Positions 1-50,245 of a stretch of DNA of 50,245 bases are shown one piece after another. The number at the start of each line of letters is the position of its first letter. The first letter of the stretch is position 1. A model generated the notes under the pieces. It did no database searches, was not told where the DNA came from, and was given only the letters and a program-made list of their open reading frames with translations. The DNA lies in the NCBI GenBank assembly GCA_947166895.1, contig CAMVFY010000003.1:1-50245 (forward strand), in the 5' to 3' direction. A program made the translations under genes and the position numbers. Origin of the DNA: an uncultured Candidatus Saccharibacteria bacterium (GTDB lineage Bacteria > Patescibacteriota > Saccharimonadia > Saccharimonadales > Saccharimonadaceae).

Positions 1-334
1 ACGAAATAAACAATATAAATAATGCCGTATAAACTAGCACTGCTAACACCATCTTCCAGGTCGCTTTGCGATTGGGCCACCGAACTTGTCGGATTTCTCG
101 CCAAGAATCCCTAAAATAGTGCCCCAGCGCCACAAATGGCCGGAATAGAATAAATGGTTTTTTGCCAGATTTTTTCTTGTCTACGTTCTTCTCGACCTTT
201 TTCAACTCTTTTTGTTTGGCTTTTTCGGTTTTTTTGTCTTTTACGACAACCTTTTTACGAGTAATCGCCGGCTCAGCTTCCTGTGGCTCGTCCTTACGGG
301 AATCCGTCGCCTTGATCCTGGTGATTTTCGCCAT
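1..334 (-). CDS. secE: Preprotein translocase subunit SecE (3' end truncated by window edge)
   Basis: Manual translation of the complement of 334..1: MAKITRIKATDSRKDEPQEAEP...FRPFVALGHYFRDSWREIRQVRWPNRKATWKMVLAVLVYTALFILFIS; the EIRQVRWPNRK-ATW plus single TM segment is the SecE signature. Not in the supplied ORF track. Confidence 0.9.
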   Translation of the reverse strand, partial: MAKITRIKATDSRKDEPQEAEPAITRKKVVVKDKKTEKAKQKELKKVEKNVDKKKSGKKPFILFRPFVALGHYFRDSWREIRQVRWPNRKATWKMVLAVLVYTALFILFIS

Positions 335-364
335 TTTACTCCTTTATTGTTAACTTCCTGGTAT

Positions 365-387
365 CAAAAAAGTCTGATACCAGACTT
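365..387 (-). terminator. Intrinsic terminator downstream of the GT35 gene
   Basis: Minus strand AAGTCTG-GTAT-CAGACTT followed by a T run. Confidence 0.7.
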
Positions 388-399
388 GTCAATAGTATA

Positions 400-2145
400 C
401 TACTTCGGGAATAAATAGTCAAGATAATCGTTTAACATTCGCGCACCCGAAATTGTCGGAAGGTACGCAGACAGCTGCCTTTTCGTTAAAAATTCCAAAT
501 CAAAATCATTACTCCAGGCCACGGCAGCTTCTTCCATGCGTTGATATAACACCTCAAGTTCTTCATCCTCGTCTAGACCGGTCACGTTTAGGTATGAACT
601 AATCGGGGCGTCCGCCACTCCGCCATCATGTGTCGAAATTAGTAAATTCAAATTCGCCACATCCTTCATCCACGACGTTCCGCAAGCCTCTAACCCCACA
701 ATCGGGAGATTGACTGCTACATTCGCACCGACTGACAGCCCATAGGCCAATTTTTCATCGTAATCCGCAAGATAGTGTACATGGCCTTTAAGATAGTCGT
801 CGCGAGCTACAACTTCAAGAATGTGCCCTAGCTTAGCAGACATTCTCTCGTCGCCTGCATGTACTCGACCAGTCAAAATGTAATGTGCGTCGTATTTTTT
901 CAAAATACTACGTAGTCGCACGGGGTTTTTAAATGGTAACTCTGGTCGTTTGTAATCCACAAACCGTCTTTTAAAATCAAAAATCAAACTATCTTCCGCG
1001 AATTGTAAGATAGTGCCATTCTGGTCGGGACGGTTTTTTAGAATGTTGTTTAATTCGATACGCCCAATCTTTTTTAGCTCACGCACCCGTTCGGCTGTGA
1101 TTTTTTCAGCATAAATTGCATAGTCGTGCGTTGGTAAATTCACCTCATCAATCAGCGAAAGTTCACGATAATAGCTCAAAATATCGGGTAGCACCCAGGT
1201 GTTCATATCAATCCCGTTTGTGATGGCCTTAAATTTAACCTTATCCCCTGCTAAATCACGATAATTTGCTACCCTTGCGTGTAGTATTGATACGCCCGAA
1301 CGAAGTTCTGCTATCTCAATCGTCACCGACGATAGTCTTAATTTGTCGTTATAGAACTTATCACGTAGCCACTTTTTTACCGCCAGGGATTTGAGGTTTG
1401 GTACCACGAAGCGCTCAAACTGTTCTCTAGAAAATTCTGCCTCTGCCGCCTGTACTAGCGTATGGTTGGTATACAGCGTATGCTTGCGCGTATAGACCAT
1501 CGCCTCGTAAAAATCCATCCCATTTGAAGCAAGCTCGTCTAGCCGCGCCAGCGCCGCAAAAAAAGTTGCCACTTCATTGAGCTGCATAATGGCCGGTTTT
1601 AGCCCAACCAATTTTAAGGCAGCATACCCCCCAAAGCCCAGAGCTACTTCCTGGTAGAGCCGATGATCCGACCCGCTTAAACCAGAATAAAGCTCACCAT
1701 AGTTAGGCTCCGTAATCGCTAAAATACGCGTATTTCTAAAATTTTTTTCAATTACATCCAATTTGCACAGGTTACCGCAACATTTCACAAAAACATTATC
1801 GACGAATTTGAAACCAAAATCTACGTAGCTAACCGGCAGATGTTCATCTTCGACTATACCATTCACCAGTTTTTGTTTGGTTTCAAATGGATAAAACGGC
1901 GTGACAAGAACGAAAGGCACTCCCATTTGCTCCGCTACTCTCCTAGTGTCCGCTGCCAAAATTCCAAGCCCACCACCACCGCGGAGACCATTTTTCTGAT
2001 CATATAGTTCAATTGTCCAATAAGTATAAGGCCGCTCTGGCGAAATCGCCCGAGTAAGATGCTTTCTCTCGACCGCATCATAAAACAAATCTACGTCTTC
2101 GATGTTTTCAAGCGGATGATAAAAATACAGCCCATCTTCGTTCAT
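400..2145 (-). CDS. Alpha-glucan phosphorylase-like protein (GT35 family, divergent)
   Basis: ORF 581 aa; GGGGLGILAAD, TNHTLVQA, KAITNGIDMNTWV, TGRVHAGDE and EACGTSWMK resemble short-type glucan phosphorylase motifs. Confidence 0.65.
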   Translation of the reverse strand: MNEDGLYFYHPLENIEDVDLFYDAVERKHLTRAISPERPYTYWTIELYDQKNGLRGGGGLGILAADTRRVAEQMGVPFVLVTPFYPFETKQKLVNGIVEDEHLPVSYVDFGFKFVDNVFVKCCGNLCKLDVIEKNFRNTRILAITEPNYGELYSGLSGSDHRLYQEVALGFGGYAALKLVGLKPAIMQLNEVATFFAALARLDELASNGMDFYEAMVYTRKHTLYTNHTLVQAAEAEFSREQFERFVVPNLKSLAVKKWLRDKFYNDKLRLSSVTIEIAELRSGVSILHARVANYRDLAGDKVKFKAITNGIDMNTWVLPDILSYYRELSLIDEVNLPTHDYAIYAEKITAERVRELKKIGRIELNNILKNRPDQNGTILQFAEDSLIFDFKRRFVDYKRPELPFKNPVRLRSILKKYDAHYILTGRVHAGDERMSAKLGHILEVVARDDYLKGHVHYLADYDEKLAYGLSVGANVAVNLPIVGLEACGTSWMKDVANLNLLISTHDGGVADAPISSYLNVTGLDEDEELEVLYQRMEEAAVAWSNDFDLEFLTKRQLSAYLPTISGARMLNDYLDYLFPK

Positions 2146-2163
2146 GCTTATGATTATATCACA

Positions 2164-3123
2164 CTAATACCAAAAACTTTTAGGCAATTCGTTGGCGATT
2201 CTTTGATGAAAATCATAGTCAAAACCCTCCAAGCGTTTAGGGTTTTTGGTCTTGAAATAGTTTTTACGAATATAGTCCGCCGTCATTATTTCACCTGGAA
2301 TTAATTTGTATTTTTTGCGCAAGTTAAGACTTCGACCATAACCTTTTGGAGGCAAAACTGCCATCGGTAAAAAATCACACTTCATGTTCGGGTCGGAATA
2401 TACTTTTAGCGCCAACATCGACATAGTTGGGATAACCTCTTCTTCTTTTTTGTAAACCCGCTCGTTTTTAAATACTGTCGCCTGGCGAGTCGCCGAAGGC
2501 GCCACAAATACTACTCCACCCTTCAATAATGCATCGTGGGATAAGTTGGTATAAATATCTCGGAATTCTTTTTTCAGACGACTACCTGCTTCGTAAAGCA
2601 CCGAGCCTTCTTTCAGGTTCATCTTACTCCACGTCGAAGGTGTGATAGTCGGAGTAATGATAATTCCGAGTCGCTTAATTCGGTCGAAATTCGGTGCTAA
2701 GGCCTCATACCACGGCAAGTTTACCGGAAAATACATCGGCTTATCACCCATGATGTCAATTTTCATCGCCAAAATTCTACCGATTTCGCCAAGTGAAGGG
2801 TGATTAAAACCTACCACCAGACCATTTTCACTGTCCTTAGGCATACCCGCATAGCTCCCTGGGGCCAATTTGGCCAGAACCTTAACGAGTTTTTTTCGCG
2901 CGGCCTTATTGTGCTCCATTTTGTCATGCCTTGGCCCGGTGGAAGCAAAAAAATAGTTCACTGTCGCATTGCAAATTTTGCCAACCGGTACCATTTCCTT
3001 GCGTAATTTTTCCGCCCCGAGCGACTTGAGCAGTGAATAGTTGCTGTACTTTATTTTTTCAATAATCTGCTCAGCACTAAGCTCGGAGAGCTCTTTTTTG
3101 GTAAATGTTTTTTTCTTCGACAT
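2164..3123 (-). CDS. Acyltransferase-like protein (PlsC-like)
   Basis: ORF track start (3201) overlaps the tRNA promoter; MSKKKTFTKKELSE at 3123 is the better start. GFNHPSLGEI and VVFVAPSATRQ are acyltransferase-like. Confidence 0.5.
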   Translation of the reverse strand: MSKKKTFTKKELSELSAEQIIEKIKYSNYSLLKSLGAEKLRKEMVPVGKICNATVNYFFASTGPRHDKMEHNKAARKKLVKVLAKLAPGSYAGMPKDSENGLVVGFNHPSLGEIGRILAMKIDIMGDKPMYFPVNLPWYEALAPNFDRIKRLGIIITPTITPSTWSKMNLKEGSVLYEAGSRLKKEFRDIYTNLSHDALLKGGVVFVAPSATRQATVFKNERVYKKEEEVIPTMSMLALKVYSDPNMKCDFLPMAVLPPKGYGRSLNLRKKYKLIPGEIMTADYIRKNYFKTKNPKRLEGFDYDFHQRIANELPKSFWY

Positions 3124-3175
3124 ATATTTAAGATTATAGCATTTTATGCGCAAATATGATAAAATATATTCGCAC

Positions 3176-3250
3176 TGGGGATTCGCCAAGTGGTAAGGCA
3201 CCGGGTTCTGGTCCCGGCATTCGGGGGTTCGAATCCCTCATCCCCAGCCA
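3176..3250 (+). tRNA. tRNA-Gln (anticodon CTG), CCA encoded
   Basis: TGGGGAT...CCGGG-TTCTGGT-CCCGG...GGGGG-TTCGAAT-CCCTC-ATCCCCA-G-CCA folds as a full cloverleaf. Confidence 0.96.
3233..3250 (+). repeat. Direct repeat copy 1 (tRNA-Gln 3' end)
   Basis: atccctcatccccagcca, 18 bp, identical to 3440..3457. Confidence 0.95.
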
Positions 3251-3262
3251 TGAGAATCTCTG

Positions 3263-3389
3263 ATGAAAACGAGACGAAAAAGCGAAGCTTTTTCTAAGGA
3301 TGCGAAAGAAATATAAAATTGAGAGCTCGCTCTCATATTTTTTATTTCTTGAGTAGCCGTGAGAAACGTAGTTTCTCGTCTCGTTTCAT
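3263..3389. other. Nested multi-hairpin (palindrome-rich) element
   Basis: Outer stem 3263-3275/3378-3389 (one bulged A) encloses GAAAAAGC-gaa-GCTTTTTC (3276-3294), AAGAAATA...GAGAGC-tc-GCTCTC...TATTTCTT (3306-3350) and GAGAAAC-gta-GTTTCTC (3361-3377). Confidence 0.75.
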
Positions 3390-3439
3390 AACGATTATCT
3401 GGCTCGCAGGGGATATAGGGATCCTCATTCCTCACCCCT

Positions 3440-3457
3440 ATCCCTCATCCCCAGCCA
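3440..3457 (+). repeat. Direct repeat copy 2 (duplicated tRNA-Gln 3' end)
   Basis: Exact 18-bp copy of the tRNA-Gln T-stem/acceptor/CCA end without the rest of a tRNA. Confidence 0.95.
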
Positions 3458-3460
3458 AAC

Positions 3461-6400
3461 CTATTCGCTCCTCAAGGCCTCTACCGGGTCTTTTTTACTG
3501 GCTGAGCGTGAAGGGATCAGCCCAGCAATCAAAGTCAAAACAACGCTAAGCACTATTAAGAACAATGCCGTCTTCGTGTCTAGTGCAGCACTTAATGGTA
3601 TTTCACCTGTAAAATGATGCAATACTAGGTTGATAGGCGGGATCAGTAGATAGGAAACAGTCACCCCAAAAATGCCCGAGAGCAGACCAATGATAAAGGT
3701 CTCTGCATTAAATATCGACGAAATATTTCGCTTCGAAGCGCCAATTGCCCTGAGTATTCCAATCTCCTTGGTCCTTTCATAGACCGAAATGTAAGTAATC
3801 ACACCGATCATGATTGAACTCACCACGAGTGAAATTGAGACGAAGGCTATCAGCACATACGATACCGCATCTACAATCGTTTTAACCGACGACATTAAAA
3901 TTCCAGTAGTATCAGAATAATCAATTATTTTGTCGTCCATGCCGAGATCTCGCATTTTGTCATTATAGTCATCCAAAAATTTCATAAAGTGTGTTTTACC
4001 ATCAAAACTCCAAAAATAAAATGCGATTTCAGTAGGATCATCGAGGGCTTGGTACCCAAGCATCGACAAATTAGTTGCGAGTGTTGACTTCTTCTTGTTG
4101 AACATTGCTGTGACCACTCGTGACAACTCGTCTTCTGTAAAATTCAACTTAAACGCGCCAATAATGGCATCCTTATCAACACTAAACGCATTTGCAAAGC
4201 TACCCGCAAGATATGAGGACAAATCACTCACCTTCGTCAAAATCTCTTTTTTCATCACGATTTCGGTAATTGCTACAGCGAACGAGTCGAGCCCTTTTTC
4301 TAGTAGTTCCTGCTGATTAACTAGTGTAAGCTTCAAGAATCCACCAAAAGTTTCTCTCAATGTTTCTACCGGAATAAAATATTTAGTTTCTAAATCAGAA
4401 AAATTTATATCCGCCAAATATTCAGTAACCAATCGGTCAACAATTTCCGGGTTTTGTAGTTCCGAAATATCCAGCTCGCCGGACTGAATTAGCTCCAAAG
4501 TCCAGGTCGCAAAACCAGTTTTAATTTCGTCAAGTTTACTGCTGAGTTCCTCTCGCGCCGGCGAAACATCCGCCGTGATGTCATTAGAAATCTCGCTCAC
4601 ATATTCACTAGTTTTTGCTGCAATCGCATTCTGATCGACCTTAACGCCAAACGCGCGCGACAGTGCCGCCTCATCAATCGAAACCAGATCCGAAAACTCA
4701 AAATTAAAATCGTTTCCCTCCTCGCTAAATTTTGTATTTGAAAAAATATCCAAATCGGAATTGTTCAACTGCCTTTTAACTATTTCAGTGTCACTAGCCT
4801 TTTCAATTACGTGCGTGATTAGCGATGGCAAATACGCCACCCCGCTCCTACCGGACATCATTTCGGAGCTCGTGGTAGCAACGCCAACAATCTTTAGTCT
4901 TTCGGCCTCGTCATATAATTTTTGCATGTAAACATTATCACCACTCATATCCTCATACACTTCGTACTTTGTATTGTATTTATAAAGATCAGTAGCTGGT
5001 ATAAGCCTCAAATCCACCGCCATTAAGTCATCGTAAGTTAGTTCTAGAGGTTCATTATTAAGCGTGACTTTTTCTCCGCTCAAAATCTTGGTCATAACTT
5101 CATTTAATTCTTTAGTGTCGTGAAACCCAAGCGAGTATGTTAATAAATCCGAAATTCCGCCCGGATCAGATAAAATTAGCAGCATCTCATTGTAATTCTT
5201 GGGATAGCGCCCCGCCAAAATTTCAGTGTCGTTTTCCAAATTCTCTAGTTCGTATTGCCGGAACACTGAAGTCATCGATGAGTAATTTGACAGCAGCGAC
5301 GAGTCGCCGATCAGTGAAGTGAATAAATTATTCGGATTTAACTTGGCTAGCTCGCCGGTTTTGTCAATCGTATAAATTATTGGGTCAACATTATATTCAT
5401 ACTCCATCAATCTGATGTCCTCATCCACTTCGGACTTATTATTTTTTAAGTATTCCGCAAAACTTTTCAGATCGTTATTGGATACATTTCCAAGTGTCGA
5501 AGTGATAATTTGATTTTCGTGCACTACATTGTCAACATATTCGGCGCTGGTATCGCCACTAAGACTCAGTAATATGCCTGTCACATCCGCCGATTCCTTC
5601 ATTAATGCCAGAGGATAAGAAGTTAAAGTATCTTCCTCAATTTTATCAATATAGTTTTGAAAACCTGTCGACACGGCCGAAACTAACGCAATTCCAATAA
5701 TGCCAATCGAGCCAGCGATAGCTACGAGAATCGTCCGGGCTTTTTTCGTAAGTAAATTACGAAGCGACAACCCGGCCGCCGTAATAAAAGACATTTTCGT
5801 TTTTTTACTTTTAACGGCTGAATCTGCCAAGTCTAAATCGGTTTTGATCTTGCCATCATAAGGATCCGAATCTGATGTAATTTTTCCATCCTTTAAAGTT
5901 ACGATCCTGGTGGCATACTTATCTGCGAGTTCGGGATTATGTGTCACCATCACAACCAGCTTTTTGGCGGATATCTTTTTCAGCAGGTTCATGATTTGAA
6001 TACTTGTTTCCGAATCGAGTGCACCAGTAGGCTCGTCGGCCAGTAAGATATCTGGATCATTTACGAGCGCTCGCGCAATCGCTACGCGTTGCATTTGCCC
6101 TCCCGAAAGTTGTGCTGGGCGTTTGTCCATGTGTTCCTCTAGCCCCACTTCTTTCAGGATTTTTTTTGCTCGCTTCAAGGACTCGCGCTTCGAAATGCCA
6201 GATAAAGTTAACGCCAGCCTCACGTTCGCTAACACAGTCTGATGAGGAATGAGGTTATAGCTCTGAAACACAAAACCAATTCGGTGATTTCGATAAGCAT
6301 CCCAGTCCTTATCGCGGAACTTTTTTGTAGATTTTTCATTGATGACTAAATCACCCGAATCGTAATGATCAAGCCCGCCGATGATATTTAGTAGTGTCGT

Positions 6401-6532
6401 CTTACCCGATCCAGACGGCCCAAGAATCGCCGCAAACTCCGAAGTCCGAAAATTAATCGATACTTTATTAAGTACGATTCTACGAATCCCACCGGTAAGA
6501 TAGGACTTAGAAACACCCCGGATTTCTAGCAT
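3461..6532 (-). CDS. ABC transporter, ATP-binding domain fused to FtsX/MacB-type permease
   Basis: 1023 aa; Walker [36 protein letters not shown]-terminal FtsX TM block ([19 protein letters not shown]). Confidence 0.93.
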
Positions 6533-6551
6533 ACTTTAATAATTATAACAC

Positions 6552-6595
6552 AATGTTATGTTTCAAAAACACAACATTAAGTTTTTAAAACTTAA
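6552..6595. promoter_or_regulatory. Two overlapping palindromes in the kinase/ABC intergenic region
   Basis: AATGTTaTGTTT-caa-AAACAcAACATT (6552-6578) and TTAAGTTTT-T-AAAACTTAA (6577-6595), directly upstream of the -10 of the ABC gene. Confidence 0.55.
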
Positions 6596-7508
6596 GGATA
6601 AACATTGTTTTATTGTCGTCTGACTTCACGTCCAACTTCCAGCCGTTATTTTCGGCTGCAGTTTTAGCGATTGAGAGCCCGAGGCCAACTCCGTTTGCGG
6701 TTTTGTCGACCTGGAAGAATCGATCAAAAATATGTGCCAAGTCTTTCTTCGGAATCACTGCGCCGTCGTTCATGACAGTCAACTCCGAAGTATTTAACGA
6801 AACCACGATTTCCCTATCACAATATTTAATGGCATTATCCATTAAAATATCAAAGATTTGTTTGAAGTCATCTGCGTCTATTTTAGCGGTGACTGGAGCT
6901 ATTCTACTATCCAGAGTAATATCACCTAACCTAGATTCGAATCCATTAAGTGAGTCAAGAATAAGTGTATCAATTCTGGTTTCAGCCACGGTTTTCTTTT
7001 TTACTAAATCTGTCCGCGCAAGAGCAAGAAGTTCATTATTCAACTCTGTTAATTTAGCCGTTTCCTTTTCGACATTAGCAATCCATTTATTTCCATGAAT
7101 ATCGGCAGCCTCCAGATTCGCCGCAATTGCTGCTAGTGGAGTCTTAATCTCGTGCGAAGCGTTGGCAATAAAGACCTTCTGTGAATCATAGGCTTTTTTG
7201 ACTGGCTTTATGGCTTCTTCCGCCAAAAAATACGACACCAAAGCCACTATGAGTTCAATTGCTATCCCCGAAACAACCAAAGTCACTAAAAGGTTTTGAG
7301 CTGACTGCTGCCGTTCATTCTCAATTGAACTTTGCACAAAATCTTCAACTTCGTCCGCAAAAATGTCTGGTTTGTTCTGCGGTATTGGCGGACGTTGGTT
7401 GGCGGAATGCGTAAAAATACCATAAATACCAGCGAAAACCGCTACTATCACTACGGTAGTGATACCGAGATTAATTAAAATTAATTTGTTTCTTAGTTTG
7501 TTAAACAT
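6585..7508 (-). CDS. Sensor histidine kinase
   Basis: 307 aa; two TM segments, SHEIKTPLAAI H-box, DNAIKY N-box, GVGLGLSIAK G-box. Confidence 0.95.
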   Translation of the reverse strand: MFNKLRNKLILINLGITTVVIVAVFAGIYGIFTHSANQRPPIPQNKPDIFADEVEDFVQSSIENERQQSAQNLLVTLVVSGIAIELIVALVSYFLAEEAIKPVKKAYDSQKVFIANASHEIKTPLAAIAANLEAADIHGNKWIANVEKETAKLTELNNELLALARTDLVKKKTVAETRIDTLILDSLNGFESRLGDITLDSRIAPVTAKIDADDFKQIFDILMDNAIKYCDREIVVSLNTSELTVMNDGAVIPKKDLAHIFDRFFQVDKTANGVGLGLSIAKTAAENNGWKLDVKSDDNKTMFILKF

Positions 7509-8155
7509 AACTTATAGCCTAACCCTCTTAAAGTTTTGATTTGCGCTTTCGAATTCAGTGACTTTATTTTCTTGCGCAGATACGAAACATAAACTTCTAC
7601 ATAATTATCATCGAATTCCGCATCGGCACCCCAAACGTGCGCTAGTATTTGTTCTTTCGTTACGACTGATCCCGGGGTCTTGATTAGCATTTCAAAAATC
7701 CCCATTTCTTTGTCCGTAAGTTCTACGCCATTAATAGTGCGATTAGATAAATCCAATATTAGATCTTCATAGCAAAGTTTTTTCGCATCAGTAAGCGGTG
7801 GTCGCCTCACTAAGGCATTTAGTCTTGCGACTAGTTCTGCCGTCTTGAAGGGTTTCGCCAAATAATCATCCGCACCATATTCGAGACCACGGACTTTATC
7901 CTCTACTTCATTTAGTGCCGACAGCATGATGACCGGAGTTTTTACTCCCCGCTCTCGTATTGACTTTAAAATTTCTAATCCAGACAATTTCGGAAGCATA
8001 ATATCCAACACTATCGCGTCGTAATTGGGCTTTAATGCTAATTCGAATCCAGCTTCACCATCCGCGGCGTAATCGACATCGATCTTTGCTTTCCTAAGTA
8101 AATGCATTACCGCTTCAGCCAGAAACTTTTCGTCTTCTACATATAATACTCTCAT
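7493..8155 (-). CDS. OmpR-family response regulator
   Basis: MRVLYVEDEKFLAEA...DAIVLDIMLPKLSG...winged-helix C-terminus; start at 8155 rather than 8161 because the -10 box abuts 8161. Confidence 0.95.
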   Translation of the reverse strand: MRVLYVEDEKFLAEAVMHLLRKAKIDVDYAADGEAGFELALKPNYDAIVLDIMLPKLSGLEILKSIRERGVKTPVIMLSALNEVEDKVRGLEYGADDYLAKPFKTAELVARLNALVRRPPLTDAKKLCYEDLILDLSNRTINGVELTDKEMGIFEMLIKTPGSVVTKEQILAHVWGADAEFDDNYVEVYVSYLRKKIKSLNSKAQIKTLRGLGYKLCLTN

Positions 8156-8180
8156 ACTCATATTATAATATGCCGAAATT

Positions 8181-8258
8181 AAAATAAACTTAAATTAGCC
8201 TGTATTAAACAAACCCGCTTAGTGCGTGGCAAATTGTAAGTAGTTTTAAGTTTATTTT
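8181..8258. promoter_or_regulatory. 14-bp inverted repeat between divergent genes, putative operator
   Basis: aaaataaacttaaa (8181-8194) and tttaagtttatttt (8245-8258) are exact reverse complements. Confidence 0.55.
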
Positions 8259-8286
8259 AAAAAACACATTATAATATAATAATAGT

Positions 8287-9015
8287 ATGCAAGAAAAAGT
8301 ATTTGACCGAGTCGAGAAAAAATATCTTGTCACAGCGCGCGACAAGGCGGAACTCGTCAAGATTATTGGCGATAATCTAAAAAAAGATACATATCACAAA
8401 TCCGAAGTTTTTAACATCTACTTTGATAACGATAACTTTGATTTAATCACCCAGTCGATTGATTGGACTGATTTCAAAGAAAAAATTCGCGCCCGCTCCT
8501 ACGGTGGCTATGACCGAGTTTTTGTTGAAATTAAAACCAAAATACGCGGTAAAGACAATAATATCGGCTACAAGCGCCGTGTTATGATTACAAAAAATGA
8601 TTTTGAGGAATTTGTTAGTGGTAGGCAAAATTTACAGGCACTATCGCAAAAATCAATCGAAACAGTTGACGATCTCCAAATTGCCAAAGAAGCCGACTAT
8701 TTAATCAAAAAATTAGATCTTAAACCTAAGATTTTAGTTGTTTATGATCGTGAGAGCTATAAAGATTCTGATGGGCTCCGCATTACCTTTGACGAAAACT
8801 TACGTTATCGCGACCAAAATTTAAGTTTCATTAAAGCAAACGATGATAAAATATATTTCGAAGATGACCATAATATTATTATGGAAATCAAAGCAAGTGG
8901 GGCTTTACCACTCTGGTTAGTCAAGAAGATGTCAGAGTTTAAGCTTTATCCGCAGCAGTTTAGTAAAATTGGTAACATTTATAAAAAACTAAGAAAGGAC
9001 CACAATGTTCAATAG
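8287..9015 (+). CDS. VTC domain (polyphosphate polymerase-type TTM fold) protein
   Basis: 242 aa; EKKYLV, NIYFDND, KIRARSYG, FVEIKTK...YKRR, MEIKASGALPLWL. Confidence 0.85.
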   Translation: MQEKVFDRVEKKYLVTARDKAELVKIIGDNLKKDTYHKSEVFNIYFDNDNFDLITQSIDWTDFKEKIRARSYGGYDRVFVEIKTKIRGKDNNIGYKRRVMITKNDFEEFVSGRQNLQALSQKSIETVDDLQIAKEADYLIKKLDLKPKILVVYDRESYKDSDGLRITFDENLRYRDQNLSFIKANDDKIYFEDDHNIIMEIKASGALPLWLVKKMSEFKLYPQQFSKIGNIYKKLRKDHNVQ

Positions 9016-9676
9016 TATATTTGATAGTGCAGCTACTGGCCAAACCATTACCACGGTATTAATCTGTGCCGGAGTAGCCCTAGCGCTCGGAATCGCGCTA
9101 GCTATTACCCACATGAAGACATCACGTACCACTAAAGGATTCCTCACGACTCTTGCGACTTTGCCGGTTCTCGTAATGGCTGTCATGATTATGATTAATG
9201 GCAATCTCGGTACTTCCATCGCAATCCTCGGTGCGTTTTCGCTTATTCGTTTTCGCTCTTTGCAAGGTGAGGCCAAAGACCTCTTAAGTATTTTCTTTGC
9301 AATGATGATTGGCCTAGCCTGTGGTATGGGCCACGTGTTGTTTGCGGTGGTCATCACCATAGTTTCGATTATTGCGATTATCTTCTTTAGCTATACGCAT
9401 TTTCTCGAACCCGATAAAAACAATCGCGTGCTCAAAATTGTTGTTCCCGAAGATTTGGATTACGAAGAAGTCTTTACAGATATCTTTAAAAAGTATACTA
9501 AAAAATTCGAACTCGTTCGTATGAAAACCATAAACATGGGTAGTCTGTATAAACTTACCTATGATGTTACGCTTAAATCTGGCATCAAGGAAAAAGAGTT
9601 TCTCGATGAGATTCGCATCAAAAATTGTAATTTGAAGGTGCTTTTGTCCCATCCTTGCCTTGAAGAGGAGATTTAA
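9005..9676 (+). CDS. DUF4956 family membrane protein
   Basis: 223 aa; multiple TM helices, GAFSLIRFRSLQGEAKDLLSIFFAMMIGLACGMGH typical of the family that follows VTC genes. Confidence 0.8.
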   Translation: MFNSIFDSAATGQTITTVLICAGVALALGIALAITHMKTSRTTKGFLTTLATLPVLVMAVMIMINGNLGTSIAILGAFSLIRFRSLQGEAKDLLSIFFAMMIGLACGMGHVLFAVVITIVSIIAIIFFSYTHFLEPDKNNRVLKIVVPEDLDYEEVFTDIFKKYTKKFELVRMKTINMGSLYKLTYDVTLKSGIKEKEFLDEIRIKNCNLKVLLSHPCLEEEI

Positions 9677-9677
9677 A

Positions 9678-11249
9678 ATGGCCACCCAAAAAAAGTTTGA
9701 CTTCAAAATTTTCGCGTTAATTGGAGTAGTAGTCGTCGCGGTAATCGCAGCCATCATTGTAAATCTAAGTTCAGAAAATTACAGCGCAACTAAAGTAGAG
9801 GGCACCATTAGTACTGATAATGGCGACCTTAAAATCAACTGGGACCGCTACGAAACTTTTAACATCGAGCTGGAAGATTCTCTGGTTATTTCCAAATCCG
9901 GCACATATCATTTAACCGGCACTATAGAAAATGGTTATATCGCAATAAAATTAGATTCTGATGGTGTAGTAAGATTGGTCCTAGATAATGTCACAATTAC
10001 AAACTTCAACGGCCCCGCCATCGCCTGCTATTCCGGAGACGATTTGGTGATTGAACTTGTTGGCGAAAACCAATTGTCTGATGGGGCGAGTTATTCTGCT
10101 GATTTTGACGAAGATGTCGCGGGCGCAATTTATTCCAAAGCCGATTTAACATTCCAAGGCGAAGGCAGCTTAAACCTAGTAGCCAATTACCAAGACGGCA
10201 TCGTTGGCAAGGACGACGTAAAGTTTAACTCAGGCACCTACTTAATTACCGCCAATGACGATGGCATTCGCGGCAAAGATTCTGTTTATATTGTTGACGG
10301 TGACTTCACGATTAATTCGGTTGCGGACGCAATCAAATCCACTAACGAAACAGATCCGGGCAAAGGTTTTATTATGGTCGAAAAAGGAAATTTCAATATA
10401 GTAGCTTCAGCTAAAGGTATTAAGGCGACCAACAGTATATTAATATACAGCGGGAACTTCATGATTGACTCCTATGATGACGCTATCCATTCCAATAATT
10501 ACGTTGGCATTATAGATGGCGATTTTACCATTAAGTCTGGTGACGACGGTATTCATGCTGACAAAGAACTCATTATTGATGGCGGAAATATCAAAATTAA
10601 CCAAAGCTACGAAGGCCTTGAGGCTCAAGCGATTACTATTAATGGTGGCGATATCAGCGTTATCGCTTCGGACGATGGCATGAATGCCGGCGGTGGCGCC
10701 GACTCATCCGCCAATAATCGCCAAGGTGCGGGAGCTTTTGACGCCGACACGAGCTGCGTTTTAGCCATCAATGGCGGTAAAGTTTACGTTAATGCTAGCG
10801 GTGACGGCATTGATAGCAATGGCTATCTTTACTTCAATGGTGGTACAGTGACGGTTGACGGTCCAACCAATAACGGTAACGGCGCGTTAGATGCGGGGGC
10901 TGGCATCGTGATGAATGGCGGCACCGTTGTTGCGGTTGGCGCTAGCGGTATGGCCGAAACGCTCGGTAACAACTCTACGGTCTATAATGTCAGTATCTAT
11001 TTCTCAAGTGCTCAAGCTGCAAAAACTACCATAGAAATTAAGGATTCATCAGACAAGACAGTCATCAGCCACACCTCTGCCAAGATTTTTAACCATATGT
11101 CGGCTGGCACCAGTTCATTCGTTCCCGGTGAAACTTATACAGTTTATGTAAATGGCACTAAATACCAATCGTTTACGATATCGAGCATCGTTACAACAGT
11201 CGGGAACACGAATCTCAACCAGAATAACCGACCTGGCGGTATGCGATAG
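9678..11249 (+). CDS. Secreted/anchored beta-helix carbohydrate-binding domain protein
   Basis: Start MATQKKFDFKIF (9678) after GAAGAGGAG SD; N-terminal TM, repeated xINGGxxxVxxxxDGI rungs. Confidence 0.75.
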   Translation: MATQKKFDFKIFALIGVVVVAVIAAIIVNLSSENYSATKVEGTISTDNGDLKINWDRYETFNIELEDSLVISKSGTYHLTGTIENGYIAIKLDSDGVVRLVLDNVTITNFNGPAIACYSGDDLVIELVGENQLSDGASYSADFDEDVAGAIYSKADLTFQGEGSLNLVANYQDGIVGKDDVKFNSGTYLITANDDGIRGKDSVYIVDGDFTINSVADAIKSTNETDPGKGFIMVEKGNFNIVASAKGIKATNSILIYSGNFMIDSYDDAIHSNNYVGIIDGDFTIKSGDDGIHADKELIIDGGNIKINQSYEGLEAQAITINGGDISVIASDDGMNAGGGADSSANNRQGAGAFDADTSCVLAINGGKVYVNASGDGIDSNGYLYFNGGTVTVDGPTNNGNGALDAGAGIVMNGGTVVAVGASGMAETLGNNSTVYNVSIYFSSAQAAKTTIEIKDSSDKTVISHTSAKIFNHMSAGTSSFVPGETYTVYVNGTKYQSFTISSIVTTVGNTNLNQNNRPGGMR

Positions 11250-11295
11250 TTGTAATTAATAAAGTATGCTATAATGGTTGTGTAAAAGGAGGTTT

Positions 11296-12240
11296 ATGCA
11301 GCTAATTGCGATATTGCTTATTACTGTGTCGGTGCTCACATTTCTATCCGGAATAACAATTTTTTTGGGATCAAAAAAAGGCGAACGAATTAGGTCGGCC
11401 TGGTTTCTCGTCGCTACCATTTTTGCTACGCTTTGGATGGTTTCGATTTCATTATTTTTAACCGCCACGCCCGAACAAGCGGGCACGGTCGCTTGGCACG
11501 TCAATTGGACGTATGTCAACGCTGTTTTTATTGATATCGCTTTGCTTGGTTATATTGTTTGGAAGCAAAAATACGGTAAAATCATCACGCTGATTTATTT
11601 GATACTCGGCGTCATACTTACGGCTGTATTTATGTGTAATCCAGGTTTGCTCTACACCGATATTGTATTATCAAACACCGGCAACAGTTTAGTTACAAAC
11701 ATCGGCCCATATTATTTTACCTATATCGCCTTTTTCTGCTTACTCGTGCCAACAGTAATCGGCTCATTGCTTTATCAAATTATCAAAACTCGCTCTATCA
11801 AGAAACGCGGTGGCGAATTAGTATTACTCATCGGTTTTGCCATCTCTGGAACCATGTCTCTTATTTTCAACCTGATTCTGCCGCTTTGGCGTTGGGACCT
11901 GATTTGGTTAGGCCCTCTTGCGATTTCTACAACCATTATTGCCTTCTACTATTCAATTTTACGCTATCGAGCGCTAAATCTTTCTTCCATTTGGTTAAAA
12001 ATTCTATCGTATGTAGTAATAATGGCTTCGTTTGCCATATTGTACATGGTGATTTTTTCGATTATCTTTGCTGGTATGTTCCGCGGCTCCACTCCATCGA
12101 TCGAGGTCATCATCCTAAACTTCATTATGATTCTGATTTTCCTACTTTTGATGCCTGCGCTAAACGAGCTAAATACCTTCATTCGTTCGCTCATCACCAG
12201 TCCAAAAACTAACGAAAGCAAAAAGATCGATGGCGAATAA
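11296..12240 (+). CDS. Multi-TM membrane protein similar to the N-terminal 7TM region of histidine kinases
   Basis: MQLIAILLITVSVLTFLSG...; AGGAGG SD upstream; several TM helices, no kinase domain. Confidence 0.55.
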   Translation: MQLIAILLITVSVLTFLSGITIFLGSKKGERIRSAWFLVATIFATLWMVSISLFLTATPEQAGTVAWHVNWTYVNAVFIDIALLGYIVWKQKYGKIITLIYLILGVILTAVFMCNPGLLYTDIVLSNTGNSLVTNIGPYYFTYIAFFCLLVPTVIGSLLYQIIKTRSIKKRGGELVLLIGFAISGTMSLIFNLILPLWRWDLIWLGPLAISTTIIAFYYSILRYRALNLSSIWLKILSYVVIMASFAILYMVIFSIIFAGMFRGSTPSIEVIILNFIMILIFLLLMPALNELNTFIRSLITSPKTNESKKIDGE

Positions 12241-13192
12241 CCCAATGCCAAAATCTAAGCTCACGATTTTGCTTTCGGTGAATGCCGCCGCAATTCTGAT
12301 CGCAGGCATTTTGATTGCAAGCGCCATTTGGTTTAACGGAGGATTAGAGTTCCGTGTAGTCGGCGAGCGTTCAGATATCGTGAAAGACGTTGTCGGTGAA
12401 ATGTCCCTATTAGAATCGGTCTCCGAATCAACTGCTTCAGTATCCGAATATACCAACGTCACCGGAAATGACGATTACATTTCGACTTCAAGCCATGAGT
12501 TTGACAACTCACCGGTGCCGGCCGGAGAGCTATGGAACGAAAGGGCAGTCACTATCTACGCCACGCCTGACACCGATCTTTGCGTAGGAGGGAGCCTCTC
12601 CGATTTGGGTGAGATGTATTGGCAGACTTCAGATTCCAGTGTTATTTCTGGCTTTTATAATTCCGCCAGAACATGGCTAGGGTTCAATAGCGAAACGTGC
12701 CGTTATCCAGTCATTAGTGGCGTCGGCACTACAACGATAACCGCCGGTACATACGACGGCAAACGCAAGGATTCTATCACGGTTACGGTCGTGGCTCCGC
12801 CCAATGAACAATGGAAACGCGAAGTTCTAACACTCGTAAACAAAATTCGTATAAAGAATAACTTGAACCAGTTGGTTTGGGGCTATACATGTGAATCCGC
12901 AGCGGATTTACGCGCAACAGAAACTATGGAATTATATTCTCACACGCGCCCCGACGGCTCCGACTGGTCTACCGTTTGCGAGCCAACTGAGCCAGGTGGC
13001 GTTTCGGGCGAGAACCTTGCTATCGGCAATGCAGCTGTCTCGCCAGCCACAACGGTTGCTCTCTGGATGGGCTCAGAGTCTCACCGGGCCAACATCCTCA
13101 ACCCAGAATATACCAAGCTAGCTGTGGGTTTTAACTTCGACCTAAACTCCAACTATAAAACTTACTGGTCTCAGTTTTTTAGTACCTATTAG
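12230..13192 (+). CDS. CAP/SCP (PR-1) domain secreted protein
   Basis: LTLVNKIRIKNNLNQLVW...SHTRPDGSDW...GENLAIGN...WMGSESHRANILNPEYTKLAVGF. Confidence 0.85.
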   Translation: MANNPMPKSKLTILLSVNAAAILIAGILIASAIWFNGGLEFRVVGERSDIVKDVVGEMSLLESVSESTASVSEYTNVTGNDDYISTSSHEFDNSPVPAGELWNERAVTIYATPDTDLCVGGSLSDLGEMYWQTSDSSVISGFYNSARTWLGFNSETCRYPVISGVGTTTITAGTYDGKRKDSITVTVVAPPNEQWKREVLTLVNKIRIKNNLNQLVWGYTCESAADLRATETMELYSHTRPDGSDWSTVCEPTEPGGVSGENLAIGNAAVSPATTVALWMGSESHRANILNPEYTKLAVGFNFDLNSNYKTYWSQFFSTY

Positions 13193-14100
13193 CTTGCGGT
13201 TTGCCTAATGTAATCCGCCTCAAGTGCTGCACCAAAATCACGTATTTTCTGAAACGGAACACGATTCGTCATCACTACGACTACAAAATGCCGATTCTCC
13301 TCGGGGTATTCAACGATAGCCGCATCGTGATAGATGTTCCAATATCCACCGCTAGGATTGTAGTCCCAGCCGACTTTATCATATACATTCGCTACACTGA
13401 AACCGCTCGGTAGCCCTTGCCTCCAATTATAAGTAGTTGCGGGTTGGTTCAAGAAAGAATCCTTCATCCTAGAAACTAAATTTTCACTCAAAATTTCTTC
13501 ATGTTTATAAAATATTTGCATCATTCTCAGAATATCTCTAGCGTTAGAGGTTAAAAGCGAAATATTTGAATTGGTTATGCCAAAATCATCACGAATAATT
13601 TGGTCGAGTGTTTCGTGCCCAATCATCGACCATAACGTTTCGGCACAGGGTGAGTATGATTCGCGAATTGCCAAATCTAGGCAATCAAGAGTTGTTCTCC
13701 CAGTTGCACCCACGTATGCATTTTCGTCCCAAACTCCCGACTGGACTCTTCGGTAACCTTCGTATACCACAAACAATTTATAAAGAGACGCCGTATTGTA
13801 TATCTCATCCGGATTATAGCTACCAATGAGTTCCTCTCGATCTAAATCATAGAGCAAGATACTCCGGTTTCCAGTCGTTGAATTAACCCAGGCATCAACG
13901 ATTGGTTGGAAATCAATTGGCTCAAAGCTACTTGGCGCGTCGTCACTTGATTCTGTAGCAGGGATATTGTCGTCCACCTCACTCACATCTTCGTTCCCAT
14001 CAAGGTGCATCCATGGGTTGCGCTGGAGTAACATTAAGCAGGCCACTGTTATGGTTGCTACGGCCAAAACTACGCCTATAAACGTGATTATTTTTTTCAT
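13189..14100 (-). CDS. Serine hydrolase, class A beta-lactamase-like
   Basis: NTASLYKLFVVYEGYRRV (SxxK), DKVGWDYNPSGGYWNIYHDAAIVEY; N-terminal TM. Confidence 0.7.
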   Translation of the reverse strand: MKKIITFIGVVLAVATITVACLMLLQRNPWMHLDGNEDVSEVDDNIPATESSDDAPSSFEPIDFQPIVDAWVNSTTGNRSILLYDLDREELIGSYNPDEIYNTASLYKLFVVYEGYRRVQSGVWDENAYVGATGRTTLDCLDLAIRESYSPCAETLWSMIGHETLDQIIRDDFGITNSNISLLTSNARDILRMMQIFYKHEEILSENLVSRMKDSFLNQPATTYNWRQGLPSGFSVANVYDKVGWDYNPSGGYWNIYHDAAIVEYPEENRHFVVVVMTNRVPFQKIRDFGAALEADYIRQTAS

Positions 14101-15578
14101 GGTCTAGCCTTTACTAACCTATTTATGAACCAGGCTGCCGTTTCTTTATCCATTAAAGTTGTTTGCATCGAGGAGTCATAAACGGAAGGTGAAATCTTGG
14201 TCTGCAGTAGCTTGCCGTTATAGAAATAGTGCCCTAAAATTAGACTTCGTGTAGTGCCCGGCCACCAAATTTGGTCAAAAAACAAGTTGCCAAGACCATA
14301 ATAGATTACTCCCCCACCATACAACTCAAAAGTCTGTGGCTGATGCGCTGATGTCCCCACTACCATATCAGCCCCCAAATCAATCAGGTGTCTAAATAGC
14401 CCGACTTGATCTCCCGCAGCCGAATTTGCATAGTCACAGGCTGTATTTTCATAAGTATAGTCATATACGCTACATTCATAATATTGTATATCAACCAGCA
14501 CAAAGTCACCCCGTTCCTTAGCCGTGGCGATTTCTTTAGTCGCATTTTCTTCGTAGTATTGGTTAGCCCCAGGCGTGTTATCGTAAGTGGCACCGCCCGT
14601 TGACTGATTGTAGGCTAGAAACGTAATTCCACTCCCTTTTTCGTTAATTTCCAGTGGCGCTGCCGCCTCACTGGCAGTTTTGCCACCCCCAACAATTTTA
14701 ATTCCATGTTCGTTGTAAATATCAATTGTGTTTCTGGCTGCTTCGTCGCCACAATCCTGATTGTGGTTGCCAGTTAGTTCGACGATATCCAGGCCGATAG
14801 CCGTCAGTGTATCTACAAATCTAGTATCAGAGCAAATATTCCGAGAGTTAGCATAGTTAGTGAACGAAGACTCGTTTGAGGTGTGTGTCAAGTCGAACTC
14901 GGACAAAAAGGCCCCGATATTTTCAGCAAAATACGTGGCACTGCCGACTGAATTTAGTTTGGCATTCATCCCGCGCGACAGCGCAGTTACGCCAGTTTGT
15001 GCGAAAGTAAGCACGGTCCCCTTTTCGGGAAAAACTTTCGTAAAGTTACTTGCTACCATCGGTTCAATTTCATCACTATATTTTTCCGAAGTGAATTTTA
15101 TAACTCGAAAAATTGCACCCGCATCGAATTCATCTAAATAATAATGATTGTTAATTGACAATAATTTTCTTGAAAAGTCTAAATCGTCAATGTCTATAAT
15201 ACTATAGTTGCATTCAATGCAATTAACGAATAATTCATCCGCAGACTCAACCTCAAGATTTGTTTCTGTGCTGTAAAAATCCGTCACTGGCACTGCAACG
15301 CTATAAAGGAATTCGCCTTCTTTTAATTCAGGTCGCTCAAGATAATTTTTTGCAGAAATATACACATCTTTATCCAAATCTATCTCTTCGGTAAAAATTG
15401 AATCTAGCAACGCAATCTCATCGTCATTCAAACTATCATCATAATATACGACACCCGGTATTCTAAACAAGCCAGTTTTGGTAAAAAACTGAATACCAAG
15501 AAAAACCACGGCAAAAACCAAAACAAAAACGAAAGTGTTTAAGACAATCTTCGCCGCACGCTTTTTCTTATGGGCCAT
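14097..15578 (-). CDS. CapA-family (poly-gamma-glutamate/capsule-type metallophosphatase fold) protein
   Basis: VELTGNHNQDCG, VDIQYYECSVY, ADMVVGTSAHQPQTFELYGGGVIYYGLGNLFFDQ. Confidence 0.8.
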   Translation of the reverse strand: MAHKKKRAAKIVLNTFVFVLVFAVVFLGIQFFTKTGLFRIPGVVYYDDSLNDDEIALLDSIFTEEIDLDKDVYISAKNYLERPELKEGEFLYSVAVPVTDFYSTETNLEVESADELFVNCIECNYSIIDIDDLDFSRKLLSINNHYYLDEFDAGAIFRVIKFTSEKYSDEIEPMVASNFTKVFPEKGTVLTFAQTGVTALSRGMNAKLNSVGSATYFAENIGAFLSEFDLTHTSNESSFTNYANSRNICSDTRFVDTLTAIGLDIVELTGNHNQDCGDEAARNTIDIYNEHGIKIVGGGKTASEAAAPLEINEKGSGITFLAYNQSTGGATYDNTPGANQYYEENATKEIATAKERGDFVLVDIQYYECSVYDYTYENTACDYANSAAGDQVGLFRHLIDLGADMVVGTSAHQPQTFELYGGGVIYYGLGNLFFDQIWWPGTTRSLILGHYFYNGKLLQTKISPSVYDSSMQTTLMDKETAAWFINRLVKARP

Positions 15579-15607
15579 ATACCCATATTATATGCTATAA
15601 TAATTTC

Positions 15608-17566
15608 ATGTTCAAGTGGGCGTCTCTTCGTAAAACAGAATTTGACCAAGATTTATCGTCGCCAAATGGCCGCATCGTCTGCCACTTTAGACTAAAAAAC
15701 AACCAAATAACATATAATGTATCACGCGACGGGCATCCTATCGTCAAGGAGTCCAAGCTCGGCTTCAAAATCTACGGCGAAACACCGCTGGAAGACGACC
15801 TCAAGATTATTCGGGTAAGGCAACAAAAACATAACGAAACCATCGAAATGCAGTGGGGGGAGGATCGTTTTATAAACAACAACTATCGCGAAACTGCATT
15901 CTACTTTTCTGAAGCCAATAATAAGCAACGTATTTTTACAATTCGTTTTCGAATTTTTGATAACGCCGTCGCATTCCGTTATGAAATTCCACCGCAGCCT
16001 AGCTTTAGGCGTATTTCAATCGAAGACGAAATGACTGAATTTAATCTCGATCTAAATTCAACAGCTTGGAAAATCCCAGCCCTCCAGCCGGATCGCTACG
16101 AGTATAATTATGAAAAATGTTCAGTATATGATCTTAGCTATTCCGTTCATACGCCACTCACTATTCGTACACCAAACGGCTATTACGTCAGTATTCATGA
16201 GGCTGCACTCTACGACTATGGCTCAATGAATCTCAAACTAAATAGCAGACACGCATTAAAATCCGACATTACCCCACTTTCAGATGGGACTAAAGCTCAC
16301 GTCGATTTACCTTTTCAAACGCCTTGGCGACTAGTTATGCTGTCCGATTCAGCAATTGAGTTAACTACTAATCGTACGATGTTTGCACTGAATGACCCGC
16401 CGACATCTGATTTCTTATGGGTTAAAACGTTAAAGTTTATCGGAATTTGGTGGGCGATGTACGTTGGCGAGTGGACCTGGGCTACTGGAGAAAAACACGG
16501 GGCTACTACCAAGCATGCCAAGGAATATATTGATGCGGCAGTTCGACTCGGGATAAGTGGACTTCTCATTGAAGGTTGGAATGAAGGATGGGAGGGTGAT
16601 TGGCTAGAAAATGGTAGAAACAACAGTTTTTCTTCATCGACTTCAGACTTCGATCTTAAAGCGGTAGCTGACTATGCCAAGAGTCGCGGCGTCGAACTTG
16701 TTGGGCATCATGAAACGGTTGGCTTTGTTGATAATTATGAAAAGCAACTTGAGGAAGCGTATAATGTGTATGCCGCAGCGGGCGTTCATTATATTAAGAC
16801 GGGCTACGCAAACAGTATGATGTACATCAACGGCCGAAAAGAATACCACCACTCCCAAGTAGGCGTTAGGCACTATCAAAAGACAGTTCAGCTGGCCGCC
16901 CGTAAAAACATTTGTTTGGACATTCACGAGCCAATTAAAGGTACTGGCATCGAACGCACCTGGCCGAATCTATTGTCGAGAGAAGGCGCCCGTGGCCAAG
17001 AATATGAAGGAGGTTCATTATCCCCAACGCACGCTTGCATTCTGCCATATACTAGGTTGTTGTCAGGCGGTATGGACTATACCAGCGGAATATTTGATCT
17101 GCAAAACAATGTTAAACCGGTTTACACTACACTTGCCAGACAGCTCGCCTACTACGTAGTGATTTATTCCGGTATGCAGATGGCGGCGGATCGCCCAATA
17201 TTTTACGAAAGCAAATATCCAAAATTATTCGAATTTATTCGTGAAGTGCCGACTAGTTTCGAAAAAACCCTTCCTCTTGCTGGAGAAATTGGCGAGTATT
17301 ACATTGTTGCGAGGAAGGATTACGACAGTGATAATTGGTATATCGGCGGAGTCACGGACGTAGAACCAAGAAGAATTCATCTTGACTTCAGCTTTTTAGA
17401 TCAGGGCGAGTATTTAGCCAAGATTTATGCGGATTCAGAAGATGCGCATTATAAAAATAATCCTTTCGGTATGGAAGTTCTTGAACAAAGGATTAATCGA
17501 ACCAGTTCATTAGTTCTTAGAATGGCCCCAGGTGGAGGATTCGCTATTCAACTTCAGCGGTTATGA
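15608..17566 (+). CDS. Glycoside hydrolase family 97 protein, no apparent signal peptide
   Basis: 652 aa; KHGATTKHAKEYIDAAVRLGISGLLIEGWNEGW, HETVGFVDNYEKQL, LDIHEPIKGTGIERTWPNLLSREGARGQEY. Confidence 0.9.
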   Translation: MFKWASLRKTEFDQDLSSPNGRIVCHFRLKNNQITYNVSRDGHPIVKESKLGFKIYGETPLEDDLKIIRVRQQKHNETIEMQWGEDRFINNNYRETAFYFSEANNKQRIFTIRFRIFDNAVAFRYEIPPQPSFRRISIEDEMTEFNLDLNSTAWKIPALQPDRYEYNYEKCSVYDLSYSVHTPLTIRTPNGYYVSIHEAALYDYGSMNLKLNSRHALKSDITPLSDGTKAHVDLPFQTPWRLVMLSDSAIELTTNRTMFALNDPPTSDFLWVKTLKFIGIWWAMYVGEWTWATGEKHGATTKHAKEYIDAAVRLGISGLLIEGWNEGWEGDWLENGRNNSFSSSTSDFDLKAVADYAKSRGVELVGHHETVGFVDNYEKQLEEAYNVYAAAGVHYIKTGYANSMMYINGRKEYHHSQVGVRHYQKTVQLAARKNICLDIHEPIKGTGIERTWPNLLSREGARGQEYEGGSLSPTHACILPYTRLLSGGMDYTSGIFDLQNNVKPVYTTLARQLAYYVVIYSGMQMAADRPIFYESKYPKLFEFIREVPTSFEKTLPLAGEIGEYYIVARKDYDSDNWYIGGVTDVEPRRIHLDFSFLDQGEYLAKIYADSEDAHYKNNPFGMEVLEQRINRTSSLVLRMAPGGGFAIQLQRL

Positions 17567-18035
17567 TTAGTCTATGAGTAGCATCCTGATTGGCTAGGCT
17601 TTCTCCAGCACAGGTCATAAGCACCAAGGTGCTAACCTCTTCAGGAGAAAGTAACGAATTCATGTCAATATCGTCTTTTTCCAAGAGCTTAATATCAGTT
17701 ACACGGTAACTTGATTCATCGTATATTATTGGTTCGCCCACCTTAACATTCTTCAAATCCTTGAAGACAGAGCTCGAATGCCCAATCAGCAGGGTTTTAT
17801 TGTTGGCTCTCGAAAAACTTCCAACAATGTAATCAGGGGTATCTAGACGATGGTTGTTTAGTTTAAGTGTTGCAACATCACTAACGAGATCAATTGATGG
17901 AATGGACAATTCGGTGGTGATATCGTATACCGTTGCTCCAGCTGGTTCAAACCCCAATCTTAGAAAAATACCGAAACACAAGAAATATATCAAACCAAAA
18001 ACATATTTTGGGTTAAGTCTTCGTTTTAACTCCAC
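17544..18035 (-). CDS. Sortase
   Basis: LLIGHSSSVF (His), LVLMTCAG (Cys), THRLIITA (Arg); GTG start after AGGAGG. Confidence 0.85.
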   Translation of the reverse strand: MELKRRLNPKYVFGLIYFLCFGIFLRLGFEPAGATVYDITTELSIPSIDLVSDVATLKLNNHRLDTPDYIVGSFSRANNKTLLIGHSSSVFKDLKNVKVGEPIIYDESSYRVTDIKLLEKDDIDMNSLLSPEEVSTLVLMTCAGESLANQDATHRLIITAEVE

Positions 18036-18072
18036 CTCGCCTCCTTAGCATGAATTATAGCACAAGCATAAT

Positions 18073-18618
18073 TTAAAGTCCAGGACTAAATTGTTTTAAT
18101 TTTTTTTCATGCGTCTTGTAATTCTTGTCATGCAAGCCGACTTCCGCCCAAAAAGCTTTAGAATGGTCCATATGGTTTAAATGAGCCAGTTCGTGCAAAA
18201 TCACATAGTCGCGTAGTGTTTCCGGGACTTTCATTAGGCCAATATTGAGCGAGATAGTTCTATTTGAAGAACAGCTTCCCCACCTAGTGTTGGCATGAGT
18301 TAGCCTACATTTAGAGTAAGAATAACCATAAAGATTCGCATAATAATCTAGGCGATACGGCAAATATTCTCTTGCCTTTTTTGCTAGAATCTTCTTTTGA
18401 TAGTCTCGTGCCCTTTGTGTTTCCGGATTCTTGACGGGTAATTTTTCTTTAATAGTAGCGCGGTTAGAATTTAAAAAACGTTTTGCAAGAAATTCCGAAG
18501 TGTGGGCCGGTACCGACATCGAAAGCCGTCCCGAAGTAGAAATGGTAAATTTGATGTTGCGGCTAAGAGAATTTTTTCGGACTATTACCTCGCCGAACTC
18601 ATCATCTTTAAGAATCAT
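18073..18618 (-). CDS. YgjP-like/M48-type zinc metallopeptidase domain protein
   Basis: VILHELAHLNHMDHSKAFW, RWGSCSSNRTISLN. Confidence 0.9.
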   Translation of the reverse strand: MILKDDEFGEVIVRKNSLSRNIKFTISTSGRLSMSVPAHTSEFLAKRFLNSNRATIKEKLPVKNPETQRARDYQKKILAKKAREYLPYRLDYYANLYGYSYSKCRLTHANTRWGSCSSNRTISLNIGLMKVPETLRDYVILHELAHLNHMDHSKAFWAEVGLHDKNYKTHEKKLKQFSPGL

Positions 18619-19112
18619 TTTGCATCATTTAGTTCTGCTAAACCAGTGACAACGTGCCGAGTCTGTGTCTCAAAGGTGTGCTTGCCAGATAGAATAATCG
18701 GTCTTTCGGTTTCTGTGGGCGCATCAATTTCCTTGACAGCCTTCTCGTAGGTTTCTCTCGCCTTTGCAATATCCTTAAAACGCAACTTAAGCCTTTTTCG
18801 AATGGTAGAGGTATCAGTTTGAATCCAAACTAGTGAAGGTTCATAGCCATTTTGACGTAACAGGTTACGAATTTCACTGCGCTGAGCCTCAGTATTTAGT
18901 CCCCCTTCGATAATAAGAGTTTGTTTTGTTCTAGTAAGAAGCTCCAAGATGGTCAGCAAATTCTTCCTGGTAAAGCCACTATTGAATAACTCGTCAAAAT
19001 CATAATAAGCCAAACCGAACTTTTTCGCAAATTTTGTGCTAAAAGTTGTTTTCCCGCTACACGGTGCGCCAAACACGAGCAACGCTCGAGGTTTATTTCT
19101 ATTACCTTCCAT
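18615..19112 (-). CDS. P-loop ATP-binding protein (AAA/kinase-like)
   Basis: LLVFGAPCSGKTTFSTKFAKKFGL Walker A. Confidence 0.7.
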   Translation of the reverse strand: MEGNRNKPRALLVFGAPCSGKTTFSTKFAKKFGLAYYDFDELFNSGFTRKNLLTILELLTRTKQTLIIEGGLNTEAQRSEIRNLLRQNGYEPSLVWIQTDTSTIRKRLKLRFKDIAKARETYEKAVKEIDAPTETERPIILSGKHTFETQTRHVVTGLAELNDAK

Positions 19113-19136
19113 AATGCTACAATTATATCACGTTAA

Positions 19137-19212
19137 TGGCAGGGGTGGCAAGACTTGAACTCGCGACACCTGGTTTTGGAGACCAGTGCTCTACCAACTG
19201 AGCTACACCCCT
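19137..19212 (-). tRNA. tRNA-Trp (anticodon CCA), CCA end encoded
   Basis: AGGGGTG-TAGCTCAGTTGGTAGAGCA-CTGGT-CTCCAAA-ACCAG...CACCCCT-G-CCA. Confidence 0.96.
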
Positions 19213-19277
19213 TTATGATTTTAACTACACTATTTATTTTAACACAAAACCCAGCAATATGTGCTAAAATAATATAG

Positions 19278-20501
19278 ATGAAAATACTTATGTTAGGTTG
19301 GGAATTGCCGCCCCATAATAGTGGAGGGCTCGGCATTGCTTGTCTAAATATGGCTAGAGCCTTAACAAAAGAAGGCGTTGACATTGATTTCGTTGTTCCC
19401 TACACTGCCGCCCACACGAAGACGAGCTTTATGAAAATACTACCCGCCACATCTCTAGATCCAATCTATCGTTATGGCGGCGGAGCCTATGAGTCATTGA
19501 ACGTTTTCGAAAAAAATATTCCATCAGCCGACCATAAAATGCATTTCTCGATTCGCGACGTTCAAAAGGAATATTGCGACTACGTCGAAAAATACCTAAA
19601 AACTAACAGCCCAGATATTGTCCACGCACATGATTGGTTGACTTACGAAGCCGGAATGTTGGCCAAGAAAGAATTTGGTCTACCGCTTATTGCCCACGTT
19701 CATGCTACCGAGTTTGATCGTTCAGGCATGCGTACAGGTAATCCCCTTATTCACGAAATTGAATATGAAGGCTTGATGTTGGCAGATAGAATAATCGCCG
19801 TGTCCGAATCAACTAAAAGGATTATCCATGAAAAATATAAAATTCCGCTGTCGAAAATCGATGTTATCTATAACTCGCTAGACGAAGAATATGAAGCAAG
19901 CAAATATAGCTTTGATAATAACACCTATAAATATATTAATTTCCTCAAAGAAAATGGCTACACAGTCGTGTCGACAGTTGGACGATTTACTATTCAAAAA
20001 GGATTACGTTATTTTTTGGAGTCCGCTGCTCTTGCGGTACAAAAAAATCCAAAATTAATATTCATTCTAGCAGGCGACGGTGAAGAGCGCGACGGACTAA
20101 TCTCTTTGGCGGCAGAACTGGGGATAGCCAAAAATGTCATCTTTACCGGTTTCATTCGAGGACGTAGGCTCCGCGACATTTATTCTTTATCTGACATCTT
20201 CGTGATGAGTTCTATATCAGAGCCATTTGGTTTAACTGCACTTGAAGCCGCCCATCACCAAGATGCCCTGATCCTCACGAAGCAGTCTGGCGTCTCGGAG
20301 ATTATTTGGTCGGCCTTCACTTATGACTTTTGGGATAAGAAAAAATTAGCCGATGAAATTCTAGCCATTGCGAGTCACCCCGCCCTCAAAGCACTATTGC
20401 AAGAAAATGTAAAGAAAGAATATCACAAAATATCTTGGGAACAGGTTGCAAAAAAATGTTTGAAGATTTATAATAAAAACGTTAAACACAAGAGGAATTA
20501 A
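19278..20501 (+). CDS. GT4-family glycosyltransferase (glycogen synthase-like)
   Basis: MKILMLGWELPPHNSGGLGIACLNMARAL...HAHDWLTYEAG...VGRFTIQKGLRYFLE...SSISEPFGLTALEAA. Confidence 0.88.
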   Translation: MKILMLGWELPPHNSGGLGIACLNMARALTKEGVDIDFVVPYTAAHTKTSFMKILPATSLDPIYRYGGGAYESLNVFEKNIPSADHKMHFSIRDVQKEYCDYVEKYLKTNSPDIVHAHDWLTYEAGMLAKKEFGLPLIAHVHATEFDRSGMRTGNPLIHEIEYEGLMLADRIIAVSESTKRIIHEKYKIPLSKIDVIYNSLDEEYEASKYSFDNNTYKYINFLKENGYTVVSTVGRFTIQKGLRYFLESAALAVQKNPKLIFILAGDGEERDGLISLAAELGIAKNVIFTGFIRGRRLRDIYSLSDIFVMSSISEPFGLTALEAAHHQDALILTKQSGVSEIIWSAFTYDFWDKKKLADEILAIASHPALKALLQENVKKEYHKISWEQVAKKCLKIYNKNVKHKRN

Positions 20502-20502
20502 A

Positions 20503-21705
20503 TTGCGTTCAATTTGTTTGTATCTACACATGCATCAGCCTGTTCGCTATCGCGAATATTCCGTTTTTGACGTATCAAACAATTCCAACTACTTTGAATG
20601 TGACTTTAATGACAGACAGTCAAACGAGCGAATCTTTAAAAAAGTTGCCGAAAAAAGCTATCGTCCCACCCTTCATTTATTAGAAAAAAATCTTCAAAAA
20701 CATCCCACCTTCAAGGTCTCACTTTCTATTACTGGAACATGGCTAGAACAAGCAGAAAAATGGGCGCCAGATTTAATTGAACAAATAAAATATCTTGTTA
20801 GTCTTGGTCGAGTTGAAATACTGGGAGAAACATATTATCACTCTCTGGCTTTTTTTTACAACATAGACGAGTTTAGTGAACAAGTCGATTTGCACGCTCG
20901 TAAAATCAAGGAACTGTTTGGCACTCAACCCAAAGTATTTCGTAACACCGAGCTCGCCTACAACGATTCTTTGGCCAAATGGGCCGAGGAAAAAGGTTAT
21001 GAAGGCATTGTGGCCGAGGGTTGGGATAAAATTCTTGGCTGGCGCAGTCCAAATTATGTCTATCGGCCCGCAGGCTGCAAGAATATCAGGTTACTGCTTA
21101 AAAATTATCGTTTGTCCGACGATATTGCCTTTCGTTTTTCTAATCGAGGTTGGGAGGAGTGGCCACTCACGGTGCCTAAATACCAAAATTGGATTAACAT
21201 GGATTGTTTACGTGGCAATTTAGTTAATTTGTTCATGGATTTTGAAACTTTCGGTGAGCACCAGTGGGCCGACACCGGTATTTTTAACTTTTTTGACGAA
21301 TTTATTAATTCCTGGCTCTCTGCAAATGAAAACCAGTTTGTTACTGTATCGGAAGCTTGCAAACTCATGGCCCCAGCCGACGAAATTTCGATGCCAGAGA
21401 CCGTCACATGGGCCGATACCGAACGCGATCTATCAGCTTGGCTATCAAATTCTATGCAAAATGCCGCGATGCAGGAATTATACGCAATGAGAGACGAGAT
21501 TTTAAATACTGATGACGAAGGATTAATCTCGGACTGGCGACACCTCACTACTTCCGACCATCCTTACTCAATGTGTACAAAATATTGGAACGACGGTGAT
21601 GTCCATGCCTACTTTTCCGCCTACGCTTCACCTTACGAGAGCTTTATGTATTTTATGAATGTATTGCGCGATTTAAGTTACCGGGTTTCAGAACACAAAA
21701 AATAA
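20503..21705 (+). CDS. GH57-family glycosidase (alpha-amylase-like), TTG start
   Basis: ICLYLHMHQPVRYREYSVFD, FRNTELAYND, MDFETFGEHQWADTGIFNFF. Confidence 0.9.
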   Translation: MRSICLYLHMHQPVRYREYSVFDVSNNSNYFECDFNDRQSNERIFKKVAEKSYRPTLHLLEKNLQKHPTFKVSLSITGTWLEQAEKWAPDLIEQIKYLVSLGRVEILGETYYHSLAFFYNIDEFSEQVDLHARKIKELFGTQPKVFRNTELAYNDSLAKWAEEKGYEGIVAEGWDKILGWRSPNYVYRPAGCKNIRLLLKNYRLSDDIAFRFSNRGWEEWPLTVPKYQNWINMDCLRGNLVNLFMDFETFGEHQWADTGIFNFFDEFINSWLSANENQFVTVSEACKLMAPADEISMPETVTWADTERDLSAWLSNSMQNAAMQELYAMRDEILNTDDEGLISDWRHLTTSDHPYSMCTKYWNDGDVHAYFSAYASPYESFMYFMNVLRDLSYRVSEHKK

Positions 21706-21727
21706 CCCCCTTTGCGGGGGATATTTT
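21697..21727. terminator. Bidirectional intrinsic terminator between GH57 and rpmG
   Basis: aaaaaataaCCCCCtttgcGGGGGatatttta. Confidence 0.8.
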
Positions 21728-21935
21728 AACGCTTCTTTTCTTTTACCTCGTTACGACCGAGATTTTTCTTGGTTTCAACGAATAGGACATGTTTTCGAAG
21801 CACCGGATCATATTTTTTAAGGCTTAGCTTATCCGGAGTGTTCATGGTATTTTTCTTAGTATAATAAGCACGCACACCCGATTCTTCCGAAACGAGTCCA
21901 ACCAACTTACGCTTAGTATTATTCTTCTTTGCCAT
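21726..21935 (-). CDS. rpmG: 50S ribosomal protein L33 (cysteine-free form)
   Basis: [49 protein letters not shown]. Confidence 0.92.
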
Positions 21936-22009
21936 ACTCTTACCATTATATCACACTCGAGTAAAAATGGCAAGGCCTAGGCCCTGCCATTTTAGGGGAT
22001 AATGATTGT

Positions 22010-22189
22010 TCAGGGCAGTTTGCCACTGCCGCCGCAATAAATGCACTTACGACGATAAACGTCATAGCCAGTTCCATCGCAATGATGGCATTTCTTTGCC
22101 TTGTAGCCGAGTCCACACTCGGCAACATGCCGATCGTACTCCCTCTCGGTCAGCATCACTTTGCCACATTTCGGACACGTCCAAGTCAA
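22010..22189 (-). CDS. Small zinc-ribbon/DnaJ-type CxxCxGxG protein, 59 aa, TTG start
   Basis: Manual translation: MTWTCPKCGKVMLTEREYDRHVAECGLGYKAKKCHHCDGTGYDVYRRKCIYCGGSGKLP*; preceded by AGAAAGGTGGTGAG. Not in the ORF track. Confidence 0.8.
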   Translation of the reverse strand: MTWTCPKCGKVMLTEREYDRHVAECGLGYKAKKCHHCDGTGYDVYRRKCIYCGGSGKLP

Positions 22190-22230
22190 TCATCTCACCA
22201 CCTTTCTAATGTGCTGACAAGGATTATAAT

Positions 22231-25200
22231 CTATTTTGGGTATTTTGCAAGCAAAAGCGCTACAAAATTTTTAATTTCTTTGATGCCAAATTTCTTATTG
22301 GCTGTCATAAATATGTCTGGTTCACCCATGAAATCAAGCGAGACTACTGACTGGTAGACCGCTCGCATCAAAGCAATTAGTTCCTTTTCACTTTCGGGAT
22401 CAAATTCATACACTTTGTCATACACCTCTTTGTCATTGTCGGGCGTCACGAAGAGAATATGGGCTTTTGTTACTCGGTATGAGCGATATTTGACCGAATT
22501 ATTAAGTAGTAATTTATAAAAACAGAGCTGCAGCATGTATTTATAAAGCGTTACGTGTGATTGCCATTTTTCCTTGTGATATGCGCCAGTCTTAAAGTCA
22601 TAAATTTCAATGGTTTTATTGGCCTCGTTCACGCTAATATGGTCGATCTTCCCAGTTATCGGAACACCTGAAACTAGTATTTTGTCTTGGGAAAAATTCA
22701 CCTCAGCTTTTCCATTTCTCAAAATTTCACCAAAAGCATCGAGCGCAACCGTGAGATTTTCTGGACCTCTTTCGCGGATTTTTTGTAAAATTTCAACCGG
22801 TAAGTCTTTTTTATCTAACTCAGACAAGAAAAATTCCAAAGCCTTATCATTCGACAAACGACGATTGGTCACTGACTCAAATGTTTTATGAATTAAATCA
22901 CCATACGCCAGCGCTTCGTCTTCCGGATCAGGTGGCGCTTGCAAAATATAATTTTTGAAAAACTCTCTCGGCCCTGCATAAACAATATCGATAAAAGAAG
23001 TTAAGCTCGATGCGGACATCCGCCATTTTAAGGCGCGCTCTTTATAGATTGCCTTCATGTCTGGTGTAGCAAGAGTATAAGGTAAAAACCAGTTTTTTAG
23101 ATTGTTTTCGGAATAATCATAGGCGCCTTCTTTGTAATGGGTTTGTACGATTTTCTCTGGCAAAAACGGTGAAATTACCTTTTCTCCATCTTGATACTCG
23201 TCCAAATATTCCAGCCTGGCGGGCGATTTTTCGTTAAAATCATGTAGTGAGTTTGTAATGTAGATTGTGTCTTTAGCCCTAGTGAGTGCAACATATAAAA
23301 TGCGCAATTTTTCACCGTCAGAAGTACCAGTATGACGAATTTGCATTAAATTCTTGGGGAGAGCCAAGAGGTTGTTGTTTCCCTTTCCTTTACCCCAAGC
23401 CATGTGGTCGGCCGAAATAATAAAAACGTACGAAAATTCTAACCCCTTAGCTTTATGTGCGGACAAAATTTGCACTGCCTCGTCAGACTCTCGATATGGG
23501 CTTACTAAATTTAGCGGCATCTCTGCTGACTCATAGTCGTCTACCAGACTAATTAAATCGCTTAGTCGTAGTTTCTTATCGCCAAAATGTTTGTTGAGCT
23601 TCCCTCGAAGCGACGACAAAGACTCATATAGATGAAAAGTTTGATAATTTTCAGATTCGGTATAGTATTTCAAGAATGGCGATTTGTAACCATTGATGGG
23701 TGTTGCCCCAATTAAATAATCTAAGAAAACTTCTAGTGGTTCATCAAATGCTTTTGTGATTAAAAAGGAGAAAAATTCCATCACCCTTAAGATTTCTGTA
23801 TTTTTCGACCTCAAAAGCACATCAAAAACCGATTTTCGTTCGCTCCGTGCCGTGCCGACGGCCTTTACGATTTCGATCGCCGGCAGATTAAAAAACGGAT
23901 AAGAGAGTATCTCCAATACTGATACACTCGGTTTCTTTTCATAGGCAATTTCGTAAACAAATCTCGCCATTGTTAGAATTTCATGAATTTTTTCATCTTC
24001 AAGGAGATTGTCTTTCTTTTCATAGGCAATTTTAATTTCAGGATGCGCCTTCAAAAATGGTAAAAGTGGCATGAAGTATTTAGTTTTATATGATATTATT
24101 GCTATTTCGTCCTGCTTCACACCCGAGCGAATCAGTTTTGCTATTTCGTTTGCTACAAAATCATATTCCATTTCTGAGGACAAGAATTCGTGTCGAAAAA
24201 TCTGAGAGTGTTTTGGGTCTGGTCTATGCGAAATCAGTTCTTTATCGGCGAACCTGTCACCCGCCTGATTAATAATTTTTCTCGATAAATCCAAAATTTC
24301 CTGCGTACTTCGGTAATTTTCAACAAGTGGGATTACATTGGCCTGATAGTGTCGTTGAAAATCAACTAAGTTTGTCGACAGGGCCCCCTGAAACTCATAA
24401 ATTGCTTGGTCATCATCACCAACCGCCATGATTAATGGGCGTTCATAGTCTGTTAGTTCCTTTATGATCGCAAACTGAGAGGGATTAGTATCCTGAAATT
24501 CATCAAGCATAATAAACTGATAACGTTCAGATAAAGTAGCCTTAAAACCACTGTCTTCGCGAAGTACCCTTGCTGCCTCTTCAATCATGTCGTCAAAATC
24601 ATACAGCCCATTTTCTTGCAAGTAGGTGTCGTATTTATCCATCACGGCAGCCACACTAAGTAATTTTTTGTTAGCTACCCGATCCTTCAACCGATAATCT
24701 CCCCGTACATCTTTTTCAAAATATCTGTCTTTCCAATCAGACAATGGTTTAATTTTTTCGGCACTCTCTGCGGCAATTATAGCTTCTTTTAGATCACGTG
24801 CCAATCCGCCAATTGAGCGCTCAATATTTTTTACTATCGTCCCGGCATCTGCGTATTGCTGCAACATGCCCCAAATTGGATAGTATGCTTTTTCGTAAGA
24901 CTCTTTGAATGCTCGTGGCACTACATTCTTAAGGAATGGCGAGATGGTTTCTGACAAAACATTTGAGTCGTCTAGATTTTGCTTGGCGATAAGCTTAAGG
25001 TCATTTGCATTTAGGCCTGCTGATTTTGCGGCCGAGATTACGCTCACGATATCTTTGACGCTATCACCCCTTAAAATATCATTTCCCGATAGTTTGTTTT
25101 GAATTTCCTTCACAATTTTAAATTGCGTAACTTCGTCCACTGCTGCATCAAGTTTACGTTCGTAGTCCTCCGAGTAGTTCCGGTACTGAGCCAATATTTC

Positions 25201-25464
25201 CGACCCGAAAGCATGGTAGGTTCCAATATTCACCTTTAAGCCATCGCTTCCTATGACGGTTTTAAGTCGTTCGCGCATATTTGACGCTCCGGACTCAGTA
25301 AAGGTTAAGCATAGAATATTTTCCGGGTTGGTATCGGTATTTTTTAGAATATAGGCGACCTTTTCGGAAAGCAATTGGGTTTTACCGGTCCCTGGCCCCG
25401 CCAAAACCAAAAGTGGTCCATCCAAATATTGGACGGCTTCTTTTTGTTTCTGATTTAGCCCCAT
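22231..25464 (-). CDS. UvrD/PcrA-type superfamily 1 ATP-dependent helicase with C-terminal PD-(D/E)XK nuclease-like domain
   Basis: LVLAGPGTGKTQLL, DEFQDTNPSQ, AVGDDDQAIYEFQGA, ILSAHKAKGLEFSYVF, ALTRAKD, EIYDFKTG. Confidence 0.93.
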   Translation of the reverse strand: MGLNQKQKEAVQYLDGPLLVLAGPGTGKTQLLSEKVAYILKNTDTNPENILCLTFTESGASNMRERLKTVIGSDGLKVNIGTYHAFGSEILAQYRNYSEDYERKLDAAVDEVTQFKIVKEIQNKLSGNDILRGDSVKDIVSVISAAKSAGLNANDLKLIAKQNLDDSNVLSETISPFLKNVVPRAFKESYEKAYYPIWGMLQQYADAGTIVKNIERSIGGLARDLKEAIIAAESAEKIKPLSDWKDRYFEKDVRGDYRLKDRVANKKLLSVAAVMDKYDTYLQENGLYDFDDMIEEAARVLREDSGFKATLSERYQFIMLDEFQDTNPSQFAIIKELTDYERPLIMAVGDDDQAIYEFQGALSTNLVDFQRHYQANVIPLVENYRSTQEILDLSRKIINQAGDRFADKELISHRPDPKHSQIFRHEFLSSEMEYDFVANEIAKLIRSGVKQDEIAIISYKTKYFMPLLPFLKAHPEIKIAYEKKDNLLEDEKIHEILTMARFVYEIAYEKKPSVSVLEILSYPFFNLPAIEIVKAVGTARSERKSVFDVLLRSKNTEILRVMEFFSFLITKAFDEPLEVFLDYLIGATPINGYKSPFLKYYTESENYQTFHLYESLSSLRGKLNKHFGDKKLRLSDLISLVDDYESAEMPLNLVSPYRESDEAVQILSAHKAKGLEFSYVFIISADHMAWGKGKGNNNLLALPKNLMQIRHTGTSDGEKLRILYVALTRAKDTIYITNSLHDFNEKSPARLEYLDEYQDGEKVISPFLPEKIVQTHYKEGAYDYSENNLKNWFLPYTLATPDMKAIYKERALKWRMSASSLTSFIDIVYAGPREFFKNYILQAPPDPEDEALAYGDLIHKTFESVTNRRLSNDKALEFFLSELDKKDLPVEILQKIRERGPENLTVALDAFGEILRNGKAEVNFSQDKILVSGVPITGKIDHISVNEANKTIEIYDFKTGAYHKEKWQSHVTLYKYMLQLCFYKLLLNNSVKYRSYRVTKAHILFVTPDNDKEVYDKVYEFDPESEKELIALMRAVYQSVVSLDFMGEPDIFMTANKKFGIKEIKNFVALLLAKYPK

Positions 25465-26234
25465 GTAGCCTCCAGCCGAATCAACTCGCGCAAAAACTTG
25501 GCATCCTCAGGCACCTTAATCTCTCCGCGGCAAATTTTTTTCAACGTCGAAATACCTTCAACGGTTTTAGTCGTCTGATAATGTGGATTATTTCTTAATT
25601 TTTGTCCAAGATCGTAATTTCTTGAAGGAAGGCCACAGGTGATTTCGAGGTCTCCTTTGCCGCAAGCAAGATCTACGGTCTCTGGCTTTGCGCCATTTTC
25701 GGATAATATGCTCTTCATCTCATTTGTAGCGGCGGCCAAAAAAAGATTATGCTCAGCTGTCCCGGACTTCAAGTTCCTAAAACCAGCTAAAATTGCATAA
25801 ACATTTTTTAGTGAGCCACACATCAAGACGCCCCGCTTATCTTGGGTTTTATCGAAACTAAGATAACTAGTGGTAAACAAATCAATCACCCAGTTATCGG
25901 TGGCCGTTAATTTTGCGGGCCTACCAGCTTTTATGTCGTCTGCATAACCTGGCCCAGAGATAATTGCATAGTTTAGAAAGGGGGCAAAATATTCGTCTCG
26001 TAGTAATCCCTTTGTCGCTACGACAAGCGGTATATCTTTTGGCAAGTACGGCAAAAGATAAGGCGCTGCTTCAGATGGAACGGCGAGAATCGTAATTTTT
26101 GCACCATGAATCACGTCGCGAAGGCGTTTATGTTCTAATACCGAATCATAATAATCTAGATCAAAACCCTTACTCGCCAAAACTCCACCAAGCGCCGTCC
26201 CAAAAGCACCTGCCCCCATTATCGCGATTTTCAT
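25455..26234 (-). CDS. gpsA: Glycerol-3-phosphate dehydrogenase-like (short form)
   Basis: MGAGAFGTALGGVLASKG; CGSLKNVYAI; GKGDLEITCGLPSRNYDLGQKL. Confidence 0.8.
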   Translation of the reverse strand: MKIAIMGAGAFGTALGGVLASKGFDLDYYDSVLEHKRLRDVIHGAKITILAVPSEAAPYLLPYLPKDIPLVVATKGLLRDEYFAPFLNYAIISGPGYADDIKAGRPAKLTATDNWVIDLFTTSYLSFDKTQDKRGVLMCGSLKNVYAILAGFRNLKSGTAEHNLFLAAATNEMKSILSENGAKPETVDLACGKGDLEITCGLPSRNYDLGQKLRNNPHYQTTKTVEGISTLKKICRGEIKVPEDAKFLRELIRLEATWG

Positions 26235-27082
26235 ATTTTACTTTTTTTCTTTTTATGTTTTTTGACGATTGCCACAATTGCTGCAACGATCGATGCCATG
26301 GTCAAAAAAACCAAAAGCATAAACCATATCGGACAAATTATCACGTTTTTCTCAACAACCGAAACGTCACCGTTGTAATATATCTTTTGGCTGACCTTGA
26401 CGATGCCTATCGATGGTAGATTACTAATAGTCCGCGTAACGTTTTTAGTTGTTTCTGGCATAATGACTTCATTATATCTACCACTGTCATCTTCTGTTGG
26501 TAAAATAACTCTGCCAGAAAAAATATCCGAAACCTCAATAATGAAAGAAGCATCATTATGAACGTTTCCATTGTTTGTAATAACTGCGCCAACGGCTATA
26601 GGAGTTACTGCCGAAAAACCTGGGACATTATTCTCTATGATTTCACCATCCCGCACAGTTTGTCCGGCAACATTCGAATAAATGACGCTCGCCATCTCAA
26701 ATACATTGCGGATTGTCATATTACTGCCAGGCTGCTCGTCATAATTGGCTGATATGGCAATCGTCGCATACTGACCACCCGCTGGAGCATCGTCCGGAAC
26801 AGTAATAGTAAATTCAATTTCCTTTGAACTATTTGGCGATACTTTACCGGTCGGCTCAGCAATTTTGATCCAGTCCGTAATCATCGAACGATTATATTTC
26901 GTAGTAAGATCGGCCGTATAATCACTATCCACAACTCCATAAGGAGTGACCGAAGCCTTATAGGTAAAGTCTTCAGTTGCACCAGCTGGATTCACGACCA
27001 CAACTTTTCCATTATAAACCTTACCCGGTTCCAAATCAAACCGTTGACTCATCGGCAGAACCGTAAAAGCGCCGTTTTCCAT
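26231..27082 (-). CDS. DUF916-like ectodomain protein with C-terminal TM and Lys-rich tail
   Basis: SQRFDLEPGKVYNGKVVVVNPAGATEDFTYKASVTPYG...; CPIWFMLLVFLTMASIVAAIVAIVKKHKKKKSKI; GGAGG SD before ATG. Confidence 0.55.
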   Translation of the reverse strand: MENGAFTVLPMSQRFDLEPGKVYNGKVVVVNPAGATEDFTYKASVTPYGVVDSDYTADLTTKYNRSMITDWIKIAEPTGKVSPNSSKEIEFTITVPDDAPAGGQYATIAISANYDEQPGSNMTIRNVFEMASVIYSNVAGQTVRDGEIIENNVPGFSAVTPIAVGAVITNNGNVHNDASFIIEVSDIFSGRVILPTEDDSGRYNEVIMPETTKNVTRTISNLPSIGIVKVSQKIYYNGDVSVVEKNVIICPIWFMLLVFLTMASIVAAIVAIVKKHKKKKSKI

Positions 27083-27119
27083 TATGCCTCCACATTATTT
27101 ACTAAAATTATAGCACGTA

Positions 27120-27671
27120 TTATTCGATTGTTAAGATTTTTCCAGTCCCATATTCGAGTCGTAATAGTCGTTGGTTTTTGGACCCTCTAAAACGCAAACT
27201 TAAGTCTCGTTGACTCAAAATAAACGGTCCATCAATCAGCGCATCGAGTGATTTTAGGAAATCTAGGGCATTCCCACCATGCTCGGTGATGATTTCATGA
27301 GTAAAACCAGAGAAGCTCCAAACATTCCACCCCAACTCTTTTCGCACAAAATCTGCAATCTCTTTACAAGCTTTCGGCTGCACAAAAGGTTCTCCGCCGC
27401 AAAAAGTAAGTCCCGCTTGTCCTCTGAAACTGGCCAGCTCTTTTTTTATGTCATCAATTTTTCGCAAACTCCCACCATCATAGTCCCAAGTCTCGGGATT
27501 TTGACAGCCTAGGCAATGGTTGGGGCAACCCTGTGTCCAAAGCACCGCTCTTAATCCGTCGCCATTCACAATGTTGTCATGCTCGAGCGGTGCCGAAACC
27601 TTAATATATCCATCCGGAACCTCTAATTCCTTCGCAATCTTATCAAGAGAAATTTTGTGCCAATCTACCAT
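27120..27671 (-). CDS. nrdG: Anaerobic ribonucleoside-triphosphate reductase activating protein
   Basis: LWTQGCPNHCLGCQNPETWD radical SAM CxxxCxxC variant; LTFCGGEPFVQ. Confidence 0.93.
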   Translation of the reverse strand: MVDWHKISLDKIAKELEVPDGYIKVSAPLEHDNIVNGDGLRAVLWTQGCPNHCLGCQNPETWDYDGGSLRKIDDIKKELASFRGQAGLTFCGGEPFVQPKACKEIADFVRKELGWNVWSFSGFTHEIITEHGGNALDFLKSLDALIDGPFILSQRDLSLRFRGSKNQRLLRLEYGTGKILTIE

Positions 27672-29873
27672 CTACTCACCCTTCGCGCAACACTTAACTT
27701 TCTCGAAAGGTAAGTCTCCTTCAAGTCGACCACAATGAGGGCAACGGTCACCAGTGATTATCCCAGAAAAGCCACATACTGGATCACGATCGACTGGGTG
27801 GTTGACTGAACCATATCCAATTCCTGCATCATGCATTTTGCGAATCACCGCCTCAAATGCCGCGATGTTTTGCGAAGGATCACCGTCTAGCTCGATATAG
27901 GTAATATGCCCAGCATTACATAAGTTATGGTAGGGCGCCTCTATTTCAATCTTGTCAAATGCAGAAATCGGATAATAAACTGGAACATGGAACGAGTTGG
28001 TGTAAAATTCGCGATCAGTAACCCCCTTAATTGTACCGTACTCTTTCTTATCGATTTTGGTAAACCGACCCGCAATCCCTTCGGCGGGAGTAGCAAGTAA
28101 TGAGAAATTAAGTTTATATTTCTTGCAATATTCATCACATTTTTCTCGCATATGCGTAATAATATCAAGTCCTAATTCCCTTGAATCTTCATCTTCACCG
28201 TGGTGCTTGCCGGTCATCGCGACCAGAGTTTCCGCAAGCCCAATGAAACCAATTGACAAAGTGCCATGTTTGATCACGTCGCGTAGAGTATCGTTCCAAC
28301 CTAATTTTTCTGAACCAAACCAGTTTCCTTGTCCCATCAAGAATGGAAAGTTACGTACGTGTTGGTTAGCTTGAAATTCAAATCTGTCAAGAAGCTCGTC
28401 CTTTACCAGGTCCATTTTTTCGTCTAATTCTTTATAAAAACCTTCCCAATCGGCTTCTTTTCTCTCACCTAGGCAAATGCCGTGTTTGATGCCAATGCGA
28501 ACTAAATTAACCGTCGTGAAAGATAAATTACCTCTCCCCGTCACAATGCCGTCAGATTCTGGGAAGACTGAGGCAAAGACGCGAGTTCGGCATCCCATCG
28601 TTGCAATTTCGGTCCTGTAATCTCCCTTTTTGTAGTACTTTAGGTTATATGGAGCATCAATAAAGCAAAAATTTGGGAATAATCTTTTAGCCGAAACTTC
28701 CATAGATCGTTTGAATAAATCGTAGTTTGGATCCTCTGGGTTATAATTAACACCCTCTTTTACCTTAAAGATTGAAATCGGAAAAATCGGAGTTTCACCT
28801 TTACCGAGGCCATTCTCGGTTGCTTCGAGAAGACATCGAGACACCAATCTACCGGAAGGGGTAGTGTCCGTACCAAAATTAATCGAAGTAAACGGTACCT
28901 GCGCACCGGCTCTAGAATGCATAGTATTAAGATTATGGACAAAACCTTCCATAGCCTGCATGGTTTCGCACTCGACATCAGCACTAGACGCATCGATAAT
29001 TTCCTTTGGCCATTTTTGTGTTATTAATTTTTTATCATCACCATATTTTATATCATCAGTTGGTTCTAAGGATAATTTTTTGCCAGTAAACTTGTTATAT
29101 TTCTCTAAATTCTTTTTCAGAGCTTTCCTAAAAGATTTATCGACACCTGGAGCCATAGCATAATCAAAATTCGGAATTGACTGTCCGCCGTGCTGCTCAT
29201 TTTGGTTGGCCTGCAATAAAATCGCGGCAAGCGCACCATAAGATCCTATTGAATTTGGAGTCCTAAGGTGCCCGTGACCAGTATTGAAACCACCATTTTC
29301 AAACAAAATAAATGGGTCAGATTGGCAACATGTTAAGGTGCCAGTCGCGTAAAAATCAAGGTCGTGGATATGAATGTCGCCATTATCGTGCGCCGCAGCA
29401 ATATCGGGGCGCAGCAGTAAAGTCTTAGCAAAAACCTTTGACCCCTCAGCTCCAAACTGGAGCATTTTTCCCATTGCCGAATTGCCATCAACATTAGCGT
29501 TTGAACGCTTCACGTCTGAATCTTCTGAGGCATCAGCATGCGAAATTGTGCGATAAATCATCATGAGGTCGGACTTAGCTTCACGTCTCCTTGAACGTTC
29601 TTGACGATATTGAATATAGGCCCGAGCAGTCCGTTTAAAAGATGACTCCATTAACACTTCTTCAACAATATCCTGAATTTGCTCAACATTGGGGGTGCGT
29701 GCAGTGATTTTTTCTTCCGCTCGCTGCAAAACCTTATCGGCCAACGCTTTCGCTCTATCATACTTAAACTCCTCGGTCGCAAGCCCCGCTTTTGCAATCG
29801 CTTCAGTAATTTTATCAGGATTAAATTTAACTATCTTTCCATCCCGCTTTACTATCCTTTTGAACATAATCAA
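27672..29873 (-). CDS. nrdD: Anaerobic ribonucleoside-triphosphate reductase
   Basis: ATP-cone N-terminus (IVKRDGKIVKFNPDKITEAI); C-terminal DPVCGFSGIITGDRCPHCGR zinc site. Confidence 0.95.
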   Translation of the reverse strand: MIMFKRIVKRDGKIVKFNPDKITEAIAKAGLATEEFKYDRAKALADKVLQRAEEKITARTPNVEQIQDIVEEVLMESSFKRTARAYIQYRQERSRRREAKSDLMMIYRTISHADASEDSDVKRSNANVDGNSAMGKMLQFGAEGSKVFAKTLLLRPDIAAAHDNGDIHIHDLDFYATGTLTCCQSDPFILFENGGFNTGHGHLRTPNSIGSYGALAAILLQANQNEQHGGQSIPNFDYAMAPGVDKSFRKALKKNLEKYNKFTGKKLSLEPTDDIKYGDDKKLITQKWPKEIIDASSADVECETMQAMEGFVHNLNTMHSRAGAQVPFTSINFGTDTTPSGRLVSRCLLEATENGLGKGETPIFPISIFKVKEGVNYNPEDPNYDLFKRSMEVSAKRLFPNFCFIDAPYNLKYYKKGDYRTEIATMGCRTRVFASVFPESDGIVTGRGNLSFTTVNLVRIGIKHGICLGERKEADWEGFYKELDEKMDLVKDELLDRFEFQANQHVRNFPFLMGQGNWFGSEKLGWNDTLRDVIKHGTLSIGFIGLAETLVAMTGKHHGEDEDSRELGLDIITHMREKCDEYCKKYKLNFSLLATPAEGIAGRFTKIDKKEYGTIKGVTDREFYTNSFHVPVYYPISAFDKIEIEAPYHNLCNAGHITYIELDGDPSQNIAAFEAVIRKMHDAGIGYGSVNHPVDRDPVCGFSGIITGDRCPHCGRLEGDLPFEKVKCCAKGE

Positions 29874-29917
29874 AATACCTCCTTCAAGTACTTTATTCTG
29901 TTTTATATATGACCTCG

Positions 29918-29966
29918 TGTAGAATCAGCTAGCGAGATGGGTAATGCTTTTCGCTTCGACTCTACA
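29918..29966 (-). promoter_or_regulatory. Structured 5' UTR hairpin of nrdD
   Basis: RNA UGUAGAGUC...GAUUCUACA (9 bp, one G-U) with internal AGCGA/UCGCU stem. Confidence 0.5.
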
Positions 29967-30012
29967 TTTAGTGTCTTAAACCTAGTATACACCACTAAAT
30001 ATGGATTATCAA
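29959..30012 (-). promoter_or_regulatory. nrdD promoter with two NrdR-box-like sites
   Basis: -35 TTGATA (30012..30007), 17-bp spacer, -10 TATACT (29989..29984); NrdR-like ACACTAAATGTAGAGT (minus, 29974..29959) and CCACTAAATATGGATT (plus, 29992..30007). Confidence 0.6.
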
Positions 30013-30051
30013 GACCTTTATGCTAAAATTAAGTAAAAATTACAACGATCG

Positions 30052-30975
30052 TTATTTCAAAAACCCATTAATTATTCGCGACTCCGCATCACTTCTGCCA
30101 AGTCCTAGGGACATTAGTTTCAGTAATTGCTCACCGGCAATCTTGCCGATCGCAGCTTCGTGAATCAATTCCGCATCAACGTTTCTAGCGTCAAGTGATG
30201 GGATGGCGTATACCTGTGCAGAGTCCATGATAATTGCATCGCATTCTGAGTGTCCTCGACATTTATTCGCACCGATAATTTTTGAACTAAAAGTCTGCAT
30301 CGAACGATCCTGGGCAACCGATCGAGAAGTGATATCTGCCACTGAATCTTTACCTGCAAGCTCGATTTCGTAATCACTTTTTGCAGTCTGACGACCATGT
30401 GTCATCAGGCGTTCCTTAATGAAAATTTTTGCATTATCTTGGAGTACGGCTTTTGTCGTCCGAATCGTCGAATCAACGCCCTTTATTTGCTCCATTTCAA
30501 GAAATGCCTCGCTCCCCTCAGATAGATAGACCTCAGTTGTCGGGTTTAAAATTCTACCACCCTTTCCTGGTCCAAAACCGTAATGCTTCTCGACATATTT
30601 TATTCTCGCATTTTTTCCCACGAAAAAACGATGCACGCCATCATGCACCGAATTAAATCCCCCACAATTGTAAATTCCACAGCCAGCAATAATTAGGACT
30701 TCAGCACCATCGCCGATATAAAAATCATTATAAACGACTTCCTTCAGTCCGGAAGTACTGATTACAACTGGTATATGCACAGTTTCGTTTTTTTTTCCGG
30801 CCTCAATTTTGATGTCTAGACCAGATTTATCAGTCTTTGGAATAACGTTGATATTATCAGTCGATTTTCGTCCTACAGATTTCCCGTTAACTCTAAAGTT
30901 ATAAGCGCCATCTGGGGGTTCAGATAAATCTGCCACTTCACACAATATTTGTTTTTCGATTTCATCAAAATTCAT
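30052..30975 (-). CDS. SufB/SufD family Fe-S scaffold protein
   Basis: VHRFFVGKNARIKYVEKHYGFG, RSVAQDRSMQTF, GHSECDAIIMDSAQVYAIPSLDARNVDAELIHEAAIGKIAGEQL. Confidence 0.88.
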   Translation of the reverse strand: MNFDEIEKQILCEVADLSEPPDGAYNFRVNGKSVGRKSTDNINVIPKTDKSGLDIKIEAGKKNETVHIPVVISTSGLKEVVYNDFYIGDGAEVLIIAGCGIYNCGGFNSVHDGVHRFFVGKNARIKYVEKHYGFGPGKGGRILNPTTEVYLSEGSEAFLEMEQIKGVDSTIRTTKAVLQDNAKIFIKERLMTHGRQTAKSDYEIELAGKDSVADITSRSVAQDRSMQTFSSKIIGANKCRGHSECDAIIMDSAQVYAIPSLDARNVDAELIHEAAIGKIAGEQLLKLMSLGLGRSDAESRIINGFLK

Positions 30976-31673
30976 TTTAATCTCCTAAGAACAGATCTGA
31001 GTACATCGTCGGATTTTCCATAGGCTTTTATCTTTCCCGCTTCAAGTATGACAATGTTATCGGCAATCTTTAAGATTTTTTCTTGATGTGAAATAATGAT
31101 TAATGTCCGCTCTTTCCCCTCCGCTCGTATTTTTTTGAAAACAGTTGTTAAATTATTGAAACTCCAAAGATCTATCCCAGCCTCTGGTTCATCAAAAATT
31201 GCCACTTCTGCATCTCTGGCTAATACTGAGGCTAGCTCTATTCGTTTCAGTTCTCCTCCCGAAAGTCCCGCATCAATTTCTCGAGCTAGGTATTTATCTG
31301 GGGAAAGCCCCACAGCTTTTAAACAATTTGCTATATCTTGGGGGTCTGCACCGCCACCTTTAGCGATGTCGATTAACTCAAAAACAGAAATTCCCTTTAT
31401 TTTTACGGGTTGCTGGAATGAAAATGCTATTTTGAGTTTTGCCCTGTCGGTGACCGTCTTGTCGGTAATGTCTTTGTTCTGCCAAAAAACCCGACCCTTG
31501 GTCGGTTTCTTAATACCCATTACAATTTGTGCGAGAGTAGATTTTCCGCTACCGTTTAGCCCAGTAATTGCGGTGATTTTTCCAGGCTCAAAACAAATTG
31601 AAATGTTTTTTAAAACATCTTTCCGCCCACCTGCTTCATCAACGCTAAACGAGACGTTCCTTAGTTCTAACAT
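30972..31673 (-). CDS. sufC: SufC-like Fe-S assembly ATPase
   Basis: ITGLNGSGKSTLAQIVMG, GLSGGELKRIELASVLARDAEVAIFDEPEAGID. Confidence 0.9.
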   Translation of the reverse strand: MLELRNVSFSVDEAGGRKDVLKNISICFEPGKITAITGLNGSGKSTLAQIVMGIKKPTKGRVFWQNKDITDKTVTDRAKLKIAFSFQQPVKIKGISVFELIDIAKGGGADPQDIANCLKAVGLSPDKYLAREIDAGLSGGELKRIELASVLARDAEVAIFDEPEAGIDLWSFNNLTTVFKKIRAEGKERTLIIISHQEKILKIADNIVILEAGKIKAYGKSDDVLRSVLRRLK

Positions 31674-31706
31674 AAACCCTTCTTAGTAAATTGCATAACA
31701 TCACAA

Positions 31707-31782
31707 TGGTGGAGTGTAGGAGATTCAAACTCCTGACCTCCGCAATGCGAATGCGGCGCTCTATCAGCTGAGCTAACACCCC
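31707..31782 (-). tRNA. tRNA-Ala (anticodon CGC), CCA encoded
   Basis: GGGGTGT...CCGCA-TTCGCAT-TGCGG...ACACTCC-A-CCA; G3-U70 alanine identity pair present. Confidence 0.95.
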
Positions 31783-31826
31783 AATATAAGAATTATATCA
31801 CCAATTATTCCATAAATCAATTTGGT

Positions 31827-32495
31827 TTAAAATAGCCGGATTTTATCAAGCGGAAATAGACGCAAAATAACTGGCCCGATTACCCGGCAATACGGTATAG
31901 TCCCAAGACCATTACGCGAATCCCACGACGAAGAACCCTCACGATTATCGCCCGACACGAACAGTTCACCCTCTGGGACGATTAGATCAACCTCGCCAGA
32001 CGTATGTTCCTTAGGCCCATCATCCTCGGATACACGCCATTCATTATCATAAACGAATCCGTCAGGATGTTCGTCATTGTAGATTGTCATGGTTCCATCT
32101 TTGACGACTACGCGTTCACCCGGAAAAGCGATTACACGCTTGATGATATATTGATCACTAACATTGGAAGGCACAGAACAAGTCATTGGATTAGTTTTGC
32201 CAGCCTCCTTATATTCCTTGATCTTTTCTTCGTCTTCGTTTAAAAACACGATAATCTGGCCTCTTTCGGGGACATATTCTTGTCCAATAAAATGAGACCA
32301 CGAAACGGCTGCCCGGTTCACGATGACGCGATCGTTTCCGTGTAAGGTATTTTCCATGCTACCACCAACTACGTTATATGAACGATAAATATACGTGTTT
32401 AGAAAAAGTGTTCCTAGGATAATTGCAACAATGAAACCGCCTAAGCTCAAGAGGTCTTTTAGTAGTGGATGTTTTTGAAAAAAATTCGGTTCCAT
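31827..32495 (-). CDS. lepB: Signal peptidase I
   Basis: GGSMENTLHGNDRVIVNR, YIIKRVIAFPGERV, ELFVSGDNREGSSSWDSRNGLGTI. Confidence 0.93.
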   Translation of the reverse strand: MEPNFFQKHPLLKDLLSLGGFIVAIILGTLFLNTYIYRSYNVVGGSMENTLHGNDRVIVNRAAVSWSHFIGQEYVPERGQIIVFLNEDEEKIKEYKEAGKTNPMTCSVPSNVSDQYIIKRVIAFPGERVVVKDGTMTIYNDEHPDGFVYDNEWRVSEDDGPKEHTSGEVDLIVPEGELFVSGDNREGSSSWDSRNGLGTIPYCRVIGPVILRLFPLDKIRLF

Positions 32496-32551
32496 TACGC
32501 CATTATAGCATTTTTAAGCTTAAATTAAAATATTTGCTATAATATAAAAGT

Positions 32552-33334
32552 ATGGCAGATTTTATATTAGCAAGAAAATCTCGTAACATCGCAAGCACTA
32601 TGGTGCATATTTTTCTTAACTTGCTGCTCGGCGTCGGGGCAGTACTAATCACAGTTTTATCAAACAACCCCGCTCCGGGGATAGTACTAGTGTTGGTATC
32701 AAAATGGCGCGTATTTGCCGTCAGGGCAAGATATTTTTTCATAAATTTGAAGTCAAACCTGGTTGATATTATTGTTGGAATTAGTATCGTGCTTCTGGCC
32801 TACTATGCCGGTGCGGCATTTCTACCGATAGATTTTATCCTAATGGCCGTCTATTCGGTGTGGTTGATTTTCATTAAACCACTTTCGTCTGAAAATGCCA
32901 CTCTAGCACAATCGTTGGTAGCTGTCTTTTTAGGAATGTCAGCGGCGACTTTTCTTTCCGCGAACCTCAACTCTATCGCGATTGTGTTGTTGGCTTTTTT
33001 GGTTGGCTACGCAGCAAGTCGTCATGTGCTCGCCCAAGGCGACGACAAAGATTTCACGCTCACAACTTTGGTCTGTGGACTCATCTTTGCCGAGATAGCC
33101 TGGCTTTGCCACTCCTGGGCAATTGTTTATACGTTTGGCTCAACAGGAATTCGTATCCCTCAGTTATCAATTATTCTGACAATATTTGCATTCGTCTATA
33201 ATTATGCAAGACAAGCAATGATCCGGTATAGAGACGATTTTAGGCTCAAGCATATTGTCGGTCCAGTCATTTTCGGAATTATGCTAGTAGGAATTATTGT
33301 AATCTGGTTTAGTAACCCAATTTTTAATATTTAA
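32552..33334 (+). CDS. Multi-TM membrane protein of unknown function
   Basis: 260 aa with several hydrophobic helices; TGCTATAAT 8 nt before ATG. Confidence 0.75.
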   Translation: MADFILARKSRNIASTMVHIFLNLLLGVGAVLITVLSNNPAPGIVLVLVSKWRVFAVRARYFFINLKSNLVDIIVGISIVLLAYYAGAAFLPIDFILMAVYSVWLIFIKPLSSENATLAQSLVAVFLGMSAATFLSANLNSIAIVLLAFLVGYAASRHVLAQGDDKDFTLTTLVCGLIFAEIAWLCHSWAIVYTFGSTGIRIPQLSIILTIFAFVYNYARQAMIRYRDDFRLKHIVGPVIFGIMLVGIIVIWFSNPIFNI

Positions 33335-33344
33335 AGGAGTAATC

Positions 33345-34547
33345 ATGGAAAAAGAAAAACCGGGCAAATTTGTTGAAGCAAAAGAAAGCACCGAGCCATC
33401 AACTAAGCAAATTAAAAACACAAACGAGCCGCATGCCCACAACGGCTTAGCAATCGGACTATCAGTCGCGGCTATCATCTTAGGAAGCGGCGGACTAATT
33501 TTCGGCTGGCTAGGATACGAAAAATCTTCAACGCCAATTACCTTTTTAGACAGTGGCATCGACGGCAATTCGGCGAATTTTACCGAGGGTTCAATCGCAG
33601 ATATTGCCGAAAAAGTTTCAAAAAGCGTAGTTTCAATTGTCACCTCAGTCAAAGCCACTAACGTGTTCGGACAAAGTTATGACTCAGCTGCAGCTGGTAC
33701 TGGAATTATTGCGACCGGTGATGGCTACATTATTACCAACAAACACGTGATTGATGGCGCCAGTAGTATTTCGGTGGTTTTGGACGACGGTACTACCTAT
33801 GAAGACGTCGAACTCGCCGCTACCGACCCTCTAAACGACATTGCCTTTCTAAAAATCAAAGGCGTCTCCGACCTCGCCGCAGCTACACTCGGTGACTCAA
33901 AAACGCTTACCGTCGGTCAGCAAGTTATCGCCATCGGCAATGCTCTAGGTCAATATCAGAACACGGTTACCGCTGGCATTATTTCTGGTCTTGGTAGATC
34001 AGTTATGGCAGCCGACAGTACAGGCCGTAATGCCGAAACGCTTTCCGATATGATTCAAACTGATGCTGCAATCAATTCCGGCAACTCCGGCGGCCCACTT
34101 GTGAATGCGGCCGGTCAAGTTATTGGCGTCAACACTGCTACTTCTACTACTGCCGAAAACATGGGTTTTGCAATTCCCATTTCCAGCGTTAAGGGCATGC
34201 TAAAGCAGCTTATTGAAACTGGTGAAGCCTCCCGAGCTTATCTCGGTGTTTACAGCCTTGAGATCACTCCCGAAGTCGCAAAAGCCTATAATCTACCTGT
34301 CACAACCGGCGCATATCTTTACAGCCAATCCAGCTATTCGTCAGTGATCAATAATTCCCCCGCCAGCAAGGCCGGCCTCAAAGACAAAGATATCATCACC
34401 GCAATTAATGGCATAAAAGTAGGTGCTGCCGGATCGCTCTCTTCCCTAATCGGCGAATATAAAGCCGGCGACACTGTCCAACTCACTGTCGTTCGTGAAG
34501 GTAAAGAAATTGCGATTAACGTTACTCTCGAGGGATACAAAGAGTAA
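33345..34547 (+). CDS. HtrA/DegP-type serine protease with PDZ domain
   Basis: IITNKHVIDGA, DPLNDIAFLKI, INSGNSGGPLVN, PDZ C-terminus; AAGGAG SD. Confidence 0.95.
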   Translation: MEKEKPGKFVEAKESTEPSTKQIKNTNEPHAHNGLAIGLSVAAIILGSGGLIFGWLGYEKSSTPITFLDSGIDGNSANFTEGSIADIAEKVSKSVVSIVTSVKATNVFGQSYDSAAAGTGIIATGDGYIITNKHVIDGASSISVVLDDGTTYEDVELAATDPLNDIAFLKIKGVSDLAAATLGDSKTLTVGQQVIAIGNALGQYQNTVTAGIISGLGRSVMAADSTGRNAETLSDMIQTDAAINSGNSGGPLVNAAGQVIGVNTATSTTAENMGFAIPISSVKGMLKQLIETGEASRAYLGVYSLEITPEVAKAYNLPVTTGAYLYSQSSYSSVINNSPASKAGLKDKDIITAINGIKVGAAGSLSSLIGEYKAGDTVQLTVVREGKEIAINVTLEGYKE

Positions 34548-35190
34548 GAATAAAGCCTCTGATCTCTTTAACGAAATAATTGTATTGCAGAGCAAAAGCA
34601 ATAATTTCTTCGTGCTGGCACGGGTCAGCCTCGAGAATTAGATATTCTACACCACGTTCCGAGGCTTGCCTGATTAAATCAAAAATCAGCGCAAGCCCTC
34701 GGTTCTCAGCATAAAGCGAAGTAGCTGGCTCATAGCCTAGAGCCTCTTTATCAAGCCAATCCCAAGTCTCATCCACATACGGAAGATTTGCTACAATCAA
34801 ATCAGGGGTAAACTTGACTTTTTCAAGTAAATTTGATATAATAAAGATATGGGGGTTGACGCCGTACTTTACGGCATTTTTTTGTGCCACATTTAAAGCG
34901 TCTTTAGAAATATCAACTCCGCAGACATCGCTATCTGGCAATTCTAATTTTAGGGTGATAGCTATGCACCCAGAACCAGTTCCAACATCAAGTATTTTGG
35001 GGGAAGTCGGCAAAACCCTTTTTCGTGGCCTCACGCCAGGTAGATATGCTTTACCGGCAAGATTTAAAGTTGCATCAATCAACTGTTCCGTCTCAGGCCG
35101 GGGGATCAAAACATCTGGCGTAACGATAAAGTCACGTCCATAAAAATTTTGCAAACCATCTTTATACGCTTTCGGTAAGGGCGCGCTCAT
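34522..35190 (-). CDS. prmC: Release factor glutamine methyltransferase, short N-terminus
   Basis: [35 protein letters not shown] (NPPY variant NLPY). Confidence 0.88.
34814..34883 (+). promoter_or_regulatory. Antisense promoter-terminator unit inside prmC
   Basis: TTGACT (34814-34819), 17-bp spacer ending in TGA, TATAAT (34837-34842), then GCCGTA-ctt-TACGGC-A-TTTTTTT (34861-34883). Confidence 0.5.
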
Positions 35191-36205
35191 TTTTTGCTAG
35201 CTCAAGAATTAAATCGTCAATTTCGCCATCCATCGCCGCATTAATATTGGAGCGCGAATAGTGGATTCTGTGGTCAGTAATACGATCTTGGGGAAAATTA
35301 TAGGTACGAATCTTTTCGCTACGGTCACCGGTACCGATTAGAGACTTGCGTGCCTCAGAAGCGTTTTTGCGTTCTTCCTCTTTTTGTTTTTCAAGGAGCC
35401 TCGTACGTAAGACATTCATCGCTTTTATGCGGTTCTGTTGCTGCGAGCGCTCGTCTTGCATCGCTACCACAATACCAGTAGGCAAATGTGTGATTCTTAC
35501 CGCCGAATCGGTCGTATTCACCCCCTGGCCACCATGGCCACCCGAACGATAAATATCAATTCTCAAATCTTCCGGGTTAATCTCAAGGTCATGCTCCGAG
35601 GCCTCAGGCAGTACCGCCACGGTAACGGTTGAAGTGTGAATCCGCCCCTGAGATTCCGTCACTGGTACACGCTGCACTCGGTGCACTCCACCCTCGAACT
35701 TTAGCTGCCCGTAGGCATTGTCGCCACTGATCTTAAAAATCACTTCCTTCATGCCACCAGCCTCATTTTGGTTTTCTGACATCAGTTCCGCCTTCAGACC
35801 ATGATTTTCGGCATATTTTAAGTACATTCGGTATAATTCACCGGCAAACAGGCTTGCTTCGTCACCGCCGGCGCCAGCCCGAATTTCAATCAAGGCCGGC
35901 TTATCGTCGGCTGGGTCTCTTGGAATTAACAATTCCTCAAGTCTATTTTTAGCCGTCTCGATTTTTGCCTTAAGTGTCACGATGTCTTCCCTGGCCATCT
36001 CGCCAAGTTCCGCATCGTCCACAAGCTCCTCAGCCTCTTTCAAACTTTCCGAATAACGTGAAATATCGTGGTTTAAATCAAGCATCTCGTGCAAAACGCT
36101 CGCGCGTTTCGATCTCATCGCAAAATCCGGATCACTAAACGCATCCGGCTTTGCTAAAAATGCCTCAATTTCTCTTAACTCATCTTCGTATTTTTGTAAA
36201 TCCAT
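35162..36205 (-). CDS. prfA: Peptide chain release factor 1
   Basis: [59 protein letters not shown]. Confidence 0.96.
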
Positions 36206-36230
36206 GTTATAATATATTATATCACAGTTT

Positions 36231-36307
36231 GGATCTTTAGCTCAGTTGGCTAGAGCGTACGATTCACATTCGTAAGGTCACTGGTTCGAGCCCAGTAAGA
36301 TCCACCA
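36231..36307 (+). tRNA. tRNA-Val (anticodon CAC), CCA encoded
   Basis: GGATCTT...TACGA-TTCACAT-TCGTA...AAGATCC-A-CCA. Confidence 0.95.
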
Positions 36308-36342
36308 GTTTTTATCTTAATCGGCAAAATGGCCGATTTTTT
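36302..36342 (+). repeat. 41-bp direct repeat copy 1 (tRNA-Val CCACCA end plus terminator)
   Basis: ccaccagtttttatcttaatcggcaaaatggccgatttttt, identical to 37063..37103. Confidence 0.97.
36319..36342 (+). terminator. Intrinsic terminator after tRNA-Val
   Basis: AATCGGC-aaaatg-GCCGATT-TTTT. Confidence 0.8.
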
Positions 36343-36461
36343 AGTGGTAATTTTCTGTAAAGTACCTTTCAGTAATAGTATGCAATTTTGGGCTATTTTG
36401 CAGCAAAAAACTGCCAAAAATGCTATTTTCACTCCTGTTAAATCGTCTGTTAATACCCTAT

Positions 36462-36490
36462 AAAAAAAGCCGCCTGGAAATGGGCGGCTT
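36462..36490 (-). terminator. Intrinsic terminator downstream of the 144-aa ORF
   Basis: Minus strand AAGCCGCCC...GGCGGCTTTTTTT. Confidence 0.75.
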
Positions 36491-36503
36491 GAGTTACGCT
36501 GGA

Positions 36504-36938
36504 TTATGGGAGTTTATAGAGCCGGACTGTGGATACATGGTAGCCAGAATTAAACGCGATGCTGGTGAATTCATCCCTATAGAAGTCTTCTGCGGTTTCC
36601 GGCGAATCGATGATTTCAAACGCCACCACGGTGTCCAAAATCTCCGAATCGATTTGAGTTAATACTTCGGCAACACTCGGCTTAAAAAGCCCAGGGTAGC
36701 CGTACTCGTGAAGACACCGGAAATCATTATCCGGGATTGGAACGATTTCGCCATCCTGAACCTGCTTCTCAGTTTTGTCATTCCACAAATAGCTGATATT
36801 GAACAATTCTTCTTCGCCAAACGACCGAAGCCAATAGAGTTTTCCGTCTTTTTTAGCTACGGGCTTGATGCGCGAGTACCGTTCGATGATTTCCTCCCTC
36901 GAAATCCATGAAATGTGCATTTCAGACACATAAACCAC
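36504..36938 (-). CDS. Hypothetical protein (mini-island cargo)
   Basis: 144 aa ORF; AGGAGGTGG SD suggests a GTG start at MSEMHISW. Confidence 0.7.
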   Translation of the reverse strand: MVYVSEMHISWISREEIIERYSRIKPVAKKDGKLYWLRSFGEEELFNISYLWNDKTEKQVQDGEIVPIPDNDFRCLHEYGYPGLFKPSVAEVLTQIDSEILDTVVAFEIIDSPETAEDFYRDEFTSIAFNSGYHVSTVRLYKLP

Positions 36939-37062
36939 CTCCTATCTGTCATTTTTAAAGAATTTATGCCTGAACTACTTAATTGTAACACTTTTATTCA
37001 ATTCTAGCAAGAATAAGCTAGCTATCCTCTCTATATATTGTTAATACCTGGACAATTCGCCC

Positions 37063-37103
37063 CCACCAGTTTTTATCTTAATCGGCAAAATGGCCGATTT
37101 TTT
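37063..37103 (+). repeat. 41-bp direct repeat copy 2
   Basis: Exact copy of 36302..36342 without a tRNA body. Confidence 0.97.
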
Positions 37104-37133
37104 GACAATGACTCCTTGTTGAATCTTAAGAAA

Positions 37134-37160
37134 TAAAAAACCTCCGACAAATCGGAGGTT
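37134..37160 (-). terminator. Intrinsic terminator downstream of the HD-domain gene
   Basis: Minus strand AACCTCCGA-TTTG-TCGGAGG-TTTTTT. Confidence 0.8.
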
Positions 37161-37178
37161 TAAGGTGGGAGTGTAGTG

Positions 37179-37985
37179 TTATTGCGCCCAGGGCTTAATT
37201 CCCTTATTCCACCAAGAGAACCCTACGCCGTACACGTCTCGTATCGCAGTATCGACCAAAGAATAAATCGGCTCGGTGATGGTCACCGGAAAATCGCAAG
37301 TGACGGTCTGCAGATGAGCCGCCCAACAATCCATGGGCGAATCGGAACGAGTCTCACTCATGAAGTACTCATCACGCTCGGTTACGGTATCCTTAAATGT
37401 AATGTGACCGAAGTTACCATGCTTCGCAAGGAATATTGTAGTCAGCACCGCCTCAGCCTTGTCCAAAGCAAAAAGAGCTTTGCCGATGTGCGAATCGCGA
37501 TTTTGGAACTGCCTAAAAGTATTGATGGATTTTTCCTGATCAACATAGTCAAACACCCCGGCCAGCTCACAAAAAACCTTGAGCTCAACGAGGTTTTTGA
37601 GTTCATGTTCTGCCCTGCCGTCATCAGGAATATCACCAGTTTTGGCCTCGCCTACATCATGGCAAAGAGCAGTAGTGACGAGAAGCCAAACATCAGTCGG
37701 AATCTTCCGAGAAGGCATCTCAAAATAATCAGGAAAATTGCTTGCAAACACCGAACAAAGCCAAGCGGTTTTTGCCTGGTGCTCTAAATCTGACTCCCCC
37801 CTCCTGTCAAAGGCATCACCGATATTCGGCGAATCCTTTGCCGAATAAGATGTCATTCCGACCAGCTCGTAGCCACGCCTGTCCACGGCGCAAAGGCTGG
37901 CATAAAGTTGATATCCCTCCCAAATTTTTTTGCACCGTTCGGAATAAGAACTCAAAAAAATCACTCCCTCTAAAAATACTCCCAC
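37179..37985 (-). CDS. HD-domain hydrolase-like protein
   Basis: SDLEHQAKTAWLCSVF, TTALCHDVGEAKTGDIPDD, ALDKAEAV; likely true start is an internal TTG (MSSYSERCKKI). Confidence 0.75.
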   Translation of the reverse strand: MGVFLEGVIFLSSYSERCKKIWEGYQLYASLCAVDRRGYELVGMTSYSAKDSPNIGDAFDRRGESDLEHQAKTAWLCSVFASNFPDYFEMPSRKIPTDVWLLVTTALCHDVGEAKTGDIPDDGRAEHELKNLVELKVFCELAGVFDYVDQEKSINTFRQFQNRDSHIGKALFALDKAEAVLTTIFLAKHGNFGHITFKDTVTERDEYFMSETRSDSPMDCWAAHLQTVTCDFPVTITEPIYSLVDTAIRDVYGVGFSWWNKGIKPWAQ

Positions 37986-38004
37986 CTCTGTATAATTATA
38001 CCAT

Positions 38005-38032
38005 AAAAAAGCCCCCTTGGGAGGGGCTTTTT
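38005..38032 (-). terminator. Intrinsic terminator downstream of rpsI
   Basis: aaaaaaGCCCCCttggGAGGGGCttttt. Confidence 0.8.
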
Positions 38033-38048
38033 CGAGAGAACACAGAGT

Positions 38049-38450
38049 CTAACGTTTGCTAAATTGTTCTTTCTTACGAGCAGAGCGTAGGCCATATTTT
38101 TTGCGTTCTTTTTCGCGTGGATCGCGGTGCATATAGCCAGCTTTCTTAAGAACTGGGCGCAAATCTACAGCTTCTACTGTTAAGGCTTTTGATATGGCAA
38201 GCTTGATAGCGTCAACCTGCCCAGCTAAACCACCACCTTTCACGACAATAGTGATATCATAATCCTTCTGTTTCCCAGCAAGTGCTAGTGGATCAGTTAT
38301 TTCGGCTAGATAAGTCTTGTTACCAGATAAGTAATCCAGTGCCGGCTTATCATTGATTGTAATTTCACCCTTGCCCTTATAAAGCCGCACAGTAGCCGTT
38401 GCTGACTTTCGGCGCCCTAATCCATAGGTGTATTTCTTTGTTGCAACCAT
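38049..38450 (-). CDS. rpsI: 30S ribosomal protein S9
   Basis: YGLGRRKSATATVRL...KKYGLRSARKKEQFSKR. Confidence 0.97.
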   Translation of the reverse strand: MVATKKYTYGLGRRKSATATVRLYKGKGEITINDKPALDYLSGNKTYLAEITDPLALAGKQKDYDITIVVKGGGLAGQVDAIKLAISKALTVEAVDLRPVLKKAGYMHRDPREKERKKYGLRSARKKEQFSKR

Positions 38451-38875
38451 TACTTAATCTCCTTTGGGTTTTGGGCTGCATGAGCATGCTCTGCGCCTTC
38501 AAAAACCTTCAATCTTGCCAAACGATCAGAGGCAAGCTTATTTTTGGGAAGCATTCCTTTTACGGCTTCACGAATCGCTCTCACGGCATCTTTTTCAACA
38601 ACTTCTTCAAGCTTTAACTCCTTTATACCACCAGGAAAACCACTGTGTCGATAGTATTTTTTATTGGTCATCTTGTCACCAGTTACTACCAAATTTTTTG
38701 CATTCACAACAACGACATAGTCACCATTATCAATATGCGGAGTATAAGTAACTTTCGACTTCCCCATTAGCTTATCTGCAATTATTACGGCCAATTTGCC
38801 AAGTGGCATGCTGGAGGCATCAATGAGCCACCATTCACGACTCACATCTGCGCCTTTTAGACTATAAGTTTTCAT
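38450..38875 (-). CDS. rplM: 50S ribosomal protein L13
   Basis: WWLIDASSMPLGKLAVIIADKLMGKSKVTYTPHIDNGDYVVVVNA. Confidence 0.97.
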   Translation of the reverse strand: MKTYSLKGADVSREWWLIDASSMPLGKLAVIIADKLMGKSKVTYTPHIDNGDYVVVVNAKNLVVTGDKMTNKKYYRHSGFPGGIKELKLEEVVEKDAVRAIREAVKGMLPKNKLASDRLARLKVFEGAEHAHAAQNPKEIK

Positions 38876-39285
38876 TATTTAGTCTCCTTCGCAGATTTTT
38901 TAGCCTCAGTCGCTTCCTCATCAAAAGACAATTCGTCTACAAAACTAATCGTTCCCATTTCCGAGTTATCGCCTCGACGATTGCTTGCCCTCTCGATTCG
39001 TAGATATCCAGAATCGCGCTTAATTTGCGGCGCAATCTTGTCCATGAGAATAGTCGCGGACTCAAGATCGCCAAGCCTTGCAATAATTAACCTGCGGTTA
39101 TGTAAACCACCTTTTCTAGCCATCGTCACCAATTTCTCCATCATTCGACGAATTTCTTTAGCGCGAGCTAGAGTCGTGGTTATAGTTTGATATTTAATTA
39201 GGGAACACATGAGCCCACGCGTCAGTGCGTTCCTCTGGTCAGTCTTGCGGCCAAATTTTCGGCCTCTTTTTCCATGGGCGTGCAT
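38875..39285 (-). CDS. rplQ: 50S ribosomal protein L17
   Basis: RKFGRKTDQRNALTRGLMCSLI...TTLARAKEIRRMMEKLVTMA. Confidence 0.97.
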   Translation of the reverse strand: MHAHGKRGRKFGRKTDQRNALTRGLMCSLIKYQTITTTLARAKEIRRMMEKLVTMARKGGLHNRRLIIARLGDLESATILMDKIAPQIKRDSGYLRIERASNRRGDNSEMGTISFVDELSFDEEATEAKKSAKETK

Positions 39286-39286
39286 A

Positions 39287-40237
39287 TTAAATATTTAACT
39301 CCGTTAACTTTTCTTTCACTTCGTCTAACGCCTTTGAGCCAAAACCTTTCAAATCTTTCAGATCACTTTCGGATAGCATTACGAGATCCCGAATGGTTCG
39401 GATATCGTTATTAAGTAATGCATTAGCAGTACGAGCCGAAAGATCTAATTCCTCAATCGGAAGCATCAAACCTGAATCGTCTTCATCTCTATGCATACCT
39501 GGCGTTGGCGCTGATTCTACCCTTGTCGACCCTGCAAGAGCGGTGTATTGGTTTACTAAAATCGCGGCAGCTTCTTCAAAAGCTTCTTTTGGCGTGATAG
39601 TGCCATCGGTATCGATAGTCAAAGTGAGCTGCTGCAGGTTGGTATCCTGGCCAACACGAGTGTTCTCAACTTTATAGCGAACCCTAAGCACCGGCGTAAA
39701 GACAGCGTCTACAGCAATCATGTCGCTATGAATCCGGTCCTCGCTTGACTGCTCAATGGTGAGATAGCCTCTGCCAGTCTCAACGATGAAATTCATTTTT
39801 AGAACTTTCTTTGGATCATCAATATGACAGATTACCTGGTTGGGGTTAGCGATTTCGACGTCTGCAGGGAGTTTGATATCTCCTGCTACAACTCGTTTAT
39901 CGCCATCCTTTTCGGATTGCTTATCACCACGCATCTCTAGAGTTAGCTCAACCGGAGCATCGGTATGGCAACGAAAACGAATGTTTTTAAGATTTAGCAT
40001 GATGTCAACAACATCTTCGCGAATGCCAGGAATTGCAGTATATTCGTGATTTGAGCCTTCTATCGAAAAGGCGGTGATAGCTGCACCTTTTATGCTCGAA
40101 AGCAGCACTCTCCGAAGAGAATTACCAAGAGTATTACCGTAACCGTAGTAAAGTGGTTTGATGACAAATTCAGCACTGTTCTTGTCAAGTTCCTTAACCT
40201 CGGCAAGAGCTGCTTCGTGAATATTTTTGGTTGTCAT
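39287..40237 (-). CDS. rpoA: RNA polymerase subunit alpha
   Basis: GYGNTLGNSLRRVLLSSIKGAAITAFSIEG...IEELDLSARTANALLNNDIRTIRDLV. Confidence 0.98.
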   Translation of the reverse strand: MTTKNIHEAALAEVKELDKNSAEFVIKPLYYGYGNTLGNSLRRVLLSSIKGAAITAFSIEGSNHEYTAIPGIREDVVDIMLNLKNIRFRCHTDAPVELTLEMRGDKQSEKDGDKRVVAGDIKLPADVEIANPNQVICHIDDPKKVLKMNFIVETGRGYLTIEQSSEDRIHSDMIAVDAVFTPVLRVRYKVENTRVGQDTNLQQLTLTIDTDGTITPKEAFEEAAAILVNQYTALAGSTRVESAPTPGMHRDEDDSGLMLPIEELDLSARTANALLNNDIRTIRDLVMLSESDLKDLKGFGSKALDEVKEKLTELNI

Positions 40238-40250
40238 ATTCTATTTCTCC

Positions 40251-40868
40251 TTAACGTGAGTAATACTCAACGATTAGTTGTTCATTAATGCCGGCATCAA
40301 GCTCTTCACGCTTTGGTAAACCGGTAACTTCAATTCTCATTTTCTTCGCATCGACCTTTAACCATGAAAGCGGTGTTGCACTTGACGCTCCGATAATGTT
40401 TGGAAGATTCTTGAAGTATTCAGATTTTGATGATTTAGGACGTACTTCTAGAACATCACCCGGGTTCAAACGAATTGAAGGAATATCAATTCTACGACCA
40501 TTCAAAAGAAAGTGTCCATGCGAAACTAATTGTCTAGCTTGACGACGAGTCAAAGCGAAGCCAGCTCTGTAAATAGCATTATCCGCTCTGCGCTCTAGGT
40601 ATTCTAGAAGAAGCTCACCAGTCAAACCCTCAGACTTTTGAGCCTCCTTCATCAGTTTTGCGAATTGTTTTTCAAGTAGGCCATACATTCGACGAACTTT
40701 TTGCTTCTCACGAAGCTGAGTTAGGTACAGGCTGCCGCCACGCACTCTTTTGTCGCCGTGTTCACCTGGAATACCAGATTTTTTAGCCATTATTTTGTGA
40801 GCCTTAGGCGCAAGTGCAAAGCTTTCGCGACGACTCTGCTTAACGATTGGAGAATGATCCCTAGCCAT
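40251..40868 (-). CDS. rpsD: 30S ribosomal protein S4
   Basis: LEYLERRADNAIYRAGFALTRRQARQLVSHGHFLLNGRRIDIPS. Confidence 0.97.
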   Translation of the reverse strand: MARDHSPIVKQSRRESFALAPKAHKIMAKKSGIPGEHGDKRVRGGSLYLTQLREKQKVRRMYGLLEKQFAKLMKEAQKSEGLTGELLLEYLERRADNAIYRAGFALTRRQARQLVSHGHFLLNGRRIDIPSIRLNPGDVLEVRPKSSKSEYFKNLPNIIGASSATPLSWLKVDAKKMRIEVTGLPKREELDAGINEQLIVEYYSR

Positions 40869-41302
40869 TATGGTTTCCTTTCTCCCTTCGGTCGCACACC
40901 ACCGTGTGCAATCGGGGTAACATCAGTAATACTATCAATCTTAATCCCTACGGTAGAGATAGCCCTAATCGCCGCATCGCGCCCCAGACCAATTCCAGAA
41001 ACGTAGACGTCCACAGAATTAAGCGAATGGTTTTTCTTAGCAAGCTCGAGAGCTTTCTCGGCCGCAACACCAGCTGCAAAAGCCGTGCCTTTTTTTGAGC
41101 CACGGAAGCCATTTGCACCAGCAGATGAAGCGGTGAGTACGCCACCATTGCGATCAGTAACACTGATGATAGTATTATTAAAAGTTGATTGAATATGCAC
41201 TGCACCTGAGTTGACAATGCGCTTAATCTTCTTTGAAGTTTTAGCTTTCGAAGGAGTTGCTTCCGCAACTTCGGTTGCAGTATTTTTAATATCTTCTGCC
41301 AT
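40868..41302 (-). CDS. rpsK: 30S ribosomal protein S11
   Basis: GAVHIQSTFNNTIISVTDRNGG...SAGANGFRGSKKGTAFAAG. Confidence 0.97.
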   Translation of the reverse strand: MAEDIKNTATEVAEATPSKAKTSKKIKRIVNSGAVHIQSTFNNTIISVTDRNGGVLTASSAGANGFRGSKKGTAFAAGVAAEKALELAKKNHSLNSVDVYVSGIGLGRDAAIRAISTVGIKIDSITDVTPIAHGGVRPKGERKP

Positions 41303-41311
41303 TTTCTACTC

Positions 41312-41698
41312 CTAAGTTTTACTCGCTGCTTTAGGTTGTGCACCACCGACCGCGATCGCCTTACCCTTACGAGTACGTGCATTCGTACGAGTACGTTGGC
41401 CGTTGACTGGTAATTTAGCCTTGTGGCGGATACCCTTGTAGGAATTAATATCCTTTAAACGTTTGATATTATTGCTCACGAGGCGCCTCAGATCACCTTC
41501 AACGTGGTATTTCGTAGAAATAATGTCGTTGATTTTTTGTTCTTCAGCCTCGGTGAGATCCTTCACCCGAGTGGTAGGCTCGATTTTAGCCTCCGCAAGG
41601 ATGGCTTTTGAAGTTGTGGCACCAATCCCATAAACATAAGTAAGGGCAACCCATACTTGTTTTTCGGAAGGAATCACAACACTAGCTATTCTAGCCAT
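41312..41698 (-). CDS. rpsM: 30S ribosomal protein S13
   Basis: [26 protein letters not shown]...[25 protein letters not shown]. Confidence 0.97.
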
Positions 41699-41701
41699 GT
41701 T

Positions 41702-41818
41702 TTAACCCTGCCTTTGCTTATTCTTAGGTTTTTTCTTATTGATGACACGAAGCACACCTTTACGGCGGACAATGATGTCATCTGGGGAAATTTTTTTAAC
41801 ACTCGCACGTACTTTCAT
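41702..41818 (-). CDS. rpmJ: 50S ribosomal protein L36 (cysteine-free form)
   Basis: Manual translation: [38 protein letters not shown]; too short for the ORF track. Confidence 0.96.
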
Positions 41819-41872
41819 AGTGTCAAAACAATCCTTTCCTATTTAATGTTGTAAAAAATACAACAATTTATA

Positions 41873-42097
41873 TTAATCCTTGAGTCGAAAGCTGATTCTG
41901 CCCTTTGTAAGATCGTAAGGGGTTAACTCAACCTCAACTCTGTCACCCGGGACGAGGCGAATATAGTTTTTTCGCATCTTCCCACTCATATGGGCGACAA
42001 TAACATGACCATTCTCGAGTTCAACCCGAAACTGGGTATTGGGCAGTGCCTCAATAACACTACCAGTGAGTTTAATCACTTCCTTTTGACTAGCCAT
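41873..42097 (-). CDS. infA: Translation initiation factor IF-1
   Basis: [55 protein letters not shown]. Confidence 0.97.
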
Positions 42098-42132
42098 AAA
42101 TTACAAAAACAAGTATAGCACATGACAAAAGA

Positions 42133-42832
42133 TTAGTCAACAAGAATAGCTCTAGTAAATTGACGAGACAAATAAGTTTTTTGTTGCTGCGACCACTCTC
42201 CGGTACAAGAAATTAAAGTTACTGATTCCTTTCCGGCTACTGGCGATTGCGCTGCTGTCTTCATATAGGCATCCGAATCTGCAAGTAGAACAGTTTTATT
42301 TTCAACAACACTGTATTGGAATACAACGCCATCACCACGCTCAATCGCAATTAAATCACCGGCAGCTAGATTTGGTAAATTTTTAAATACACCTAATACG
42401 TGTGGGCCACCATTATGCCCGTCAATTATCATCGTCCCCCCTTGTCCTGGTTTGCCCGAAGCATCATACCAGCCAACATCAAAAATATTACTTGGTGTCG
42501 CTAGCTCTCCCCTTGCGTTAACCCCCATTGGTAAAATTCGAGCTTTTTCTACGCCAATTTTTGCAATTGATAAATATCGCGGGCGGTCAGCCGCAACATT
42601 ATACTCTTTTTTTTTCTTCCGTAGTTGGCTCAATCTCCACGAGTTCTTCTTGTTCGGCCTCCGCTTCAACAGCGACGGCTCGTTCGCTCCCCTCCTTCTC
42701 GGAATAATAATTATGTTCGAAAATCGTTACACGAATCAAGAATATTAAAAGCAAAACCCCCAGCAGCCCCCAGATGCTCCACTTTACAATACTACGCCAA
42801 CCTTTAATTCTTAAGCTCATCGCCAAAATCAT
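42133..42832 (-). pseudogene. Sortase split by an apparent frameshift at an A9 tract (disrupted, slippage-expressed, or sequencing error)
   Basis: N-terminal TM half 42832..42599 ends TTEEKKRV*; catalytic half continues in another frame as KEYNVAADRPRYLSIAKIGVEKARILPMG...IDGHNG...LISCTG...QFTRAI; junction at T9 42607..42615. Confidence 0.75.
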
Positions 42833-44237
42833 CGTAAGTTATCATTAGAGCTCGGGAATCCACCGACCGAAGATTCTCTAACGCCACCGTCACCACAATA
42901 AGAAGTCCTGTACCAGAAATCGAAAGGCCAATCGGAGCACCAGTTACTAGGATAAAGATATAATCAGTAATAAACGGTAACATCGCGATTAAACCAAGGG
43001 CCAGCGCACCAAACAAATCAAGGTGATTAACGACTTTGCTAAGATACTTTGATGTCGCAATACCAGGACGTACACCTTCAATAAAACCACCTTGTTTCTG
43101 CAAATTATCCGCAATCTCTTTAGTGTTAAAGATAATCGAAGTATAAAAATATGTAAACATAAATACGAGAGCAAAATACAAAGCAGGATAAACAAACCAT
43201 TGTCCGGTGATCCCGTTAGGATACATCGAGGCAAAATTAGCGGCAGATGGTGCTGAAAAAACTGCCACGAGTGTTGCCCCAAGCTCGTTTCCTGGATTTA
43301 CGGTCGTAATGACCTGACCAATAAGGGCCGGCAACGACAGGAAAGCTGTTGCAAAAATTACCGGAATTACACCTGCCGCGATTAATTTTATTGGCAAAAT
43401 CGACTTAATTCCACCATAGGATGAATTCCCATGCACTCTTTTAGCGTAATTTACAGTAATGATTCGCTGCGCTTCATTAATCTTTACCAAGAAATATATG
43501 ACAACCAGCATTGCAATCGCAAACCCAAGAACAATCCAAAAGACAGTCGGATTTACGGGCAAGTTGAGCCAACCGAATAAGCTTAGTGAGCCTTGACTGG
43601 TATCAAACAAAGCGGATCCAAGTGAGGCCATTGTGGTTGGTAGCTGTGAGATAATCGAGGCGAAAATTAAGGTAGAAATACCATTACCAATCCCTTGTTC
43701 AGTAATTAACTCGCCCATCCACATCAAAATTAATGATCCGGCCGTCATTGCAGTCACAGACAATGCCCAGTCGCCAGCGGTTGGCACAAAGTCGGTCGCA
43801 ATATTCGCAGAAACCGTCGACTGGTACAATATAAATATGTATGCAATTGACTGTACAACGGCAAGGGGCACAGTAAGCATTCGAGTCCACTGATTTATCT
43901 TGCGACGACCAGTTTCCCCATCATTGGAGAGTTCCTCAAGCGAAGGTATAGCCTTTGTAAGAAGTTGAATTACGATTGATCCAGTAATATACGGTGAAAG
44001 CCCAACCAGAATAATACTAAATGAAGCTAACCCACCACCCGAAATCAAATTCAAAAAGTTCGAAAAATCGGATTTCTCCAATAAATTCGAGACTGCCTCC
44101 TTAAAAGTTCCAGCATCACCCATCGGAACCGGAATCTGTGCGAGTAATCGATATGCAACAATAATCCCGAGAATAATGAGAACTCGTTTTAGCATATCTT
44201 TATTTTTTAGGGATTTGAAAATCGTCTTAAAATGCAT
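42804..44237 (-). CDS. secY: Preprotein translocase subunit SecY
   Basis: RVLIILGIIVAYRLLAQIPVP...SGGGLASFSIILVGLSPYITGSIVIQLL...ITEQGIGNGIS. Confidence 0.97.
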   Translation of the reverse strand: MHFKTIFKSLKNKDMLKRVLIILGIIVAYRLLAQIPVPMGDAGTFKEAVSNLLEKSDFSNFLNLISGGGLASFSIILVGLSPYITGSIVIQLLTKAIPSLEELSNDGETGRRKINQWTRMLTVPLAVVQSIAYIFILYQSTVSANIATDFVPTAGDWALSVTAMTAGSLILMWMGELITEQGIGNGISTLIFASIISQLPTTMASLGSALFDTSQGSLSLFGWLNLPVNPTVFWIVLGFAIAMLVVIYFLVKINEAQRIITVNYAKRVHGNSSYGGIKSILPIKLIAAGVIPVIFATAFLSLPALIGQVITTVNPGNELGATLVAVFSAPSAANFASMYPNGITGQWFVYPALYFALVFMFTYFYTSIIFNTKEIADNLQKQGGFIEGVRPGIATSKYLSKVVNHLDLFGALALGLIAMLPFITDYIFILVTGAPIGLSISGTGLLIVVTVALENLRSVDSRALMITYDDFGDELKN

Positions 44238-44280
44238 AAAACCTCTTAAATACTATAACTAATATATCACACCACCAACC

Positions 44281-44311
44281 AAAAAGAAAGGGCTTAAAGC
44301 CCTTTCTTTTT
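44281..44311. terminator. Intrinsic terminator at the end of rpoC
   Basis: AAAAGAAAGGGCT-taa-AGCCCTTTCTTTT, 13-bp perfect stem. Confidence 0.85.
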
Positions 44312-47300
44312 AGAGATTTTCTAAATCTTCTTCGGTGGGTATTTTAGAGTCAGATGTCTCAAAATCCTCTAGTGGAGCTGCACCAGTTCCAACTGGAATC
44401 TTTCGACCAATAATCACGTTTTCCTTAAGACCTTTAAGCCTATCAACGCGACCATTAATTGCTGCATTAATAAGCACACGTGTAGTATCCTGGAAAGATG
44501 CTGCCGAAAGGAATGAATCTGAGAAGATTGATACTTTAGTAATACCGAGCAATAGATTAGTGAACGTAGCTGGTTTTTTACCAGCAGCCTCAAGCTCGCT
44601 ATTTACTAACACGGCCGCCGCTTTCGACGTAATATCACCAGATACAAACTCCGAATCGCCAGGCTCGTTAATTTGCACTCTCGAGAACATTTGGCGAACC
44701 AATATTTCAAGGTGCTTTGGAGAAATTTCATGGCCTTGAGCAGCGTAAACATTAAGAACGTCATTCATGATATAACGCTCAGTTGCCTCAATTCCCTTGT
44801 ACTTCAACAAATCTTGCAAGTTCAAAGATCCAGTAGTTAATCTATCCCCAGCGGTAACCATATCGTTGCTCTTCACGACCAACTCCGCATCACCAGGAAT
44901 CTCAACTCTGACAGGAGCTGTAGCTGAAGCAACCAAGATGACAGCGTCCTTCACGAGCTGCACGTTTCCGTCGTGAGGAGCTTTAATCGCTGCCTTGTCG
45001 CCGCTCTTCTTGACCAAAGTAGCACCAGATTTCACGCTTTCACCGTCTTTGACTGCTGGTTTGCGCCCCTCTAATTCGTATCGTTCAATCGCACCGGCTT
45101 GAGGAGTAATTTGTACAATGTAGTGATTATTATCTTCCCAAACTTCAACTGAACCATCAACCGGCGAGATATAGGCTTGACCTTTAGGCGTACGAGCTTC
45201 AAGAAGCTCCTCTACACGAGGAAGACCTCTAGCAATTGCGCCAGAACCGGCCACGCCAGAACCGTGTTTGGTATCAAGCGTTAACTGCGTGCCAGGCTCA
45301 CCGAGCGACTGCGCTGCAATCACGCCGACCGGCTCATTGGCGGCGACGAGTTCGCGGGTTGACATATCTACACCGTAAGCCTTACGCGGAATACCATTAA
45401 CAGCCGTAGTTGACAACACTGACTGAATTTTTACCGATTCAATCTTTTCATCAGCCTCTAGTTGACCAGCCATTTCCTTAGTGATTAGCTCATCTGCCTC
45501 AAGATAGCCAGGTACAGCCTCCGCAGTATAACGACCAGCAAGCCGCGCCGCAAAACCAATACCAGAAAGCTCAGTTTCGTTACGGTAAACAGTGAAACCA
45601 GGATCTTCGGCCTCCTCGTCAGTCGTAAATACGTCCTGAGAAACATCGACCAAACGCCTCGTCAAATATCCAGAGTCTGCCGTACGGAGAGCCGTCGACA
45701 CCTGCCCCTGACGGGCACCTCGCGTCGCGATGAATGACTCCAGGGTATTTAAGCCTTTCTTGTACGAAGACTTCACCGGGAGCTCAATTTCATTGTTGTT
45801 AATATCAACCATGATACCAATTTCGGCCGATGCAAGTTTAATGTTTGAAATGTTACCACGAGCACCAGAGTTAACCATCACTGCGATATCGGTATCCATT
45901 TCGGATAGCTTACTTGAGAGAAAATCAGAAATCTTCTTGTCAATATCACGCCAGTTAGCAATAGTAAGCTTATAGCGTTCTTCCTCGGTTACTAATCCAT
46001 CATTAAACTGCTGCTGGATAAGCGCAGTTTTAGCATCGCCTTCAGCAATAAAGTCATCAATTTCGCTATAAGTCGGGTAATCATCCTTTGCTGTCGAAAT
46101 CGAAGCTACCGTTTCGTACTCGAAAGCCAAATCCTTCAATGCATCAGCGGTTTTTACCATCACTTCGGAACCATAAAGGTCGAAAATGTCAGCCATCACT
46201 TTGGAAAGATGTTTTTTGGTCTGCACAGAATTATCGTATGGATAATCTTTTGGCAAAATCTCGTTGAAAATCACTCGACCTAAGGTAGTATTGCGAATCT
46301 CTTTTTTCGCAAATACCCGAATTGGCGTTTGAAGAGCAATAATGCCCTGGTCATAAGCCATTTCTGCCTCATAGACCGATGAGAACGCCTTTGGATTACC
46401 TTGATCCGTACCCGGCTTATCATAAGTAAGGTAATAAGCGCCGAGCACCACGTCCTGATAAATAGCGAGGACCGGAGAACCATCAGCAGGCTTAAGCAAA
46501 TTCTTAGAAGCTGACATCAACTCTCGGGCTTCAGCCTGAGCTGCGTCTGACAAAGGTAGGTGCACCGCCATCTGGTCACCATCGTAGTCAGCGTTAAAGC
46601 CCGATGCTACGAGTGGATGTAGCTTGATTGCTTTACCCTCAATCAACCTAGGCTGGAATGCCTGCACCGACAAACGGTGAAGTGATGGAGCACGGTTAAG
46701 AAGTACGTATTTACCCTTAATTACCTCGTCCAATGCATCCCACACTACAGTTTCCTTAGCTTCAATCAAACGTGAAGCCGCCCGAATATTGTTTGCATAT
46801 TCATTACCAATCAACCACGAAATCACAAATGGTTTGAAGAGTTCTAATGCCATCTGTTTTGGTAAACCACATTCGTTGAGTTTCAGTTCTGGACCAACTA
46901 CAATCACCGAACGGCCAGAATAATCTACGCGTTTACCAAGTAAATTCTGGCGGAACCGCCCCTGCTTACCCTTCAATAGATCTGACAATGATTTTAGTTT
47001 ACGTCGACCGTTCGAAGAGTTTGCACCCCTCGAACCATGTGCGGCTGAATTATCGATCAGAGCGTCGACAGCCTCCTGAAGCATCCGCATTTCGTTTCGG
47101 CAAATAACTTCTGGAGCATTCAAATCAATCAATTTTTTCAATCGATTATTACGATTAATCACCCGTCGATACAGATCATTAAGGTCTGAAGTCGCAAAGC
47201 GACCACCAGGAAGCGCAATCATTGGACGTAAATCAGGTGGAATTACCGGAATAACTGTCAAAATCAAATCTTCTGGACGAATCCCTGCCGCCTGCATCCC

Positions 47301-48143
47301 TTCAAGCGTTTTCAAACGCTTCTGAATTCTCTTTTCCTTTTGGCCTTTGGATTCGGCTTCTTCTTTATGCAAGTCATCAATTAGCTTATCTAAGTCAATC
47401 TCATCAAGCATTTTCTTAATTGCAGTCGCGCCCATCTCTACCGAAATAAGTTCTTCGTATTCCTCAGGAATGTTACGATAATCAACTTCGGAAATTACGC
47501 CACCTTTCTTAAACGACTCAAGCATGGATTTGCGTGCAAGGTAATCAGATTCTAATTCTTCAAGCTCTTTAGTTTGTGCTTCGGCTAAAGCCTTAACATC
47601 TGCGCCTTCCGTTTTTGCCTCTTTTTCATATCGAATCTTAATTGCATCTCTTGCTGCAGTAGTTTGGTTCTCAAGAGCCTCGAGAGTCTTATTGATTGTG
47701 TCGGTTTTTGCGTCAGTTATTAAATAAGTCGCAAAATAAACAACCTTTTCAATATTTTTGACAGTGATATCAAGCAGCAAACTAAGGGCTGAAGGAATCC
47801 CCCGCATAAACCAAATGTGTGCAACAGGTGCAGCTAAAGCAATGTGCCCCATTCGTTCACGCCGGGTGATTGATTTTGTCACCAAATTACCCTCTTTGTC
47901 AACTGCCGCCTCACGACTTCTTACGCCCTTAAGCTTCGAATCGTGCGGGTTGATATCTTTAGTTGGTCCAAAAATCCTTTCACAGAATAAACCATCACGT
48001 TCTGGCTTTTGAGTCCGATAATTTATCGTTTCAGGCTTTGTAACCTCACCATAACTCCAATTCAAAATATCATCCCGGCTTGCAACCGTCAGTCTAATTG
48101 AATCGAAGTCTGAAGCGCTAATGAAATTATCCATCCACGCCAT
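44310..48143 (-). CDS. rpoC: RNA polymerase subunit beta'
   Basis: MAWMDNFISASDFDSIRL start just after the rpoB stop; NADYDGDQMAVHLPLS catalytic motif. Confidence 0.98.
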   Translation of the reverse strand: MAWMDNFISASDFDSIRLTVASRDDILNWSYGEVTKPETINYRTQKPERDGLFCERIFGPTKDINPHDSKLKGVRSREAAVDKEGNLVTKSITRRERMGHIALAAPVAHIWFMRGIPSALSLLLDITVKNIEKVVYFATYLITDAKTDTINKTLEALENQTTAARDAIKIRYEKEAKTEGADVKALAEAQTKELEELESDYLARKSMLESFKKGGVISEVDYRNIPEEYEELISVEMGATAIKKMLDEIDLDKLIDDLHKEEAESKGQKEKRIQKRLKTLEGMQAAGIRPEDLILTVIPVIPPDLRPMIALPGGRFATSDLNDLYRRVINRNNRLKKLIDLNAPEVICRNEMRMLQEAVDALIDNSAAHGSRGANSSNGRRKLKSLSDLLKGKQGRFRQNLLGKRVDYSGRSVIVVGPELKLNECGLPKQMALELFKPFVISWLIGNEYANNIRAASRLIEAKETVVWDALDEVIKGKYVLLNRAPSLHRLSVQAFQPRLIEGKAIKLHPLVASGFNADYDGDQMAVHLPLSDAAQAEARELMSASKNLLKPADGSPVLAIYQDVVLGAYYLTYDKPGTDQGNPKAFSSVYEAEMAYDQGIIALQTPIRVFAKKEIRNTTLGRVIFNEILPKDYPYDNSVQTKKHLSKVMADIFDLYGSEVMVKTADALKDLAFEYETVASISTAKDDYPTYSEIDDFIAEGDAKTALIQQQFNDGLVTEEERYKLTIANWRDIDKKISDFLSSKLSEMDTDIAVMVNSGARGNISNIKLASAEIGIMVDINNNEIELPVKSSYKKGLNTLESFIATRGARQGQVSTALRTADSGYLTRRLVDVSQDVFTTDEEAEDPGFTVYRNETELSGIGFAARLAGRYTAEAVPGYLEADELITKEMAGQLEADEKIESVKIQSVLSTTAVNGIPRKAYGVDMSTRELVAANEPVGVIAAQSLGEPGTQLTLDTKHGSGVAGSGAIARGLPRVEELLEARTPKGQAYISPVDGSVEVWEDNNHYIVQITPQAGAIERYELEGRKPAVKDGESVKSGATLVKKSGDKAAIKAPHDGNVQLVKDAVILVASATAPVRVEIPGDAELVVKSNDMVTAGDRLTTGSLNLQDLLKYKGIEATERYIMNDVLNVYAAQGHEISPKHLEILVRQMFSRVQINEPGDSEFVSGDITSKAAAVLVNSELEAAGKKPATFTNLLLGITKVSIFSDSFLSAASFQDTTRVLINAAINGRVDRLKGLKENVIIGRKIPVGTGAAPLEDFETSDSKIPTEEDLENL

Positions 48144-48144
48144 C

Positions 48145-50245
48145 TTAGAACTCCTCTCCGAGGTCGACTGTTCCATCATCGTCTCCCTCTGTTATTTCGA
48201 TACCCTCTTCTGCCATCATAGCCTCCGCCTCAGAATCGTCGAGATCGAGAATTTGTGGCTCAGTATCTTTTTTATGCTGATCGTAGATGGATTGATCATC
48301 CTTAGTCTTTTCAATTTCGCGGGAAGTCTTTTCAATTACGTCGCCGGCGTCAGTAGCTTCACCGTGATCCAAAAGGTCAACCTTTAACCCAAGACCTTGA
48401 AGTTCCTTCACGAGCACGTTGAAACCTTCCGGTAACTTCGGGCCCTCAATTGGTTCGTGCTTAATAATCGCTTCGTAAGCCTTAGCTCGTCCATAAACAT
48501 CATCAGACTTGATTGTGAGCATTTCCTGAAGAGTCGTAGCAGCACCATAAGCCTCAAGTGCCCAGACCTCCATTTCCCCGAAACGCTGGCCACCATTTTG
48601 CGCCTTACCACCTAGAGGCTGCTGAGTCACCATTGTGTAAGGACCAGTCGAACGAGCATGGATCTTATCTTCAACCATGTGGTGCAATTTCAGCATATGC
48701 ATCACACCAACCGAAGTCCTCTCATTGAACGGCTCACCAGTCAGACCATCATATAGTTGTACGCGACCATCGCGAGCAAAGCCTGCTTTTTCTAGTTCAT
48801 TTGAAATTACTTCGTCCGGAACACCGTTAAATGACGGTGTAGCAACCTTGTACCCAAGGGCTCTGGCGGCCATACCTAGGTGCGTCTCAAATAGCTGCCC
48901 CAAGTTCATACGTGAAGGCACACCCATCGGTGATAGCACGATATCAACTGGAGTACCATCAGCCATAAATGGCATATCCTCAACCGGTAACACGCGCGAT
49001 ACCACACCCTTATTACCATGCCTTCCAGCCAGCTTATCGCCAACGCCAATTTTGCGCATTTCAGCAACAAAAATTTTAATTTGCATTAACACGCCTGCCT
49101 TTAACTCGTGACCTTGTTCGCGAGTGTAAACGCGGACATCAACTACTTTACCAGTCGACGAACCATTCATTCTAACTGAAGTATCGCGCACATCCTTAGC
49201 CTTTTCACCAAAAATCGCACGAAGTAGTCTCTCCTCTGAGCTAAGTTCTTGTTCGCCCTTAGGAGTAATCTTACCGACAAGGATGTCGCCGTTCTTTACT
49301 TCTGCGCCAACAGTCACGATACCATCTTCACCAAGATGCCTAAGCGAATGCTCAGAAACGTTCGGAATATCACGAGTTACCTGCTCTGGACCAAGCTTGG
49401 TCTCTCGTACTTCAACGTCAAAATCCTTGATATTAATTGAAGTTAATGTATCGTCTTCCACCAAACGATTGGAAATCACGATCGCATCATCCATGTTGTA
49501 CCCACGCCATGGCATAAATGCAACAAGCAAATCTCGGCCTAACGCCAACTCACCATTGTTAATGGAGGCACCCTCAATTAAAGTGTCGCCTTTTTTAACT
49601 TTTTGACCACGAGCTACTGCACATCTTTGATTGTAACAACGGTCATCGTTGGTCTTTTCAAAATGCTGCAATTTGTACTCGACATCGCCACCTTTATCGT
49701 AAGTTACAATAATTGATTCACCATCGGCTTTTTTAACTACACCGCTACCAGATGCCATGACCAATTGTGAAGTGTTTTTAGCGACTTCACGTTCAATACC
49801 TGTACCGACCACCGGATTATCCTGGCGAAGTAGAGGCACTGCCTGCTTCTGCATTGCGCAGGCCATCAGTGACCGGTCAACACGGTTTTTTTCTACGAAC
49901 GGAATTAGGCTCGCTGAAACACCCAAAATTTCTTTGTGGGCAGCATCAATATGAGTAACTCTACTAGCCTCTACCTGCGCCGGAGTGCCATGAACACGTG
50001 CTGATACCCAATCTTCGACAAATTTACCGTTTTTATCAAGTTTTACCGAAGCATCGGCGATAATCTTGTCATTTTCGGTATCGGCATCCATATAAACAAC
50101 TTCGTCAGTCACCTTACCATTTTTAACCACTCGATAAGGAGCCTCGATAAAGCCATATTCATTAATACGAGCATAGGTTGCGAAGTTAAGCACAAGGCCT
50201 ACGTTACCACCTTCCGGAGTTTCTACCGTACAAATGCGACCATAA
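48145..50245 (-). CDS. rpoB: RNA polymerase subunit beta (5' end beyond window)
   Basis: Complement of the right edge reads YGRICTVETPEGGNVGLVLNFATYARIN; GHELKAGVLMQIKIFVAEMRKIGVGDKLAGRHGNKGVVSR. Confidence 0.98.
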   Translation of the reverse strand, partial: YGRICTVETPEGGNVGLVLNFATYARINEYGFIEAPYRVVKNGKVTDEVVYMDADTENDKIIADASVKLDKNGKFVEDWVSARVHGTPAQVEASRVTHIDAAHKEILGVSASLIPFVEKNRVDRSLMACAMQKQAVPLLRQDNPVVGTGIEREVAKNTSQLVMASGSGVVKKADGESIIVTYDKGGDVEYKLQHFEKTNDDRCYNQRCAVARGQKVKKGDTLIEGASINNGELALGRDLLVAFMPWRGYNMDDAIVISNRLVEDDTLTSINIKDFDVEVRETKLGPEQVTRDIPNVSEHSLRHLGEDGIVTVGAEVKNGDILVGKITPKGEQELSSEERLLRAIFGEKAKDVRDTSVRMNGSSTGKVVDVRVYTREQGHELKAGVLMQIKIFVAEMRKIGVGDKLAGRHGNKGVVSRVLPVEDMPFMADGTPVDIVLSPMGVPSRMNLGQLFETHLGMAARALGYKVATPSFNGVPDEVISNELEKAGFARDGRVQLYDGLTGEPFNERTSVGVMHMLKLHHMVEDKIHARSTGPYTMVTQQPLGGKAQNGGQRFGEMEVWALEAYGAATTLQEMLTIKSDDVYGRAKAYEAIIKHEPIEGPKLPEGFNVLVKELQGLGLKVDLLDHGEATDAGDVIEKTSREIEKTKDDQSIYDQHKKDTEPQILDLDDSEAEAMMAEEGIEITEGDDDGTVDLGEEF

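Follow-up and report, generated by a model that had tools for sequence, protein, structure and literature searches.

The 761-bp island behind tRNA-Val in this genome belongs to a family of tiny mobile cassettes in Saccharibacteria that seems not to have been described before. Its members are aligned behind tRNA genes, and a large serine recombinase (LSR) encoded on separate elements is their probable mover. Within the window, by which we mean the whole 50,245-nucleotide stretch of contig CAMVFY010000003.1 that was analysed (assembly GCA_947166895.1), positions 36308-37068 are likely a non-autonomous, one-gene integrative cassette that is integrase-less and would be moved in trans by such an LSR. 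A literature search for such cassettes in Saccharibacteria found no description among open-access papers. The evidence comes from metagenome-assembled genomes. The searches covered 170 congeneric genomes, 393 genomes in the order, and 84,980 species genomes in a wide scan.

A one-gene unit behind tRNA-Val

The island is bounded by two identical copies of a 41-bp repeat (36302-36342 and 37063-37103), of which no copies are expected in shuffled sequence, and which occurs at only two places in the whole 659,739-bp assembly, also when up to three mismatches are allowed. The first-pass annotation placed these perfect repeats exactly, but interpreted them as the CCACCA tail of tRNA-Val plus its terminator, and as a target duplication. 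The first part of this interpretation stands, as tRNA-Val(cac) ends at 36307 and repeat bases 1-6 are therefore the CCACCA end of the tRNA. With the remaining 35 bp begins the left end (LE) of the cassette, which is conserved and has a terminator-like hairpin. The repeat is thus a composite of a 6-bp core and element sequence, and the 41 bp as such are not a plain target duplication, since only CCACCA is common to the tRNA and the other 35 bp belong to the element.

Table 1 Features of the tRNA-Val unit, in positions of the window
Feature	Positions	Strand	Basis and remarks
tRNA-Val(cac), docking gene	36231..36307	+	ARAGORN; prfA/tRNA-Val neighbourhood kept across the genus
Left core CCACCA, tRNA 3′ end, presumed crossover region	36302..36307	+	Common to the tRNA end and the RE in all CCACCA-type units
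LE subtype B (LE-B), decayed LSR 3′ coding sequence plus terminator-like hairpin	36308..36470	+	75-83% matches at cassette positions elsewhere, in many genomes; aligns without gaps to the LE portion of an LSR gene
Cargo gene, 144 aa	36504..36938	-	ORF call; relatives occur at further tRNA loci and on one phage-like contig
Right end (RE), encodes WWGRIVQVLTIYREDS, the LSR C-terminus	37026..37062	-	RE pattern match at 37033-37065; coding-like in 79 units
Right core CCACCA	37063..37068	+	Exact repeat copy; other units arranged alike
Second LE, first 35 bp, then broken off	37069..37103	+	Identical to 36308-36342; reads KIGHFAD(stop)DKN/WW as well

Two features by which members of the family are recognised are present in the window (Table 1). 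The first is an LE homologous to the LE of other units, which begins directly after the tRNA CCA, at its first following base. The second is an RE with a coding-like W[WL]GxIxQ[AV]LTxY motif beside the second core. The 35 bp past this core are probably the truncated LE remnant of an older unit. Between the repeat copies lies one credible ORF and no recombinase, both as first annotated.

A second repeat in the window, at tRNA-Gln (3176-3456), had been assigned to the same family, and does not belong there, as it is without LE and without RE. It is one of a set of tRNA 3′-end repeats, found at nine further loci that also lack LE and RE (L008, L009, L012, L016, L017, L022, L027, L379, and L386), in which the last 12-18 nt of the tRNA occur again 55-207 bp downstream with a hairpin between. 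In this genome, such repeats lie downstream of ~10 of ~40 tRNA genes. In relatives, similar short units are found before LE (L106, L110, L112, L118, and L119). These short repeats are a second phenomenon, separate from the LE/RE cassettes.

Distribution and probable movement of the cassettes

Throughout the sampled genus prfA and tRNA-Val(cac) are adjacent, and the sequence past the tRNA CCA differs in nearly every species. An LE of ~155 bp recurs from the first base past the CCA at this tRNA, with the A subtype (LE-A) present in 65 of the 170 genomes, and is also found behind tRNA-Val(tac), Leu(caa), Ala(cgc), and Ala(ggc), where a second copy usually follows 0.7-2.4 kb downstream. Most second copies are preceded by the RE, a conserved sequence ending in CCACCA. 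Together, LE and RE enclose cassettes that mostly carry a single gene and often follow one another in tandem; they are found behind tRNA-Val, Leu, Ala, Met, Phe, Ile, and Gln genes. One genome (G030) has four of them in a row at the tRNA-Val that is occupied in the window. We cut out 79 units of between 633 bp and 7.6 kb, anchored at Val, Met, Ile, Leu, Ala, Gln, and Phe tRNAs, and the longest ORF is oriented from the RE toward the tRNA in 60 of 78 units. Two arrays (L220, about position 1421, and L224, about position 8495) start at CCACCA with no recognisable tRNA, and Rfam found no RNA at these two starts.

The RE pattern occurs in 87 of the 170 congeneric genomes, while the reversed pattern gave almost no matches and none in listed genomes. 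Across the order it occurs in 57 of 393 genomes, which belong to two genera apart from one single-copy, one-mismatch match that is probably due to chance; one genome of the second genus holds 18 RE copies. The exact RE pattern with core gave 111 matches in the 84,980 species genomes, and the 80 listed among these are all from Saccharibacteria (many of them ruminant-gut) or from the rumen MAG RUG10634. The same query found no match in 2.9 million viral contigs. For 22 RE sites picked regardless of tRNAs and with 3 kb available on both sides, a same-strand tRNA lies within 3 kb upstream at 19, compared with 2, 1, and 0 for the three other arrangements.

The same cassette can be found at different tRNAs. 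A NUDIX cassette of 704-705 bp is located at tRNA-Val in two genomes (alone in G074, fourth in line in G030) and at tRNA-Met in a third (G057), with 94-95% identity. Further cassettes are common, core to core, to tRNA-Leu and tRNA-Met arrays of two genera (89%), to tRNA-Leu and tRNA-Val (89%), to tRNA-Ala and tRNA-Val (88%), and to tRNA-Val and tRNA-Met (93%). These shared cassettes, along with the LE/RE units behind many tRNAs, bear out the earlier suggestion of a family of tiny, integrase-less, tRNA-targeting cassettes.

Among related species the tRNA-Val site is either empty or occupied. The flank past the core of 2.6-kb units in two genomes (G108 and G134) resembles the sequence of a third (G073) from 15 bases past its tRNA-Val CCA (80% over 673 bp), and the flank past the four cassettes of G030 resembles that of G147 from 64 bases past the CCA (91% over 188 bp). 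For the window's own flank, no such empty-site match was found in relatives. A contig of 6,984 bp (G099:C2) was considered as an excised circle and rejected because its joined ends do not recreate the RE.

The recurrence of LE and RE also bears on whether the terminator of tRNA-Val could simply have been duplicated on the spot, so that the gene between the two copies would have nothing to do with them. A terminator-like hairpin does lie in the 35 bp past the core, just behind the tRNA, but LE and RE stand behind many tRNAs, with different cargo and in many species, which contradicts a repeat that arose only here by tandem duplication. We consider this explanation extremely improbable.

Cassette ends and serine recombinase genes

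Read on the minus strand, the RE encodes W[WL]GxIxQ[AV]LTxYxED, and its variation across the 79 units is concentrated at the third codon positions of several residues, as in coding sequence. At one locus, in G057, the RE peptide forms the C-terminus of a 391-aa ORF that has two domains typical of LSRs, Recombinase and zinc ribbon. This LSR gene, a copy without the N-terminal catalytic domain, passes through LE, core, and RE, with the core at residue 362, and its LE matches LE-B without gaps (GATTTTATATAA...CTGTTAAGTACCTTGC). The LE of another LSR gene, in G070, resembles LE-A. Stop codons are present in the LSR frame of both LE-A and the window LE. Based on these alignments, we interpret the RE as the last ~30 residues of an LSR and the LE as the decayed codons before them. 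A further reading, in which every cassette circle would express a protein that ends in the RE peptide, was rejected because mostly 2-11 open codons lie upstream of it in non-autonomous units.

A search with the G057 ORF recovered full-length LSR relatives in about 14 of the 170 genomes. An integrase elsewhere in the window's genome, which the first-pass annotation had proposed to look for, was found on contig C23, where an intact LSR of 589 aa with Resolvase, Recombinase, and zinc-ribbon domains runs antisense into tRNA-Gln(ttg) and has antisense-tRNA sequence as its C-terminus. The G070 LSR is at the same prfA/tRNA-Val locus as the window unit, and others end in tRNA-Pro, Leu, Ser, or Gln. 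In integrated LSR genes (L304, L305, L306, L307, L310-L314, and L318), a tRNA-antisense C-terminus, for example WLDRQDSNLRMLGPKPSALPLGDGP, replaces the RE-encoded one, and this exchange on integration could possibly act as a regulatory switch.

The ~7-kb element with the C23 LSR (L304, 1-6981) is 99.7-99.9% identical to elements in two other species, and one of these two (99.7%) also lies at a tRNA-Gln, but among different neighbouring genes. Identity of 99.7% combined with different host flanks therefore indicates that LSR elements moved recently by horizontal transfer. A binning error behind the shared element is possible in principle, yet both copies carry their own host flanks.

Mobilisation in trans, as first suggested, gains a candidate LSR family with an intact member elsewhere in the genome, but this resident enzyme is of the tRNA-Gln subtype, with an LE different from the window's, and no cognate LSR for the window unit was found in this 93%-complete assembly. 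Given this mismatch of subtype, the window cassette was more probably moved by an LSR of the G057 kind that came in from outside.

We propose a mechanism in which the LSR gene of an autonomous element would hold its own attachment site (attP) inside its 3′ end. In the circular form, the core would lie between the RE (the last ~30 LSR codons) and the LE (the decayed codons before). The circle would recombine at its own site with a tRNA 3′ end, through CCACCA, or CCAGCCA for tRNA-Gln, to give the order tRNA-core-LE...RE-core. Cassettes that retain only the att ends and a gene would be moved in trans by the cognate LSR, and repeated insertion would build tandem arrays behind the tRNA, resembling an integron platform. 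The ends, core, arrays, cassettes at different tRNAs, empty and occupied sites, LSR homology, and intact LSR in the genome can be read directly from the sequences; we infer catalysis in trans and the circular intermediates. Against this proposal stand the subtype of the resident LSR, the two arrays that begin without a recognisable tRNA, and the scarcity of intact LSRs of the family, which need occur in only about half of the genomes with RE and were found at full length in about 14 of the 170.

The cassettes could also be viewed as what is left of LSR elements after the loss, in place, of their integrase and cargo. They would now spread only by natural transformation followed by homologous recombination, for which the shared ends and the tRNA flanks would provide the homology. 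The absence of an intact family LSR from most carriers and the stop codons inside the LEs fit this view, which we nevertheless judge unlikely, as single cassettes are found core to core at different tRNAs with unrelated flanks, and LE-A and LE-B are 75-90% alike over ~155 bp in many species, as expected for ends in use.

Movement by a tyrosine recombinase, either the housekeeping Xer or an integron- or phage-type integrase, is a less probable reading still, and a very unlikely one. The cassette ends are pieces of a serine recombinase gene and such genes occupy the same sites, although tRNA 3′ ends and short cores are typical targets of tyrosine integrases, TGTTAA motifs recur in the cassette ends, and nearly every genome checked encodes Xer. 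The cassettes do not require a dedicated tyrosine integrase, because in ten carriers that are at least 90% complete the housekeeping Xer type is the single tyrosine recombinase, and in two no such gene was detected. The TGTTAA motifs were also considered as integron attC or Xer/dif sites, and these readings were rejected, as many carriers have only the housekeeping Xer and the ends are LSR coding sequence. The second tyrosine recombinase of the genome (L102) was likewise rejected as the mover, being sporadic in the genus and not located beside cassettes.

Cargo, known systems and implications

The 144-aa cargo protein of the window unit has no confident match in Pfam, NCBIfam, PHROGs, or PADLOC, and its AlphaFold model (pLDDT 37) is unusable. 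Six other genomes of the genus encode homologs, at loci different from this one; two of these loci lie close to tRNA-Phe and tRNA-Met. A search of viral contigs recovered a relative with 88% identity on one phage-like IMG/VR contig, and a search of GTDB contigs gave no match. On the phage-like contig (L070, 6001-12000), the cargo relative adjoins genes of 268 aa, ~360 aa, 449 aa (PurA-like), and 397 aa, and the same gene group forms a 7.45-kb unit in a tRNA-Val array (L107, 3605-9315).

Across the family, 56 cargo proteins match 47 Pfam families, mostly with one match per family, and include methyltransferases, GNAT acetyltransferases, NUDIX proteins, hydrolases, dehydrogenases, and MMPL and LysE transporters. 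Few cargo proteins resemble any known defence protein. Defence cargo is found on a 7.6-kb unit with LSR ends behind a tRNA-Met array in G057 (L268, 6534-11281), which encodes a BsoBI-like endonuclease, a DNA methylase, and a SMODS/CD-NTase.

Several known systems share part of this organisation. SCC elements are moved by the Ccr large serine recombinases, and ccr-less composite or remnant units exist (PMC3637587). The cassettes resemble them in their probable LSR mover, tandem units at one site, recombinase-less units, and restoration of the 3′ end of the target gene. The LSRs of the related elements have Resolvase, Recombinase, and zinc-ribbon domains. Unlike SCC, which targets rlmH/orfX, the cassettes target many kinds of tRNA (tRNA-Val in the window), carry mostly one gene in less than 2 kb, and have ends that are pieces of a recombinase gene. 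They share with integrons the arrays of mostly one-gene cassettes, a preferred gene orientation, and a fixed platform, but would use a serine recombinase, have a tRNA gene as platform and LSR-derived ends, and their orientation bias is incomplete. Both tyrosine recombinases in the window's genome score far below the IntI model cut-offs.

The SSV-type integrases of archaeal viruses and plasmids target a tRNA gene, and the gene that encodes them contains the attachment site (PMC8371274). Related LSR elements are alike in carrying the attachment site inside the LSR gene, as in G057, and in targeting tRNAs, but the enzyme is a tyrosine recombinase in SSV and a serine recombinase here, and the last ~30 codons are exchanged here whereas the SSV gene is split. 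Like other tRNA-targeting genomic islands, the cassettes insert at the tRNA 3′ end and keep that end intact; they differ in their core of 6-9 bp, the several tRNA species used per family, the lack of an integrase in the unit, and the tandem one-gene units. Serine integrases are not usual at tRNAs; in a survey of Mycobacterium abscessus, tRNA-overlapping sites are described for tyrosine integrases (PMC8092301). The cassette family lacks a defining feature of SCC, of integrons, and of SSV, given its tRNA target, serine recombinase, and absence of IntI.

We see an even chance that these cassettes constitute a functional analogue of integrons built on serine integrases. In such a system, tRNA 3′ ends would be the platforms. 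Sub-kilobase cassettes whose att sites are the fossil 3′ end of an integrase gene would pass from one tRNA to another, and across species and genera, with the help of LSR elements that on integration swap their own C-terminus for antisense-tRNA codons, maybe as a built-in switch. Regulation of an integrase through exchange of its own C-terminus on integration becomes a testable question. Since the system occurs naturally, is based on serine integrases, and combines short cores with many targets among tRNAs, it is a possible genetic tool for Saccharibacteria. If the cassettes work as proposed, episymbionts with very small genomes would gain single genes modularly at safe docking sites, including those for NUDIX, GNAT, methyltransferase, and hydrolase proteins, as well as the BsoBI-type endonuclease, DNA methylase, and SMODS/CD-NTase of one larger unit.
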